A DNA stretch of 54,217 nt from Clostridia bacterium (GTDB lineage Bacteria; Bacillota; Clostridia; Oscillospirales; CAG-272): the NCBI GenBank assembly GCA_017451735.1, contig JAFTNU010000014.1, positions 1 to 54,217 on the forward strand. The letters run 5' to 3'. Below the pieces are notes generated by a model that searched no databases, was not told where the DNA came from, and saw only the letters and a program-made list of their open reading frames with translations. Every line of letters begins with the position of its first letter. The stretch's first letter is position 1. This document shows, one piece after another, positions 1 to 54,217 of this stretch. The translations under genes were made by a program, and so were the position numbers.

Positions 1-17
1 AAACGATGGCTTATTTT

Positions 18-62
18 TTCGGGAGCAAGAAGTATCAAGTTCAAATCTTGTAACTCCGACCA
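18..62 (+). tRNA. tRNA-Pro(CGG) 3' half, partial or degenerate
   Basis: The segment reads as the 3' half of a proline tRNA: anticodon loop TTCGGGA, 3' anticodon stem GCAAG, T loop TTCAAAT in a T stem with one mismatch, 3' acceptor strand AACTCCG, discriminator A and encoded CCA at 60-62. The 5' part would lie mostly before base 1. Bases 1-17 fit a tRNA-Pro poorly: the 5' anticodon stem seems to carry extra T residues. It may be a decayed gene, or a 3' tRNA copy left at an integration site. A terminator follows at once, which argues it was transcribed. Confidence 0.5.
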
Positions 63-66
63 TATA

Positions 67-110
67 GAGTGTTCATAAAAGATTTAAGTTATGGACACTC
101 GATATTTTTT
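67..110 (+). terminator. intrinsic terminator after the tRNA
   Basis: An inverted repeat pairs 67-78 with 89-100 (GAGTGTTCATAA against TTATGGACACTC, one mismatch, ten-base loop). A T-run at 105-110 follows on the plus strand, so it would stop transcription leaving the tRNA. Confidence 0.6.
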
Positions 111-165
111 ATGTCTGCATTTATATTTTGTTGTGTTGAGTAGCATTTTGCTACTCTTTTTTCTT

Positions 166-402
166 TTAGATTGCGTTTGGTAGGTATTCGATTGCCACGC
201 CTTGACGAGAATCGAGGATAAAGTACGGACGTTGAATGATGCCGGGAATGTCGAGCCTGCCGACAAAACGGTAGTGGATGATAACGCGTTGCGTTCTGTC
301 CTTGCCCTTTCCCTCTACGGGAAAGACCTCAATCTTCTCAATAAGCTCTCGCAGAAGTATCGGCGTTAAGGTCTGCATCTCCATAAACTTGCGGATATGC
401 AA
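166..402 (-). pseudogene. large serine recombinase, C-terminal remnant (DUF4368-like)
   Basis: Seventy-eight codons remain. They resemble the C-terminal end of Tn916/Tn4451-type large serine recombinases: a helix with LTPILLRELIEKIEVF, then charged residues and a beta strand IIHYRFVGRLDIP. No resolvase catalytic domain, recombinase domain or zinc ribbon is present. The gene reads leftward, so its missing 5' part should lie right of 402, but there the sequence becomes a glycosidase gene on the other strand. It is therefore a broken gene. Its 3' end lies about 100 bases from the tRNA-Pro 3' end, a layout expected of an integrated element. The family call rests on motif memory only. Confidence 0.7.
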
Positions 403-404
403 GT

Positions 405-1559
405 GTGCTTACGAGAGAGCAATGGATAGGCGTGCTTGATTTTGTCAAGGCCATGGGCACAAGGCTGCTCATATCGGTCAGCAACTGCGTGGGAGATCAT
501 CCAAACGGAGGTCCGCTTGACCTGACACAAACCAAGAAAATCTTTGATTTCAGCCATGCGTACGGTGTGGATATCGATGCCGCGGAATTCATGAACGAGC
601 CGAACATGCTTGCGGCCTCCGGCGCTCCGCAGGGGTATACCGCCGCAGATTATGCCAGGGATCAGGATATCTTTAACAGTTGGGTAAAGGAACATTATCC
701 GAAATGCTTGCTTGTAGGTCCCTGCTCGCTGGGAGACGGCGCGATGGGCAAGCTCGACAGCAAGAGCGTCGGGGCGGGAATCGGCAGCCTGATGCAGATG
801 TGTTCGACACAGGAGCTGATGCACGGAACAAGAATTCCCCTTGACGTCTTCAGCTATCACTATTACAACGGCATTTCCGAGCGCCTCGCTTCTATGATGC
901 CCGCAGGACATTGGGACGGTGATGAGGCGCACACCGATGCATATTTGGAGGTTGCTCCCTTGAATGCAAGGGCCTATGCACCCTTGCGTGACAGGTATGT
1001 TCCGGACGGTCAGATGTGGGTCACCGAATCGGGAGACGCAGGAGGTGGCGGCAACACTTGGGCATCCACCTATCTTGATGTGCTCCGCACGCTCAATGAG
1101 CTTGGCAGCTTTGCTGTGATCACCGACGGTGTGATCTTTCACAATACCCTTGCTTCCTCGGATTACGGATTTTTGAAGCACGGTACGTTTGATCCCCGCC
1201 CAAACTATTTTGCCGTTCTGCTTTGGAACAGGCTGATGGGAACGACCGTATACGATTGTGGGAATCCCGACACCGAGGGCGCGCATATTTACTGCCATTC
1301 TCGCAGGGACGGTCAGGACGGATACGCCTACCTCATCATTAACAACTCCGTGACCGAAGCAACCACGGTAGAGCTTTCACAAGATGCCGAAATCTATCAG
1401 CTTTCCGGTAATGGGCATATCCGCTCCGAAGCGATGCTTCTGAACGGGAAGGTGTTGAAAATAAGTGACTCAGGTGCTTTACCCGATCTTGTTCCCATTC
1501 GGCAATGTGGCGGAACGCTCAGACTTGCTCCCGCTACTTGCACATTCATCGTTCTGTAA
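405..1559 (+). CDS. GH79-like glycoside hydrolase, 5'-truncated
   Basis: This matches the heparanase/beta-glucuronidase (GH79) fold of clan A retaining glycosidases. The acid/base Glu sits in AEFMNEPN (about residue 65), the likely nucleophile Glu in WVTESG (about 208), and a C-terminal beta domain ends the protein. Known GH79 members are longer at the N-terminus; here the first part of the barrel is missing and the frame opens with a GTG right at the junction with the recombinase remnant, with no ribosome binding site. Both catalytic carboxylates remain, but a barrel without its first strands is unlikely to fold. The substrate is unknown; glucuronide-containing glycans are the family precedent. 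Confidence 0.65.
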   Translation: MLTREQWIGVLDFVKAMGTRLLISVSNCVGDHPNGGPLDLTQTKKIFDFSHAYGVDIDAAEFMNEPNMLAASGAPQGYTAADYARDQDIFNSWVKEHYPKCLLVGPCSLGDGAMGKLDSKSVGAGIGSLMQMCSTQELMHGTRIPLDVFSYHYYNGISERLASMMPAGHWDGDEAHTDAYLEVAPLNARAYAPLRDRYVPDGQMWVTESGDAGGGGNTWASTYLDVLRTLNELGSFAVITDGVIFHNTLASSDYGFLKHGTFDPRPNYFAVLLWNRLMGTTVYDCGNPDTEGAHIYCHSRRDGQDGYAYLIINNSVTEATTVELSQDAEIYQLSGNGHIRSEAMLLNGKVLKISDSGALPDLVPIRQCGGTLRLAPATCTFIVL

Positions 1560-1587
1560 CGAAAGCAAAATCGAAAGGAGAATTCAA

Positions 1588-2127
1588 ATGGAAAAGAAAC
1601 AGTTAAATGGCGTACAGATGAGAGGGCTTGTTATTGCATATATTTTGCTGGTTACCGGAATTCTTTTGAGCTGTTCGATCAGCTACGGTGTGAGAGGGCT
1701 GAGCTTTCTGATCGGCTTCAGCATTTCGATAACGGGGCTTTTATACGTCACAAACTCCGTAAGAACGAAAAAAAGTATCGCCAATATGCACGGTATGCTC
1801 GGAATGATTCTGATTGCGTTTGGCATCATGTTCATCGTGAATCAAATGGCGGTCATCATTACGGGATTTATCCCGTGGGGACTGATCGCCATCGGTTCGA
1901 CGCTGCTCATAGACGCTTTTCTCATAAAATTCATCAAAAAAGATGCTTCGACCTCTAAATTTGTCGGTGAGCTTATCATCGGAGCTGCCAGCATTGCGTT
2001 GGGCATATGTCTTAAGGTCATCAGCGGATTTTTGAGCTATGCGCCTATGATGCTTGGTATCGTGTTGATCGTCTATGCTGTTTTTATGATATTCAATATA
2101 TTCAACAAGAAAGCATGTGCCGAATAA
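1588..2127 (+). CDS. small multi-pass membrane protein (HdeD/DUF308-like)
   Basis: This 179-residue protein is almost entirely hydrophobic. About six transmembrane helices are arranged as three pairs, with short basic loops (RTKKS, KFIKK) and a basic tail. The layout resembles the DUF308/HdeD family, whose role is poorly defined (acid stress in E. coli HdeD). The ATG at 1588 is preceded by GAAAGGAG at good spacing, so it is preferred over upstream in-frame codons that overlap the glycosidase. It lies 28 bases after the glycosidase stop and ahead of a strong terminator, so the two may once have been cotranscribed. Function not assigned. Confidence 0.65.
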   Translation: MEKKQLNGVQMRGLVIAYILLVTGILLSCSISYGVRGLSFLIGFSISITGLLYVTNSVRTKKSIANMHGMLGMILIAFGIMFIVNQMAVIITGFIPWGLIAIGSTLLIDAFLIKFIKKDASTSKFVGELIIGAASIALGICLKVISGFLSYAPMMLGIVLIVYAVFMIFNIFNKKACAE

Positions 2128-2194
2128 TCAATTGCCAATAAGATCCTTCGGAAGCTGAAACATACAAAGGACAACAGAAAAATCATTTTTATCA

Positions 2195-2228
2195 AGAAGG
2201 GCTGACCGTTTTGGTCAGCCCTTCTCTT
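2195..2228. terminator. bidirectional terminator between convergent genes
   Basis: A perfect 13-bp stem (2195-2207 with 2213-2225) closes a five-base loop, with T-rich sequence on the plus side. It lies between the membrane protein gene and the end of the thi operon and can serve both. Confidence 0.75.
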
Positions 2229-2232
2229 CTCC

Positions 2233-3537
2233 TCAAAGAATATCGATATATTCCCCGTTCAAGGCCTTATTCATGCTTCTGACCGCACAGAACTTGCCAC
2301 ACATGGAGCAGGTATCATCGTGCTCGGGCTTTCTCTCGTTGCGAATACGCTTTGCGGTTTCGGGATCGAGGGCACATTCCCACTGCTTTTCCCAATCCAG
2401 CGCCCTTCTCGCGTCTGCCATCCGATCGTCGATATCTCTTGCGTGAGGGATCTTTTTTGCGATGTCCGCGGCATGAGCGGCAATCCTGGATGCGATAATA
2501 CCCTGCTTTACGTCGTCCACATTGGGAAGCGCCAAATGCTCTGCGGGAGTAACATAGCAAAGGAAGGCCGCGCCGGCGGATGCCGCAATGGCACCGCCGA
2601 TGGCAGAGGTAATATGGTCATAGCCGGGAGCAATATCGGTCACGATGGGCCCCAGAACGTAGAACGGTGCACCCATGCAGATCGTTTGCTGAAGCTTCAT
2701 GTTGGCCTCGATCTGATCCATCGGCATATGTCCGGGTCCCTCCACCATGACCTGAACATCTCTTTCCCACGCGCGCTTGGTCAGCTCGCCAAGGCGCACC
2801 AGCTCCTCGATCTGGCACACGTCACTGCCGTCGGCAAGACAGCCCGGGCGGCAGGCGTCACCAAGAGAAATAGTCACGTCATATTCACGGCAAATCTCAA
2901 GGATTTCATCATAATACTCGTAGAAGGGATTTTCCTCGCCTGTCATGCACATCCAGGCAAACACAAGGGAGCCCCCGCGGGAGACGATATTCATCTTTCT
3001 CTTGTGCTTCTTGATCTGCTCGATGGTCTTGCGGGTGATTCCGCAATGGAGGGTGACAAAGTCGACACCGTCCTGTGCATGAAGGCGCACCACATCGATA
3101 AAATCCTTTGCGGTAAGGGTTGCAAGATCTCTTTGGTAGTGGATCACGCTGTCATATACGGGGACGGTACCGATCATCGCGGGACATTCGCTTGTGAGCT
3201 TTCTGCGGAAGGGCTGTGTATTGCCGTGAGAGGAAAGATCCATAATCGCCTCGGCCCCCATATTGACTGCCGCCATGACCTTCTCCATTTCGATATTGTA
3301 GTCCTTGCAATCCTTCGACACACCAAGATTGACATTGATCTTGGTGCGAAGCATAGAGCCGACACCGTTGGGATCGATACAGATATGGTTTTTGTTCGCG
3401 CAAATAGCAACCTGTCCTTTTGCGACAAGCTCTCTGATCTCTTCCTCGGTTCTGTATTCCTTAGCGGCAACCGCCTTCATTTCGGGGGTAATGATTCCCT
3501 GCCTTGCGGCATCCATTTGTGTGGTATGGCTTCTCAT
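2233..3537 (-). CDS. thiC: phosphomethylpyrimidine synthase ThiC
   Basis: ThiC rearranges 5-aminoimidazole ribotide to the thiamin pyrimidine (HMP-P) by radical SAM chemistry. The protein is 434 residues, the compact anaerobe type without the N-terminal extension of plant and proteobacterial forms. The C-terminal CX2CX4C motif for the 4Fe-4S cluster is intact (about C410, C413, C418), and family blocks such as [23 protein letters not shown] and [13 protein letters not shown] are present. The ATG at 3537 has GAAAGGA upstream; a TTG eight codons earlier keeps the frame but lacks a site. It is the last gene of the thi operon, 26 bases after thiD. Confidence 0.97.
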
Positions 3538-3563
3538 TTTTCTGTGGTTCCTTTCAAGCAAAA

Positions 3564-4361
3564 TTATTTGGCAAATTGGCTGTTCAGATCAAAAGCGTGA
3601 TTCATAGGCCCGGAGCCCTGACCGAGATCAAGCATAGCAGCCAGTGCGCCCGAAATATAGTCCTTGGCTCTCTGTACCGAGGTATGCAGGTCATATTCCT
3701 TGGCAAGATTTGCGGCGATGGCGGACGATAACGTACATCCTGTACCGTGGGTGTTGGGATTGTCGATCCGCTTCCCCTTGAACCAATGGCATGCTCCGTT
3801 TTCGTAAAGCAGGTCGTTGGCATCGCTCACGCTATGACCTCCCTTGACCAAAACCGAGCAACCGTAGGTATTACCGATGATTTCGGCAGCTCTTATCATA
3901 TCCGCTTCATTTTTTATGGAAATGCCTGACAAAACCTCGGCTTCGGGAATGTTTGGAGTTACAAGGGATGCAAGCGGGATCAAGCATTCCTTGAGTGTGT
4001 CTATCGCTTTCTCGGTAATCAGCCTTGCTCCGCTTGTGGCAACCATAACGGTATCCACCACTACGTTCTCAGCCTTGTGATGCTTTAGTCTGTCTGCTAT
4101 GACTTTTATCAGCTCGCTTGAGCTTACCATACCGATCTTGATGGCATCGGGACGGATGTCCTCAAACACTGCATCGATCTGCTGTGCCAAAAATGCTGGA
4201 GTTGCCTCCTGAATGGCTCTTACGCCGGTCGTGTTCTGCGCCGTCAGTGCCGTGATCGCACTCATGGCATAAACACCGTTTAGCGTCATTGTTTTCAAAT
4301 CTGCTTGAATACCGGCGCCTCCGCAGGAATCACTTCCCGCGATTGATAATGCTGTTCTCAT
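3564..4361 (-). CDS. thiD: hydroxymethylpyrimidine (phosphate) kinase ThiD
   Basis: ThiD phosphorylates HMP and HMP-P to HMP-PP, the pyrimidine half joined by ThiE. The 265-residue ribokinase-fold protein begins with the typical [16 protein letters not shown] block, has KIGM near the middle, and the nucleotide and anion-hole motif [12 protein letters not shown] near residue 215 with the catalytic Cys. Length is standard. The start ATG follows AAAGGAG. It lies between thiE and thiC in the minus-strand thiamin operon, so it works in de novo synthesis and, given its HMP kinase activity, possibly salvage. Confidence 0.96.
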
Positions 4362-4448
4362 TTTTTACTCCTTTGTGTTTTTTGCATTACTTTTGTATAG
4401 CGACAAGAGAGTGGTGCCCCCGGTCTGCCGCTTTTTACGAACGCAAGC

Positions 4449-5087
4449 TTACCTCTTGCCTGTCAGCTCCTTGGCAATAGTAAGAAGCGTTTTTGTTTCA
4501 GCCTTCGGATCGTCAGACTTCATAATTGCGGATACAACGCAAAAGCCCGCAATGCCGATACCGCGAAGCACATCGATGTTAGTTTTGTTGAGTCCTCCGA
4601 TCGCATTGACGGGGATCGGGACCGCCTTACAGATGGCATCCAGCGTTTCGGTAGAGGTCAGAACGGTCTTGACCTTTGTGGTCGTGGGATAGATCGCACC
4701 CACGCCGAGATAGTCCGCGCCGCCCTCATAGGCTTCCAGCGCCCACGGAACAGTTTTTGCGGTAGCTCCGATAATGAAATCGTCACCCAGGATTCTTCGG
4801 GCCGTGGCAATTGGCATATCCTCTTTGCCGAGGTGAACACCTTCCGCGCCTACCGCCAACGCTACGTCAATACGGTCGTCAATGATAAGCGGAACATTGT
4901 ATTTTCTCGTCAACTCGTGTACCTTCTCGGCAATTGCGATATACTCTGCCGTTGTCTTATTCTTTTCACGGAGCTGAAGGATGGTAGCGCCACCTTTTAA
5001 CGCTTCTTCCACACGGCGAAGGAACTCGGCTTCGTCAAAGCCGGTGGAATCGGTAATAAAATAAAGTGTCGTATCAATTTTTTTCAT
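4449..5087 (-). CDS. thiE: thiamine-phosphate synthase ThiE
   Basis: ThiE joins HMP-PP and the thiazole phosphate to give thiamin monophosphate. This is a 212-residue TIM barrel with the family blocks LYFITD, GGATILQLREK, PLIIDDRIDVALAVGAEGVHLGKEDMP, GATAKT and GVGAIYPTTTK (diphosphate loop), then NAIGGL. The ATG at 5087 follows AAGGAG at normal spacing; an upstream GTG is ignored. It starts 22 bases after thiH. An 87-base gap to thiD shows no clear terminator, so the operon probably continues through it. Confidence 0.96.
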   Translation of the reverse strand: MKKIDTTLYFITDSTGFDEAEFLRRVEEALKGGATILQLREKNKTTAEYIAIAEKVHELTRKYNVPLIIDDRIDVALAVGAEGVHLGKEDMPIATARRILGDDFIIGATAKTVPWALEAYEGGADYLGVGAIYPTTTKVKTVLTSTETLDAICKAVPIPVNAIGGLNKTNIDVLRGIGIAGFCVVSAIMKSDDPKAETKTLLTIAKELTGKR

Positions 5088-5109
5088 GTTCTTCTCCTTG
5101 ACCAATCGG

Positions 5110-6363
5110 TCATACGTACAGATAATCGTTCAGCACGGGCTGAAGTCCTTCGCTCTCGATGTCCTTATACATCTTATCAAGGCTGCGGTTATCGTCGATC
5201 TCAAACTGCTCGTCACCTTGAATTCCATCGGTTTTCTTGCCACTGTATTTACTTTCGTGGTCGCCGATGCCCGTGGAAACGCCTGCGGACACCTTGGTGG
5301 CGGCAATCTTTACGATGCCGTTTCGGAATTCCGCGCTCTCACGGGAGGATACGGTGATACCCACGAACGGAAGGAAAATACGGTAGGCACAGATGATCTG
5401 ACAAAGCTGCTTTTCGTGAACATCCAAGGGATTGATCTTATCGTTGTTGATGATGGGGCGCAAACGGGGACAGGACAGCGACATTTCCGCGTGCGGATAT
5501 TTTCTCTGCAAATAATAAACGTGGAGAGCACTTGCAAGGGCATCTTTACGGAAGTCGGAAAGACCGAGGAGTGCCGAGAATGCCACACCTCGCATACCGC
5601 CGCGTAAGGCTCGCTCCTGTGCATCAAAGCGATAAGGCCATACCCGCTTGTGCCCCAGCAGGTGAAGCTGCTCGTATCTGTCGGCGTCGTATGTTTCTTG
5701 GAATACAGTCACGTAGTCCGCACCGCATTCGTGGAGATATTGATACTCGTCTGTGTTGACGGGATAGATCTCAAGTCCGACCATACGGAAATACTTTCTC
5801 GCTTTCTTGCAGGCTTCGCCTATGTACTCCACGTTGCTTTGTGCACGGCTCTCACCTGTAAGGATGAGGATCTCCTCCATACCGCTGTCGGCGATAACCT
5901 TCATTTCGTGCTCGATCTGCTCCATAGAGAGCTTCATACGGTTGATATGGTTATAGCAATTAAAGCCGCAATACACACAATAGTTCTCGCAGTAGTTCGC
6001 TATGTAAAGAGGTGTGAACAAGTAGACGGTGTTTCCGAAATGCTTACTTGTTTCAAGCCTTGCTCTCTCTGCCATTTGTTCAAGAAAGGGTTCGGCGGCA
6101 GGCGACAGAAGCGCCTTGAAATCCTCAATGGAGCAGGTCGGATGCTCCAATGCTGCTCGCACATCTCTTGCCGTATATTTTGAATAGTCGTAGGCGTTCA
6201 TCTGCGCCATGACCTGCGAACACACGTCCGACTCGATGATCTCCATACCGGGCAGATATTCCATGTGGTTCTTACGGCTTGTGGGATCGGATTCGATGCG
6301 ATGCTTTTTCGCAAGTGCTTCGGGCGAGAGATACGCCGAATCCACAAAGAATTGATTTTCCAT
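5110..6363 (-). CDS. thiH: 2-iminoacetate synthase ThiH
   Basis: ThiH is the radical SAM enzyme that splits tyrosine into dehydroglycine (2-iminoacetate) and p-cresol, giving the glycine-derived piece of the thiazole in anaerobes. The protein has 417 residues with the CX3CX2C cluster motif (about C125, C129, C132), a downstream GES block and the C-terminal BATS-type region. Choice of ThiH over the oxygen-using glycine oxidase ThiO fits an anaerobic host. The ATG at 6363 follows GAGGTG; the start region abuts the thiG stop with 10 bases between, so translation is probably coupled. Confidence 0.96.
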   Translation of the reverse strand: MENQFFVDSAYLSPEALAKKHRIESDPTSRKNHMEYLPGMEIIESDVCSQVMAQMNAYDYSKYTARDVRAALEHPTCSIEDFKALLSPAAEPFLEQMAERARLETSKHFGNTVYLFTPLYIANYCENYCVYCGFNCYNHINRMKLSMEQIEHEMKVIADSGMEEILILTGESRAQSNVEYIGEACKKARKYFRMVGLEIYPVNTDEYQYLHECGADYVTVFQETYDADRYEQLHLLGHKRVWPYRFDAQERALRGGMRGVAFSALLGLSDFRKDALASALHVYYLQRKYPHAEMSLSCPRLRPIINNDKINPLDVHEKQLCQIICAYRIFLPFVGITVSSRESAEFRNGIVKIAATKVSAGVSTGIGDHESKYSGKKTDGIQGDEQFEIDDNRSLDKMYKDIESEGLQPVLNDYLYV

Positions 6364-6373
6364 GATAGTCACC

Positions 6374-7144
6374 TCAATCTCTGAGGAAGCCTGTCAAGGG
6401 ATCGGATGCGGATGCGCCACGGGTGAGAACTCTGCCAAGCCCCGAAAGATAAGCCTTACGACCTGCCTCGATGGCCTGTTTGAAGGCCGATGCCATCATG
6501 GGGAGATCCCCTGCGGTTGCAAGCGCAGTGTTTGCCATGATGGCCGCCGCGCCCATTTCCATCGCCTCGCAGGCCTGGGAGGGTCTGCCGATGCCCGCGT
6601 CCACGATGATGGGCAGATCGATCTCGTCGATCAGTATCTGAATAAACTCCTTTGTGGCAAGCCCCTTGTTGGAGCCGATGGGAGAGGCCAAGGGCATCAC
6701 GCTTGCCGCGCCTGCATTTACAAGGTCACGGGCGGTGTTCAGATCGGGATACATATACGGCATCACCACAAAGCCCTCGTTTGCGAGTATCTCGGTTGCC
6801 TTGATGGTTTCCACGTTGTCGGGGAGCAGATATTTTGAGTCGCGCATAATCTCGACCTTGACAAAGTTACCGCATCCAAGCTCACGCGCCAGTCGGGCGA
6901 TACGAACCGCCTCCTCGGCATTTCTTGCCCCCGATGTGTTGGGGAGGAGCGTAATTTCTTCGGGAATATAGTCAAGAATGTTTTCCTGTTCCTTGGTGTT
7001 TGCACGGCGGACAGCAAGAGTGATAATCTCTGCCCCTGCATCCTTAACCGCCGCTTCGATCAACTTCATAGAATATTTACCCGAGCCAAGAATAAAACGG
7101 GAGTTAAATTCGTGACCGCCGATCATAAGTTTGTCGTTGCTCAT
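6374..7144 (-). CDS. thiG: thiazole synthase ThiG
   Basis: ThiG condenses deoxyxylulose phosphate, dehydroglycine and the sulfur of ThiS-thiocarboxylate to the thiazole phosphate. The 256-residue TIM barrel has the opening [10 protein letters not shown], the Schiff-base lysine in NFVKVEI (K96), [22 protein letters not shown] and [11 protein letters not shown], all diagnostic. The catalytic set looks complete. It is preceded by thiF on the same strand with an 18-base gap and followed by thiH, matching the order in which the products meet in the pathway. Confidence 0.97.
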
Positions 7145-7162
7145 TTGATGATCCTCTTTTCT

Positions 7163-7807
7163 TTATACTTCAAATTGTTTGGCTATGATACGAAGCACCG
7201 TATGTGCCTGATGTGCCGCACAAAGTGCAACACGGGGGGCAACAAGTCCTATATCGTCCGACACTTCACTTATCTCATCCCCCGAAAGGTAGAACCTGCT
7301 CGTTATTCTTCTTGTTTTAATGCTGTTGGCTGTTCCCATACCTGCCATTCCCGAAGCGGTAACAAGATATTTGTCGGGCATTTCCGATAAGACGATATCC
7401 GTCAGCATAGCCTTGGCCTTGGCATCGTCAAAGGCTTCACATACGATATCTGCATCTTTCAGAAGCATTACGGCGTTATCCTCGGTGATGCGCTCTGTGT
7501 GTGCTTCCAGCTCGATATACGGAGCGATCTCCCGAAGGTTATCTGTAAGAGCATCGGTCTTATACACACCGATCTGACTTGCTTTGTACTGCTGGCGGTG
7601 CAGATTGGTGATGTCCACACGGTCAAAGTCAATAAGAATCAGCTTGCCGATGCCGGCACGGGCCAGGAGAATGGCAATATTGGAGCCAAGCCCCCCAAGG
7701 CCGCACACTGCAACCGTTGCCGCCGAAAAGGCCCCTTGCAGTGCCGCACCGTGACGTTGGATCAATGCCGACATCCACTCTTCTTTTGTGGGAAACAGAT
7801 CAACCAC
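7163..7807 (-). CDS. thiF: ThiS adenylyltransferase ThiF
   Basis: ThiF adenylates the C-terminal glycine of ThiS before sulfur transfer. This is the short clostridial form (214 residues), an E1-like Rossmann fold with nucleotide motif VCGLGGLGSN around residue 35 and the D-x-D and R region FDRVDITNLHRQQY. The CxxC zinc motifs seen in E. coli ThiF are not evident, as is common for this short subfamily. It appears to start at a GTG lying inside the last codons of thiS, an 8-base overlap that ties production of the enzyme to its protein substrate. Confidence 0.93.
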   Translation of the reverse strand: MVDLFPTKEEWMSALIQRHGAALQGAFSAATVAVCGLGGLGSNIAILLARAGIGKLILIDFDRVDITNLHRQQYKASQIGVYKTDALTDNLREIAPYIELEAHTERITEDNAVMLLKDADIVCEAFDDAKAKAMLTDIVLSEMPDKYLVTASGMAGMGTANSIKTRRITSRFYLSGDEISEVSDDIGLVAPRVALCAAHQAHTVLRIIAKQFEV

Positions 7808-7994
7808 CTCCCATAAAGGTCACGATCTCCACAACATCCCCGTCACAGAGCACGGTTTCTGCGTACCGTGCCTTGGGAACGATCTCCTCATTGCGTTCCA
7901 CCGCGATCACTCTCACATCATAATCGGTCATTGCCAGGTATTCGGTTATGGTCTTGCCCGCAATGTCAAGCTCTTCTCCATTGGCTCTTACCAT
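7800..7994 (-). CDS. thiS: sulfur carrier protein ThiS
   Basis: A 64-residue beta-grasp protein ending in the Gly-Gly tail (FMGGG) that is adenylated by ThiF and turned into a thiocarboxylate. The central strand with VIAVERNEEIVP is typical of the family. It is the first gene of the thi operon, starting just downstream of the riboswitch terminator. The initiator ATG has GGAGGTGG shortly upstream. The stop codon overlaps the start of thiF. Confidence 0.95.
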   Translation of the reverse strand: MVRANGEELDIAGKTITEYLAMTDYDVRVIAVERNEEIVPKARYAETVLCDGDVVEIVTFMGGG

Positions 7995-8020
7995 GTCTCC
8001 ACCTCCGTAAAAATTGCAAC

Positions 8021-8051
8021 AAAAAGGGAGCTACCCGACCGGATAGCTCCC
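8021..8051 (-). terminator. riboswitch expression-platform terminator
   Basis: On the minus strand the stem GGGAGCTA..TAGCTCCC (8026-8051) is followed by five T residues (8021-8025). It sits between the TPP aptamer and thiS. A stretch rich in GGGAGC also begins the aptamer, so alternative pairing is possible. Known logic for this class: TPP binding frees the terminator. Confidence 0.88.
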
Positions 8052-8074
8052 ATAAAGCCTATGCTTCTCCCGAC

Positions 8075-8170
8075 ATTCCCATATCAGGCATCCCTACGTT
8101 GGCATTATCCAAATCAGGTTCTCGGTCGAAGGTCGCACCTTCCTCTCAGCCTGTATACAAGCTCCCGTTT
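8075..8170 (-). ncRNA. TPP riboswitch (THI element) aptamer
   Basis: Read on the minus strand, the leader contains the invariant core blocks CTGAGAG, ACCTGAT, TGGATAATGCC and CGTAGGGA in the right order, with the 5' strand ACGGGAGC at its start. These are the conserved parts of the thiamin pyrophosphate aptamer. It lies between the promoter and a terminator hairpin ahead of thiS, so bound TPP should favour early termination of the whole thiSFGHEDC transcript. Exact outer stem ends are approximate. Confidence 0.95.
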
Positions 8171-8186
8171 ATTTTGTTGTGAGTGT

Positions 8187-8215
8187 ATTATACACCCTTT
8201 TGAACGGATTTTCAA
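8187..8215 (-). promoter_or_regulatory. thi operon promoter
   Basis: On the minus strand, TTGAAA (8210-8215) and a perfect TATAAT (8187-8192) are separated by 17 bases, placed just upstream of the TPP aptamer. This is a textbook vegetative sigma promoter. Confidence 0.88.
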
Positions 8216-8258
8216 TAGTTTTATAAAATTTTTACGATCTTCTGCTACACAATACCGA

Positions 8259-9068
8259 TCACACCAGGCTTGTTTTCCCGAGCACCAGATTGCTGACCGC
8301 GCCGAGTCCGATGCCGAACAGCCCGCCGCCCACAAGGCACAGGATCACGTTCATGATCGTAGCATTGAGCGGCGTGATCATGGGGATCATGGTAAAGAGC
8401 AGCATACTCGCCCCCAAGGAGCCCACGATAGACGCCCACAGCCTTTGCTTGGTTGCAACGCTGACCAATACGAAAATCGCAACGAACACCAGCATCAGAA
8501 ACACCTTTGCAAGCATACACATCACGATATTGCCCACCGTCAGCGTCCCGAGATCAAAGGGCAATCCCGCAATCGCACCGCCCAGCATGGCTCCCGCGAA
8601 ATAAGCGATCAACATGACCGCACCGCCGATGAAGCCGACCACCGTCTTGGAAACGACGTAATCGACCTTGCCTGCACGGACGGTAAACAGATTTTTGGCG
8701 TAACCGCTTCTGAAATCGTCGGCAACGAACGTACACACAAAGACCGCCGCAAGGAAATACATCATATTGATGTTGCACATACTCACAAGATCCATACTCA
8801 TTCCGCTGCTCTCTCCGCCCACGGAGCCAATGGATTGCCATACGCTTGTAAAGCCCTCCATCACCGTTTCCACCCCCGTGGTGGGGTCTGTAGAAACGGT
8901 GCCTTCCATCATGGTGGTCATCACAAGGATCAGCACCGGAATCAGGAAAGCAGCACCGACTAAGATATAGAAGATCGGGCTTTGGCGCATTCTGCGGCAA
9001 TCCACGGCAAGCATGGTCTTCAGCTTTTGCCCAAAGCTCTTATGCTCGAATTTTACGGTGCTTTCCAT
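8259..9068 (-). CDS. ABC transporter permease (ABC-2 type), copy 1
   Basis: A 269-residue membrane protein: a cytosolic N-terminus, one helix near residues 33-52, a loop outside, then about five more helices. The DDFRSGYAKNLFT segment after the second helix is typical of BcrB/MutE-type ABC-2 permeases of bacitracin, lantibiotic or antimicrobial-peptide exporters. The stop of the upstream ATPase lies 1 base before this ATG, so they are coupled. The same architecture recurs in the next permease at 9984, showing a pair duplication. Substrate unknown. It ends just before the thi promoter region. Confidence 0.85.
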   Translation of the reverse strand: MESTVKFEHKSFGQKLKTMLAVDCRRMRQSPIFYILVGAAFLIPVLILVMTTMMEGTVSTDPTTGVETVMEGFTSVWQSIGSVGGESSGMSMDLVSMCNINMMYFLAAVFVCTFVADDFRSGYAKNLFTVRAGKVDYVVSKTVVGFIGGAVMLIAYFAGAMLGGAIAGLPFDLGTLTVGNIVMCMLAKVFLMLVFVAIFVLVSVATKQRLWASIVGSLGASMLLFTMIPMITPLNATIMNVILCLVGGGLFGIGLGAVSNLVLGKTSLV

Positions 9069-9069
9069 C

Positions 9070-9969
9070 TCACTTGCCCTCCTTCATCAGGTCGATATAG
9101 TATTCCTCAAGACAGATCTTATCCGTTTTGATCTCATGGATCAGGATCCCGTTTTCGTACAGATAGGTCACGATCTCCTCCGGCGACTTGGCGTCGTAAA
9201 CGCGGAGATAGCCCGCCTCGTCCTCCTCCACCCGGGAGTACTTGCACCCCAGCAGCGCCCTTGCTCTGTTCATATCCCTTGCTTGGAGCGCCACGTAGGT
9301 GCGGCAGCTTGCATCAAGCTCTGCGGCGGTCATCTCACAAAGCATTTTGCCGTGGCGAATGATGCCGTAGTGGGTGGCGATCTTTTGCAGCTCACCCAGC
9401 AGATGCGAGGAAACGACCACCGTATGCTTGCCGTCCCTTGTGATGTCGGTCAGGACCTCTCGCATAATTCTCATACCGTCCGCATCCAGACCGTTGAGGG
9501 GCTCGTCAAGCACCAGAAGTGCGGGATCGCCGAGCAGTGCCATGGCGATGCCGATGCGCTGCTTCATACCCAGGGAGCAGTTCTTGTACTTATTCCCTGC
9601 CGCGCCCTCCATGCGTACTGTTTTCAGCGCCTTTTGCACTTCCGTTTCTGCATTCTTGATGCCGAGATTGGAGGCCTGCAGCATCATGTTGTTCCATACG
9701 CTCATCCCCGGGAAGCAGCCGGGCGCTTCGATCAGCACGCCGACTCTTGCCCGCACATCCTCGTCGGTATAGTCCCTGCCGTAGAGCTTGATGGAGCCGC
9801 CGCTGGGGAGAATCAGTCCACAGATCATTTTTTCGGTGGTGGATTTTCCGCTGCCGTTTTCACCGATAAAGCCGTAGATGGCACCTGCGGGGACGGTCAT
9901 ATTCAGCCCGTTCACCGCCTGCTTCTCACCAAAATTCTTTGTGAGATTTGTGATTTCTATTGCATTCAT
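9070..9969 (-). CDS. ABC transporter ATP-binding protein, copy 1
   Basis: A 299-residue ATPase of the BcrA/MutF branch: Walker A GENGSGKST near residue 40, an atypical signature SLGMKQRIG, Walker B ALLVLDEP, switch His in VVSSHLLGEL, and a C-terminal extension usual for drug and peptide exporters. The ATG at 9969 has AGGAGG upstream. It pairs with the permease at 8259 and closely resembles the ATPase at 10816 over most of its length, the second half of a tandem duplication. Role inferred: export of, or protection from, a membrane-active compound, or lipid remodelling. Confidence 0.92.
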   Translation of the reverse strand: MNAIEITNLTKNFGEKQAVNGLNMTVPAGAIYGFIGENGSGKSTTEKMICGLILPSGGSIKLYGRDYTDEDVRARVGVLIEAPGCFPGMSVWNNMMLQASNLGIKNAETEVQKALKTVRMEGAAGNKYKNCSLGMKQRIGIAMALLGDPALLVLDEPLNGLDADGMRIMREVLTDITRDGKHTVVVSSHLLGELQKIATHYGIIRHGKMLCEMTAAELDASCRTYVALQARDMNRARALLGCKYSRVEEDEAGYLRVYDAKSPEEIVTYLYENGILIHEIKTDKICLEEYYIDLMKEGK

Positions 9970-9983
9970 TTCACGACCTCCTA

Positions 9984-10814
9984 TCAATATACGTCACTCT
10001 TGGAGAGGATATATGAGCCGAGCACGTTGTAAACCACCGCCCATGCGACGGAAACGGCAAGGCAAACCAGCAGGGTCACCATATTGGCGGACAGGCAGGC
10101 ATAAACCGACGAGCCGTACAGGAAAATGTTCAGGAAGGAGCCTGCGGAATTGCCGACGATCATACCGATGGCGATGATGGGCAGACCCGTGCCGAACAGG
10201 AAGGAGGAGGCGATGGAAACGCCGAAATATCTTCTGAAGATCACATTGAGGAAGGTATAAAGGCTTGCCCACCCCAGACTCATGATCATCTTGCTGAGGA
10301 TGGCGATGAGCAGAGAGCCGAAATTCACCGAGAAATCCAGACCCACAAGAGCGCCTGCAACCACGGCACCCAGCAGATAGGTGACGCACATGCAAGCCAT
10401 GGCAAAGGCGCAGACAAGGGTTTTGGACATCATATAGTCCTGCTTCTTTGCGTGGGTGGTAAAGAGCTGCTTGACGTAGCCGCTCTTATAATCATGCCCG
10501 ATAAAGATCGATACCATGATACCGCCGAAGATGAATACCATGTTCATGTTGGCATAGCCGCCCATATCCTCGAAGGCGTAAAGGGGCGTATTGGCGGCGA
10601 TCGCATTCCACACATTGGTATAGAGCGGTGCCGACACCGTGCCGTCGGGATTGGACATGCCCGTGGTGCCCAGGATCAGCGCGGGGATAAACGCGGCGAT
10701 CGCAAGGAAAATATAAAACATCGGGGTATGAAAAAGGCGATAAAAGTCCACGCCCAGCATCCCCTTGATTCTTTGAGTAAAGGTTGGGGTTTCAAACCTT
10801 AATTCGTGCGTCAT
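9984..10814 (-). CDS. ABC transporter permease (ABC-2 type), copy 2
   Basis: A 276-residue ABC-2 permease with six predicted helices. It has the same plan as the protein at 8259: FTQRIKGMLGVDFYRLFHTPMFY at its start corresponds to FGQKLKTMLAVDCRRMRQSPIFY there, and HDYKSGYVKQLFT corresponds to DDFRSGYAKNLFT. The start follows GGGAGG and lies one base after the ATPase stop. The two permeases likely form a heterodimer or two related exporters. The substrate cannot be read from the sequence. Confidence 0.85.
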   Translation of the reverse strand: MTHELRFETPTFTQRIKGMLGVDFYRLFHTPMFYIFLAIAAFIPALILGTTGMSNPDGTVSAPLYTNVWNAIAANTPLYAFEDMGGYANMNMVFIFGGIMVSIFIGHDYKSGYVKQLFTTHAKKQDYMMSKTLVCAFAMACMCVTYLLGAVVAGALVGLDFSVNFGSLLIAILSKMIMSLGWASLYTFLNVIFRRYFGVSIASSFLFGTGLPIIAIGMIVGNSAGSFLNIFLYGSSVYACLSANMVTLLVCLAVSVAWAVVYNVLGSYILSKSDVY

Positions 10815-10815
10815 T

Positions 10816-11718
10816 TTATTCTGCCTCCCTTCTTGACATCAGCTCGACATAGTACTCCTCAAGACCGACCTTGTTTTTTCGGATCTCGCTCACCACATGA
10901 CCGTTCTGCAACAGATAGGCCACAAGCATTTCGGTGTCGTCAACATCATAGACGCGCAAATATCCTTCTTCTTCACGGACATTGCCGAACTTCTGCTTCA
11001 AGACGCTCCCCGCGCCGAGCATATCCTTGGTTTTGAGCGAGGTAAATACACGGCATCTCGATTCCATTTCCTTTGCGGAAAGCTCCTGAATCATCCTGCC
11101 CCCACGGATGATACCGTAGTGGGTGGCGATCTTTTCCAGCTCGCCGAGAATGTGAGAGGAGATGACCACGGTGCAGCCGTAATTTTGGGTAATATCGATC
11201 AGGATCTCACGCATGATCCGCATTCCGTCGGTATCCAGACCGTTGATGGGCTCGTCGAGAATAAGCAGGGCGGGGTCGCCGAGCAGTGCCATGGCAATAC
11301 CGATGCGCTGCTTCATGCCGAGGGAACAGCTCTTAAAGCTGATGCGAGCCGAATCCTCCATGCGGACGATCTTCAGCACCCGGTTGATCTCATCGGCACG
11401 ATTTTCAAGACCGAGGTTAATGGCTTGCATCATCAGGTTATCCCACACGCTGGAGTTCGGAAAGCAGCCTGCGTTTTCGATCAGAGCACCGACTCTGACT
11501 CTGACACCGGGATCGGTATAATCCCTGCCAAATAACTTGATGTCTCCGCCATCGGGCACCAGGTGCCCACAGATCAGCTTCTCGGTGGTGGATTTTCCGC
11601 TCCCGTTCTCCCCGATAAAGCCGTAAATGGCACCCACGGGCACGGTCATATTCAGATGATCCACCGCATACATACCGCGAAAGCTCTTGGATAGGTTTCT
11701 GATTTCAATCGCGTTCAT
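10816..11718 (-). CDS. ABC transporter ATP-binding protein, copy 2
   Basis: A 300-residue ATPase with Walker A GENGSGKST, signature region SLGMKQRIG, Walker B ALLILDEPINGLD and switch SSHILGEL. It is near-identical in plan to the ATPase at 9070, including the C-terminal domain ending LEEYYVELM. AGGAGG precedes the ATG. Its first 14 bases overlap the end of the acyltransferase gene, so the acyltransferase and both ABC pairs form one transcript. The overlap supports a shared task, for example modifying and moving one lipid or peptide. Confidence 0.92.
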   Translation of the reverse strand: MNAIEIRNLSKSFRGMYAVDHLNMTVPVGAIYGFIGENGSGKSTTEKLICGHLVPDGGDIKLFGRDYTDPGVRVRVGALIENAGCFPNSSVWDNLMMQAINLGLENRADEINRVLKIVRMEDSARISFKSCSLGMKQRIGIAMALLGDPALLILDEPINGLDTDGMRIMREILIDITQNYGCTVVISSHILGELEKIATHYGIIRGGRMIQELSAKEMESRCRVFTSLKTKDMLGAGSVLKQKFGNVREEEGYLRVYDVDDTEMLVAYLLQNGHVVSEIRKNKVGLEEYYVELMSRREAE

Positions 11719-13027
11719 TTTGTGTATCCTCCTGATTCTTTCGTTTCATAATGGAATCCGTTGGGGTTAAAAACGGAATCATGTCGCTTGCCGTATAGCC
11801 GATGCCCAGCCGATCGAGCTCCGCACAAAACGCTTTGACATATCGGTCCGAGGAAAAGCTCTGCTTGAAGTTGATGCAAAAGGAATCCCTGCATGCGATC
11901 ATATTGATGCCGAGCCCCGCCGCCCCGGAATTGTAAAAATACATTTCCTTTATATGCTTCGCATTTTCTCCCAATTTAAACTGGCCCAGGTAGCTGATCA
12001 CATAGGTATTGAGCAGAAAGCTGTCAAAATACGACATGATCCTCTGCTTTTCCTCAAAGGAAGGGAGCGAATCCAACTTGTTGAACAGCCCCAGCATGGC
12101 ATTTGCCTCTTTTCTGCAATAGTCACGGTCGCGCTGAGCGTTCAGCAGGGCACGCTGCTCGGTCGCCTGCTCCCTCAGCGTCTTTTGCGAAAGCTCACGG
12201 CTGTACGGCAGGATCATGCTCTTAACGCAATTCTTATAGGTATTGGGGCAGTCCAGCGCCTCCCGCATATCGGTGGCGATATTGGCGTTAATGGGCTTGT
12301 CATAGTCGGGATACAGCGCACTGATCCCTCTGCTCATCAGCAGGGACACCAGAATCACGGGTGTGGCATTGTTCTCCTTACACACCTTCATGAAATCACG
12401 GTGCGAGACCTTGATCTCACAGCGGTAGTCGGTAGGCTCGGTGGAGGGAGCATTTTCCGGAATGGCAAAGGCATCGCGGGACAGGGAGATAAACTCCTTG
12501 TTCTCGTCAAAATCGTATCCTTGCATGAAGGGATCCACCGTCTCTCCGGGGAGCAAGGGATCATTCCGCAGGCGCACCCCTTCGGGAACCGTTTTGGTCT
12601 TGTATCTTTGCTTGCAATAGTAATAGATCAGCGTTTCGATAAAGGGCATGATCCCGCGTCCGTCACAAAGGGCGTGATGGAAGGAAACGAAGATGGTATT
12701 CTCCCGATACGTGACGTCGATCAGGTGATGCCCCACGCTCATATGCCCCAGCCGTGCAAGTCGCTTGCTTTTTCTTGCCGCCAGCGTATTTCGGTTTTGA
12801 ACGATGTAGAAATCCCCGTCCTTTTCCACCAGCTTAGTCTTGAAATACGGATAACGCTTTCTCGTACGAGTCATCGCCAGACTCAGCGCCGAGCCCGACA
12901 CCCTTCTGTCAAAGCGAATCTCGATGACCTCACTCTCCATGCCCTGCTTTTTATAAAGGTAGCTCTGTCCCGCACGGATCCTTTCGTTTTGATCCTTGGA
13001 TGTGGAGCCCGATCTGCGGATCAGCAT
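11705..13027 (-). CDS. condensation-domain-like acyltransferase
   Basis: The CoA-dependent acyltransferase superfamily signature HHxxxDG is present as HHALCDGRG (about residues 117-123 with the ATG at 13027). The surrounding text fits the alcohol-acetyltransferase/WES/condensation-domain group: a PYFKTKLV strand before it and an N-terminal lobe plus C-terminal lobe in about 440 residues. The longest frame opens with a GTG inside a terminator hairpin and is rejected. ATG 13027 or a TTG at 13081 with GAGGGG upstream are better starts. It precedes the ABC cluster with a 14-base overlap. Substrate unknown; acylation of an exported lipid or peptide is a guess. Confidence 0.72.
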   Translation of the reverse strand: MLIRRSGSTSKDQNERIRAGQSYLYKKQGMESEVIEIRFDRRVSGSALSLAMTRTRKRYPYFKTKLVEKDGDFYIVQNRNTLAARKSKRLARLGHMSVGHHLIDVTYRENTIFVSFHHALCDGRGIMPFIETLIYYYCKQRYKTKTVPEGVRLRNDPLLPGETVDPFMQGYDFDENKEFISLSRDAFAIPENAPSTEPTDYRCEIKVSHRDFMKVCKENNATPVILVSLLMSRGISALYPDYDKPINANIATDMREALDCPNTYKNCVKSMILPYSRELSQKTLREQATEQRALLNAQRDRDYCRKEANAMLGLFNKLDSLPSFEEKQRIMSYFDSFLLNTYVISYLGQFKLGENAKHIKEMYFYNSGAAGLGINMIACRDSFCINFKQSFSSDRYVKAFCAELDRLGIGYTASDMIPFLTPTDSIMKRKNQEDTQNERD

Positions 13028-13204
13028 ATCCTTCTCGTTTTCCTTTAAGGTATCATAAAAATCGTGAAAAATATTGCCCAACTCGTTTACCCCTCTCACC
13101 GAAAATTGTTCATCGCTTGAAATAGAGTATACCGCATCAATGTTTGCGTCTTTTTTGTAAAATGTTTGTGTTTTGTTAAAGTTTCGGTCTTTGATCGTGA
13201 CACA

Positions 13205-13243
13205 AAAAAAGAGCACGATACGGAATTTAACCGTATGGTGCTC
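13205..13243 (-). terminator. terminator after the SDR gene
   Basis: On the minus strand a 12-bp stem with one mismatch (13211-13223 with 13231-13243) is followed by seven T residues. It closes the HxlR-VUT-SDR operon before the acyltransferase transcript begins. Confidence 0.82.
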
Positions 13244-13269
13244 TCTTCTCCCGCAGAGAAGGGCTTATA

Positions 13270-13923
13270 TCAATCCTTCCAGATAAAATGGTAGTTAATG
13301 GATTCTCCGCCGTCAACCAGAATGCTTTGCCCCGTGCAAAAGGTATTTGTGACCGTTAAAAAATAGGCCCACTCCGCGATCTCCTCGGGCGTTGCCCAGC
13401 GTCTGAGCGGTGTTTCGTCCATGATCTGCGCCCATAGCTCGGGACTATTCATCACAGGCTCGTTGAGCGGTGTCAGAACCCCTCCGGGGTCCAGACTGTT
13501 GCAGGTCGCGCCGTATCGGGCAATCCGCATGGCCACATTTTTGGTATAAGCCAGCACCCCCCCCTTGCTTGCACAGTATTCCGGAAATTCCGCGCCCGTA
13601 TGTGCACTGGCAGAGCCGATGTTTAAAATGGATCTGATATTGCTTTGAACGCCGTATGCCTCGGTGACACGGATCAGCGCCTTTAAATTAACATCTATGT
13701 CATGCTCATTCTGCGTTCCCGCATTGTTGATCAAAATATTGACATCCCTTATGTCGGGCAAATTTTCATAATCGCGGATATCACACGTATAATGCGTATA
13801 ACACTCGTGAACGATGCTTGCCTTTTGTCTGTCAATTCCAATAACGGTATGCTTTTTTTTCAAAAAAAGCTCCGCGATGGCTTTACCGATACCTTGCGTT
13901 GTTCCCGTAATCAAAACCTTCAT
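13270..13923 (-). CDS. short-chain dehydrogenase/reductase
   Basis: A 217-residue classical SDR. The cofactor loop is TGTTQGIG at residues 7-14, NNAG follows near 66, and the catalytic Tyr and Lys sit in YCASK with Ser upstream in IGSAS. The end DGGE is typical. The short length and missing segment after the fourth strand suggest a compact member. The substrate cannot be told. It lies one base after the VUT transporter gene, so the two are translated together. Confidence 0.88.
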   Translation of the reverse strand: MKVLITGTTQGIGKAIAELFLKKKHTVIGIDRQKASIVHECYTHYTCDIRDYENLPDIRDVNILINNAGTQNEHDIDVNLKALIRVTEAYGVQSNIRSILNIGSASAHTGAEFPEYCASKGGVLAYTKNVAMRIARYGATCNSLDPGGVLTPLNEPVMNSPELWAQIMDETPLRRWATPEEIAEWAYFLTVTNTFCTGQSILVDGGESINYHFIWKD

Positions 13924-13924
13924 T

Positions 13925-14671
13925 TTATTTTCTCCCCTGTGCGATATAATCCAGATATTCCTTCCCCACGGCGGTGGCCTTCCATCCCGTCACGATGCGA
14001 TATCCGATGGGCGAAAAAACGATCTCCATCATCAACTCGGCCACCGCCCCCGTCAGCGAGCACATGGCGCATTGCAATATCGTCCAATGAAATCCGTTCC
14101 AGAAAACGGGTGCAAATCCAACGAAAACAATGACCGAAAAGATAAAATTATCCCAAAACTGACCGATAAAGGTAGAAACATAAGCACGCATGGCATACGC
14201 AAGCCTGCCGTCGGGATTTTTTCGAAAGGCGCGCCCGATCATCCAGTTCAGCATATTGTTGATAACCGCAGAGGAAAGGAAGGCAACGGTACTGCCCAGC
14301 AGAATAAACCATGTTCCCCCGAAGATCTCGTTAAAGGCACTGTAATCCCTGGCATTTGAAGGGATGATGCTTGCCACGAAAAAAATCAGGCAGGTGAGCA
14401 GATTGATCATGGCGGCAAGGACCGATATACGATTGGATGCCCCCGGGCCGAAATGCTTGGTGATCATATCCATACACATAAACGACAGCCATGAGATCAG
14501 AATACCGCCGTCAAGGGCGATAAAATCAAGCTGCAAAAGCGTTTTATAGGCAAGCAAATTCATGCAAATAACGCTTACAACAAACAAGGTCACAACCGGT
14601 GTTGGGATGCTCCTTAGCAAAATGGAGGTCTCTTTTTTTTGTTTTTGAAGCCATGCTTTTACTTTTGACAT
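13925..14671 (-). CDS. VUT family transporter (queuosine precursor type, YhhQ-like)
   Basis: A 248-residue protein with about six helices. Recognition rests on the DGGILISWLSFMCMDMITKHFG block and on the SSAVINNMLNWMIGR and STFIGQFWDNFIF stretches, which match the VUT/queuosine-precursor transporter family. Known members import preQ0, preQ1 or queuine. No preQ1 riboswitch is evident upstream and no other que gene is nearby, so the substrate is inferred only from the family. It lies between an HxlR regulator and an SDR on one strand. Confidence 0.8.
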   Translation of the reverse strand: MSKVKAWLQKQKKETSILLRSIPTPVVTLFVVSVICMNLLAYKTLLQLDFIALDGGILISWLSFMCMDMITKHFGPGASNRISVLAAMINLLTCLIFFVASIIPSNARDYSAFNEIFGGTWFILLGSTVAFLSSAVINNMLNWMIGRAFRKNPDGRLAYAMRAYVSTFIGQFWDNFIFSVIVFVGFAPVFWNGFHWTILQCAMCSLTGAVAELMMEIVFSPIGYRIVTGWKATAVGKEYLDYIAQGRK

Positions 14672-14731
14672 TTGATCATACTCCGTGATTGATCTTAAGG
14701 TAGTAAATGATTTGCGGTCGGCATGCCGCGG

Positions 14732-15094
14732 TTACTCCCCCAGATGGGCTTCCCCCCATTTGGCAAGCTCGGTAAATACGGGCAGGAGCGCCTTACCCTT
14801 TTCGGTCAGCGAGTATTCCACATGGGGCGGGATCTCGTTAAACTGCTCTCTGCGGACAATGCAAAGCTTCTCCAGATCGCGCAGGGTGGAGGTCAGCATG
14901 GTATTGGTGATCCGCGGCACCGCCTTTTTCAATTCCCCAAAGCGGCAGGAGGGCTTTTTACAAAGCTCATAAATGATATGTGTACGCCACTTACCGCTCA
15001 GTAGCTCCAGGGTCCTGCGCATCGGGCAGTTATCGCTCACATTTGCGGTCATCACGCGATTCAGATATTCTTCTGCGGTCAATTCTTTTTTCAT
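14732..15094 (-). CDS. HxlR family transcriptional regulator
   Basis: A 120-residue winged-helix protein with the HxlR pattern: CPMRRTLELLSGKWRTHIIYEL, then FGELKKAVPRITNTMLTSTLRDLE (recognition helix) and the wing VEYSLTEKGKALLP. A Cys is in the usual N-terminal place (NCPMRRT), so thiol sensing as in HypR or QorR relatives is possible. It is divergent from the flavodoxin gene over a short region full of inverted repeats and probably controls both directions. VUT and SDR genes lie downstream in its operon. Confidence 0.9.
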   Translation of the reverse strand: MKKELTAEEYLNRVMTANVSDNCPMRRTLELLSGKWRTHIIYELCKKPSCRFGELKKAVPRITNTMLTSTLRDLEKLCIVRREQFNEIPPHVEYSLTEKGKALLPVFTELAKWGEAHLGE

Positions 15095-15106
15095 ACGGCC
15101 TCCTTG

Positions 15107-15182
15107 GTATACTTTGACGTACTATGTATATAAATTCTGCGTACTTGCGCTCCGATTCCATACATAGTATAATTTATATACC
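15107..15182. promoter_or_regulatory. divergent promoter and HxlR operator candidate
   Basis: TACTATG at 15120-15126 and TATATAAATT at 15127-15136 recur as inverted copies CATAGTA (15163-15169) and AATTTATATA (15171-15180). The right copy overlaps a flavodoxin promoter: TTGCGC (15145-15150), 17 bases, TATAAT (15168-15173). A regulator bound there would block the polymerase. HxlR proteins are known to bind such dyads next to their own gene. Confidence 0.72.
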
Positions 15183-15206
15183 AATAAAAGTCAAGGGAGA
15201 GATATG

Positions 15207-15650
15207 ATGAAAACCGCTATTATTTATTACTCCAAGCACCATGGAAACACCAAAAAGCTGCTTGATGCCATCGCAGAAAAGCATGAGGTCACATTGATCG
15301 AGGTCTCCAATGCACCTGCCGATCTTTCCGAATACGATCGGATCGGCTTTGCATCCGGCATCTACTATTCCAAATTTCAGAAGGCACTTTTAAGCTATGC
15401 CGAAAACCGTTTGCCCGAGGGCAAAAAGGTATTCTTTCTATACACCTACGGGGCGGAAAAGAAGGGCTACACCAAGGCGATCACAGAGGCAGTGCGCAAG
15501 CATAACAGCACCATTCTCGGTGAATACGGATGCTTTGGCTTTAACACCTTCGGCCCCTTTAAGCTGATCGGCGGCATGGCGAAGGGTCACCCCGATCAGG
15601 ATGAAATTGCAAATGCGGTAAAATTCTACGAAACAATACAGCAAAGCTGA
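15207..15650 (+). CDS. flavodoxin family protein
   Basis: A 147-residue protein with the FMN phosphate loop YYSKHHGNTKK near its start and the short-chain flavodoxin layout. A later segment FLYTYGAEKKGYTKAI and GCFGFNTFGPF with a GMAKGHPDQ tail is common to clostridial flavodoxin-like or NAD(P)H oxidoreductase proteins. Two ATGs are adjacent; the second has better spacing to GGGAG. Divergent from HxlR, it is likely induced when that repressor is released. Role: low-potential electron transfer, partner unknown. Confidence 0.85.
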   Translation: MKTAIIYYSKHHGNTKKLLDAIAEKHEVTLIEVSNAPADLSEYDRIGFASGIYYSKFQKALLSYAENRLPEGKKVFFLYTYGAEKKGYTKAITEAVRKHNSTILGEYGCFGFNTFGPFKLIGGMAKGHPDQDEIANAVKFYETIQQS

Positions 15651-15654
15651 GCCT

Positions 15655-16251
15655 TCAAAGGGGACCCGCCGTTTTTTCCCTTTTGCTGTCTTTTAACACT
15701 GCATGGTAACACATACAATCCTTGGAATGGCCGTTTATCACACCCATGGATTGAAGAAAGGAATAGATAATGGTCGATCCGACAAAGGTCATACCGCGCT
15801 TTTTCAGATCCTTGGAGATGGCATCGGACAGTGGCGAGGTGGTTCGCACGGTAAACTCCTCTATAACCACCTTGTGATCGGTGAAGGACCATATGTAATC
15901 GGAAAACGAGCCGTATTCCTTTTGAATGGCCTTGAAAACGATGCTGTTATTGATAGCTGCCTTGATCTTCAAGCGATTTCGAATGATACCCGGATTGCCC
16001 ATCAGCTCCTGCTTTTTGATATCGTCGTAGGCAATGATTCTGTCAATATCAAATTGATCGAAGGCAACGCGGAAATTCTCCCGCTTGTTTAAAATGCACT
16101 CCCATGAAAGTCCCGCCTGAAAGCACTCCAATATCAAAAGCTCATAGAGCTTTTGATCGTCGTACAAAGGACGTCCCCATTCTTCGTCGTGATATTTTAC
16201 ATATACTGCATTGCTCAGATTGAGCCAGCTGCATCTCGTTTCGTTCTGCAT
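15655..16251 (-). CDS. tag: DNA-3-methyladenine glycosylase I
   Basis: Tag removes 3-methyladenine from alkylated DNA. The 198-residue protein has CSW, YHDEEWGRPLYDD, ECFQAGLSWECILNKRENFR and FVGSTIIYSFLQSMGVINGH, the standard family blocks, with the zinc-binding Cys and His residues at both ends (CSW, YHDEEW, H and C in GHSKDCMCYH). The ATG at 16251 has GAGG eight bases upstream. It ends 4 bases from the convergent flavodoxin stop. It is the last gene of a long minus-strand accessory operon. Confidence 0.94.
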   Translation of the reverse strand: MQNETRCSWLNLSNAVYVKYHDEEWGRPLYDDQKLYELLILECFQAGLSWECILNKRENFRVAFDQFDIDRIIAYDDIKKQELMGNPGIIRNRLKIKAAINNSIVFKAIQKEYGSFSDYIWSFTDHKVVIEEFTVRTTSPLSDAISKDLKKRGMTFVGSTIIYSFLQSMGVINGHSKDCMCYHAVLKDSKREKTAGPL

Positions 16252-16333
16252 CCGATTCACCTCATTTCAGATATTGGGGCACATGCCTCATTGGGGGACG
16301 TTGGAAGCTTTTGGATCTTCCCCGCGCCTGTTT

Positions 16334-16783
16334 TTATTGCTCCTTAAACAGCGGCAAATTTTCTTTTTTTGTAATGGATTTGCTGTAAAAGCCGAGAAAA
16401 TCCTTCTTCTCCCAGCCGCGTTTTTTCCAAAACTGCTTTCCCGCTTCGTTGCTTTCCATCACGTTCAGGCACACACGGGTGATGCCTTCTTTCTGCAAGG
16501 CGGCCACTGCAGCATCGATCAGAGCGGTACCGAGCCCTTGCTTGCGATGATCCGGATGGACAACCGTATGGTAAATATACCCTCGCCTTCCATCGTGTCC
16601 GCAAAGGATCACACCGATCACCTCTGCACCCTCCACGGCAACAAAGCAGGTTTCGGGATTGCGCCTCAAAAACAGTGTGATTCCCTCTTCGGAATCATCC
16701 AACGTACGTAGCCCCATATGCGGCGTACTCATCCAAAGGTCAAACACGGCAGCATAATCGCTCAATGTCATTTTCCGTATCAT
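16334..16783 (-). CDS. GNAT family N-acetyltransferase
   Basis: A 149-residue GNAT. The acetyl-CoA motif reads VHPDHRKQGLGTALI near residue 80, followed by the C-terminal helix with NEAGKQFWKKRGWEKKDF. The pattern resembles RimI-like and small-molecule acetyltransferases. The start at 16783 follows GGGGG. It is part of the eleven-gene minus-strand operon that holds three more GNATs. Acceptor unknown. Confidence 0.88.
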   Translation of the reverse strand: MIRKMTLSDYAAVFDLWMSTPHMGLRTLDDSEEGITLFLRRNPETCFVAVEGAEVIGVILCGHDGRRGYIYHTVVHPDHRKQGLGTALIDAAVAALQKEGITRVCLNVMESNEAGKQFWKKRGWEKKDFLGFYSKSITKKENLPLFKEQ

Positions 16784-16812
16784 ACCATCACCCCCATAAG
16801 CCATGCTTTCGC

Positions 16813-17346
16813 TTATTTTGCGTCGCAGTAGAAAAAGATATCCTTCTTATTCTCCTGCGACGTTCCTTTATAAATATGGGTGTTGATGCCACCGATCTCA
16901 AACCCACATTTCAGATAGAACAGACACGCACCAAGGTTATTATCCTGCCCCTGCGTATAGACACCGATGTAGCCCTGCTTCAATGCGAGCTTTTTTGCTT
17001 CTTCAATGAGCATGGCACCCACACCCTTACCGCGATACTTGGCGTTTACCTTCAAATCATACAAATACATATACCGAAAGAAATCCTGCCGCATGATGGC
17101 AAGACCGATGCATGCCTCCCCGTCGTACGCACCGATAAAAGCATGATCCTTGATCATCTTGTCGTAATCGTAATTTTCATCCGGGAAAACCATTTCCGTA
17201 TGGTTTTCAGGCGGGAAACAGAGCTCGGTATGATCCCATTTTCCATTGTTGTATGAAGGCAGCATCAAGCCGAACAGCTTGAAGGGCTGGTTGGGAATGT
17301 TGATGTCATCCTTGTGTGCTCTGTCGATGATCCTGATGCTTATCAT
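16813..17346 (-). CDS. GNAT N-acetyltransferase, streptothricin-acetyltransferase-like
   Basis: A 177-residue GNAT with YDLKVNAKYRGKGVGAMLI (acetyl-CoA loop) and a C-terminal block QDNNLGACLFYLKCGFEIGGINTHIY. That block recalls the Sat/SatA (streptothricin) acetyltransferases, which share the asparagine, the FYxKxGF turn and a following IDT-like strand. The start overlaps the MFS stop by 4 bases, and coupling with an exporter suits drug inactivation, but the substrate is not shown. Treat the resistance role as a hypothesis. Confidence 0.75.
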   Translation of the reverse strand: MISIRIIDRAHKDDINIPNQPFKLFGLMLPSYNNGKWDHTELCFPPENHTEMVFPDENYDYDKMIKDHAFIGAYDGEACIGLAIMRQDFFRYMYLYDLKVNAKYRGKGVGAMLIEEAKKLALKQGYIGVYTQGQDNNLGACLFYLKCGFEIGGINTHIYKGTSQENKKDIFFYCDAK

Positions 17347-18650
17347 CTGCCATGTCCTCCTGTATCAGGTGAAATCGTGTCAGTCGTGTTGTCGGCCGGC
17401 GGCTGCTTGGTTCCGGTGCTTTTGAAATATCGGATGATAAAGAGCAGCAGCACCGAGCCGATCAGGGGAAAAATGGCACTGACAAGCATTCCCGCCTTCA
17501 TACCGATCTGCTCGACGGTCAGTCCCAGCCTTGCGCCGAGCTCCGGGGCAAACGAGCTTGCCGACACCTGATCCACCACAATACCCATCAGCTGAGGGGC
17601 TACCGAGGCACCCAGGTCGCCGCCTGCCGCCATCAGCGCAAAGGCCGCTACACCGACACCGGGGAGCTTTTCCTCCATCATGATCAGCGATCCGGGCCAT
17701 AGCATAGAAGTGAAAAAGCCCGTTAAAATGCACGCCACGAGGGCCAATACCGCATTGGAGGAAAGCGCGACGATCAGATAGCACGCGACGGCGCAGAGCA
17801 TACCGCAAAGGAGCACACCGCAGATGCGCTTACCGTATCTGGCATACAGGATCCTGGCAATACCCAGCAGGATGGCGAACATCGCCATGCCCAGGATATC
17901 TCCCAGGGCCTTATCGATATGCAAAGCATTTTCCATATAAGTGGAGATCCAGTTGGACATGACATTTTCCGCACAGCTTCCAAAGAAAATGCACGCTACA
18001 CAAAGGGCAAGTCCGATTGCCCTTTTTTTCGTTCCCTCAACGCTTGCCACATTCTCGGCAGGTGCCATATCCGGCATCGGAGACACCATGAACAGGACTG
18101 CCGCCAATACGGGAAGAGCCGCAAAAAACATGGTCAGATAGGGCCAGCTTGCATTGCCGAACACCTTAAAAAACACGGTGCTGACGATCACCACCGTAAA
18201 CACACCGAAGGCATACAGTGAATGAAGCAGGCTCATATCCCGTTGCGGATGCTCCGAGGGGATGGCCGCGATCACAGGGCTGAGCAGGACCTCTGAAAGC
18301 CCCGCCGCCACCGAGAAAATGACGGTCCCGATCAGCAATCCCACATAAGCAATATGCGGGAACAGCATTGGAAATATGGCATAGATCAGCAGACCCAAAG
18401 AGGTGATCAGCGGCATAATCTTGACGACCTTATGAACATTGAAATGCTTTGAAAACAGTGTAAAGATCAGGTCGACTGTCAATTGGGTGCAAAAATTTGT
18501 CAAAACCAGTGTGCCGAGCAGCGTGTAGGAAATCCCGTACATTTCGCGCAAGGTCACGAACAAAAGGGGCGGCAAACTGAAGATCGACGACATGGTGAAA
18601 TAAGCCGCATAGCAGGCAAATTTGGTTCTTTTAAACCGAGTGGTATTCAT
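17343..18650 (-). CDS. MFS transporter
   Basis: A 435-residue, twelve-helix major facilitator. The N-terminal half shows ASLPPLLFVTLRE-type text and a loop after helix 2-3 with FSKHFNVHKVV; a long cytosolic loop MSPMPDMAPAENVASVEGTKKRA divides the halves. Regions resemble FucP/sugar-porter-like MFS proteins. It overlaps the PAS gene by 4 bases (ATGA) and the next GNAT by 4 bases, so it is translationally coupled on both sides. Substrate unknown. Confidence 0.87.
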   Translation of the reverse strand: MNTTRFKRTKFACYAAYFTMSSIFSLPPLLFVTLREMYGISYTLLGTLVLTNFCTQLTVDLIFTLFSKHFNVHKVVKIMPLITSLGLLIYAIFPMLFPHIAYVGLLIGTVIFSVAAGLSEVLLSPVIAAIPSEHPQRDMSLLHSLYAFGVFTVVIVSTVFFKVFGNASWPYLTMFFAALPVLAAVLFMVSPMPDMAPAENVASVEGTKKRAIGLALCVACIFFGSCAENVMSNWISTYMENALHIDKALGDILGMAMFAILLGIARILYARYGKRICGVLLCGMLCAVACYLIVALSSNAVLALVACILTGFFTSMLWPGSLIMMEEKLPGVGVAAFALMAAGGDLGASVAPQLMGIVVDQVSASSFAPELGARLGLTVEQIGMKAGMLVSAIFPLIGSVLLLFIIRYFKSTGTKQPPADNTTDTISPDTGGHGR

Positions 18651-19051
18651 AAATTTGTTTCTCCTGACTGTTCGTTTGTGCCGAAATCATAAAAGGGTGT
18701 CATATCCCGATGGCGGTATTCGTGCTTCTCATAATACCCGATCAGCCTTCCCTGATCATCACGCAGGGCGACCATATATACATCCTTATTTTCTTTTTCG
18801 TTAAAATAGGTGTGCACCCGATGGTGGGTGGGACTTGCGGCAAACCACTCCACAACCTTCACGATCAATGCATTGGATGTGCCGTTATGGCACTCCAGCA
18901 GGCTTTTGCCCAACAAAGCAGCGCCGCCCCTTTTTGCATACCGTTCCATGGCGGCGGGGTTCATATAAACGATCCTGTGCTCCGTATCACAGATCACAAC
19001 GGCACTTTGATCCTGCTCCACTACACTTTGAAAAAATTGCGAAAGCTCCAT
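18647..19051 (-). CDS. PAS domain protein
   Basis: A 134-residue stand-alone PAS domain: residues about 10-110 carry the ICDTEHRIVYMNPAAMERY, GKSLLECH and VHTYFNEKENKDVYMVALRDDQGRLIGYYEKHEY pattern. No kinase, GGDEF or DNA-binding domain is attached. His and Cys residues in LLECHNGTSN resemble positions used for heme in related small PAS proteins of Clostridia; cofactor binding is a guess. The ATG at 19051 follows GGGAG. It is coupled to the MFS gene by an ATGA overlap, so a sensor role for the transporter is possible. Confidence 0.78.
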   Translation of the reverse strand: MELSQFFQSVVEQDQSAVVICDTEHRIVYMNPAAMERYAKRGGAALLGKSLLECHNGTSNALIVKVVEWFAASPTHHRVHTYFNEKENKDVYMVALRDDQGRLIGYYEKHEYRHRDMTPFYDFGTNEQSGETNL

Positions 19052-19082
19052 AGTTTTCTCCCTTGTGCCCGTCGGGGGCGAA

Positions 19083-19748
19083 TTATTTTCTTGCAAGCTC
19101 ATAACTGGCATCTATCATTTGACAGATTTCGCAAAGCGGCACCGATCCGTCAAGACAGACGGTGACCCAATGCTTTTTATTCATGTGATAACCGGGCAGA
19201 ATTCTCACACCGTCCACGTCCGTTTCAATCTTCTCCGAAGACATGCGCAGATCGATGATCTCCAAGTGCTCGTCAGAGTCAAAGCCCAGCTTACGGCGTG
19301 ACACGGTCAGGATCGCCGCATACCATTTCCGATTATCTTTTCTGCGGAAAACTGCGTTATTCGGGAATTTTTGCCACAAAAACTCCAATACGTCTCCGTA
19401 TTTTTCGCGCACATAGGCGATGATCTGCTCGGTCTGATGTGCTTTGAAGACCGCCGGATCAAAGCACGCCTCGACGATTTCGGCAAGCATCTTGTCGTAT
19501 GCATCTCTGACCTGCCCCACAAAGCGCCCGCAAGCATCGGGGACCCGATGGAGGACATACTCCTCCTCGGTGACAGCATCGATCACCCGTGCGGAAGCAT
19601 CCCCTTGCGCTGTGACCGTAACCGTTAATTTCATTTGCCCATCCAGCAGATCACGATGATAGAAATAGTCGTGATTTTGTCGCTCAAACCCAAAGGCGAT
19701 CAGCCTATTGGGATCGACCTTGTGATGCTCAAATATCTTTTCTGTCAT
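19083..19748 (-). CDS. MmcQ/YjbR family protein
   Basis: A 221-residue protein. The C-terminal half has the MmcQ/YjbR (CyaY-like fold) motifs: NAVFRRKDNRKWYAAIL, then LEIIDLRM, GYHMNKKHWVTVCLDGSVP and a closing SYELARK helix. The N-terminal half is an extra domain found in several Clostridia homologs. Annotated as DNA-binding in databases, but the true function is unsettled. The start overlaps the end of the upstream GNAT gene by 20 bases. Confidence 0.87.
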   Translation of the reverse strand: MTEKIFEHHKVDPNRLIAFGFERQNHDYFYHRDLLDGQMKLTVTVTAQGDASARVIDAVTEEEYVLHRVPDACGRFVGQVRDAYDKMLAEIVEACFDPAVFKAHQTEQIIAYVREKYGDVLEFLWQKFPNNAVFRRKDNRKWYAAILTVSRRKLGFDSDEHLEIIDLRMSSEKIETDVDGVRILPGYHMNKKHWVTVCLDGSVPLCEICQMIDASYELARK

Positions 19749-20241
19749 AGCAAAAAATTCCACCCTCAAAGGTTATGTCATTGCTCCTGTCATCCTTGTG
19801 AAACGACAGTCTCTCTGTCTTTTGCAAAGTGAATCCCAATTTTCGAAGCAATCGGCACGACGGTATGTTTTCCAGCGCAGTTCCCGCAGTAAATGCCGCA
19901 ACGGGACGAGTTTTCGCCATATATTTCATCAAAGTGAAGCAAGCTTCGAATGCGTAGCCCTTGCCATGATAGTTGGAGTGAAAGCAAAAGCCCAGATCGT
20001 AACTGTCCCCCTCCCGATGAAAGCAGACGTAACCGATCACGACCCCTTCCCGCAGAACGGCGAAGAACAACCCGGATGCGGCAAGCTGCGCGGTCAACGC
20101 TTTGATGCTCTCCTCTTCTACAGGCAAAGGCATATCATAAACGGCATATTCGGACCGTCGGAAATCCATTGCTATATTCTGCATCTCGCGCCAATCGTCT
20201 GGGACTAATTTTCTGATATGTAATCTGTCAGTGTCTATCAT
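19729..20241 (-). CDS. GNAT N-acetyltransferase, RimJ/RimL type
   Basis: A 170-residue GNAT of the ribosomal-protein-type subfamily: TDRLHIRKLVPDDW opening, LGFCFHSNYHGKGYAFEACFTLMKYM as the acetyl-CoA segment and NIPSCRLLRKLGF near the end. These proteins acetylate diverse amines. Its end overlaps the MmcQ/YjbR gene by 20 bases. A 42-base gap separates it from the upstream CrtO-like gene; no terminator is apparent there. Confidence 0.88.
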   Translation of the reverse strand: MIDTDRLHIRKLVPDDWREMQNIAMDFRRSEYAVYDMPLPVEEESIKALTAQLAASGLFFAVLREGVVIGYVCFHREGDSYDLGFCFHSNYHGKGYAFEACFTLMKYMAKTRPVAAFTAGTALENIPSCRLLRKLGFTLQKTERLSFHKDDRSNDITFEGGIFCYDRKDI

Positions 20242-20283
20242 ACTTCACCCATTCGAACAAGATTTTTCAATCTGTCCGTTCTT

Positions 20284-20850
20284 CTATGTCTCCTTTGCAT
20301 TGATTCGGTCCTTACTTTTCTCTATCCGTTCCGACACCTTCACCAGCATCGGTCTGTTGTACCTCTGTAAGATCACGAACACCGCATCCAGCAAAGCCGC
20401 CAAAACGGAGGTCGCCACAAAAACGCCCGGAACGCCGAACGGGATCGCCAGAAGGATCGGTGCCGGACTGAGCAAAATGATGATCTCATGCACCACCTCA
20501 GCCTGGCAGGTCGCCCCGATGATCTCCTCCAAGGAGTGATGCTCGAGAGAAAAGACCTCGGGGGCATAGGTTGGCACATGCTTTCTCCATTTTCTGACGC
20601 GCAAAGCCCGATACAGCCGCTTTTCAAAGGGACGCGACCGAAACCACCATTTTGTGTGATCTATATGATTGTGAAGCATACCGTTCACCGCAGATCCAAC
20701 CGCCAGACGCATGACAAAATGATAAGAAAAGACCCCGAACGTGATGCAAAGGCTGAGAAACGCACCCATCCCCGATATCAGATACAGTGCCAGAAATACC
20801 GCAAAGAGCAGCAGGCTGATTCCTGTCATCAGCTTCATTCCTTTTGCCAT
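20284..20850 (-). CDS. CrtO-like membrane acyltransferase family protein
   Basis: A 188-residue membrane protein with four to five helices. The central loop WRKHVPTYAPEVFSLEHHSLEEI, a charged AEVVHE helix and the last-helix motif VILQRYNRPML match the family of staphylococcal glycosyl-diaponeurosporenoate acyltransferase CrtO. No carotenoid gene is visible in the window, so this homolog may acylate some other glycolipid, or the family name may mislead. It is 6 bases after a GNAT gene in the same operon. Confidence 0.62.
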   Translation of the reverse strand: MAKGMKLMTGISLLLFAVFLALYLISGMGAFLSLCITFGVFSYHFVMRLAVGSAVNGMLHNHIDHTKWWFRSRPFEKRLYRALRVRKWRKHVPTYAPEVFSLEHHSLEEIIGATCQAEVVHEIIILLSPAPILLAIPFGVPGVFVATSVLAALLDAVFVILQRYNRPMLVKVSERIEKSKDRINAKET

Positions 20851-20856
20851 ATCCGA

Positions 20857-21639
20857 TCACCGCAATTTCAGCTTTTGATTGAATGCATCCACAAACCCGC
20901 TATCCCTTGCGGTCAATTCCGCCCAGGCCGGTCGGAACCCGCACTTGATGGCATTGCGTACCGATTTGAGATTGCACCAGGCGGCACAATAGAAAGGCAC
21001 CTTCCCCCGCTTCAAAATTTCCAATGCCAGACGGCTTGTCAATGCCGAGGCGATGCCCTGACGTCGGTAATTCGGCAATACGTCCACGCCAATCTGATAC
21101 ATTTCCGCACAATCGGCAGAGCATCCCGCAAGGCCGACCAATCGGCCGTTATCATAGGCCCCCACACCCAGAACATCCAATTCGGCCCGCTCACGGCACA
21201 ACGCATTGCTCCACTGCTCGGTATATAGGTTGACGAAATCCTCGGGTCGAAGTACCCGCAGCTCATATTCGCACGGGAGCTCTTTCAGCACATTTACATC
21301 CGGCAGAAAATATTCCGCCATAAAACAGACCTTGAGACCAAAAGGGCGCAACATATCATCAAGGACGTGAAGGTTCGGTGTTTCGAAGCAATGGGCCGCA
21401 GAATACCGACTGATGTACTTTTCCACCGTATCGTGCAGCTCCTCGCTGGTCTGAGCCACAATATTGTTGCCGTAGGACACCATATCACACGCAAAGGGGA
21501 GCGGTAGATATTTGCGCGCCAAATCGCTCTTTTTCGATACCGTTACCAGGTGTTTGTCGGAAAGGAAGTCCTTGGGCGAACAGTTGCAATCATACGCCGA
21601 CTGCTGCAGAGCGATCTGCCATATTTCTTCGTTTGTCAT
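20857..21639 (-). CDS. GNAT-domain acetyltransferase with N-terminal extension
   Basis: A 260-residue two-part protein. The second half (about 130-250) is a GNAT fold with IGVDVLPNYRRQGIASALTSRLALEIL and a NLKSVRNAIKCGFRPAW turn. The first half resembles the N-terminal domain of the clostridial PF12746-type acetyltransferases. Acceptor unknown. It begins 3 bases after the methyltransferase stop, and the stop is 6 bases before the CrtO-like gene, so all three are cotranslated. Confidence 0.85.
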   Translation of the reverse strand: MTNEEIWQIALQQSAYDCNCSPKDFLSDKHLVTVSKKSDLARKYLPLPFACDMVSYGNNIVAQTSEELHDTVEKYISRYSAAHCFETPNLHVLDDMLRPFGLKVCFMAEYFLPDVNVLKELPCEYELRVLRPEDFVNLYTEQWSNALCRERAELDVLGVGAYDNGRLVGLAGCSADCAEMYQIGVDVLPNYRRQGIASALTSRLALEILKRGKVPFYCAAWCNLKSVRNAIKCGFRPAWAELTARDSGFVDAFNQKLKLR

Positions 21640-21642
21640 ATT

Positions 21643-22440
21643 TCACGCTTTCTTTACCCGCAATTCGGCCAATGCGGCATAATGCAGAACCTCAAAATGA
21701 TCGGGGGCAATCCGATTCAAAAGCTCGATATGCTCCCGCTCCCAACAAGACAGCTCCTCGGCACTCAAGGAGGCGCCGACGCCTCTACACGCCTTCATGC
21801 GCCCATGCCAGGTCTCTCTGGTAAAGGGTACCTTCACATCGTATTCCTCATGGCTGACCGGATCAAAATATTGATAGACCACATCCGGAATGGCGATCGG
21901 CCTCCTGGTCTCCCTTGCGCCGGACCAGTTGGGGCTGTATTTCAATACCAGGTCTTCGCTCGCACCGGCAATACGGTCCTCAAAGGGCAACCATGCCATA
22001 TACAGGACCAGCAGTCGGCCGTCCTTTTTAAGAATATCCGAAAGAACGGGCATGACCTTGGCATGATCAAAATACCAAAAGCATTGGCAGGCTGTCACAA
22101 CATCAAAGGTATTTGAGGGGAACCTGAGCTCTTCGGCGGAAACCGCATCGTATGTAATGTCCAAATGATCGCGTGCCGAAAGTCTCACAGCCTGCTCGAT
22201 CTGCTCGGCGGAAATATCCGTACCGACCCATTTTGCCCCATAACGGTATAAATTTCGCGGCAATACGCCCGTGCCGGTCCCCAGATCCAGAACATACTGG
22301 TTTTTGACGCACAGCCCACGGTCTATGATCTTTTGATAAAAAATATCGGGGTAAATATCCCGGAATCTTGCGTATTCCTTTGAGGTGCGTCCCCAATCGA
22401 AGGCCTTACCCGCATCGATTCTGTTGTCTCTGATCTCCAT
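21643..22440 (-). CDS. class I SAM-dependent methyltransferase
   Basis: A 265-residue Rossmann methyltransferase. The SAM-binding motif I is VLDLGTGTGVLPRNL (around 50-64), motif II GTDIS and motif IV/V DVVTACQCFWYFDH follow. A C-terminal region with FTRETWHGRMKACRGVGASLS is shared by clostridial homologs. Substrate unknown. It lies 2 bases after the other methyltransferase, so the two are coupled, but they belong to different subfamilies and are not a recent duplicate. Confidence 0.9.
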   Translation of the reverse strand: MEIRDNRIDAGKAFDWGRTSKEYARFRDIYPDIFYQKIIDRGLCVKNQYVLDLGTGTGVLPRNLYRYGAKWVGTDISAEQIEQAVRLSARDHLDITYDAVSAEELRFPSNTFDVVTACQCFWYFDHAKVMPVLSDILKKDGRLLVLYMAWLPFEDRIAGASEDLVLKYSPNWSGARETRRPIAIPDVVYQYFDPVSHEEYDVKVPFTRETWHGRMKACRGVGASLSAEELSCWEREHIELLNRIAPDHFEVLHYAALAELRVKKA

Positions 22441-22442
22441 GC

Positions 22443-23198
22443 TTACTGCTTTCTCGCTCTCAGACGGATACGAACATAGTCAATGATCCACTTACCGTCA
22501 ACAAACAGCCTGTCTCGCAAGGCGCTTTCGGTTTCCGCAAGGATCTCGTTTTTGGTGCCTTCATCCATGCCCTCAAAGGGCTTTTTCACAAACATATTGA
22601 TCCAATCCACCAGACCGTTTGCCGATTTTTGCACCGTCGGGCGGTCAAAAAGCAATCCCACCTCCACGCGCAGGCCATGCTTTTCCAAAAGCGGCGCATA
22701 TTGCCCCACCGTTGGAAAATAGAAGATGACGGGGTAGCGCAGACCGCGTTTTTGAAAGCATTTTTCAAGAGTGGAATGTACCGCCTCTCCACAGCCGCAG
22801 CCACCGAATTCACAGACCAATTCTCCACCCGTCCGAAGGCTTTTTGCAATATTGGCAATCAGCAGCTCCTGCTTGTCCTCATCGATCCAGTGAAAGACCG
22901 CATTGGAGAAGATCGCATCCGCGCTCTCCCCCGCATCAAAGGTCAGCGCATCTCCCTGTCGGAGGTCCAGCTCGGGATATTCGGCCTTGGCCAATGCGAT
23001 CATATCCGATGAAGCATCAATACCGATAACGCGATATCCCCGCTCGGAAAGCTTTTTGGTCAGTGTTCCGTTACCGCATCCAAGGTCAATCACACGACTG
23101 CCCGAGGGAACGGTCAGCAGCCCCATGACATCTTCGCCGTACTGCGGCACAAATGAGAAGCCGTCTTTATAGCTCTGTGCGTTCCATTTTATGTTCAT
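22443..23198 (-). CDS. class I SAM-dependent methyltransferase (trans-aconitate methyltransferase-like)
   Basis: A 251-residue methyltransferase with motif I VIDLGCGNGTLTKKL, GIDASSDMIALAK and SNAVFHWIDEDKQ. The FHWI motif and the ending with GKWIIDYVRIRLRARK are typical of the Tam-like group. The ATG at 23198 follows GAAAGGA. It is the first gene of the eleven-gene accessory operon and sits about 50 bases below a good promoter. The substrate is not shown. Confidence 0.9.
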   Translation of the reverse strand: MNIKWNAQSYKDGFSFVPQYGEDVMGLLTVPSGSRVIDLGCGNGTLTKKLSERGYRVIGIDASSDMIALAKAEYPELDLRQGDALTFDAGESADAIFSNAVFHWIDEDKQELLIANIAKSLRTGGELVCEFGGCGCGEAVHSTLEKCFQKRGLRYPVIFYFPTVGQYAPLLEKHGLRVEVGLLFDRPTVQKSANGLVDWINMFVKKPFEGMDEGTKNEILAETESALRDRLFVDGKWIIDYVRIRLRARKQ

Positions 23199-23231
23199 AT
23201 CCCATTCCTTTCGTTGAGCCAATCATCGGTT

Positions 23232-23280
23232 CACCGACATATTTAATATTTAGTGTAACACCGACAAGGATTTTTGTCAA
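23232..23280 (-). promoter_or_regulatory. promoter and repeated operator of the accessory operon
   Basis: On the minus strand TTGACA (23275-23280), 17 bases and TACACT (23252-23257) form a promoter. CACCGAC (plus-strand reading) occurs twice, at 23259-23265 inside the spacer and at 23232-23238 downstream, 27 bases apart, roughly on the same helix face region. This looks like a repressor site pair. Confidence 0.68.
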
Positions 23281-23317
23281 TAGCCGAGTCTCAGTAGCAA
23301 ATATCCAAAGAGCCGAA

Positions 23318-23343
23318 GGAAAACGGCGGGGATTTCCCCGCCG
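23318..23343 (-). terminator. terminator after the SOD-like gene
   Basis: A perfect 8-bp GC stem (23324-23331 with 23336-23343) with a four-base loop, followed on the minus strand by four T residues. It lies just after the SOD-like stop at 23352. Confidence 0.78.
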
Positions 23344-23351
23344 CCGCCATT

Positions 23352-23849
23352 TTATGGGACGATTACGCCGCAAGCGATCTTGACCCCCGAATTGCCCGCA
23401 GGTTGAGTCATAAAATCATCGGGGGATCCGTGGATGATCACCGTTTTACCCACGATATCGGGTACGGCAAATCGGTTGGTGAGGAAGGCGGAAAAGGCCT
23501 GCCCGTCTGCACCGAAAAGCGGCGGAAGATCACCCGCATGATAGGGATGCAGGCAACGACGGGGATTGTAGTGCAGCCCCGCATTGAAAAACGGATCGTT
23601 ACTGTTTCCCGTACAGGAGGTCCCCTCGTGAATATGGAAGCCGAACACGGGCTCCCGACACACATCCCCGCTCAGGGGCAGTCCGCTGATCTGCGCCACC
23701 ACTAGAACGCCGTACGGTGTGGTGTAGAAGCGCACCGTACCCGTGATATCAGGATAGACCGCGCTCCCTGCGATCTGTGCCATAGCCTGCGGACGGCGGC
23801 TCATGACCCCCGCAAAATTCGGATCGGCTCTTCGATTCTCTCTATACAT
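23352..23849 (-). CDS. Cu/Zn superoxide dismutase family protein, no signal peptide
   Basis: A 165-residue protein with every metal ligand of the Cu/Zn SOD family: His in GFHIHEG (H72, H74), HYNP (H93), HPYHAGD (H101, H104, D107) and IIHGSP (H140). Cys residues at the usual disulfide places (VCREP and IACGVI) are present. The active-site Arg of true SODs (near the C-terminus) is not obvious, so activity is uncertain. No signal peptide is visible, unlike most bacterial SodC. The ATG at 23849 has GGGGG five bases upstream, and that site lies in a terminator stem. The gene is odd in an anaerobe. Confidence 0.83.
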   Translation of the reverse strand: MYRENRRADPNFAGVMSRRPQAMAQIAGSAVYPDITGTVRFYTTPYGVLVVAQISGLPLSGDVCREPVFGFHIHEGTSCTGNSNDPFFNAGLHYNPRRCLHPYHAGDLPPLFGADGQAFSAFLTNRFAVPDIVGKTVIIHGSPDDFMTQPAGNSGVKIACGVIVP

Positions 23850-23854
23850 AAAAA

Positions 23855-23890
23855 CCCCCACATAGCGTTTTTTAACAGACTATGTGAGGG
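23855..23890 (-). terminator. terminator overlapping the SOD-like RBS
   Basis: On the minus strand CCCTCACATAG (23880-23890) pairs with CTATGTGGGGG (around 23855-23865, one mismatch), followed by TTTTT at 23850-23854. It ends the nitroreductase transcript, and the G-run of its 3' arm is also the only ribosome binding site of the SOD-like gene. Confidence 0.75.
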
Positions 23891-23906
23891 TCGAATTTTG
23901 GGTGAA

Positions 23907-24575
23907 TCACGCCCATTTGAAATTTTCCCGACCGGCGCCCACTTCGAAATGATACTTGACGATGCCAAGATCCATTTTGGTGTAAAATCCAAGACCCGCT
24001 TTGGCCGAAACGGTACCGTTTTGGTGATACGTCAAGGTGAATTTTTGCTGATTCATGGCAGTAGGGGCAAGCAAAGCCGCCTCAACACCGTTCACAAACC
24101 ATAAGGGGACATCTGCAGACAGATTGCTGACCTGCTCGGCGGTCTTGGACTTGCGGGCAAAGCCCTTATTACGACCGTAGCCGACCGAGATCACCGCAGT
24201 CAGCCTTTCGCCGTTCTCCACCCTAAACACATCGGGCACCTTCTTGTAAGTCAGCGCCACCCAGCAGGTATGGAGCCCCAGCTGCTGGGCCTTCAATACC
24301 AGGCGCTCGCCGAAGTAACCGCACTTCTCGTCAAGCTCCCTTCCCTTTTTGCCGATCAGGGCAATATAGTTGGACACACCGCTGAATTTACCGTAATGGG
24401 CAAGGCGGCTGTCAAAGGCCTTTGGCTCGTTCAGTATCAACTGAATGTGCAGCCCTCCTTCACGGTTACAAGCATCGATCTCGGATTGCAATGCCGTTAC
24501 CAATTCCGACTCGATGGGCATTTCTTTGTATTGGCGCACACTGTGGCGCCGCTTGATCGCTTCCAAAAGCTCCAT
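23907..24575 (-). CDS. nitroreductase family protein
   Basis: A 222-residue FMN oxidoreductase. It opens with ELLEAIKRRHSVRQYKEMPI, the usual FMN-phosphate RxSxR-type start, and has YIALIGKKGRELDEKCGYFGERLVLKAQQLGLHTCWVALT and a PTAMNQQKFTLTYH block, the double-length layout of the TM1586-like (PF14512) nitroreductases. The ATG at 24575 follows AAAGGAG. It starts 14 bases after the TIGR04076 gene, so the two form a small operon. Likely physiological role: flavin-dependent reduction of quinones or nitro compounds. Confidence 0.9.
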   Translation of the reverse strand: MELLEAIKRRHSVRQYKEMPIESELVTALQSEIDACNREGGLHIQLILNEPKAFDSRLAHYGKFSGVSNYIALIGKKGRELDEKCGYFGERLVLKAQQLGLHTCWVALTYKKVPDVFRVENGERLTAVISVGYGRNKGFARKSKTAEQVSNLSADVPLWFVNGVEAALLAPTAMNQQKFTLTYHQNGTVSAKAGLGFYTKMDLGIVKYHFEVGAGRENFKWA

Positions 24576-24589
24576 ACGCTTCTCCTTTT

Positions 24590-24904
24590 TCAATCCGCAT
24601 CCTCGTCCAGCGCTTCGATCAGAAAGCTCACGGGGCGAAATCCGTCGTTACAGGATATCATCGCGGATTTGGGGTTCTTCATCCAACCGTTATAAAAATT
24701 TCCGCCGCCGTGCGCCAAAGTCATCACAAAGGGCGACATGCTCTCCCAGGCACTGTCGCACATGCCAAGCGGCTTCTGCCACCCGTTGGCCACAAAGGTC
24801 TGCCCCACATACATATCGCAGGCGTGCTCGATGGGATTCTCATAAACCTCCATCAAGTCCTCATACCGCGCTGTCCGCATCACGGTGATTCTTACTTTTT
24901 TCAT
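24590..24904 (-). CDS. TIGR04076 family protein
   Basis: A 104-residue protein with the TIGR04076 pattern: KVRITVMRTARYEDLMEVY at the start, a middle CDMYVGQTF, GMCDSAWESMSPFVMTLAHGG, and a closing CNDGFRPVSFLIEALD. Conserved Cys residues (HACDMY, GMCDSAW, ISCNDGF) suggest metal or redox chemistry, but no function has been shown for the family. It begins right after GGAG-rich sequence and precedes the nitroreductase. Two adjacent ATGs are possible starts (24907 or 24904). Confidence 0.82.
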   Translation of the reverse strand: MKKVRITVMRTARYEDLMEVYENPIEHACDMYVGQTFVANGWQKPLGMCDSAWESMSPFVMTLAHGGGNFYNGWMKNPKSAMISCNDGFRPVSFLIEALDEDAD

Positions 24905-25021
24905 CATTCTCCGCTCCTGTCGGTTTGCTCTTTTCTATCATACCACATTTCGCACACAGATGCAACCCGATTTTTATCTGACTTTGATTTTTCCTGCAAG
25001 ACACCCCCCCAAACAATCGCC

Positions 25022-25067
25022 AAAAAAGGGCGACGTGTCCGAAAATTTGCGACACGTCACCCTTTTT
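25022..25067. terminator. bidirectional terminator below rubredoxin
   Basis: The stem pairs GGGCGACGTGTC (25028-25039) with GACACGTCACCC (25051-25062), one mismatch, with A-run before and T-run after. It can act on both strands and isolates the rubredoxin gene from the TIGR04076 gene. Confidence 0.85.
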
Positions 25068-25075
25068 TACAAGTC

Positions 25076-25234
25076 TTATTCCCGACTGAACCGGTCCTTT
25101 CCCACCCCACACAGTGGGCAGACAAAATCCTCGGGCAGATCCTCGAATTTTGTACCGGGAGCAATACCGTGTAAGGGGTCGCCCACCGCCTCGTCATAGA
25201 TCCAACCGCAAACATCGCAAAGGTATTTTTCCAT
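25076..25234 (-). CDS. rubredoxin
   Basis: A 52-residue rubredoxin that is easily missed because it is short. The two metal-binding loops CDVCGWIYD (C6, C9) and [11 protein letters not shown] (C39, C42) hold the iron, and [11 protein letters not shown] links them, exactly the family pattern. GGAGG precedes the ATG at good spacing. It passes electrons to flavodiiron proteins or rubrerythrin; an fprA gene lies 3 kb away. Its promoter is the mirror image of that of the divergent DUF421 gene. Confidence 0.95.
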
Positions 25235-25253
25235 ACCGTTCGCCTCCTTTTTT

Positions 25254-25313
25254 CTTTTAGTATATCCTTTTTGCCATGATTTTATTTTTCGGGAAAGAGG
25301 GATATACTAAAAG
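25254..25313. promoter_or_regulatory. two-fold symmetric divergent promoter
   Basis: A perfect 14-bp inverted repeat, CTTTTAGTATATCC at 25254-25267 and GGATATACTAAAAG at 25300-25313, flanks a 32-base centre. Each arm contains a TATACT -10 box (minus strand 25259-25264, plus strand 25303-25308) for rubredoxin and the DUF421 gene. The -35 regions are weak, so one regulator or sigma factor acting on both sides is likely. Confidence 0.72.
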
Positions 25314-25329
25314 CATTCGGAGGTGCTTT

Positions 25330-26004
25330 ATGGAATTTTTGAATCTCATACTCACATCGCTCCTTTCGGCAGCGGCATTATTTATCATCGCCAAGATCAT
25401 GGGGCACAAGCAAATGGCTCAGCTGGATTTTTTCGACTATATCAACGGCATCACCATAGGCTCCATTGCCGCGGAGCTTGCCACCGAGCTGGAGGCTCCC
25501 TGGAAGCCCTTGGTTGCCATGGCTGTTTACGGCGGATTATCGATCCTGCTCAGCAAGATCACACACAAGCTTCCCAGATCGCGAAAATTCATCAACGGTT
25601 CACCCGGGATCCTCCTTTGTGACGGCAAGCTCTATCGGCAGAACATGAAAAAGGCAAAGCTGGATCTGAGTGAGTTTATGGTCATGTGCCGCGAGCAGGG
25701 CTATTTTGATCTCAGAGACATCCGGGCGGCCTTTTTTGAATACAACGGCAAGCTGACCATTCTGCCCCAATCCGCCAAGCGCCCGGCCACCCCTGCGGAT
25801 CTGAAGCTGGTCCCCTCCCTCGACACCCTTTGCACCGAGATCATCATGGACGGTCGGATCATGGATGAGAATCTGCACCGCATGGGGCTGGATGCGACAT
25901 GGCTGAAGCAAGAGCTGAAGGCACGGGGATACGGCGATGCCAAGGCAATTTATCTGGGGCTTTGCGACGAGCAAAGACAGCTGATCCTGTTTCCAAACGC
26001 ATAA
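25330..26004 (+). CDS. DUF421 (YetF-like) membrane protein
   Basis: A 224-residue protein: three N-terminal helices (residues about 4-80), then a cytosolic domain with HKLPRSRKFINGSPGILLCDGKL, YRQNMKKAKLDLSEFMVMCREQGYFDLRDIRAAFFEYNGKLTIL, the diagnostic DUF421 text. Bacillus homologs (YetF, YrbG and others) stabilise spore germinant receptors or sit in spores; the work of this family is only partly known. The ATG at 25330 follows GGAGG. It reads away from rubredoxin from a symmetric promoter. Confidence 0.92.
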   Translation: MEFLNLILTSLLSAAALFIIAKIMGHKQMAQLDFFDYINGITIGSIAAELATELEAPWKPLVAMAVYGGLSILLSKITHKLPRSRKFINGSPGILLCDGKLYRQNMKKAKLDLSEFMVMCREQGYFDLRDIRAAFFEYNGKLTILPQSAKRPATPADLKLVPSLDTLCTEIIMDGRIMDENLHRMGLDATWLKQELKARGYGDAKAIYLGLCDEQRQLILFPNA

Positions 26005-26030
26005 AATAGGTGATCAAGGCTTGGCTAAGA

Positions 26031-26075
26031 CGGGGCGTGTGTCCTTGAGGACGCGCGCCCCGCTCCCTGTTTTCT
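26031..26075 (+). terminator. terminator after DUF421 gene
   Basis: GC-rich inverted repeat CGGGGCG..CGCCCCG with GTCC/GGAC inside (26031-26062), a TTGA loop and a short T-rich tail (26070-26077). Strong hairpin, weak U-tract. Confidence 0.6.
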
Positions 26076-26134
26076 TTGACCCCGAGCGCGATTCCGACAT
26101 ATAGTTTAAAGAGCCTTTATTTCAATCAAGGCTC
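26076..26134 (+). promoter_or_regulatory. promoter and leader hairpin of the vWA gene
   Basis: TTGACC (26076-26081), 18 bases and TATAGT (26100-26105) form a promoter. The short leader carries a GAGCCTT..AAGGCTC hairpin (26111-26134) immediately ahead of the ribosome binding site, which could shield it or stabilise the message. Confidence 0.7.
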
Positions 26135-26151
26135 GGAAAGGAAGACAGGAA

Positions 26152-27531
26152 ATGGGTATTACAAACTCCAACAAAGAAGTAAATGTCACGCAGATCGATT
26201 GCGGCGGCTCCTTCAAGATCAAGCTTTCGCTGACAGGCGAGCCGGATATTCTGTCCAACCCCACCGACATTGTGCTGATCCTGGACCGTTCGGGCAGCAT
26301 GGCGGGCAGTCCGCTGGCAAATCTCAAGAACGGTGCAAAAAAATTTATCGACATCATCGACGAAGCCACCGACAGCAATCGGGACGGTCAGATCGGCTAC
26401 GGCAGTCGGATCGGCATTGTCAGCTTCGACGGAACCGCCACCAAGGACACGGAGCTCATCACCTCTGTGGCAGATCTGAATGCCGCCGTGAATGCGCTGT
26501 CGGCAAACGGCTCCACCAACCACGCCGACGCCTTCACCAAGGCGCTGGAGCTCTTTGATCCCGCCTCGACCAATGCCAAGGTGATGGTCATGTTCACCGA
26601 CGGCAAGACCACCGCCGGCGGAGATCCCAACACGGTAGCCACCGCCGCAAAGGCGCAGGGCGTCATCATCTATGTCATCGGACTCTCGGGGAACGGCGGC
26701 ATTGACGAGCAGGCGCTGAAGGACTGGGCATCGGATCCCGACTCGGCCTATGTGGCCATCACTCCCGATGACGAGGAGCTGGAAAAGATCTTTGAAGATC
26801 TGGCCCGCAATATTGCTAAACCCGGTGCCACCGATATCGTCATTACCGACAAGGTAAACGCCTGCTTTAAGGTCACCGCGGTATCAATGCCCACCAAGGG
26901 AACGGCCAGCTTGGTAGACCCCACCACGGTGGAATGGAAGATCGACGAGCTGGGCGTGAAAAGCAGTGAAGGCGCCGTGCTGGAATTCACCGTAGAGCAC
27001 GTGGGCCCCTGCTCCGGCACGGTGGAGGTCAACGAGAGCACCACCTACGACGACGCCGAGGACAACAAGGTAACCTTTCCCTCCCCCGAGCTGACAGTGG
27101 ACTGCGGCACCGATGTATTTCCCGAGCCCTGCCCCGAGCCGGTCGAGCTGACCGTGAGCGGATGCGAGGACACGGTGGAATTCGATGCCGGTGATCTTTC
27201 ACTGGAATCTCTCGGACGCATCGTTCAGCTGGATGTCACGCTGCGCAATGTCTGCCCCCATAAGCGGGTAGCACTGGCAGTCCTCCTCAACGAGGTGGAT
27301 GCCTGCGGATGTGAGCACAAGCGGGGGCTCAAAACGCTGACCGTTCCCGCCCATACGCGTTCGGGCTGTCATGATGTAACGGTCCGCTGCATCAAATTCG
27401 TCCTCCCCGAGGACCTGGATGCTTCGGGATGCGCCTGTTCGATCTGCGGTACCCGCAAGCTCAAGGCCCGCTTTATTGCCAACTATATCGACAACGACTT
27501 TGAGTGCTGCAAGGCCACCACGAAAATCTAA
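26152..27531 (+). CDS. von Willebrand factor A domain protein with Cys-rich tail
   Basis: A 459-residue protein. Residues about 38-215 are a vWA domain with a complete metal-ion-dependent adhesion site: DRSGS (D45, S47, S49), T122 in GSTNH and D150 in FTDGK. A beta-rich middle (about 220-315) resembles a DUF11-like conserved-repeat domain. The C-terminal 140 residues hold many Cys, including CGCEHKR, GCHDVTVRC, SGCACSICG and ECC. There is no signal peptide, transmembrane helix or LPXTG. Cys-rich proteins made without a signal in Clostridia are often spore surface layers; that role is a guess. It is monocistronic, with its own promoter and terminator. Confidence 0.85.
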   Translation: MGITNSNKEVNVTQIDCGGSFKIKLSLTGEPDILSNPTDIVLILDRSGSMAGSPLANLKNGAKKFIDIIDEATDSNRDGQIGYGSRIGIVSFDGTATKDTELITSVADLNAAVNALSANGSTNHADAFTKALELFDPASTNAKVMVMFTDGKTTAGGDPNTVATAAKAQGVIIYVIGLSGNGGIDEQALKDWASDPDSAYVAITPDDEELEKIFEDLARNIAKPGATDIVITDKVNACFKVTAVSMPTKGTASLVDPTTVEWKIDELGVKSSEGAVLEFTVEHVGPCSGTVEVNESTTYDDAEDNKVTFPSPELTVDCGTDVFPEPCPEPVELTVSGCEDTVEFDAGDLSLESLGRIVQLDVTLRNVCPHKRVALAVLLNEVDACGCEHKRGLKTLTVPAHTRSGCHDVTVRCIKFVLPEDLDASGCACSICGTRKLKARFIANYIDNDFECCKATTKI

Positions 27532-27592
27532 CCGAAAAGAGGCTCTCACACAGCGTCCTACGATCAAGCATGTCTAACCGATCCAAAAACGC

Positions 27593-27629
27593 AAAGACAC
27601 CTGTGGCAAATTATGCCACAGGTGTCTTT
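27593..27629. terminator. strong terminator after the vWA gene
   Basis: A perfect 16-bp stem (27593-27608 with 27614-27629) with a five-base loop, A-run and T-run on its sides. It serves the vWA gene and, on the other strand, the ZIP gene. Confidence 0.9.
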
Positions 27630-27676
27630 TTTGCATACTGACTGCCATATCGCAGATGCGCCGATGAGCGACAGGA

Positions 27677-28429
27677 TCATCCCAATAAGACGTCTGTCAC
27701 CAGCATCAGGCAAAACCCCACAAGCAACGCATAGGTAGCACCGCGCTCACTGCCGTGAGCATGGGTCTCGGGGATCATCTCGTCGCTGACCACATAAAGC
27801 ATGGTTCCCCCCGCAAAGGCCAGAGCAAAGGGCAGGATGGCAGAGGCGATGCTCACGGCAAAATATCCGATCAGGGTGCCCACCACCTCGATCAGACCTG
27901 TCAGCGCCGCACAGGCAAAGGTCTTACGCGGTGACACGCCCGCGGCCAGCATGGGGCCGATAATGACCATCCCCTCGGGGATATTCTGCAAAGCGATACC
28001 GCCCGCTATCAAGAGCGCCTGGGTGGTATTACCCGAACCGAAGCCCACACCCGCCGCAATGCCCTCCGGCAGATTATGAATGGCAATGGCAGTGACAAAC
28101 AACAGCACTTTACTCAGATTGGCGTTATGATGCGACTCCGTATCCTGCCCCACCATTTTGTGCAGATGAGGCACCAGCTTATCCACCAAATTGATGCACA
28201 AAGCACCCGCGAAAATACCTCCCACGGTAATAAGCAGACCAAACCTTCCCCCATATTCCAGGGAAGGCAGGATCAATCCCAGTACCGCCGCAGACAGCAT
28301 GACGCCCGCGGCAAAGGACAGCACGATGTCCGAAAACTTGTGGGAAATATTTTTAAAGATAAATCCGATCAGCGCTCCGATCACGGTGGCGCCCCCCACC
28401 CCGAGGGCAGTCAATAAAACCATTTCCAT
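27677..28429 (-). CDS. ZIP family metal transporter
   Basis: A 250-residue, eight-helix divalent-cation importer of the ZupT/GufA branch. The metal-binding HNLPEG motif of helix 4 and QNIPEG of helix 5 are intact, with a His-rich loop HHNANL between helices 3 and 4. Family members take up zinc, iron or manganese. It lies 27 bases after the fprA gene on one strand, so it is likely cotranscribed with it, linking metal supply to the diiron enzyme. Confidence 0.92.
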   Translation of the reverse strand: MEMVLLTALGVGGATVIGALIGFIFKNISHKFSDIVLSFAAGVMLSAAVLGLILPSLEYGGRFGLLITVGGIFAGALCINLVDKLVPHLHKMVGQDTESHHNANLSKVLLFVTAIAIHNLPEGIAAGVGFGSGNTTQALLIAGGIALQNIPEGMVIIGPMLAAGVSPRKTFACAALTGLIEVVGTLIGYFAVSIASAILPFALAFAGGTMLYVVSDEMIPETHAHGSERGATYALLVGFCLMLVTDVLLG

Positions 28430-28456
28430 AGCCGTCTCCTTATGGGTCAGGGAGCA

Positions 28457-29617
28457 TCAGTTCCCCCGACAAAGCTCCCGGGCAAGCGCCTCAAGCTGTG
28501 CTCTGCTTTGCTCGTTGAGTGCAGACATGATCTTGACGGTCGCCTCGGTGTAGGTCAGCTCCTTGCACTTTTCCAGCAGGCCCTTCATGACCTTGGTAGC
28601 GACAGGTGCCCAGGTACCGTTTTCTATAAAGCCCACGGTGCGCTTTTGGAAATTGCGCTCGGTCAGGTGCAGGATGAAATCCCGCATGAACGGAAAGATC
28701 TCATTGTTGTAGGTGGTCGTGGCAAGCACCAGCTTGCCGTAGCGGAAGGCATCCTCCACGGCCTCGGCCATATCGCAACGGGCCAGATCGTTGATCACCA
28801 CCTTGGGGCACCCCTTGGCCTTCAGCAGCTCGGCCAGCTCCAGCACCGCCTGCTTCGTGTTTCCGTAGATCGAGGTATATGCAATCACCACGCCCTCGCT
28901 CTCCACACGGTAGCCGGACCAAATGTCATAAAGATTGATATAATAACCGAGATTTTCGGTCAGCACAGGGCCGTGCAGGGGGCAGATGATCTGGATATCC
29001 AGCGCGGACGCCTTTTTGAGCAGGGCCTGCACCTGAGCCCCGAACTTGCCCACAATGCCGATATAGTAGCGTCTTGCCTCGCAAGCCCAGTCCTCTTCTA
29101 CATCAAGTGCACCGAATTTTCCGAAACCGTCGGCCGAAAACAGGACCTTATCGGTGCTGTCATAGGTGACGATGACCTCGGGCCAATGAACCATGGGGGC
29201 AGTGACAAAGGTCAATTGATGCCGACCAAGGGAAAGCGTGCTCCCCTCACCCACGATCAGCTGCCTGTCGGCAAAATCGGTGCCGAAGAAGTTCTTCATC
29301 ATGCCAAAAGCCTGCTTCGACGACACGATCACCGCATTCGGATAGGCCTCGGCAAAGCGCCGGATGTTTGCCGAATGATCGGGCTCCATGTGCTGAACGA
29401 TCAGATAATCGGGGGCCTTATTACCCAGGGTATTTTTGATATTTCCCAACCATTCCTCGCCAAAACGGGCGTCAACGGTATCAAAAATCGCAATTTTTTC
29501 ATCCACGACGGCATAGGAATTGTACGCCATACCGTTGGGAACGGCATATTGCCCCTCAAACAGGTCCACCTCGTGATCGTTCACACCGATGTATTGAATA
29601 TCCTTCGTAATTTTCAT
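28457..29617 (-). CDS. fprA: flavodiiron protein (A-type flavoprotein, O2/NO reductase)
   Basis: A 386-residue FprA. The N-terminal beta-lactamase-fold domain has the diiron ligands HMEPDH (H76, E78, D80, H81), H144, D163 and H215. A flavodoxin domain follows from about 243 with the FMN loop YTSIYGNTK. It reduces oxygen to water (or nitric oxide to nitrous oxide) with electrons from rubredoxin, protecting an anaerobe. A clear promoter precedes it: TTGCTT, 17 bases, TATAAT. The ZIP gene follows. Rubredoxin is encoded nearby, its expected partner. Confidence 0.95.
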   Translation of the reverse strand: MKITKDIQYIGVNDHEVDLFEGQYAVPNGMAYNSYAVVDEKIAIFDTVDARFGEEWLGNIKNTLGNKAPDYLIVQHMEPDHSANIRRFAEAYPNAVIVSSKQAFGMMKNFFGTDFADRQLIVGEGSTLSLGRHQLTFVTAPMVHWPEVIVTYDSTDKVLFSADGFGKFGALDVEEDWACEARRYYIGIVGKFGAQVQALLKKASALDIQIICPLHGPVLTENLGYYINLYDIWSGYRVESEGVVIAYTSIYGNTKQAVLELAELLKAKGCPKVVINDLARCDMAEAVEDAFRYGKLVLATTTYNNEIFPFMRDFILHLTERNFQKRTVGFIENGTWAPVATKVMKGLLEKCKELTYTEATVKIMSALNEQSRAQLEALARELCRGN

Positions 29618-29646
29618 GGCTTCCTCCGAGATCTGTGATTGCCTCT

Positions 29647-29675
29647 ATTATAGCATATACAAAACAAAAAAGCAA
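29647..29675 (-). promoter_or_regulatory. fprA promoter
   Basis: On the minus strand TTGCTT (29670-29675), a 17-base spacer and TATAAT (29647-29652), with the GGAGG of fprA about 20 bases below. Good match to a housekeeping promoter. Confidence 0.8.
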
Positions 29676-29825
29676 GAGAACAAGCCACATCCCATAAATA
29701 AGAAGCGATGGAGACAATTGGTGCGTCGGCTATCGGGCAAGAGGAACAAGGCGCTCCCGCCCGTCCCTTTATTCGTCGATCACGTCCCAAGCTCTTCTCC
29801 GCCCCGCGCAATTGCAGAATGTGGC

Positions 29826-29853
29826 TTGACAAGAGCCTCATTTATGATAAAAT
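29826..29853 (+). promoter_or_regulatory. promoter of the ArsB/NhaD-type permease
   Basis: Perfect TTGACA (29826-29831), 16 bases, TAAAAT (29848-29853), about 35 bases ahead of the ATG. The 170 bases between fprA and this promoter show no gene. Confidence 0.78.
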
Positions 29854-29887
29854 AATAGTAGATCGCTGTCGAAAGAAAGGAAGTACT

Positions 29888-31168
29888 ATGATACCTGCCA
29901 TCATTCTGTTTGCCATAACATACGTTCTGATGCTGATCTTCAGCAAATATCGCCCCTTTATCGCCCTTGGCTCGGGGCTTATCTTTATCGTGACCGGAAT
30001 GCTCCCGGCAAATGAGATCCTTTCCTCCATCGACTTCAATGTACTCCTGATGATAGCGGGTACCATGGGGCTTGTGGCACTCTTTATCGAAAGCAAGATG
30101 CCCGCGCTTCTGGCCGACCTGATCATGGAAAAGGTCCCCAATGTCATGTGGGCCGCGGTATCGCTCGCGCTGTTCGCCGGCATCATCTCGGCTTTTGTGG
30201 ATAATGTCGCCACCGTGCTGATGGTAGCTCCGGTGGCCCTGGCGATCTGCAAAAAGCTGAACACCAACCCGGTGCCCTTCATCATCGGCATCGCCGTTTC
30301 CTCCAATTTGCAGGGTGCGGCTACTCTGGTGGGCGATACCACCGCCATCATGCTGGGCTCGGCACTGGATATGACATTTATGGATTTCTTCTGGTATGAG
30401 GGCCGCCCCTCCATCTTCTTTGCCGTGGAGCTGGGTGCCGTGCTTTCGGCACTGATCCTTGCCTTTCTCTTCCGCCGCGAGAAGGATCCCATTCCCAAGA
30501 TATTCGAGCGCACCAAGGTCAGCGACTATGTCCCCACCATCCTGCTTGTCGGCACCATCGTGCTCCTGATCTGCGCATCCTTTGCCCCCGATTCCTGGCA
30601 TCTGCCCGCCGAGATCAACGGTATCATCTGCTGTGCGGTACTGCTGATCGGGCTGATCTATAACATGATCAAGAAAAAGACCATCCGTGCCGTTATCGCC
30701 CCGCTCAAGGAGATCGACTTCAACACGCTGGGGCTATTGCTGGGGCTCTTCCTGATGATCGGCGGCATATCGGCACAGGGCGTCATCCGTGAGGCGGCCA
30801 ATCTGCTGGCCAAGGCGGGGGGAGAGCATCTGTTCCTGCTGTATACCATCATCGTCTGGGCCTCGGTGCTGATCTCGGCATTTATTGACAACATCCCTTA
30901 TGTAGCTACCATGATCCCCGTCATCGGCGGATTGGCCGCCACCCTCAGGGTGGATCCCACACCTCTTTATTTCGGCCTCCTGTCGGGGGCAACACTGGGC
31001 GGTAACTGCACCCCCATCGGTGCTTCCGCCAATATTACGGGCATCGGCATCCTGCGTCGGGAAGGCTACGAGGTCAAAAACAAAGACTTCTTCAGAATCG
31101 GCATTCCCTTCACGCTGGCGGCAATCATCCCCGCTTACCTGTATATTTGGTTGATCTACGGTCTGTAA
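29888..31168 (+). CDS. ArsB/NhaD/SLC13-type ion transporter
   Basis: A 426-residue permease with eleven to twelve helices. Two inverted half-repeats each contain an AFVDNVATVLMVAPVA or AFIDNIPYVATMIPVIG block and a NLQGAATLVGDTTA or LGGNCTPIGASANI block, the double signature of the ion transporter superfamily (ArsB, NhaD, CitM). This branch includes sodium/proton antiporters and arsenite or anion exporters; no ars gene lies nearby, so the ion is not known. The ATG at 29888 follows AAAGGA below a good promoter. Confidence 0.9.
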   Translation: MIPAIILFAITYVLMLIFSKYRPFIALGSGLIFIVTGMLPANEILSSIDFNVLLMIAGTMGLVALFIESKMPALLADLIMEKVPNVMWAAVSLALFAGIISAFVDNVATVLMVAPVALAICKKLNTNPVPFIIGIAVSSNLQGAATLVGDTTAIMLGSALDMTFMDFFWYEGRPSIFFAVELGAVLSALILAFLFRREKDPIPKIFERTKVSDYVPTILLVGTIVLLICASFAPDSWHLPAEINGIICCAVLLIGLIYNMIKKKTIRAVIAPLKEIDFNTLGLLLGLFLMIGGISAQGVIREAANLLAKAGGEHLFLLYTIIVWASVLISAFIDNIPYVATMIPVIGGLAATLRVDPTPLYFGLLSGATLGGNCTPIGASANITGIGILRREGYEVKNKDFFRIGIPFTLAAIIPAYLYIWLIYGL

Positions 31169-31184
31169 AAAACGAATACGTATC

Positions 31185-31223
31185 AAAAAAGAGGCGATTT
31201 TTGAATAAAAATCGCCTCTTTTT
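31185..31223. terminator. bidirectional terminator
   Basis: AAAAAAGAGGCGATTTTT pairs with its complement (31185-31202 and 31207-31223) around GAAT. It lies between the permease and the convergent AraC gene and contains U-tracts in both directions; the AraC stop codon is at its edge. Confidence 0.85.
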
Positions 31224-32074
31224 CATTTCTCAAACAAACGTCGGTATTCCCGCGGTGTCACGCCCTTGTAACGCTTGAATATTTTGCAGAAATAACTGAT
31301 ATCATTAAACCCGCTGTCCAGTGCCGCCTCGGTGATATTGCGGTTGCCCTGCGCCATATAAAGGCAGGCTCGCTCCACCCGCAACCGATTGATATAATCA
31401 ATGGGACTGTTGCCTGTATACGCCTTGAAAAAGCGGCATAAATATTTCCCGTTGGTCCCCGCGACCGCGGCCATCTGCTCCAATGTGATTTTCTCGGTAT
31501 AGTTTTCCTCGATCCAATCCAAAAGAAGGGTCATCACCTGCCGTTTTTGACCGGCACGCCCGCTTTTTTCGGGGAGCTCGACACGCCCTTCACGAAACAA
31601 CCAGCAAACGATCCCGGCGATATCGCTATAGGCCTGCAGTTCAAAGCATTCCCGTTCCTCACGCAAGCAGGAGAACAGGTCCTCTACCATCCCCAAAATG
31701 GGATCATCCCCCGAAACGGGGGTATTTTTCACCTCTCCCGAAAGCAAGGAAAGCACGTATTCCGTGATTTTTCCGGGACCGTGCTTGGAAAGCATGGTCA
31801 GATCAAAGACCACACACTCATAAAAGGCATCAAGGGGCTCGGCACGGTGCAGGACCTCGCTCCCCACAAAAGCGATCTCCCCTGCCCCAAGACAGTGCTC
31901 GGCATTGTCAAGATACAGATGGAGCCTGCCGGAAAGCACCCGCACGATCTCCAGCTCCCTGTGCCAGTGCAGAGGCATTTCATAGCGGGGATGGCTGCTG
32001 TCGATATAGTAATATTCCACGGGAAAATCGGGGGCCCCGTGGCGGCGATCCTCTTTGTATCCGAGTTTTTTCAT
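31223..32074 (-). CDS. AraC family transcriptional regulator (fucI-associated)
   Basis: A 283-residue activator: N-terminal cupin sensor with MPLHWHRELEIVRVLSG and GEIAFVGSEVLHRAEP, and a C-terminal double helix-turn-helix (about 185-283) with ITLEQMAAVAGTNGKYLCRFFKAYTG and ITEAALDSGFNDISYFCKIFKRYKGVTPREYRR. It is divergent from L-fucose isomerase over 115 bases, so it probably activates fucI in response to fucose or a related sugar. The ATG at 32074 follows GAGAGG. Confidence 0.92.
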   Translation of the reverse strand: MKKLGYKEDRRHGAPDFPVEYYYIDSSHPRYEMPLHWHRELEIVRVLSGRLHLYLDNAEHCLGAGEIAFVGSEVLHRAEPLDAFYECVVFDLTMLSKHGPGKITEYVLSLLSGEVKNTPVSGDDPILGMVEDLFSCLREERECFELQAYSDIAGIVCWLFREGRVELPEKSGRAGQKRQVMTLLLDWIEENYTEKITLEQMAAVAGTNGKYLCRFFKAYTGNSPIDYINRLRVERACLYMAQGNRNITEAALDSGFNDISYFCKIFKRYKGVTPREYRRLFEK

Positions 32075-32188
32075 TCTCAAGCCTCTCAAAGTGAATATCG
32101 TTATACTTTTTCCATCAATCGTACAAGTATTTTAGCACAAAATATACTATAATGCAAGTGTAAAATAAAAAAATCGGGAGGTTTTCTT
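32075..32188. promoter_or_regulatory. AraC-fucI divergent control region
   Basis: AT-rich. A TATAAT-like box lies near 32149-32154 on the plus strand without a good -35, as expected for an activator-dependent promoter. GGGAGG ahead of fucI is clear. No riboswitch is seen. Confidence 0.55.
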
Positions 32189-33985
32189 ATGGCTGAGAAC
32201 AGACTTGTTGGCGATTATCCCGTAATCGGCATCCGCCCCACCATCGATGGCAGACGCGGCGTGCTGAAGGTGCGCGAATCGCTGGAAGAGCAAACCATGA
32301 ACATGGCGAAAAACGCCGCCAGACTTTTCACCGAGAACCTGAGATATTCCAACGGTGAGCCGGTGAAGGTCATCATTGCCGACACCACCATCGGTCGCGT
32401 GGGTGAGGCGGCGGCTTGTGCCGACAAATTCCGCAAGGCTGGCGTTGACATTACCCTGACCGTGACCCCCTGCTGGTGCTACGGTGCGGAAACCATGGAT
32501 ATGGACCCCAACACCATCAAGGCCGTCTGGGGCTTCAACGGTACCGAGCGCCCCGGTGCGGTGTATCTGGCGTCTGTGCTTGCCACTCATGCACAAAAGG
32601 GGCTACCCGCCTTCGGCATTTACGGTCATGACGTCCGGGACTGTGACGATACCGAAATTCCCGCAGACGTACGCGAAAAATTGTTACGTTTCGGCCGTGC
32701 CGCCATTGCCGCCGCCACCATGCGGGGCAAATCTTATCTGCAGATCGGTTCGATCTGCATGGGTATCGGCGGCTCGATCATCGACACCGATTTTATTGAG
32801 GATTACCTGGGCATGCGTGTGGAATCGGTGGACGAGGTGGAGATCATCCGCCGCATGACCGAGGAGGTCTATGACAAGGCCGAATACGAAAAGGCTCTGA
32901 AATGGGTCAAGAAAAACTGCATCGAGGGATTCGATAAGAACCCAACAGAGCTGCAAAGATCACGCGCACAGAAGGATGCCGACTGGGAATTTGTGGTCAA
33001 GATGATGGTCATCATCAAAGACCTGATGAACGGCAACAGAAATCTGCCCGCGGGATGCGAGGAAGAAGCGGTAGGACATAACGCCATCGCCGCCGGCTTC
33101 CAGGGTCAGCGCCAGTGGACCGACTTCTACCCCAACTGCGACTTCCCCGAATCCATGCTGAACACCTCCTTTGACTGGAACGGTGCCCGCGAGCCCTACA
33201 TCCTCGCCACCGAGAACGATGTTCTCAACGGCATCGGCATGCTCTTTATGAAATTGCTGACCAACCGCGCACAGATGTTCGCCGACGTACGCACCTACTG
33301 GAGCGGTGATGCGGTCAAGCGCGTGACCGGCTATGAGATCACCGGCAAGGCCAAGGAGGCCGACGGCTTTATTCATCTGATCAATTCGGGCGCCTGCTGT
33401 CTGGATGCCAACGGCGCCGCCAAGGACGAAAACGGAAATCCCGTGATGAAGCCCTGGTATGAGGTCACCGAGGCGGACCAGAAGGCCATTATGGAGCAGT
33501 CCACCTGGAACTATGCCGACCTCGGCTACTTCCGCGGCGGCGGATACTCCTCCCGCTTTGTGACCAAGGCAGAGATGCCCGCCACCATGATCCGCCTCAA
33601 TCTAGTCAAGGGTCTGGGTCCCGTTCTCCAGATCGCCGAGGGCTGGACGGTAGAGCTCCCCGACGAGGTCACCGACGCCCTTTGGAAGCGCACCGACTAC
33701 ACCTGGCCCTGCACCTGGTTCGCCCCCCGCGTGACCGGTGAGGGTGCCTTCAAGACCGCCTACGATGTGATGAACAACTGGGGTGCCAATCACGGTGCCA
33801 TTTCCTACGGTCACATCGGCGCCGATCTGATCACCCTGTGCTCTATGCTCCGCATCCCCGTTTGCATGCACAATGTTCCCGAGGAAAAGATCTTCCGTCC
33901 CGCCGCCTGGAATGCTTTCGGCATGGATAAAGAGGGACAGGACTACCGCGCCTGTGCCGCTTACGGACCGCAGTTCAAGAAATGA
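32189..33985 (+). CDS. fucI: L-fucose isomerase
   Basis: FucI interconverts L-fucose and L-fuculose (also D-arabinose and ribulose), the first step of fucose use from host mucin glycans. The 598-residue protein has the full family length and blocks: [70 protein letters not shown] (catalytic Glu and Asp region) and TFDWNG-like [10 protein letters not shown], with the metal-site His near the C-terminus in [16 protein letters not shown]. No fuculokinase or aldolase is in the window. Control is presumably by the divergent AraC gene. Confidence 0.96.
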
Positions 33986-34028
33986 ACATTTCCCGACCGC
34001 AGATTTGAAAATTTCAAAATGACTTTAT

Positions 34029-34075
34029 GCAAAAGCCCCCTGCCCCAAGCGTTGCTTTGGGCAGGGGGCTTTTGC
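34029..34075 (+). terminator. terminator after fucI
   Basis: A perfect stem GCAAAAGCCCCCTGCCC with its complement encloses a 13-base loop (34029-34075). The T-run is inside the stem; strong hairpin. Confidence 0.78.
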
Positions 34076-34327
34076 GTTAAAGAGAATGGGGGGCGAAGAT
34101 CCTTTCGCCTCCCGATTCTTCCAACAAATTCCTATGTCGTTTTACCAAATGTTTATTCCATGTTTTATTACCAATTTTCCATTTTTTGATTATAATATTC
34201 CAATTTATTTTTCGGTGTTTTTAAAAAATCAGTTTGGTCTTTCCATCAAATAGCTTTTGTCGATAAACCCGGCCCACTGGTTGTTTTTGCAAAGCAAGAA
34301 ACGCGTTCGGAGCGGTTGAGCATCAGA
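34076..34327. other. intergenic region between fucI and LysR
   Basis: No coding frame of note. A second hairpin at 34084-34118 (GAATCGGGAGGCGAA-type stem) could end the LysR transcript on the minus strand. The rest (34120-34327) is AT-rich and unexplained. Confidence 0.5.
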
Positions 34328-35215
34328 TCAGATCTCCGATCCTTCCCGCGAGCTTTTAATGTATGCGATCAGATATTCATAGAAATCTTTGGCCGTAGCT
34401 GAAAGATCCGGCTTTTCGTAAAGCTCCACGATCACCTCTCGTCGGCAAAGAGGCGAACAGATGGGAAGCAACACGATATCGGAAGAATCCGAGATCTGCC
34501 CCCAGGAGAACTCCGGCCAGAAGGCCACACCGATATTGGTCTTGATGATATTTCTCACTACCTCGGGGGCATCCGACTCGAAAATGATTTTAGGCTTGAA
34601 TCCCGCCCTGGCACAAAACAAGTCACAAATGGCACGAAAAGAGCGGAAGCCCGAAAGCACCACAAACCCTTCATCCCGCACCTCCTGCAGATCGATCTCT
34701 TTGCGGGCAGCAAAGCGAGAGCTTTTCGGTACGGCAAGATAGATGCGCTCCTCGATCACGCTGCGATGCCCATCTGCGGAAGCCTCACTCTTGCCCCAAT
34801 CGCCGGTGGAAACCGAAATATCACTTTCCTTCTTTTCTTCCTGCTGGATCAAGCGGAATACTGCCTCGCCGTGATGCTTCTTGTATTCGATCACCGCGCG
34901 GGTGACAATGGGTGAGGCGGCCAAAACATTCAGGCGCACCGTCTGACTTCCCTCACGCTTCAGGGCCTGCAGCTCGTCGGGAATCCTTTCCAGCATTGGG
35001 AAAACACCCTCCAGCTTCTCCTGCAAATATTTGCCGTACGCGGTCAGATAGATATTCCGCCCCCTCTTGGCAAACAGCGGCACACCCAGCTCATCCTCCA
35101 GCTGCTTAATGGCTTTGGTGATGGATGGCTGTGCGATATGCAGATGCTCGGCCGCATGGGTCACGTGCTCATACTTGGCTACCGTGTAAAAATAATACAA
35201 TTTGTTGAATTCCAT
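34328..35215 (-). CDS. LysR family transcriptional regulator
   Basis: A 295-residue regulator: winged helix (residues 1-60: MEFNKLYYFYTVAKYEHVTHAAEHLHIAQPSIT with the TKAIKQLEDELGVPLF recognition part) and a periplasmic-binding-like effector domain with VLNVLAASPIV-like and IIKTNIGVAFWPEF text. The long upstream extension of the reading frame lacks a start site; the ATG at 35215 follows GGAGG. It is divergent from a PQ-loop membrane protein, the probable target. Confidence 0.92.
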   Translation of the reverse strand: MEFNKLYYFYTVAKYEHVTHAAEHLHIAQPSITKAIKQLEDELGVPLFAKRGRNIYLTAYGKYLQEKLEGVFPMLERIPDELQALKREGSQTVRLNVLAASPIVTRAVIEYKKHHGEAVFRLIQQEEKKESDISVSTGDWGKSEASADGHRSVIEERIYLAVPKSSRFAARKEIDLQEVRDEGFVVLSGFRSFRAICDLFCARAGFKPKIIFESDAPEVVRNIIKTNIGVAFWPEFSWGQISDSSDIVLLPICSPLCRREVIVELYEKPDLSATAKDFYEYLIAYIKSSREGSEI

Positions 35216-35266
35216 ATGCCCTCCGAATAATATATGCAGGCTATCAATTCCATATTTATTATATAT

Positions 35267-35295
35267 TTTACAAATGGCTTTGTCAAGTGTATAAT
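35267..35295 (+). promoter_or_regulatory. promoter of the PQ-loop gene
   Basis: TTTACA (35267-35272), 17 bases and a perfect TATAAT (35290-35295) lie in the 107-base divergent gap with LysR, 27 bases above the start codon. Confidence 0.8.
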
Positions 35296-35322
35296 GGTAA
35301 CAAAGAAAGGGAGGTATCACAC

Positions 35323-35643
35323 ATGGCAAGTATCTGTGAATCTGTGATGTTGATCTGTTTCGGGCTTTCCTGGCCCATCTCGGTGTACAAGAGCATGACC
35401 TCAAAATCGACCAAGGGCAAAAGTCTTGTGTTCATGGGGGCGATCCTGTTAGGATATATTGCAGGCATCATCGGCAAGCTCTCGGCGGGCAATATCAACT
35501 ATGTCCTGGCGTTGTATATCTTCAATTTCACTGTGGTCAGCGTGGATGTAGCCCTTTACTTCATCAACAGAAAAAGAGAGCGGCAGGAGGAGCGTTGCGC
35601 CCTCACCCAGCCTCACGCCATTGCTTCGCAAGGTCAGGCATAA
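35323..35643 (+). CDS. PQ-loop (SemiSWEET-like) membrane protein
   Basis: A 106-residue protein with three helices. The first has LSWPISVYKSMTSKSTKGKSL, the P-x-x-x-x-S-K-S layout of PQ-loop/SemiSWEET sugar-transporter halves. The tail is basic and soluble. Homologs in Clostridia are of unknown substrate and would dimerise to make a pore. The ATG at 35323 has GGGAGG upstream. Probably controlled by the divergent LysR gene. Confidence 0.75.
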   Translation: MASICESVMLICFGLSWPISVYKSMTSKSTKGKSLVFMGAILLGYIAGIIGKLSAGNINYVLALYIFNFTVVSVDVALYFINRKRERQEERCALTQPHAIASQGQA

Positions 35644-35675
35644 CCGCCGCCGCGGTATGTCCGCCATCGAATCAT

Positions 35676-35712
35676 AAAAATGCACCCGTTTTTGACAAAC
35701 GGGTGCATTTTT
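35676..35712. terminator. bidirectional terminator
   Basis: AAAAATGCACCCGTTT and its complement (35676-35691 with 35697-35712) form a hairpin between the convergent PQ-loop and ECF genes. Confidence 0.85.
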
Positions 35713-36422
35713 TAATGCTTACGTTGCTTTACCACAGCGCATGTAATACGGTAAATGGCGGGAGACAATACCAGATTAAAGACGAATTCGACAGAGAAAT
35801 TCACCAGAATAATCGCGCCGATAAAATACCCCACGGTCATCACACCGGAAAGATACGCCTCCAGGGTTTTCATGATGATGACCATACCCAACAGAAAAAT
35901 ACCGGTGTTGCAAACAGGAGCCAGTGCCGATGCCAGTATTACCGAGCCCAAGGGCCAGCGGCGACGGAGCGCACGGTGCACCAGCGGAGGCACAAGACCT
36001 GCCAGCGTTCCTTTGAGAATACAGATCAATGCCGTCATAAAGGGCTGATTTGCAAACAAAAAGGCGGTAAAAGGATCATACCCGAGCACCCCACACCAAA
36101 GGAACACGAACAGGCCGAAGGCAAAGCCCAGGAAAGCGCCTGCCTTTACCCCAAGGATCAATCCGCCGATGACAATGGGAATCAGTACCAGAGACAGTGA
36201 TGTGGAGCCCGGCATCGGGATCGCGCTACCCCAAAGCTGCAGAACAACCACCAAAGCCGTCAGAATGGCCAGGGTCACCATGTACCGGGTCTTGTTCTTG
36301 TGGAGCCTGCGGGAGGTGGTGCGAACGGGGATCGTCTCTCCGTTCACGACGGGTTGGTCACTTTCGGAAGCATCCGAAAGTTCGGTTGCATGATGCAACC
36401 CTTCATTTTTGTTTTCTTCCAT
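35712..36422 (-). CDS. ECF transporter S component, pantothenate-type inferred
   Basis: A 236-residue S component with a soluble N-terminal tail of about 55 residues and six helices. The LAILTALVVVLQLWGSAI helix, the glycine-rich GLILGVKAGAFLGFAFGLF and the GVLGYDPFTAFLFANQP loop match vitamin S components. It couples with a shared EcfAAT module not in this window. Adjacency to a CoaX-like protein suggests pantothenate (PanT) by association; the sequence alone does not settle it. The ATG at 36422 follows GGAGG. Confidence 0.75.
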   Translation of the reverse strand: MEENKNEGLHHATELSDASESDQPVVNGETIPVRTTSRRLHKNKTRYMVTLAILTALVVVLQLWGSAIPMPGSTSLSLVLIPIVIGGLILGVKAGAFLGFAFGLFVFLWCGVLGYDPFTAFLFANQPFMTALICILKGTLAGLVPPLVHRALRRRWPLGSVILASALAPVCNTGIFLLGMVIIMKTLEAYLSGVMTVGYFIGAIILVNFSVEFVFNLVLSPAIYRITCAVVKQRKH

Positions 36423-36537
36423 GAGAAAACCTCCTTCGGGGACTTTACCCCGTGCTGTCGCCCCACCTTGTGGGTGCAACGCAGTTCAGATTTATCAAAG
36501 CAGGCATGGGCCTGTTATGACCAAATTTCGTGTTTTT
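36423..36537 (-). promoter_or_regulatory. structured leader of the ECF S-component gene
   Basis: The 115-base gap between coaX and the S-component gene can fold into several small stems on the minus strand: CAGGCCCATGCCTG, CCCACAAGGTGGG and GGGGTAAAGTCCCC, the last one right before the GGAGG. This many compact stems suggests a cis-regulatory RNA. I do not recognise a known vitamin riboswitch class. Confidence 0.4.
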
Positions 36538-37362
36538 TTAAACACGTACAGTGTTTTTGGAAACCTTGCGCGCATTTAACAACGCCAAACGGTAAAGACC
36601 GCGGTGGGCCAGATCCCCATCAAATGTCACCATATGCCCCAATAGCGGCAGAATCGACTCCGCCCCCTCGCCTGTCACGATCACGGGCAATGGGCCGGTA
36701 CCGATCTCAGCCTCAAATCGGGCAATCAGCCCCTCGATTGCAGCGGCATGACCCAGCAGGATGCCTGCGCGGACGCTATCGCCTGTATTGGTGCCGATGG
36801 CACGGTTGGGGTGGGAGAGAGCCACTGCGGGCAGCTGAGCGGCATGCGATCTGAGGGCATCCACAGAGAGTGCGGGCCCCGGCAGGATCGAGCATCCCAG
36901 AAAAGCAGGCGCATCCTTCCCCACTCCCACAGCGGAAAGGGTGGTCACGGCATCACAGTTCAGCACAAGGAACGGCGGCTTTTGCAGGGCCAGTGCTCCC
37001 GCCGCCATTGCAACCAGGTCAGCCCCCAGATCTGCGGGCGCATCGGTACGAATGGTCAGCCCAGAGCGAAGTCCTGCACCCACCGTCAGACAGACGATAT
37101 CGGCATCAAGCGAATGCAGTGCACGGCAGATCTCGCCGGTCAGCGGAGGCACCACCGAGGCAATGATGGCACAGCCAATATGGGCCTCGGGCGCTTTTTG
37201 ATGCAGCATGGCAGAAAGCAGCGCGGCGTATTCATCGGCCGTACGGGTGGGGTGTGCGGCAATGCCGAAGGTCGTCCCGGGCCGTGCCGCCGTTGCCTCG
37301 CTCCCTTCTTCAAACAATGCAAACGATATGGTACGGTTGCCGATCATGACTGTCAGAATCAT
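36538..37362 (-). CDS. type III pantothenate kinase-like protein, degenerate active site
   Basis: A 274-residue CoaX-family fold. The order is kept: IGNRTISFALF at the phosphate-1 loop, SVVPPLT, RTDAPADLGADLVA, VTTLSAVG, GCSILPGPALSVDAL and a C-terminal block LTGEGAE. Key residues differ from active CoaX: the Asp of DxGNT is Met (M6), the Arg of GADR is Leu, and the Asp-x-Gly-Thr-Ala-Thr motif reads NCDAVTT. Kinase activity is therefore doubtful; a regulatory or inactive paralog is possible. The ATG at 37362 follows GGGAG. The next gene encodes an ECF S-component. Confidence 0.8.
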   Translation of the reverse strand: MILTVMIGNRTISFALFEEGSEATAARPGTTFGIAAHPTRTADEYAALLSAMLHQKAPEAHIGCAIIASVVPPLTGEICRALHSLDADIVCLTVGAGLRSGLTIRTDAPADLGADLVAMAAGALALQKPPFLVLNCDAVTTLSAVGVGKDAPAFLGCSILPGPALSVDALRSHAAQLPAVALSHPNRAIGTNTGDSVRAGILLGHAAAIEGLIARFEAEIGTGPLPVIVTGEGAESILPLLGHMVTFDGDLAHRGLYRLALLNARKVSKNTVRV

Positions 37363-37477
37363 CGCTGTCACTCCCTTCCTTCGGGTTTATTGTACCGCGT
37401 CAATCGCCATTTGTCAAGTAGGACTGATCCATTTAGCACCGAGCAAAAGCACATAAATCACAAATGAATAAAACAAT

Positions 37478-37515
37478 GCCGCTTTGACATCAAAAATGAT
37501 GGCAAAGCGGCTTTT
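37478..37515. terminator. terminator hairpin by the GDPD gene
   Basis: GCCGCTTTG pairs with CAAAGCGGC across an inner CATC/GATG stem (37478-37511), followed on the plus side by TTTT. It separates coaX from the GDPD gene. Confidence 0.65.
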
Positions 37516-37540
37516 ACAGTAGAAATTTTTGCTATACTTC

Positions 37541-38305
37541 TTATTTTCCCACCCGTCTGCCGATCTCATCCAGATAGGCGATCAGATCATGCGGTTCATT
37601 GGCGGTGATATTGGTAAAGGCAAATTTCATACAACGCTCGGCTCCCTCACGGTCATCGGCGTGATAGGCCCAAGCCTGGATGCCGTAGGAATCGGCCAGC
37701 TCAATGGTCTCCTCAATCTCCCGGTCGGTCATGCTCATGGGAACGCCCATCCCGTACATTTTTTCCAGAACGGCGGGGTCGTAGTTCTTCATCTTCACGG
37801 GGGGATGCCCCTGAGTCTTCACATCGGGATAATACTTCTGCACATACAGCAGGGTCTGAGCGTCAAAGCTGGCAATGACCGAGCGTTCCAGCAATCCGAA
37901 GCGCTTGAGCTCCGCAATGGCGGTATCTACCACATGGGGGCGCTGATCCTTGATCTCCACATTCAGGACCATATTGGGATCCGCCTCATCCACGATCAGC
38001 TGCAGGGTCTCCTCATAGGTGGGCACAGGGGTACCGGGATAGCCGAACTTGACACCCGCATCCAGTGCCTTGATCTCCGCAAGGGTTTTATAGCAGACGG
38101 CCCCCTTGCCATCAGTGGTGCGATCCACCATATTGTCGTGCATCACGATCATCACATCATCGCGGGTGAACTGGATATCAAATTCCAGAACATCCACGCC
38201 AAGCTTGAATGCCTCGCGAAAAGAAATGAGCGTGTTTTCGGGCATATAGGCCTTGCATCCGCGGTGACCCGTCACACCCAGCTTTTCTTTGTTTTGTTCC
38301 CACAT
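37541..38305 (-). CDS. glycerophosphodiester phosphodiesterase
   Basis: A 254-residue TIM barrel with the GDPD active-site set: HRG (residue 14) and PENT, EFDIQFTRDDVMIVMHDNMVDRTTDG (catalytic Glu, Asp and His) and LNVEIKD. It hydrolyses glycerophosphodiesters to glycerol-3-phosphate and an alcohol. No signal peptide, so it is cytosolic. Length and motifs are standard. It reads leftward below the DUF1836 gene with a 38-base gap. Confidence 0.94.
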   Translation of the reverse strand: MWEQNKEKLGVTGHRGCKAYMPENTLISFREAFKLGVDVLEFDIQFTRDDVMIVMHDNMVDRTTDGKGAVCYKTLAEIKALDAGVKFGYPGTPVPTYEETLQLIVDEADPNMVLNVEIKDQRPHVVDTAIAELKRFGLLERSVIASFDAQTLLYVQKYYPDVKTQGHPPVKMKNYDPAVLEKMYGMGVPMSMTDREIEETIELADSYGIQAWAYHADDREGAERCMKFAFTNITANEPHDLIAYLDEIGRRVGK

Positions 38306-38343
38306 AGCATCGTCCTCCGGCTAAAAAATTTATATACGTATGG

Positions 38344-39069
38344 TTATTCCGCGGTTTCGTCCGGGGTCAGCAGAGTTTCCAGCTTCGCCATTTTGCGTTC
38401 GGCCTTTTCCTGCACCTTCTTGGCCTTCCGCTCCCGCTTTTCGGCTCCCGCCTGTTCTTTTCCCTCACGCTTCTCCTGCTCCTCCCGCTCACGAATCTCC
38501 TGCTCGCGAACGGCAAGGTCTTTATAGCGGGATTCCAGCATTTCTCTGCCAATCTCCTTGAGATAGGCGGACAAAGAAAGAATATCCAGTAACGACAAAA
38601 AGAAATCATAGTCGTTGGTGGTATCCAGTGTATCGGCACTCAGCATGGCCGAGACCACCTCCCCCGCACGTTGGCGGTTTCCCTCCTTGATCGAAAGGAA
38701 TTGGTGGTAAGCGCGGATCATGTCATCTCCCGTAAAGCCGCATTCCTCGCGTACACCGGTCAGCACCCGCTTGATCTCCTCAATGGAAAGGGTGTTTTTG
38801 AGCGCATAGACCAACAGCATCTCCACAATGTGCGAACGGGAGTATTTCTTACCCGTGATGGGACTGATCAACCCATCCTTGGAGTAATTGTTGATCATGG
38901 TCTTAGTCAGCGCGCGCTCTCTGTAACGGGGGGAGGAGGAGGCATTTTTGTCTGCCACGAGACTGAGAATCTGATCCAGGTACAGATCGATCCCCGGGAT
39001 ATCGGTATCGGCCAGATCCACATCGCTTACCGCCGCCCGGATCCGCTCGTGCAGTTCTTGTTCGGTCAT
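38344..39069 (-). CDS. DUF1836 protein with charged coiled-coil tail
   Basis: A 241-residue protein. Residues about 25-120 fit the DUF1836 winged-helix (MerR-like) domain: LDQILSLVADKN, ALTKTMINNYSKDGLISPITGKKYSRSHI and LKNTLSIEEI. The C-terminal 60 residues are very rich in Glu, Lys and Arg and form a long helix (REQEIREREEQEKREGKEQ...), which is not usual for the family. Transcription factor with unknown target. It lies above the GDPD gene, 38 bases away, and may act on it. Confidence 0.85.
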   Translation of the reverse strand: MTEQELHERIRAAVSDVDLADTDIPGIDLYLDQILSLVADKNASSSPRYRERALTKTMINNYSKDGLISPITGKKYSRSHIVEMLLVYALKNTLSIEEIKRVLTGVREECGFTGDDMIRAYHQFLSIKEGNRQRAGEVVSAMLSADTLDTTNDYDFFLSLLDILSLSAYLKEIGREMLESRYKDLAVREQEIREREEQEKREGKEQAGAEKRERKAKKVQEKAERKMAKLETLLTPDETAE

Positions 39070-39181
39070 GGAAATCCACTCCTTCTGCTTTTCAATAGAA
39101 ACTTATCTTATTATATAACACAAAAAGCGGACTTGTCAAGCCCGCCGCCGTATTTTGCGGTTTCGAGAACCGTTTCTTGCG

Positions 39182-39219
39182 CGAAAGCAGGCTATGTCTG
39201 CCGACACAGCCTGCTTTCG
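39182..39219. terminator. terminator between ROK kinase and DUF1836 genes
   Basis: A perfect 12-bp stem (39182-39193 with 39208-39219) with a 14-base loop. It lies just after the ROK stop on the minus strand. Confidence 0.7.
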
Positions 39220-39226
39220 GTCATTT

Positions 39227-40186
39227 TCAGATACCAAGAAACGCCGCACCGATGATGCCCGCGTCGTTGCCCAGCTCTGCCACGCAGATTTTGGTCAAGG
39301 GAACCAGCTCTCCGCCGTACTGCTCCTTGCGGATCAGCGGGATCAAGGGCTTCAAAAGATTGTCTCTCTCGTTGGAAACACCGCCCCCCAAGGAAATCAC
39401 CTCGGGTTGGAAAATGTTGATCATATTACCAAGACCGGTGGCAAGGTAAGACAGATACTTGTCAACCACCTCTTTGCCCGCCTCATCTCCGGCACGCATG
39501 GCATCAAATGCAGTCTTACCCGAGATCTTACCCTTCTCGGCGGCCAGCTTTTCGATCAGCGTCTCGCGGCCCTGTGCCTTGCATTCCTCCAGCTTTTCAC
39601 GGGTCATGCGGATCAGCGCCGTTGCCGAGCTATAGGCCTCCCAGCAGCCCTTGCGGCCGCAGGAGCAGGGGGCACCGTCCTTTTCGATAACGGTATGGCC
39701 CAGCTCACCGCCGGCATAGTTGAAGCCCGAAAAAACCTTACCGTCGATGATGATGCCGCCACCCACACCGGTGCCCAGCGTGATCATCACGGATTTTTTG
39801 GTGCCCTTTGCGGCACCCGCAACGGCCTCTCCCCAAGCAGCGGCGTTGGCATCATTTTCCACATGGATGTTTTCCACGCCTGTGCGCTCACGAAGCATTT
39901 CGCAGATACGCAGCTTCCTGAAGGGCAGGTTATTGGAATACTCTACCACGCCGTCATCGTGATTGGCAATGCCCGGACTGGCAATGCCGATGGCATCCAC
40001 CGAGGAAAGCTCGATGCCCTCATCGGCGCAAAGCTTTTTGCAAAGGGCGGCAATATCGTCCACGATGAGCGCAGGATCACGCTGTGCATTGGTAGGGACG
40101 CTGTCCTTACGGACGATTTTGTAAGACTCGTTTACAAGACCTGCGGCAATATTGGTGCCACCAAGATCGATACCGATACGAAACAT
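39227..40186 (-). CDS. ROK family glucokinase
   Basis: A 319-residue sugar kinase. It has the phosphate loop DLGGTN at residue 7, IENDANAAAWGEAVAG-like catalytic Asp (ENDANAAA), GTGVGGG, and the zinc/fold signature HTVIEKDGAPCSCGRKGCWEAYSSA with the CxCGxxGCxE pattern. This clostridial type is commonly a glucokinase of the GlcK group. It has its own promoter: TTGACT, 17 bases, TATAAT at 40262-40290, and a terminator after it, so it is a single-gene unit. Confidence 0.94.
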   Translation of the reverse strand: MFRIGIDLGGTNIAAGLVNESYKIVRKDSVPTNAQRDPALIVDDIAALCKKLCADEGIELSSVDAIGIASPGIANHDDGVVEYSNNLPFRKLRICEMLRERTGVENIHVENDANAAAWGEAVAGAAKGTKKSVMITLGTGVGGGIIIDGKVFSGFNYAGGELGHTVIEKDGAPCSCGRKGCWEAYSSATALIRMTREKLEECKAQGRETLIEKLAAEKGKISGKTAFDAMRAGDEAGKEVVDKYLSYLATGLGNMINIFQPEVISLGGGVSNERDNLLKPLIPLIRKEQYGGELVPLTKICVAELGNDAGIIGAAFLGI

Positions 40187-40261
40187 AACAGTTACCTCAC
40201 GTCAAATAGTTGCGCCGTGGCGCCGGCCGAATCTCAATAGGTTGAACTCGGCTACGGTTTC

Positions 40262-40290
40262 ATTATAAAAGATATCGGCTCAAAAGTCAA
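40262..40290 (-). promoter_or_regulatory. ROK glucokinase promoter
   Basis: On the minus strand TTGACT (40285-40290), 17 bases, perfect TATAAT (40262-40267), about 75 bases above the start codon. Confidence 0.85.
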
Positions 40291-40295
40291 GGCTT

Positions 40296-40352
40296 AGCCG
40301 GATGAAAATAATACGAACTCGCCTGTAAGCGAGGTTTTCCTTTCGTCCGGCT
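40296..40352 (-). terminator. double hairpin after the polysaccharide deacetylase gene
   Basis: Outer stem AGCCGGATGAAA (40296-40307) with TTTCGTCCGGCT (40341-40352), inner stem CTCGC..GCGAG (40318-40334) and T-rich sequence after the inner stem on the minus strand. The outer arm covers the deacetylase stop codon. Confidence 0.6.
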
Positions 40353-41058
40353 ACTCCCCCGCCAGCAGGACTTCCTTATTTGTGCCGTAAAAAATATCGG
40401 GCGCCCCCGCCATCATTTTACAGAACTCCTCAAATCGCGCCCACTCGTTTCGAATATCGAATTCATAGGCGTGCCCCCAAATATAAAGGATCTGCGGTCT
40501 GTCGGCCTTCAAGTGCAGGAATCGCTCCCCCAATCGGAACATTTCATCCATGTCCGTATGGTGGTAAACTGTAGGGCGGAACTGCCACAAATTGTCCTGC
40601 AGGTCAAAGCTACGCTCCGCATCGGTGGTACGGCAATAGCGAACCCCCGTATGGCAACGGATCAGCTCCGCCACCCGTTGGTTGTGATTCACACCGCCCC
40701 CCGGATAGGCAAAGCCCACCACCTTGTAGCCCACTAAGTCGGAAAGAGCCAAACGGTCCTCCTCCACCTGCCGCACGATCTCGGCATCGTCTGCAATCCG
40801 CGTCAGGGTGGGGTGAGTCAAGGTATGGGCGGCCACCTCATGCCCCTGATACAGCGTACGCACCTCATCGGGCGATACCTTGTTGTGATCGATGCGGACT
40901 CCGTCACGCACCAGTTCTCCCGGCAGCCCGAGCAGGCCCGAATTGAGGTTGAAGGTGGCCTTCAATCCGTATTTGTTAAAGATGCCGACCAAGCGTCTGT
41001 CCTGGGTCACGCCGTCATCATAGCTGAAGGTCATCGCCTTCATTTTTCCATTGAACAT
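40351..41058 (-). CDS. polysaccharide deacetylase family protein
   Basis: A 235-residue NodB-like domain. Catalytic motif 1 is FSYDDGVTQD (residue about 9, with the TFDDG-type Asp pair), motif 2 HTLTHPTL with two His for the metal, then FAYPGGGVN. There is no signal peptide, so a cytosolic substrate is likely, though many NodB proteins work outside. AAGGAG precedes the ATG at 41058. It is the last gene of the operon that starts with the CocE-like hydrolase and lies directly after an APH gene. Confidence 0.88.
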   Translation of the reverse strand: MFNGKMKAMTFSYDDGVTQDRRLVGIFNKYGLKATFNLNSGLLGLPGELVRDGVRIDHNKVSPDEVRTLYQGHEVAAHTLTHPTLTRIADDAEIVRQVEEDRLALSDLVGYKVVGFAYPGGGVNHNQRVAELIRCHTGVRYCRTTDAERSFDLQDNLWQFRPTVYHHTDMDEMFRLGERFLHLKADRPQILYIWGHAYEFDIRNEWARFEEFCKMMAGAPDIFYGTNKEVLLAGE

Positions 41059-41071
41059 GTCATTTATCTCC

Positions 41072-41863
41072 TTATCCAAAGGTCTCAGCCGCAGCAATCA
41101 CATCCAACAGCTCGCTTTGCACGCTGTCACGGCCGTATGCATCGAGAAAACGCGCACCGTATGTGGGGCTTTTGAGATTATAGGTCAAGGACCAGGCCCC
41201 CCAGAACAAGTCAATATGACGGTCGCCCACACCGCCGCCGTCCAGATCGATAAATCCGGAAAAACGCCACCCGTTCAGCATGATATTGGGCAGGCAGTAG
41301 TCTCCGTGCAGCAAAGCATCGGTCCTCAGCCGACTGCGGTTCTCATCCACCAGCCGTTTGGCATCGTCGGCGGTCATACCGCGCAGATGCTCCGGCAAAT
41401 AGGAGGGATGAAAGATCCCGGAATGGTAGTTGCGATCCACGGTAGCAAGATACGCGCTCATGCGATCGGGTACGGGACATCCCGTAAAATCGGTTTCATG
41501 CAAGCCACGGAGAAGTTCGCCCATCAGCTTGCAAAGTCGTTCCGGCTCCTCCAGATACTGCGCGTGGGTGCAGTCCTCCCCCGGGACTCGTGTTGTCAGG
41601 AGCCAGTCATGTCCGTCTTCGTCGGGAAGATAGCGCAATACCTCGGCACCAAGTCCCTTGCCGTGAAAAAAGCGTGTCATTTCCGCTTCCGTAAGCAAGG
41701 AGCCGACAGGAGCGGACTTGAGATAGTAGCCCGCGTCACGATCAATCAAGATCACTCGCGCCTCCCGGGAGCAGCTGCTGTCATACAGAGGAGCTCCCTG
41801 CAAAAGAGGGCGAAACGGGGTGGGAAATGTGCCGATCTCGAGGGTTATGGGCGTCCGCTTCAT
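41072..41863 (-). CDS. aminoglycoside 3'-phosphotransferase-like protein
   Basis: A 263-residue APH. Opening PFRPLLQGAPLYDSSCSREARVILI with K49 for ATP, EMTRFFHGKGLGAEVLRYLP, DWLLTTRVPGEDCTHAQYL, the Brenner loop HGDYCLPNIM (H186, D188, N193) and the metal Asp in FIDLDGGG (D206) match APH(3') enzymes of Clostridia, and the whole sequence is close to this group by memory. These enzymes give kanamycin and neomycin resistance. Here the gene sits inside an operon with PHP and deacetylase genes, not on a mobile element, so it may be an intrinsic kinase with weaker or different activity. Confidence 0.85.
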   Translation of the reverse strand: MKRTPITLEIGTFPTPFRPLLQGAPLYDSSCSREARVILIDRDAGYYLKSAPVGSLLTEAEMTRFFHGKGLGAEVLRYLPDEDGHDWLLTTRVPGEDCTHAQYLEEPERLCKLMGELLRGLHETDFTGCPVPDRMSAYLATVDRNYHSGIFHPSYLPEHLRGMTADDAKRLVDENRSRLRTDALLHGDYCLPNIMLNGWRFSGFIDLDGGGVGDRHIDLFWGAWSLTYNLKSPTYGARFLDAYGRDSVQSELLDVIAAAETFG

Positions 41864-42582
41864 TGCGTGATCCCTTCCCCGCGTGCGAAGGTCACCCGAT
41901 GGGGCGCCTCCTGCCCGATTTCATGCACGCACAGCTCCACCGAAGGGGCAGAAAGCAAGAAGCGCGCCAGATCATAGGTATCCCTTACCTCATCGGGCAA
42001 ATACATGCCGCAACGGGGGCGATATGGCGTATCCGCATGATAATCACCGCCACAGGTCAGGATTTTCCCCCAACGTGTCGCAATTTTTGCGATTTTTTCC
42101 AAATGCGTGCTCTCATATTTCGGATGGCAGCTGATCTCGATGCCGTCCATCCACTTCACATCCATCAGGGAATCCACGCGGCGGAAGGGATGAGCCTGTA
42201 CCAGGCATCCGCCGCGGGCCTTGACCAAGCGGTAGAGCTCCTCCAGAGTGTAATCGAACATCGTGGGGTGCTCCAGCACAAAGTCCTCGTCCACACCGTA
42301 GATCAGCAAGTGCACCAAATGATAGCGCTCCGCCGTAACCTCGATGCCGAAAAGGGTCTTACAACCAATCCTCTCTCCCAAACGGACAGCGGTATGATAC
42401 TCCTCCAGATAGCGCCGGGCAAAGTCCACGGCATCTCCATTCTTCACAGAAGATTTCTGATAATGATTGGTCAGCACGATGCCGTCAAGGCCGACCCGTT
42501 TCGCCTCGCGCAGAACCTCGGGAACGGCGATACAACAGCAGGGGCTGATACCCGATGAATGGGCGTGTAAATCGATGAGCAT
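41860..42582 (-). CDS. PHP domain metal-dependent phosphoesterase, short type
   Basis: A 240-residue PHP domain: LHAHSSGISP (metal His pair), a DGIVLTNHYQK strand, FGIEVT, QAHPFR, and GGDYHAD give the metal-binding set of the polymerase-and-histidinol-phosphatase fold. Such proteins hydrolyse phosphate esters (histidinol phosphate, 3',5'-bisphosphate and others). Its end overlaps the APH start by 4 bases. A second, longer PHP gene lies upstream. Confidence 0.88.
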   Translation of the reverse strand: MLIDLHAHSSGISPCCCIAVPEVLREAKRVGLDGIVLTNHYQKSSVKNGDAVDFARRYLEEYHTAVRLGERIGCKTLFGIEVTAERYHLVHLLIYGVDEDFVLEHPTMFDYTLEELYRLVKARGGCLVQAHPFRRVDSLMDVKWMDGIEISCHPKYESTHLEKIAKIATRWGKILTCGGDYHADTPYRPRCGMYLPDEVRDTYDLARFLLSAPSVELCVHEIGQEAPHRVTFARGEGITQ

Positions 42583-42610
42583 GATCTTTCCTTCTTTTTC
42601 GTATTATTTT

Positions 42611-42624
42611 CGCCCGGCCGGGCG
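42611..42624. repeat. 14-bp perfect GC palindrome between the PHP genes
   Basis: CGCCCGGCCGGGCG at 42611-42624 reads the same on both strands, in the 109-base gap between the two PHP genes. Without a loop it is a poor terminator; it could be a regulatory site or a cruciform-prone repeat. Confidence 0.6.
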
Positions 42625-42691
42625 GGGTCATAGGTGTTATATCGCTTGGCCGGACGACACTCGCAAAGCGTTGGCACGGGAAGCTCTCTTC

Positions 42692-43705
42692 TCATTCCTC
42701 AAAGGCCAGCTTGATGCCCATAGCCGTCAGGCGATGGCAGGCCGCCACCACCCGATCGGGGCGGTAATCCTCCACCCGATGCCCGTCAAAGCCAACACTG
42801 ACTCGGACACCCGATTCTCTGACAATGGCCTGTTGCTCCGCATCCTCAAAGAAGCGGAGCATATAGGGATGCTCACGGTATTTGTGAATGCTGTCATAGC
42901 TGACATTCATCTCCCAGAAGATGTTGCACTCCGCCATGCGCTTGAAATAGCGATAAGGATCCTCCCCCTTCTGCCCAATGAAAGCAAAAAGGTCGGTGTG
43001 GGCGACCCCCACGCGGTGGCAGCCGCACCGCTCGGCAAAAGCAAATAAATCCCCGGACGTATTGGAGCTTTCGTGATCCAGATGCTCGATCAGGCAATAG
43101 TCAAAAAAGGAAATATCGGCATCCTCGGGCAAAATGACCTTGCCTATAGCCGCGTCGGTGGCCACCTCGATGCCCCGCAGGATACGGATGCGATCGGCAT
43201 ATTTTTCACGAATCAGATCTATGTGATCAAAATACCGCCGCAAGGCGTGTTTGCCGTAGGTGAGCGGCACCGTGTCGACGGGCGCCTTGTAAGCATCCTT
43301 TCTGCCAAAGCCCACGCCGTAATTGTGGTCGCAAATACCAAACAGCTCCACCCCGCCCGCAATGGCGGCCTCTACGATGGCCTCGGGACGGTCCTTGCCG
43401 CAAAAGGAGTAATAGGTATGGGAATGCAGATCCTGGATCGGGCCGCGTCTCTTTTCCTCCCGACACCAGGAAAGCCGCACCTCCTCGTCGCAATCCTCAA
43501 GGGAGAGGACGGGAAAATCCGACAACGTCTCCTGGCAAAAGCAATCCACTGCCTTAACGCTCCTGCCGTCAAAGGAGACATGGTGACCACCGCTTTTGCC
43601 AAATTTGAACAGCTCGTCCAGCTGCTCCTCATAGCTTCGCGCAGGCGAAAGCACGCAGGACAGCACCTCGCCGCGGCTGTCAATCACGGTCAGCTTTTTA
43701 TTCAT
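42692..43705 (-). CDS. PHP domain phosphoesterase with N-terminal extension
   Basis: A 337-residue protein. The PHP domain starts about residue 95 with LHSHTYYSFCGKDRPEA, then ICDHNYG, GIEVATD, DYCLIEHLDHES, AHTD and VGFDGHRVED as metal ligands. The first 90 residues, with Trp and Cys (SWCREEKRRGP), form an added domain I do not know. Two PHP genes in a row in one operon suggest a stepwise pathway. The ATG at 43705 is chosen because of AAAGGG spacing. A PHP of this extended type is rarer than the short one. Confidence 0.85.
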   Translation of the reverse strand: MNKKLTVIDSRGEVLSCVLSPARSYEEQLDELFKFGKSGGHHVSFDGRSVKAVDCFCQETLSDFPVLSLEDCDEEVRLSWCREEKRRGPIQDLHSHTYYSFCGKDRPEAIVEAAIAGGVELFGICDHNYGVGFGRKDAYKAPVDTVPLTYGKHALRRYFDHIDLIREKYADRIRILRGIEVATDAAIGKVILPEDADISFFDYCLIEHLDHESSNTSGDLFAFAERCGCHRVGVAHTDLFAFIGQKGEDPYRYFKRMAECNIFWEMNVSYDSIHKYREHPYMLRFFEDAEQQAIVRESGVRVSVGFDGHRVEDYRPDRVVAACHRLTAMGIKLAFEE

Positions 43706-43729
43706 TTCAACCATCCCTTTCGTATATTT

Positions 43730-44914
43730 TTATAGATCAAGAAGATCCCTCTCATGCAAAACCACGCGATTTTTTTGCAGCTCGGCCTGCAGAGCCCTCA
43801 CATCAAGAGTCGAAAAATCATCGGTCATGGCTGCCGCCGTACCTGCCGCCTGCCCTGTCACCGCACAGCAAGGGATCACGCGCATCACATCCCACAGCGT
43901 CTCGTCCACCGATGTACATCTGCCCGCCACGATCAGGTTCTTGACCTCTTTGCTATATAGCGTGCCGAAGGGCACCTCCCAGACGGGCCCGCGCTTTTTC
44001 CAGTTGGAGACCATCCCCACGGAATCCTCAAAATAGGTGTGCTCCTCTCCATAGGCAAGTGTGTATTCGCCCACGAGCTTCCGCGTCATGCGGATCTGCG
44101 GCGTGGTGGCGATGGTCGCAATGACCGCATCCTTGTTTTCTTCCCGCTTTTTCAGCCAATGCTCCAACGTGGTCCGATGGGAAAGACAGACCATTTCGGA
44201 AAGCTCCTTGCCGTCAAGCCCCGTAAAACGTCTGTTGACCAGCAGCTTGGGGGCGGCGCCCTTCCGCTCCTCCTCGGGGGTATCCGAGGCCCCCAATTGC
44301 TTTAACGCATAGCCGTTCCCGTCATCATAGTAATACCAGGCGGCCAGGACATTGCCCTGCTTGAAGGTCTCGGTGGGGGCTCCCGCAAATTTGGCGATAT
44401 CGCAATCGCCGGTGGCATCCACTACACAGGAAACACCGTAGGCCGTACGGCCGGACTTGTTCTCCACCATCACGCTTCTGATCCTTTGCCCCTCCATGAC
44501 CACATCCACGGCATAGCTGCCGTAAAGAATGTCAACACCCTCTTTCAAGAGCAGCTGCTCCATCAGGATGGCGCAAAGCTGGGCATTGTACTGAACCATA
44601 TAGCGCTTGTCCTTTTCGGTGCGGGTTCCTACCCCATCCAGCCAGTTCTCGGGATAGCGTGCCTCGGCACCATAGGTAACGGACAGCCTCAGCAGCTCCT
44701 CGGCAATACCAAAAGAAACCTGATGCCCGTAGCCGTCGCACAACGGCAGATAGATGGTCACAAGCCCGGCGGTTCCAAGGCCGCCCAGCATATACTGCTT
44801 TTCAAGCAGGACCACCCGCTTGCCGGCTCTGGCCGCAGCCAGAGCCGCCGAAACGCCCGCAAATCCGCCGCCGCAGACCGCGATGTCATACGTATTGTTT
44901 GTTAAAATCTCCAT
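43730..44914 (-). CDS. FAD-dependent oxidoreductase
   Basis: A 394-residue flavoprotein of the FAD-dependent oxidoreductase (PF12831) group. The dinucleotide loop CGGGFAGVSAALAAARAGKRVVLLEK at residues about 12-37, then YMLGGLGTAGLV, and the second glycine motif VDATGDCDIAKFAG with the GRCTSVDETLWDVMRVIPCCAVTGQAAGTAAAM ending are typical. No iron-sulfur motif is seen. Substrate unknown. It follows the CocE-like hydrolase with 50 bases between and precedes the PHP gene by 24, so all belong to one operon. Confidence 0.87.
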   Translation of the reverse strand: MEILTNNTYDIAVCGGGFAGVSAALAAARAGKRVVLLEKQYMLGGLGTAGLVTIYLPLCDGYGHQVSFGIAEELLRLSVTYGAEARYPENWLDGVGTRTEKDKRYMVQYNAQLCAILMEQLLLKEGVDILYGSYAVDVVMEGQRIRSVMVENKSGRTAYGVSCVVDATGDCDIAKFAGAPTETFKQGNVLAAWYYYDDGNGYALKQLGASDTPEEERKGAAPKLLVNRRFTGLDGKELSEMVCLSHRTTLEHWLKKREENKDAVIATIATTPQIRMTRKLVGEYTLAYGEEHTYFEDSVGMVSNWKKRGPVWEVPFGTLYSKEVKNLIVAGRCTSVDETLWDVMRVIPCCAVTGQAAGTAAAMTDDFSTLDVRALQAELQKNRVVLHERDLLDL

Positions 44915-44964
44915 ACTCACTCTCCTCCATAGAACGATTGATGATCGGTTTCCGTTAGACTGCT

Positions 44965-46539
44965 TTAGCGCCGCCAAATCGGCAAAACGAGAGCGGAATC
45001 CTGCAAAAACACGGTATTATGCGCTATTTTTGCTTCCGTTTGCTCGCTGTAAAGGCCTTTTTGATTGGTGTGCCGCACATAATGGTCGGCGTCGGCAGAC
45101 GCAATATCGATGCGTAAGCGCTCACCCTTTTTGATGAGAAATGCGTGCTCATCAAAACTGAAATTCAAATCAACCGCCGTATTCGGTACGTAATCACCCA
45201 GCTGATAACAAAGCGAGGTGATATCGTCACGCAGACCAAAGTCTCCGCGCTCCTTTTCGATACTGACACGAACGTAAAAGCAGGTATCCTCACAATCAGA
45301 ACGTACACGAAGGGTTGCCGCCATCTTTCCCTTGACAAAGGTATCATTTTCAAAGGGCGCGGTATACACCGATATGATATCGTGCCGTGAATTGGGCTTG
45401 TCCTGAAACACACTTCCGCCGAAATTACAGGAAAGCCCGCCCTTAAAGCGAGGAGGATCGAAGGGGTTGTATGTATATGTGATTTCTTCGCACCCGAGCG
45501 GCAAGGAAGCGGTAGCCCCGGACGGTTTAAAATCATCGGTATTCCAACGGTTTTCAAACAGATTATAATAGGTAACCTTTCCCTTTTCAAAGGGGGCTTC
45601 GGTGTTTTTGCGAATATGCTCGAACCATTCTATCTCATAGTCTGCACCGAACCGCTCGCTCCTTTTTCCGCGCGGAAAAGCAATTCCCGTTGCTTCATCA
45701 CAGCGATCGCCGTGATCGTAAGGAGAGACCACAAGCGCAGAGCGCTTTCGGCTCTCGGCACTCATTTGATTCCACATATCAAAAATGCCGCCCGTGTAAA
45801 TATCATAGAACCCCGTCGTAAACAAAGCGGGAAACCGAATGCGGTCCGTAGCACCTCTGGCGTCCGCACCGCCGGCGTGGGTGTTCCAAAAGGCATCTGT
45901 GGGATGAGGGGAGCGAAGCATCTCGTCAAAATCCGGCACCGACTCGCCAAATACCGTTTTTGTAAAAGCACTTAAGGGCAAGGTTTCAAAGCTACCGTAG
46001 GTATAATGCTTTTTCATCTTGGATTTTGCCTTATACATGCCAACATACCAGTTGCCGTGTAAGCCTTTTTTCAAAAAGCCGTTGCGGTAGCAAATATGAT
46101 ACCGCTCGCTATCCTGAATACCGAATATCGCACCCTTGATATCATCATCAAAGGGCGCGGCGCAATAATGCACGCTTGTCAGATAGCTGCCGCCCTTTAA
46201 AAACAATTCCCCGTTATAAAACGATTGCTTGCGAATCCACGCATAGAGCGCGCGGCTGTCGTCACGTTCGTTGATATAGGGAATGCAATCGCCATCGCTC
46301 TTACCCCTGCCCCGGCAATGCTGGATCACCACCGCGTAGCCGTGCTCCAGCCATTTTATATTCTCTTTCAAGTATTGCGCGCAGATCTCTTCCTCGGTTA
46401 GCGCCTCCAGGGCATCAACGTATGGTGTTCTGATGACGACACAAGGAAACCGGTCCTTACCATTCGGAAGCAGGATCACCGTAAAAAGCCTTGTATCCTT
46501 TGATGCCATATAGGTATAGTCTGCTCTGTATTCCATCAT
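44965..46539 (-). CDS. CocE/NonD family hydrolase (X-Pro dipeptidyl-peptidase-like)
   Basis: A 524-residue serine hydrolase. The alpha/beta-hydrolase domain has HGYAVVIQHCRGRGKSDG, and the nucleophile Ser lies in LKGGSYLTSV; GFYDIYTGG (Asp) and VSPYDHG (His) complete the triad. The C-terminal jelly roll with FVKGKMAATLRVRSDCEDTCFYVRVSIEKERG and GERLRIDIASA is the X-Pro dipeptidyl-peptidase C-terminal domain. There is no signal peptide. CocE-type proteins cleave cocaine esters, beta-lactam acyl groups or dipeptides; the true substrate here is unknown. GAGG precedes the start. First gene of the operon. Confidence 0.9.
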   Translation of the reverse strand: MMEYRADYTYMASKDTRLFTVILLPNGKDRFPCVVIRTPYVDALEALTEEEICAQYLKENIKWLEHGYAVVIQHCRGRGKSDGDCIPYINERDDSRALYAWIRKQSFYNGELFLKGGSYLTSVHYCAAPFDDDIKGAIFGIQDSERYHICYRNGFLKKGLHGNWYVGMYKAKSKMKKHYTYGSFETLPLSAFTKTVFGESVPDFDEMLRSPHPTDAFWNTHAGGADARGATDRIRFPALFTTGFYDIYTGGIFDMWNQMSAESRKRSALVVSPYDHGDRCDEATGIAFPRGKRSERFGADYEIEWFEHIRKNTEAPFEKGKVTYYNLFENRWNTDDFKPSGATASLPLGCEEITYTYNPFDPPRFKGGLSCNFGGSVFQDKPNSRHDIISVYTAPFENDTFVKGKMAATLRVRSDCEDTCFYVRVSIEKERGDFGLRDDITSLCYQLGDYVPNTAVDLNFSFDEHAFLIKKGERLRIDIASADADHYVRHTNQKGLYSEQTEAKIAHNTVFLQDSALVLPIWRR

Positions 46540-46635
46540 TTTTCATCCTCTTTTTCTTTTACAAGGGATACGAACGGGGCAACACCCCCAAGAATGTAAC
46601 CATCATCTTGGATCTATCTATCGTTTAACATTCAT

Positions 46636-47004
46636 TCAGGAAGAACTCATATTGCTACGGACCATTGCCAAATATTCTTTAAACTTTGATTCGGGAAGAA
46701 CTCCTTCGGTTTTTTGAATCATTTCTTCTTTACTGATTTCTTTATATTCATAATCATGCTGAAAGTTTGAGAAAGAAATATGACAATCTTTCCATTGCTT
46801 TGTCTCGGGAATGTACATAACAAAAAATTCAGTATGTTTTTCATGTGCTAGTAAAAAATGATTCTGTAAGTCTTCATAATATTTTATGTTTGGCATAATA
46901 CTCATTCCATCCATATTTGTTTCCGCCCTTGCTTTTCTTAGATATGTTAACCATGACTGCTGTAAATGAATTTGTCCCATCATTTTAAGGTATATTTTCG
47001 ACAT
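46636..47004 (-). CDS. hypothetical protein
   Basis: A 122-residue basic and aromatic-rich protein with no domain I recognise. The region before MDGMSIMPNIKYYEDLQ may not be original: it lies inside a repeat shared with two other places (see the repeats at 46942, 48038 and 49390), and the ATG overlaps the serine hydrolase stop by one base (TGATG). A later in-frame ATG near the MDGM residues could be the native start. AT-rich compared with the operon to the left. Function unknown. Confidence 0.5.
   Translation of the reverse strand: MSKIYLKMMGQIHLQQSWLTYLRKARAETNMDGMSIMPNIKYYEDLQNHFLLAHEKHTEFFVMYIPETKQWKDCHISFSNFQHDYEYKEISKEEMIQKTEGVLPESKFKEYLAMVRSNMSSS
46942..46972. repeat. dispersed repeat R1
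   Basis: On the minus strand CATTTACAGCAGTCATGG then TTAACATATC. Almost the same as R2 at 48038 and less so R3 at 49390. Here it lies inside the 5' part of the unknown gene at 46636. Confidence 0.75.
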
Positions 47005-48020
47005 CAATTCAGATCTGCCCTGATTGCAGCATGAATATCGTGGCGCATTTGAATTACATCACAATATTTTTCTTTGCCGTGTTTTTTGACCGTGCTTGCG
47101 GTAGCATCAGATAGAATGATTACATATAACCCGCTCTTGGGATCGACAAATACCGATTGACCCGTGTGACCGCAATGACCAATGCTTCCCGTCGGGAAGA
47201 GCCCTCCCGTTTGTAAATAACGGTCATCAACGTACAGATAACCCAATCCGCGCGCTTCGTCCATGCTTTCGGTTTGATTTTGCGTAGCTAATTCAAAAGT
47301 ATGCTTGGAAAACAGCGGAGCACCGTATGCGAGCAATAATTTTGCGTACATTGTCATATCCGCAAGATTCGAGAACAAGCCCGCATTACCGCAAACTCCG
47401 CCAAGATAACGGCAATTATAATCATTGACAATTCCCTTTTCGTCTTCGTACAAATTGGCATTTACAATATCTTTTGCCCTCTCCGGCAAAAAAACGGATG
47501 AATTCATTCCCAAAGGCATTGCAACGTATGCATAAAATGCCGCATCAAGCCTTTTTTGAAAAATAGTTTCCAATATACGGCCAAGCAAGATAAATCCGGG
47601 ACAGCTATATCGTACATTTGTACCTATCGGAATATCTGACGGAATATCCAATATGTATTCTTGAATGTCATCATATACACCATTACTCCCAAGGAGCGAC
47701 TTGTGCCCTATTCCCATCGTATGGGTCAACAAATGCCTTACCGTAAGATTTTTCTTGTCCTCCGGTACGGAAAAGAATTTGCCTACAAAATCGGATGGAG
47801 AAAGCATCCCTTTATCAATCGCAATCAGTGCCAATGAGGTTGTCACAACGATTTTAGTTACCGATGCCATATCAAACAACGTCTGATCGGTAAGCACCCT
47901 GCTCTGCGCAGAGTTCTTAATTTCAAAAATAACGTCATCCTTTCGCCCTACCCTGACGATGATATTCTCAACGGTTTTATCCTCAATCAACTTTTTTACA
48001 CAATTCTCTAAATATTGCAT
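47004..48020 (-). CDS. serine hydrolase (beta-lactamase/class C family)
   Basis: A 338-residue penicillin-binding-protein fold. The nucleophile motif SVTK lies at S53-K56, the second motif reads YSC (family YxN), and the third is HTG within GHCGHTGQS. RHLLTHTMGIG is also typical. There is no signal peptide, so a cytosolic esterase or peptidase is more likely than a beta-lactamase. The ATG follows GGGGAG that belongs to repeat R2. The gene lies in the AT-rich mosaic region between repeats. Confidence 0.85.
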   Translation of the reverse strand: MQYLENCVKKLIEDKTVENIIVRVGRKDDVIFEIKNSAQSRVLTDQTLFDMASVTKIVVTTSLALIAIDKGMLSPSDFVGKFFSVPEDKKNLTVRHLLTHTMGIGHKSLLGSNGVYDDIQEYILDIPSDIPIGTNVRYSCPGFILLGRILETIFQKRLDAAFYAYVAMPLGMNSSVFLPERAKDIVNANLYEDEKGIVNDYNCRYLGGVCGNAGLFSNLADMTMYAKLLLAYGAPLFSKHTFELATQNQTESMDEARGLGYLYVDDRYLQTGGLFPTGSIGHCGHTGQSVFVDPKSGLYVIILSDATASTVKKHGKEKYCDVIQMRHDIHAAIRADLN

Positions 48021-48308
48021 TTATGTGAGTTCTCCCCTCGATATGTTAACCATAGCTGCTGTAAAATGGACTTTCAAGTTTTGCTCGAAATCATAACACT
48101 CTTTCAGTGCAATTTGAAATTTATTGATAAAGTCTGCCTTGCTTGCGGCATAGTTTGCTTCGTGAATATTTGCACCAATGCTGGTACCGCTGCGCAAAAC
48201 TTGGTTTAATAGCACATTGCTTTTTCTGTTTTCTTTTATATCAGTGCAAAGATTGACGATATCAACCGCAAAGTGCTTCGATAACTCGACAAGAAAATTT
48301 TCTTTCAT
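48021..48308 (-). CDS. four helix bundle protein, C-terminally truncated
   Basis: A 95-residue protein whose first 70 residues match the four-helix-bundle (23S rRNA intervening-sequence) family: FAVDIVNLCTDIKENRKSNVLLNQVLRSGTSIGANIHEANYAASKADFINKFQIALKECYDFE. The family normally runs to about 115-120 residues with a last helix rich in Trp and Leu. Here the frame enters repeat R2 after LKECYDFEQN and stops, so the last helix has been lost. The function of the family is not known; truncation suggests past recombination at the repeat. Confidence 0.75.
   Translation of the reverse strand: MKENFLVELSKHFAVDIVNLCTDIKENRKSNVLLNQVLRSGTSIGANIHEANYAASKADFINKFQIALKECYDFEQNLKVHFTAAMVNISRGELT
48038..48080. 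repeat. dispersed repeat R2
   Basis: On the minus strand AAAGTCCATTTTACAGCAGC then TATGGTTAACATATCGAGGGG. It ends the four-helix-bundle frame and supplies the ribosome binding site of the serine hydrolase. About 27 bases nearly match R1. Confidence 0.75.
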
Positions 48309-48333
48309 CGTAAGTCCTCATTTTTTAATGATT

Positions 48334-48505
48334 TGACACTTCGTGTCATGAATTGATGCTCGCAAGCTCGCATCATGATTTCTCGCGCTATCGCGCTCCA
48401 TGAATTGAATTGCGCGCCCAACCTTATGCGCCCGCAGGCGCAATTCATGGCGAAGCCAATTCATGAGTGCAACGCACTCAATTCATGCGCCCGCGCAATT
48501 CATTG
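48334..48505. repeat. mini-hairpin array A with AATTCATG linkers
   Basis: A run of small stem-loops: TGACACttcGTGTCA, CTCGCGC-type, GCGCCcgcaGGCGC, GGCgaaGCC, GAGTGCaacGCACTC and GCGcccGCG. They are joined by TGAATTG on the left and CAATTCATG on the right, so linkers on one half complement those on the other. The centre reads GCCCAACCTTATGC. No coding frame crosses it. Same design as array B at 49608 but with unrelated linker letters. Confidence 0.82.
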
Positions 48506-48615
48506 TCGAGTCGTCGTGTGAGACACACGACAGACTCTACATGTGTCAAGACTCCAAAAGGTATATTTACTGTTTCTTTTCCCGTCTTTTTGAATTGCGA
48601 CTTGCCTATTTATTT
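48484..48615 (-). pseudogene. serine recombinase C-terminal scar
   Basis: Read on the minus strand from 48613, this gives a frame ending HVESVVCLTRRLDNEL, which matches residues 548-560 of the recombinase at 49771 (THIESVVRLTRRDSN). Upstream of it is KDGKRNSKYTFGVLT. The catalytic parts are gone. Array A begins where the frame runs into its hairpins. It looks like a relic of a second element. Confidence 0.7.
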
Positions 48616-48625
48616 GATTGCTTTG

Positions 48626-49378
48626 TCAATCGCCGATAAACTTCCCATATTTTTTAATTATAGCTTCGCGTATCTTATCTTCAAGCATAGCGGCGTGGTC
48701 GTAATCTCGGCTCTCGTTCCATTCCTGCTTATCGTAGCTTGATGCCAGTCTGCGATACTCCGCCCTTAGCACTTCCTTCTGATCTTCTGTCAGATAGCGA
48801 AGCGGAGTTTTGCGTATGGTGTCCTCATCGCACCCGAGTTCCTCGCCTCTCTCGCGCATTTTTGCATAGTAAGCGTCAAGCAGGGGCTTTTCGTCTGCGG
48901 GAAGGTCCAGGCTTTTGAGTATCTCGTTATCACAAGGAGTCATATATTCAAGCGGCGTTGTTGAAAAAATCCAGTCTATTGTGAAATTCTCACCCGCTCG
49001 CAGCGTTTTGCGTGTTTCACCTGCATTAATTTTGGGTGGGCAGAAGGCGAAGTCGCCGCTTTCCCAGCCGTACCGGCTCTGGCAACAGCCGTGCATTTCA
49101 AAATCGCTGTCATTGCCGTAGGACATTTTTTGGCAGAAATTATTGTCTTCTAAAAGAGAAAGGAAAAAAGCTTTTGCTTCGGCACTTATGGCAACCTGTT
49201 CTACGCCGATCACAGAGGTCATATTCTCAAAAAGATCGTACTCGATAGGGAAGGTGAAGTGTTTTTTGCACGCCACTTTGAAAAAACTATGGCTGTCACC
49301 ATCTTCCTTCGCGGAATCGAAAACGAGCATATCCTCGCCGTTTTCGTCTTTGTCAAGGTAAATTTTTATGTAGATCAT
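48626..49378 (-). CDS. hypothetical protein (250 residues)
   Basis: A soluble, acidic protein with mixed helix and strand, MIYIKIYLDKDENGEDMLVFDSAKEDG at its start and a lysine-rich helical end. Cys occur in CKKHFTF and GCCQSRYG. No family recognised. A run KTPLRYLTEDQKEVLRAEYRRL suggests a helical tail. The ATG at 49378 follows AGAGG within repeat R3. AT-rich like its neighbours and likely acquired with the mosaic region. Function unknown. Confidence 0.6.
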   Translation of the reverse strand: MIYIKIYLDKDENGEDMLVFDSAKEDGDSHSFFKVACKKHFTFPIEYDLFENMTSVIGVEQVAISAEAKAFFLSLLEDNNFCQKMSYGNDSDFEMHGCCQSRYGWESGDFAFCPPKINAGETRKTLRAGENFTIDWIFSTTPLEYMTPCDNEILKSLDLPADEKPLLDAYYAKMRERGEELGCDEDTIRKTPLRYLTEDQKEVLRAEYRRLASSYDKQEWNESRDYDHAAMLEDKIREAIIKKYGKFIGD

Positions 49379-49389
49379 AGTTATTCCTC

Positions 49390-49436
49390 TCTGTATGTTA
49401 AAGATACCGCTATAAAATGAACTTTTGAGTTGCGCT
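49390..49436. repeat. dispersed repeat R3
   Basis: On the minus strand CAAAAGTTCATTTTATAGCG then GTATCTTTAACATACAGAGAGG. Similar to R1 and R2 in layout. It carries the ribosome binding site of the gene at 48626. Confidence 0.6.
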
Positions 49437-49495
49437 AAAAAGTAACATTTGTCCCTGTGCAAAATCAGGGCTTTTTTGATCTTGAACACTGTACT

Positions 49496-49576
49496 CGTAG
49501 GGGCGAACTGTGTTCGCCCGCATAATTGAGCGAAAATTTTCTTTTCGGGCGAACGCAGTTCGCCCCTACGGTGGCG
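49496..49576. repeat. 81-base long palindrome
   Basis: CGTAGGGGCGAACTGTGTTC plus GCCCG pairs with CGGGCGAACGCAGTTCGCCC plus CTACG, giving a stem of about 25 bp with few mismatches around a 30-base AT loop. Such GGGGCGAAC palindromes occur in many copies in gut Clostridia genomes by memory (not checked). MITE-like. Confidence 0.82.
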
Positions 49577-49607
49577 GTTATTGTTTTGTGAGACTAACGA
49601 CGGATTC

Positions 49608-49770
49608 CAATGTTGCGGCGAGCCGCAAATGATATTATGCTCCGCATAAATGATATTGGCTACGCCAAATGATATAGGTTTGCCCGTTCCTTTAATTTTC
49701 GCGCAAGCGAAATATAATTCGCGCAAGCGATATCATTGCCGAAGGCATATCATTTTGCCGTCAGGCAAAC
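49608..49770. repeat. mini-hairpin array B with AATGATAT linkers
   Basis: Stem-loops in order: TTGCGGCgaGCCGCAA, TATGCtccGCATA, TGGCtacGCCA, then TTCGCGcaaGCGAA, TCGCgcaaGCGA, GCCgaaGGC and TTGCCgtcaGGCAA. Left-half units are joined by AATGATAT, right-half units by ATATCATT, the exact complement. AGGTTTGCC (49675-49683) can also pair with GGCAAACCT (49762-49770). The array ends at the recombinase stop codon. Confidence 0.85.
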
Positions 49771-51456
49771 CTAATTCGAATCTCGTCGCGTGAGACGCAC
49801 GACGGACTCGATGTGTGTATCGTTGTCCAAACCTATTTTCATATCTTCCTCTATGATCGGTAGCTTGAATTTGATGGATTTCAGCCACTGTCCGTTCGGT
49901 TTTCGTTCTTCAAAAATATGGATTTCGGAGATCAGCGATTCCATGAGCTGTCGGCGTTCCGCATCATCCATCACAGCGTACAGTCTGTCAAAGTAAATCA
50001 ATACCTTGTAGATATTATCGGCTGTCAGCTTTTCAGCTTCGATTACCGTTTTCTTTGCTCTGGCTTCAATTAGCAATGACTCCGTATCCTCAATTTTATC
50101 ATACATCTTGTAAAGGCGATCATCAAGGTCTGCCTTACGTTTGATGTAGTGTTTATCATCGGGATCGAGTGTGTCAATTTCTTCAAAGAGTCTTGACTTG
50201 ATGGAATAACACTGGCGGAGTTGCTTTTCGTAGTTTGCAATCTCTTGTTCGATAGCAGCGGTGTCCACCTTCATGCTGATTTTTTGTTGCATCAACGATG
50301 CAAACCGCGGGTTGCTGACTAACTTTGTGATAACCTCTGCCACAGCAGTTTCCAAAAGCTCTTCATGAATTTGCTTCTTATAATCACATTTATGCCCACG
50401 CGTCATTGTACGGTGTTTGCAGCCATAGTAATAGAAGTCCTTATATTTTGTGCCATCTGGTTTGTGTTTGACACTCTTGTTTCCATACATACCTGCTCCG
50501 CAAATCGGACATTTGAGTAAACCGGTCAACAGATGAACTTTATTATCTTTACCGCGATTAACCTTCTCGTATTTTTTTGCTTGCGCAAGAAGCTTTACTT
50601 GTGCCTCATGCCAGAGTTCTTCGGAAACAAGGGCTTCATGCAGACCATCGACCAACAAGTAATCGTCCTGTTCTACAAGGCGATAGTCATTTCTTGTACC
50701 GTGCACCTTTTCCGTTCTGCGTCTACCATAGGCTATTTTACCACAGTAAACAGGATTTTTCAATATCCTGCGAATAAGAGCCGCATCAAACAGAGGATTT
50801 TTTCCGTTCTGCCGTTGAATTTTGCCGATTCCGTGATTGGCAAGGTATCGGGCGAGTCCGTTTGCACCCATGTCGGTATGCACATACTTGTCAAAGATGA
50901 TACGAATTGCCTCGGCTTCTTCCTCATTTACGAACAGATTGCCTTTTTCAAGCGTGTATCCGTAGGGGGCAAAGCCTCCATTCCATTTTCCCTCGCGAGC
51001 TTTCTGTATTCTGCCCTCCATCGTCTGAACACGAATGTTTTCACGCTCAATCTCAGCGACTGCTGACAGAACGGAGATCATCAACTTTCCTGCATCCTTT
51101 GAGGAATCGATACCGTCCTCAACACAAATCAGATTGACACCAAAATCTTGCATTACCTGCAAGGTGGACAACACATCTGCCGCATTTCTGCCAAAACGGG
51201 AAAGCTTGAATACCAACACATATGAAACACCGTCCTTGCCGGATTTGATGTCCTCCATCATACTGTTGAACTCTAATCTTCCCTCGATGGACTTACCGGA
51301 TTTACCGGCATCCTCATACTCGCCGACAATTTCATAGTCGTTAAACTCGGCAAACGCTTTCATTCTGGCTTTTTGAGCATCCAAAGAGTATCCATCCACT
51401 TGTACCGTGGTGGATACTCTCGTGTAAATATATACTTTTATCTTGTCTTTTTTCAT
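49771..51456 (-). CDS. large serine recombinase
   Basis: A 561-residue site-specific recombinase. Residues 1-150 are the resolvase domain with catalytic Ser15 in YTRVSTTVQVDGYSLDAQ and the LVFKLSRFGRN block. The recombinase domain follows (about 165-270, with GKWNGGFAPYGYTLEKG and RILKNPVYCGKIAYG), then a zinc ribbon with CPICGAGMYGN and CKHRTMTRGHKCDY, a long coiled coil and a C-terminal VESVVRLTRRDSN. GAGG precedes the ATG. The enzyme looks complete and able to act. Its 3' end touches hairpin array B. No other genes of an integrative element are seen beside it, so it is a solo or cut-down unit. Confidence 0.95.
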   Translation of the reverse strand: MKKDKIKVYIYTRVSTTVQVDGYSLDAQKARMKAFAEFNDYEIVGEYEDAGKSGKSIEGRLEFNSMMEDIKSGKDGVSYVLVFKLSRFGRNAADVLSTLQVMQDFGVNLICVEDGIDSSKDAGKLMISVLSAVAEIERENIRVQTMEGRIQKAREGKWNGGFAPYGYTLEKGNLFVNEEEAEAIRIIFDKYVHTDMGANGLARYLANHGIGKIQRQNGKNPLFDAALIRRILKNPVYCGKIAYGRRRTEKVHGTRNDYRLVEQDDYLLVDGLHEALVSEELWHEAQVKLLAQAKKYEKVNRGKDNKVHLLTGLLKCPICGAGMYGNKSVKHKPDGTKYKDFYYYGCKHRTMTRGHKCDYKKQIHEELLETAVAEVITKLVSNPRFASLMQQKISMKVDTAAIEQEIANYEKQLRQCYSIKSRLFEEIDTLDPDDKHYIKRKADLDDRLYKMYDKIEDTESLLIEARAKKTVIEAEKLTADNIYKVLIYFDRLYAVMDDAERRQLMESLISEIHIFEERKPNGQWLKSIKFKLPIIEEDMKIGLDNDTHIESVVRLTRRDSN

Positions 51457-51557
51457 ATCGTCATCCTCATTAGTGCCACCGTATGCAACACCACTATAAC
51501 ATTCAATCTGAAATTGCTTTCAGAATAGGTTTGGACACTCATCACACGTATATTATA

Positions 51558-51924
51558 TCATATAATATCGAGATTTTCAATAGATTCCTCAAAAAGTTTG
51601 GAATTATTTTCATTGTCTTTTTTCTCGTTGTCCAAACAGATCTGCGGCTCGGGGAGATTTTCAACATCAAGAACCGCCGCATATTTTTCAATTAAGTTTG
51701 CCAATAAATCAGCAAAGCCGCTCCATTCATCCTTTTTTCTGTTATCTATAAAGGCGTACCTCCCGAGCTTTGCTGTGACGATATGTATATGCCCTTAGAA
51801 CAATTAAATAATCTTCGGTTTGCTTATCGTAAATTTCGCTTTTTTCTCTTATCAAATCAATCCTCCCTTCTTTTTGATAATTTCTTTTGTTAATAACTCC
51901 GCTATTACAGTTTTGCGCCGCCAC
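51558..51924 (-). pseudogene. frameshifted small ORF upstream of the recombinase
   Basis: On the minus strand two overlapping frames have protein-like text: LIREKSEIYDKQTEDYLIVL then RAYTYRHSK in the first and, one frame over, HIVTAKLGRYAFIDNRKKDEWSGFADLLANLIEKY and LDVENLPEPQ to a stop at 51558-51560. They meet near 51780 (RAYTYRH / HIVTAK), so a single frameshift may have split one gene of about 120 residues. I do not recognise the family. Confidence 0.45.
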
Positions 51925-52470
51925 ACCGAGCCATTTCCTTTGCTCGCCTTTCGACCAAGTATGTCAGGCGGTACTGTGTACACTTTCAGTTAGGGGCTCG
52001 CTCATATCATCGCGGAACTATCCATAACGCCTGTATAACTCTCGGCTGGGGCTATTCAATTAGATAAAGGACAGTTTTTCTCCCTTCACCTAATAAACAC
52101 ACTCGAGGGTAGCGTTTTTCTGCAAAAAGTTGAAATGTTCAAAAAAAATTAAAAAACGCACCTTGTTTGCGGTGAAAATTCCGCATTCAAAGTGCGTTAT
52201 TCGATTTGCCAAATAAAAAAAGTGATGACTCGCTTTAGTCGCCGGTTCTTAACATTTTCACATCAAGCGTTTGTAAGGAACCCGAGAGTTCCGCAAGCTC
52301 CGTTTGTAAGCAAAAAAGATTTACGCCTGTCGTAACAAATCAGAAGCCCATCGTCTTACTGCAAAAATAGGCGAGCGTAATCTTACTTACGCCCGCCTTA
52401 TCGCTTGTAAAGGGTCTGTAACTTTCGTTGCGGGCTCTTTATAGTTTGAATTATTCAATTAAATTCGTTA
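51925..52470. other. gene-free region with hairpins
   Basis: About 545 bases with no convincing gene. It has a hairpin at 52155-52198 (AACGCAC stem with T-run on the minus strand, a terminator for DtxR), GGAAC..GTTCC at 52277-52292, and GGCGAGCGTAA..TTACGCCCGCC at 52372-52399. The run of stems could be a small RNA, but no known class fits. Confidence 0.45.
52155..52198 (-). terminator. terminator downstream of DtxR
   Basis: AACGCACCTTG pairs with CAAAGTGCGTT (one mismatch), with inner GCGG/CCGC; on the minus strand a long T-rich run follows (52140-52156). Confidence 0.65.
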
Positions 52471-52845
52471 TCAACAGGGTTTAATATTCGTCAAGTGTTT
52501 CTTAATAAGCTTCAACAGTTCATCAGAGATCACGTGCTCAATACGGCAGGCATTTTCTTCAGCAAGTGTTTTGTCGGCTCCAAGCAGCATCAATAAATCC
52601 ATAATAATGCGATGCGTTTCATAAACCTTTTCTGCCTGTGCTTGTCCAATATCGGTTAGCAGAACCTCGCTGTGCTTTCCAAGCGTAATATAGTTCTTAC
52701 TTGAAAGCAGTTTCATTGCACGAGAAACACTCGCCTTTGAATAGCCAAGCTTCGTCGCAATGTCCACGCAACGAGCATATCCGTTTTTCTTTTGAAGAAG
52801 CAGTATTGTTTCAAGATACATTTCTTCCGATTCTTTGTGCCTCAT
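52471..52845 (-). CDS. DtxR/MntR family metal-dependent repressor
   Basis: A 124-residue regulator: helix-turn-helix (residues 1-65) with MYLETILLLQKKNGYARCVDIATKLGYSKASVSRAMKLL, then the dimer and metal domain with EKVYETHRIIMDLLMLLGADKTLAEENACRIEHVIS, where E, C, E and H can bind Fe or Mn. The SH3 domain is lacking, as in MntR. It lies 91 bases after a NEAT-like surface protein on the same strand and is likely to control iron or heme uptake. Confidence 0.92.
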   Translation of the reverse strand: MRHKESEEMYLETILLLQKKNGYARCVDIATKLGYSKASVSRAMKLLSSKNYITLGKHSEVLLTDIGQAQAEKVYETHRIIMDLLMLLGADKTLAEENACRIEHVISDELLKLIKKHLTNIKPC

Positions 52846-52936
52846 ATTGCCTCCTCATAAAATTTAATGTTTTATGGGCAAAACGGCGGTGAACATCGAA
52901 AGTCCACCGCCGTCAGCTTTATCGCCGGAAATGAGA

Positions 52937-54214
52937 TTACTCGTTTTCGGTGGTATCGTTGCCCTTATTTTGATTTTTGTTTTTACGCTTCTTTATAATC
53001 ACGATTGCTGCAATGCCGCCCGCAATCAGAACGACCGCTCCGACACAGATAAGCGCGTAACCCCACATAGGCATTACAAAGGCAACGCCGGGAACACAGA
53101 CAATGAAATTGCCCGTGTGTGTCGTTTCAAACACCACGTATTTACCGTATCCGTCACAAGCAATTTCGGTAAGTGAACCGTCCTCGTTCATGGCGTAAAC
53201 CACGATTTTGTTGCGGTCAAAGGTCGATTTTGCTTTGAGGTAGATCTTCACGTTCTCCGCAGGCGAGACGGCAGAGCCGTTTGCATCCGTGAGAGATACA
53301 CTAAACACTTCAAAGTTATCGGCAATGGATGCCATTTTTTCGCTTGCTGCATCAAACACCGTACCGCCTGTGATGTATCTCGCCATAATAGCGGTATCTT
53401 CGGGAAGAATGCCTTTTTCGTCCTCTACCTTTGCGAGCTGACTGCCGCCTGCTACCGAGGTCATGGTAAAATCAAGCTCGGTGTAGGTATCGTTGCCAAG
53501 CTCCGTCTTATAGCTTGCGTGTGTAGCTTTGTAGATGAGGTGATATTCACCGACCTCGAAGAGTGTAAAGCGGTTGTCCGTGATCTCAACGGGCTCTTTT
53601 ACTCCTTCTCGGAAATAGTAAGCGGATACGGACACGTCACACGCTTCAGAACCAAGAACCGCGTTTGCTTCCGGTACGGCAAACACCGATCCGACAGATA
53701 CCTGATAGTTTCCTTCGCCCTCCATCGTAAATACGGGAACAAACTCCGCAGGACGTTCACCGAGATCGCGGATACTGTCGCTTGTTTTGGTTGCTCCTGC
53801 GAGATTTAGAGAGATGGAGAAGCTGACCTCCTTATCCATTGCTGTGATAAAAGCGGTAAAGGAGAGGTTTCCCTGCAATCTTGAAGCACTCAAAGTGTAG
53901 GTATAGATCGTCCAACCGTCTTCGATTCTCGAAGTATATCCATTCACCTTATTGCCGCTGACGAGCTTCATATTACTGATGCTCGATGAATGACCAAAGG
54001 ACATATAATAGAAATCTCCGCTTTTCTCAACCGTTGCCGTTGAGGAAAAGTTATCAGCTCCCATCGTAAGTCCGTCAAGGTTAACGGGAACAGAATATGT
54101 ACCGTCACTACCGCCTACGGGAGATGCTGCCGATGCACTCACGCCGCCGAAAACGGTCAGCGTGAGCATCAAGGCGCATAGAAGGATTGATAACAATTTC
54201 ATTTTTCTTTTCAT
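52937..54214 (-). CDS. membrane-anchored NEAT-like surface protein
   Basis: A 425-residue protein: signal peptide with LLSILLCALMLTLTVFGGVSASA (about residues 7-29), a NEAT-like beta domain (about 35-135) with YSVPVNLDGLTMGADNFSSTATVEKSGDFYYMSFGHSS, TYTLSASRLQGNLSFTAFIT and a following SISLNL strand, two further beta-rich stretches, one transmembrane helix near 378-402 (GYALICVGAVVLIAGGIAAIVII) and a basic Lys/Asn tail. NEAT domains bind heme; the usual heme Tyr is not clearly placed, so ligand binding is a guess. No LPXTG; anchored by the helix. The start is four bases from the window edge, so upstream signals are not visible. Confidence 0.72.
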   Translation of the reverse strand: MKRKMKLLSILLCALMLTLTVFGGVSASAASPVGGSDGTYSVPVNLDGLTMGADNFSSTATVEKSGDFYYMSFGHSSSISNMKLVSGNKVNGYTSRIEDGWTIYTYTLSASRLQGNLSFTAFITAMDKEVSFSISLNLAGATKTSDSIRDLGERPAEFVPVFTMEGEGNYQVSVGSVFAVPEANAVLGSEACDVSVSAYYFREGVKEPVEITDNRFTLFEVGEYHLIYKATHASYKTELGNDTYTELDFTMTSVAGGSQLAKVEDEKGILPEDTAIMARYITGGTVFDAASEKMASIADNFEVFSVSLTDANGSAVSPAENVKIYLKAKSTFDRNKIVVYAMNEDGSLTEIACDGYGKYVVFETTHTGNFIVCVPGVAFVMPMWGYALICVGAVVLIAGGIAAIVIIKKRKNKNQNKGNDTTENE

Positions 54215-54217
54215 ACT

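What the first reader, a model, noticed from the sequence alone, without database searches (positions are those of the whole stretch)
48334..49770. Two mini-hairpin arrays with private, self-complementary linkers
Arrays A (48334-48505) and B (49608-49770) are built alike: five to eight short, different stem-loops, each separated by a fixed short linker. In A it is TGAATTG/CAATTCATG, in B AATGATAT/ATATCATT. In both, the linkers of one half are the complement of those in the other half, so the whole array can fold back. The two have almost no sequence in common apart from a CCCnnCCTTnA-like centre, so the architecture, not the sequence, is conserved. Such designs are unlike simple REP or MITE elements. 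Idea: a DNA or RNA structure read by a protein, or a substrate of a recombinase or reverse transcriptase. Seen: letters and pairing. Inferred: a role.
Basis: partly seen in the sequence, partly recalled or inferred. Interest (0 to 1): 0.85.

Follow-up and report, generated by a model that had tools for sequence, protein, structure and literature searches.

The report
Hairpin arrays of S23-protein mobile elements
Both hairpin arrays look like parts of a small mobile DNA family that many related bacteria carry, in which a custom hairpin array stands before a gene for a small protein of long-unknown function, often next to tRNA genes or inside transcription-stop hairpins.

Summary
Arrays A and B are the upstream half of a recurring module: [first hairpin][linker/hairpin array][PF05635 '23S rRNA intervening-sequence protein' gene (IVP/S23, four-helix bundle)]. 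A lies 25 nt before a truncated IVP gene; B has lost its IVP. In relatives, 92 of 187 IVP genes have such an array within 420 nt upstream, against 3 of 172 control windows; 20 other stretches of the own genome (344,706 bases) have none. Each array uses one linker, direct in one half and inverted in the other; 12 linker classes were named, and the class follows the neighbouring IVP (nearest-relative agreement 77 of 85, shuffled mean 8). The array's 5' end pairs with its centre in 75 of 85. Of 80 modules with enough flank, 44 lie 30-88 nt behind a tRNA or tmRNA gene; three elements of one class, the ones read at both ends, split a terminator stem. Empty sites exist. Best reading: a hairpin-targeting mobile element without a recognised transposase, whose array is the cognate binding platform of its own IVP. 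Binding and movement are inferred. Nine searches of open-licence papers listed nothing like it.

The parts
48334..48505 (-). Array A: mini-hairpins with private linker ATGAATTG / CAATTCAT
   Evidence: same linker class and layout in L165, L176, L221, L332
48406..48416 (-). P1 helix of array A, arm in the array centre (pairs with 48492-48502)
   Evidence: I5, 11 nt, 100%; P1 in relatives:
48492..48502 (-). P1 helix of array A, arm at the array's 5' end in module orientation
   Evidence: I5
48508..48537 (-). First hairpin of module A: an rlmD 3'-end sequence followed by its own inverted copy
   Evidence: fold; equivalents in L165 and L176
48021..48308 (-). IVP/S23 four-helix-bundle gene of module A, truncated (95 aa; relatives about 117 aa), 25 nt from the array
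   Evidence: PF05635 E 3.5e-15; TIGR02436 E 1.1e-17; lengths
47004..48020 (-). Beta-lactamase-family gene immediately downstream of the IVP gene (Pfam fold family; cargo or resident not decided)
   Evidence: PF00144 E 7.7e-38
49608..49770 (-). Array B: private linker AATGATAT / ATATCATT; no IVP gene follows
49675..49684 (-). P1 helix of array B, arm in the array centre (pairs with 49764-49773)
   Evidence: I18, 10 nt, 100%
49764..49773 (-). P1 helix of array B, arm at the array's 5' end, overlapping the recombinase stop codon
   Evidence: I18
48518..48537 (-). 20-mer copy 1: rlmD (rumA) 3'-end sequence beside array A
49588..49607 (-). 20-mer copy 2, on the far side of array B
49790..49809 (-). 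20-mer copy 3, coding for the recombinase tail ...ESVVRLTR
49771..51456 (-). Large serine recombinase, CcrB-like; its 3' end carries the rlmD-type sequence
   Evidence: NF047343 E 2.7e-60, below that model's cut-off; relatives differ at this tail
49496..49570 (.). Palindrome pair CGTAGGGGCGAAC..., roughly where the IVP gene would be; also in L013
   Evidence: placement by eye
48626..49378 (-). Gene between arrays B and A, no Pfam match
   Evidence: (scanned as the longer ORF 48626-49726)

Best explanation
A and B are the cis-acting arrays of IVP (S23) mobile elements. SHOWN by sequence: array and IVP gene form a recurring unit; each unit has its own linker, repeated direct then inverted; hairpin stems differ but stay paired; the array's 5' end pairs with its centre; units lie behind tRNA genes, at rlmD ends or inside terminator hairpins; two pairs of near-identical units have different left flanks; empty and partly decayed sites exist. 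INFERRED: the linkers are binding sites for the cis-encoded IVP, whose only sequence relative found in the PDB is a five-chain entry, so several linkers could be gathered on one protein ring; the array acts folded on the coding strand (as RNA or as single-stranded DNA); the complex delivers or protects the element while it is joined, by host or trans-acting enzymes, into hairpin-forming DNA such as terminator loops and tRNA ends. In the window both copies are decayed (IVP truncated at A, absent at B) and lie in a chain of rlmD-end repeats beside a CcrB-like recombinase.
For: Association: 73 of 94 IVP loci hold an array (82 arrays in 283 kb) versus 10 detector hits in 869 kb of 80 recombinase loci, of which by eye only L020 is a real array, itself IVP-linked; 61 of the 82 end 6-110 nt before the IVP start and 9 more overlap the called start. 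92 of 187 IVP genes versus 3 of 172 control windows; 0 arrays in 344,706 own-genome bases. Unit: of 159 pairwise matches of 500 nt or more, 99 end within -30..+20 nt of the IVP end and 111 begin no more than 90 nt before the first linker; 76 do both, 15 run on past the IVP. Cognate: linker class of the nearest IVP relative agrees in 77 of 85, shuffled mean 8, largest 18. P1: at least 8 bp in 75 of 85 versus 7.9% of 680 pairings with other-class centres. Loops: C(GNA)G in 53 of 72 (first half) and 38 of 76 (second half) triloops when oriented by the linker. Coding-strand folding: G.T 41 vs A.C 13 mismatches, p = 1.8e-4. Sites: tRNA/tmRNA end 30-88 nt upstream in 44 of 80 array-IVPs versus 2 of 91 array-less IVPs. 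Mobility: L119/L147 (98.7% over 1.35 kb) and L114/L118 (99.0% over 629 nt) differ in their left flanks; L147, L141 and L122 split terminator stems; G075 holds the empty terminator of the L141 site; at the tRNA-His locus G000 is filled, G641 empty, and G097 keeps only part of an array. Ring: 2rld, 5 chains, E 1.5e-29.
Against: No binding or movement has been measured. Linker-IVP agreement could be co-inheritance within one short unit: with relatives of 65% identity or more removed it falls to chance (6 of 85). 95 of 187 IVP genes showed no array; 54 of them are under 50% identical to any array-bearing IVP, but 23 are at least 60% identical, so some close relatives lack an array or escape the detector. 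P1 also forms, at 8 bp or more, in 62% of 670 pairings with centres of the same class from other loci, so part of its support is common descent. No RT or Y1 enzyme is associated, so the joining chemistry is unknown. The mirrored GNA loops suggest DNA units on both strands, while the G.T excess suggests one folded strand; the two are not reconciled, and the G.T excess could come from strand-biased mutation. The right ends of tRNA-type elements were judged by eye only. The gene after the IVP at the own tRNA-His locus is a resident gene, so cargo carriage is not general; three other genus members (G646, G637, G640) have longer inserts there without a detected array or IVP.
Confidence: 0.55

Rival explanations
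1. RNA-protein module without its own mobility: the array is transcribed as the leader of the IVP mRNA, IVP binds it and controls its own synthesis and that of the next gene (in layout like a type III toxin-antitoxin repeat array upstream of its protein).
For: Arrays mostly directly upstream of IVP; coding-strand G.T excess; the next ORF starts on the IVP stop in 21 of 75; repeat sequence private to each protein.
Against: Loop and linker orientation flips between the halves, which a single RNA does not need; arrays without IVP persist (array B; G097); a terminator-like hairpin often lies just upstream (by eye); units with different flanks and inside terminators; no PADLOC match for two IVPs.
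Confidence: 0.2
2. Passive passengers: the units are non-autonomous inserts moved by a known recombinase in trans (serine recombinase, tyrosine integrase at tRNA ends, or an IS1272-like enzyme that targets terminator hairpins); the array is merely its substrate and IVP is accessory.
For: Terminator-hairpin insertion resembles IS1272/TnSha1 (PMC4923244, passages read); inverted ends TCTCATAAGGAAGT / ACTTCCTTATGAGA in L147 and L141; tRNA 3' ends and rlmD ends are classical attachment sites (recalled); array B touches a serine recombinase.
Against: Very different sites (15 tRNA kinds, tmRNA, rlmD, protein-gene terminators) carry the same kind of unit; no relation to Y1 or RT genes; the serine recombinase of the window is rare (7 of 196 family genomes). 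IS1272-like transposases and tyrosine integrases were not searched for.
Confidence: 0.2
3. Chance or mutational palindromes: repeats kept paired by quasi-palindrome correction, with no function.
For: Stems are mostly perfect although their sequences differ.
Against: Linkers shared by both halves and class-specific, P1, placement upstream of one group of proteins, 0.03 arrays per shuffled window.
Confidence: 0.03

Closest known systems
23S rRNA intervening sequences (IVS) with S23 ORF
   Same: Small elements coding for the same protein family (PF05635/TIGR02436); IVS replace the tetraloops of rRNA helices 9/25/45, that is, they also sit in hairpins (PMC4990558, abstract and passages seen).
   Different: At tRNA, terminator and rlmD ends instead of in rRNA; a linker-hairpin array precedes the gene, whereas the passages seen describe a 28-bp terminal stem for the Coxiella IVS and mention no such array.
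REP/BIME/REPIN elements with RAYT
   Same: Hairpins with a short foot motif in direct and inverted copies, cognate to one protein (recalled).
   Different: No association with Y1 transposases (none in the own genome); the motif is private to each unit; stems within one array differ.
IS1272 / TnSha1
   Same: Insertion into terminator hairpins with part of the hairpin removed and no target duplication (PMC4923244, abstract and passages).
   Different: Encodes a transposase; the passages seen mention no hairpin array and no IVP.
Integron gene cassettes
   Same: Several structured sites with small genes between them in clusters such as L215.
   Different: Arrays precede a gene for an IVP; attC structure and integron integrase were not searched for.
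Type III toxin-antitoxin (ToxIN)
   Same: Private repeat array directly upstream of a small protein gene (recalled; abstract start of PMC5772629 seen in the listing).
   Different: IVP has no match to a toxin or nuclease model in the searches made; repeats are half inverted with unlike stems.
SCC elements (CcrAB)
   Same: CcrB-like large serine recombinase whose 3' end matches the 3' end of an rRNA methyltransferase gene, with tandem copies.
   Different: rlmD instead of rlmH (the latter recalled); scores below the CcrB cut-off.

Membership tests
23S rRNA IVS | codes for an S23/IVP four-helix-bundle protein | tested here: met
   for module A; absent at B
23S rRNA IVS | located inside a 23S rRNA gene helix | tested here: not met
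   tRNA, terminator and rlmD contexts; no rRNA match in the window
23S rRNA IVS | insertion in a hairpin loop | tested here: met
   three elements of one linker class read at both ends split a terminator stem (L147, L141, L122); empty site in G075. Not tested at the window copies or for other classes
23S rRNA IVS | excision from precursor RNA by RNase III | not testable with these tools
   needs RNA
REPIN/RAYT | dependence on a Y1 (RAYT/TnpA) transposase | tested here: not met
   PF01797 absent from the own genome; 35 of 88 IVP genomes vs 19 of 58 others
REPIN/RAYT | many copies of one shared palindrome per genome | tested here: inconclusive
   no further array in 344,706 own-genome bases, but single palindromes were not counted genome-wide
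Diversity-generating or retro-element with Avd | reverse transcriptase partner | tested here: not met
   PF00078 absent from the own genome; 21 of 88 vs 15 of 58
Integron | integron integrase and attC sites | not tested
   no search made for IntI or attC
Type III toxin-antitoxin | ToxN-like endoribonuclease | tested here: not met
   IVP matches only PF05635/TIGR02436 above cut-off; PADLOC none for two IVPs
Type III toxin-antitoxin | RNA repeats bind the protein | not testable with these tools
   needs a binding assay
Known structured RNA (Rfam 15) | match to a covariance model at gathering score | tested here: not met
   the only match in the window is a TPP riboswitch at 8074-8178; relatives' arrays were not scanned

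The most novel reading that the evidence does not exclude
S23/IVP proteins of this group are sequence-specific readers of private linker-hairpin arrays, and together they form a class of mobile elements without a transposase of their own that insert into DNA or RNA hairpins (terminators, tRNA ends, rRNA helices), of which the classical 23S rRNA intervening sequences are one branch. The linker code (12 classes named here) would be an evolvable protein-nucleic acid specificity code.
Probability: 0.3. Interest if true: 0.92.

Novelty: categorically new. Interest (0 to 1): 0.82.

Why it matters
The S23/IVP family is known from rRNA intervening sequences, whose functionality and origin are called unclear (PMC4990558, passage seen). 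A cognate array next to the gene gives the protein a concrete ligand to test, and a set of natural linker-protein pairs with which to map specificity. Insertion into terminator stems, with an orthologous empty site, links rRNA intervening sequences to a wider habit of targeting hairpins. If the complex drives insertion, it would be a mode of DNA mobility without any recognised transposase. If it does not, it is still a family of structured arrays, found upstream of half of the IVP genes read in relatives of this genome, that Rfam 15 does not match in the window.

Tried and rejected
Serine recombinase as partner of the arrays: attractive because B abuts it, but the 80 recombinase loci L013-L092 gave 10 detector hits, of which by eye only L020 is a real array, and that one also has an IVP gene; the 20-mer repeats turned out to be copies of an rlmD 3' end.

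Reverse transcriptase or Y1 transposase in trans: no association. Rfam: no match in the window. PADLOC: no match for two IVPs. Arrays outside the class: the 30 best phylum-wide IVP loci gave one unconvincing hit; of 19 further loci five had detector hits (L266, L272, L275, L282, L283), of which by eye only L266 (same order) looked related, with linkers but hardly any hairpins. Within the class, 8 of 30 best loci had detector hits, 7 of them with hairpins in at least half of the gaps.

'Cargo' as a general property: the gene after the IVP at the own tRNA-His locus is resident in relatives, so I dropped a general gene-cassette claim. Empty site for L147: three relatives share only the left gene; one of them (G125) has an intact hairpin terminator at that place, the others do not clearly.

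G.T/A.C test: a first count on linker-bounded units was too small to use (unit orientation: first half 0 vs 3, second half 2 vs 0); the larger count is.

Rows dropped: 7 of 92 arrays without a clear linker class; 12 array and 4 non-array IVPs without 250 nt of upstream flank; 12 of 193 loci gave no IVP domain long enough. Of the 82 arrays, 8 lie downstream of the IVP and 4 more than 110 nt upstream.

Papers: nine searches ran and none listed a description of such arrays; only listings and abstract starts were seen there, and the library holds open-licence PMC papers only. Two papers were opened, passages only.

Full report
OBSERVATION. Both arrays exist as described. The window contains exactly two arrays by a formal criterion (a 6-mer with at least two copies in each sense, at least five in all, one change of sense, spacing 10-90 nt); 30 dinucleotide shuffles of the window gave 0.03 on average. 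They fold far better than shuffles (z -5.3 and -3.3). Rfam has no match there.

SURROUNDINGS. Reading on the minus strand, the order is: large serine recombinase (49771-51456) - array B - 20-mer - palindrome pair - gene 48626-49378 - 20-mer - array A - four-helix-bundle gene (PF05635/TIGR02436, 48021-48308) - beta-lactamase-family gene. The 20-mer GTGAGACNNACGACNGANTC occurs three times, against 0.29 expected and 0 of 100 shuffles reaching three. It codes for the recombinase tail, and in L161, L165, L170 and L176 the same kind of sequence ends a methyltransferase-like ORF; the two that I scanned, L170 and L165, are rlmD/rumA (TIGR00479 E 3.2e-98 and 1.8e-100). The window is therefore a chain of rlmD-end repeats beside a CcrB-like recombinase. 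The arrays were the part still to be explained.

THE KEY ASSOCIATION. L020, a relative of the recombinase locus (titled a Clostridia MAG), has a third array with another linker (AACTTCAC) followed by an intact four-helix-bundle (IVP/S23) gene. I therefore searched for PF05635: 4 places in the own genome and 88 of 146 genomes of the family. Of 94 IVP loci taken, 73 have an array (82 arrays in 283 kb). Of the 82, 61 end 6-110 nt before the IVP start, 9 overlap the called start, 8 lie downstream and 4 further upstream. In 80 recombinase loci (869 kb) the same detector gave 10 hits, of which by eye only L020 is a real array. Twenty other stretches of the own genome, 344,706 bases, gave none. With class- and phylum-wide loci added, and a slightly looser rule, 92 of 187 IVP genes have an array within 420 nt upstream, against 3 of 172 windows placed 200-640 nt downstream (Fisher p 1.7e-28). 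Of the 95 IVPs without an array, 54 are under 50% identical to any array-bearing IVP, 18 are 50-60% and 23 are at least 60%; some of the last, such as L105, L120 and L124, show an array by eye. Hairpin arrays occur in several other families of the class (7 of 30 best loci) and not convincingly elsewhere in the phylum.

ANATOMY. (i) One linker per array, direct in the first half and inverted in the second. A search that looks only for direct repeats found at least two reverse-complement copies elsewhere in 82 of 132 regions, against 40 of 2,600 trials with scrambled words. (ii) Twelve named linker classes among 85 classed arrays, 10 of them containing TCAY; 2-6 linkers detected per half, most often 4 or 3. 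(iii) Stems differ between units (213 distinct among 242 hairpins). Oriented by the linker, triloops are C(GNA)G in 53 of 72 (first half) and 38 of 76 (second half), against 3 and 2 TNC; tetraloops are GNNA in 23 of 33 and 25 of 48. GNA and GNNA loops are, as I recall, unusually stable in DNA. (iv) The array's 5' end pairs with its centre: at least 8 bp in 75 of 85, against 7.9% of 680 pairings with centres of other classes and 62% of 670 with centres of the same class from other loci. (v) On the coding strand G.T exceeds A.C among stem mismatches, 34 to 13 in 478 hairpins (68 other mismatches; p 0.003) and 7 to 0 in 63 P1 helices (6 other); together p = 1.8e-4. This favours folding of the coding strand as RNA or single-stranded DNA. 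Points (iii) and (v) pull in different directions, and I leave that open.

COGNATE PAIRS. For 77 of 85 arrays the most similar IVP from another locus has the same linker class (shuffled mean 8, largest 18). With relatives of 75% identity or more removed it is 34 of 85, and with those of 65% or more removed it is chance, 6 of 85. Linkers thus change with the protein while the copies in an array change together. The simplest cause is recognition by the cis-encoded protein; co-inheritance alone cannot be excluded. The only PDB sequence relative found, 2rld, has five chains (E 1.5e-29).

SITES AND MOBILITY. Of 159 pairwise matches of 500 nt or more between array-bearing loci, 99 end within -30..+20 nt of the IVP end, 111 begin no more than 90 nt before the first linker, 76 do both and 15 run more than 20 nt past the IVP. 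Of 80 array-IVPs with enough flank, 44 have a tRNA or tmRNA 3' end 30-88 nt upstream (15 tRNA kinds plus tmRNA), against 2 of 91 array-less IVPs. L119/L147 share 98.7% over 1.35 kb and L114/L118 99.0% over 629 nt, yet their left flanks differ. In the three elements (all AATATCAC type) that I could read at both ends, the flanks are the halves of one terminator stem: L147 AAAACCCCTCCG / CGGAGGGGTTTT; L122 AAAAACAGACCTCA / TGAGGTCTGTTTTT; L141 less perfect. The relative G075 has the L141 site without the element, as one intact terminator hairpin between the same two genes (76% identity). At the tRNA-His locus of the own genus, where 15 loci were fetched, G000 is filled, G641 is empty (terminator, then the same gene at +167), G097 keeps linker-hairpin units but no IVP, and G646, G637 and G640 have longer inserts without a detected array or IVP. 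There the gene after the IVP is resident, so no general cargo claim is made, although ORFs after the IVP are very diverse (75 of 85 elements have one of at least 55 aa).

MECHANISM. Most likely the array is the binding platform of the cis-encoded IVP, and the complex serves the movement of the unit into hairpin-forming sites. Shown: unit, linker-protein agreement, P1, sites, empty sites. Inferred: binding, the folded form, and the joining step. Reverse transcriptase and Y1 transposase genes show no association (21 of 88 vs 15 of 58; 35 of 88 vs 19 of 58), and the own genome has neither. Chief rivals are an RNA-protein regulatory module and passive mobilisation by a recombinase in trans.

COMPARISON. 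It works most like a cross of 23S rRNA intervening sequences (same protein family, hairpin target; PMC4990558, passages) and REP/REPIN elements (hairpin plus foot motif, cognate protein; recalled). It is a member of neither: not in rRNA, no Y1 transposase. Terminator-hairpin targeting has a precedent in IS1272/TnSha1 (PMC4923244, passages). Nine searches of the open-licence library listed no description of such arrays.

WINDOW COPIES. Both are decayed: A's IVP is 95 aa with an unrelated tail (relatives about 117 aa), and B has no IVP, with a palindrome pair in about that place, as in L013 (by eye). They are good markers of the family but poor candidates for experiments; L125, L123 or L119 are better.

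Noticed in passing
window 48518, 49588, 49790: Three direct copies of an rlmD (rumA) 3'-end sequence, one inside the tail of a CcrB-like large serine recombinase: an SCC-like integration site at rlmD. Two Streptococcus phage records with a 53%-identical recombinase are named '_rum'.
   Followed up: partly
window 49496-49570 and L013 7688-7764: Palindrome pair CGTAGGGGCGAAC...GTTCGCCCCTACG in a similar place in two genomes; looks like another small mobile palindrome.
   Followed up: no
window 48040-48110, 49392-49460; L013 7800-7880; L165 and L176 after the IVP stop: A similar leader (TTTTGAGC..ACTC.AAAGT..TTTTACAGC...TAACATATCGAAAGGAG) precedes several unrelated genes in these chains (by eye).
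   Followed up: no
   Followed up: partly
L358-L364, L370 (tRNA-His locus of the own genus): Repeated units of roughly 150-200 bp, several ending in a copy of the tRNA-His 3' end plus a terminator (by eye).
   Followed up: no
L134, L156, L158, L168, L185, L266, L321: Variant arrays with repeated TTATTCATTATTCA-like linkers and few hairpins; the tRNA terminator itself seems to act as first hairpin and the centre copies its 3' arm in several. Perhaps a simpler form.
   Followed up: partly
L155, L172, L303: Related ORFs (MIGxxVxVxVDRPxGS) follow IVPs of three different linker classes: shuffling between module and following gene.
   Followed up: no
L063 5537-5781: Seven copies of TGTTGTA in mixed sense with long palindromes between; an inverted-repeat array of another kind.
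   Followed up: no
window 8074-8178 (-): TPP riboswitch (RF00059, 57.2 bits).
   Followed up: no
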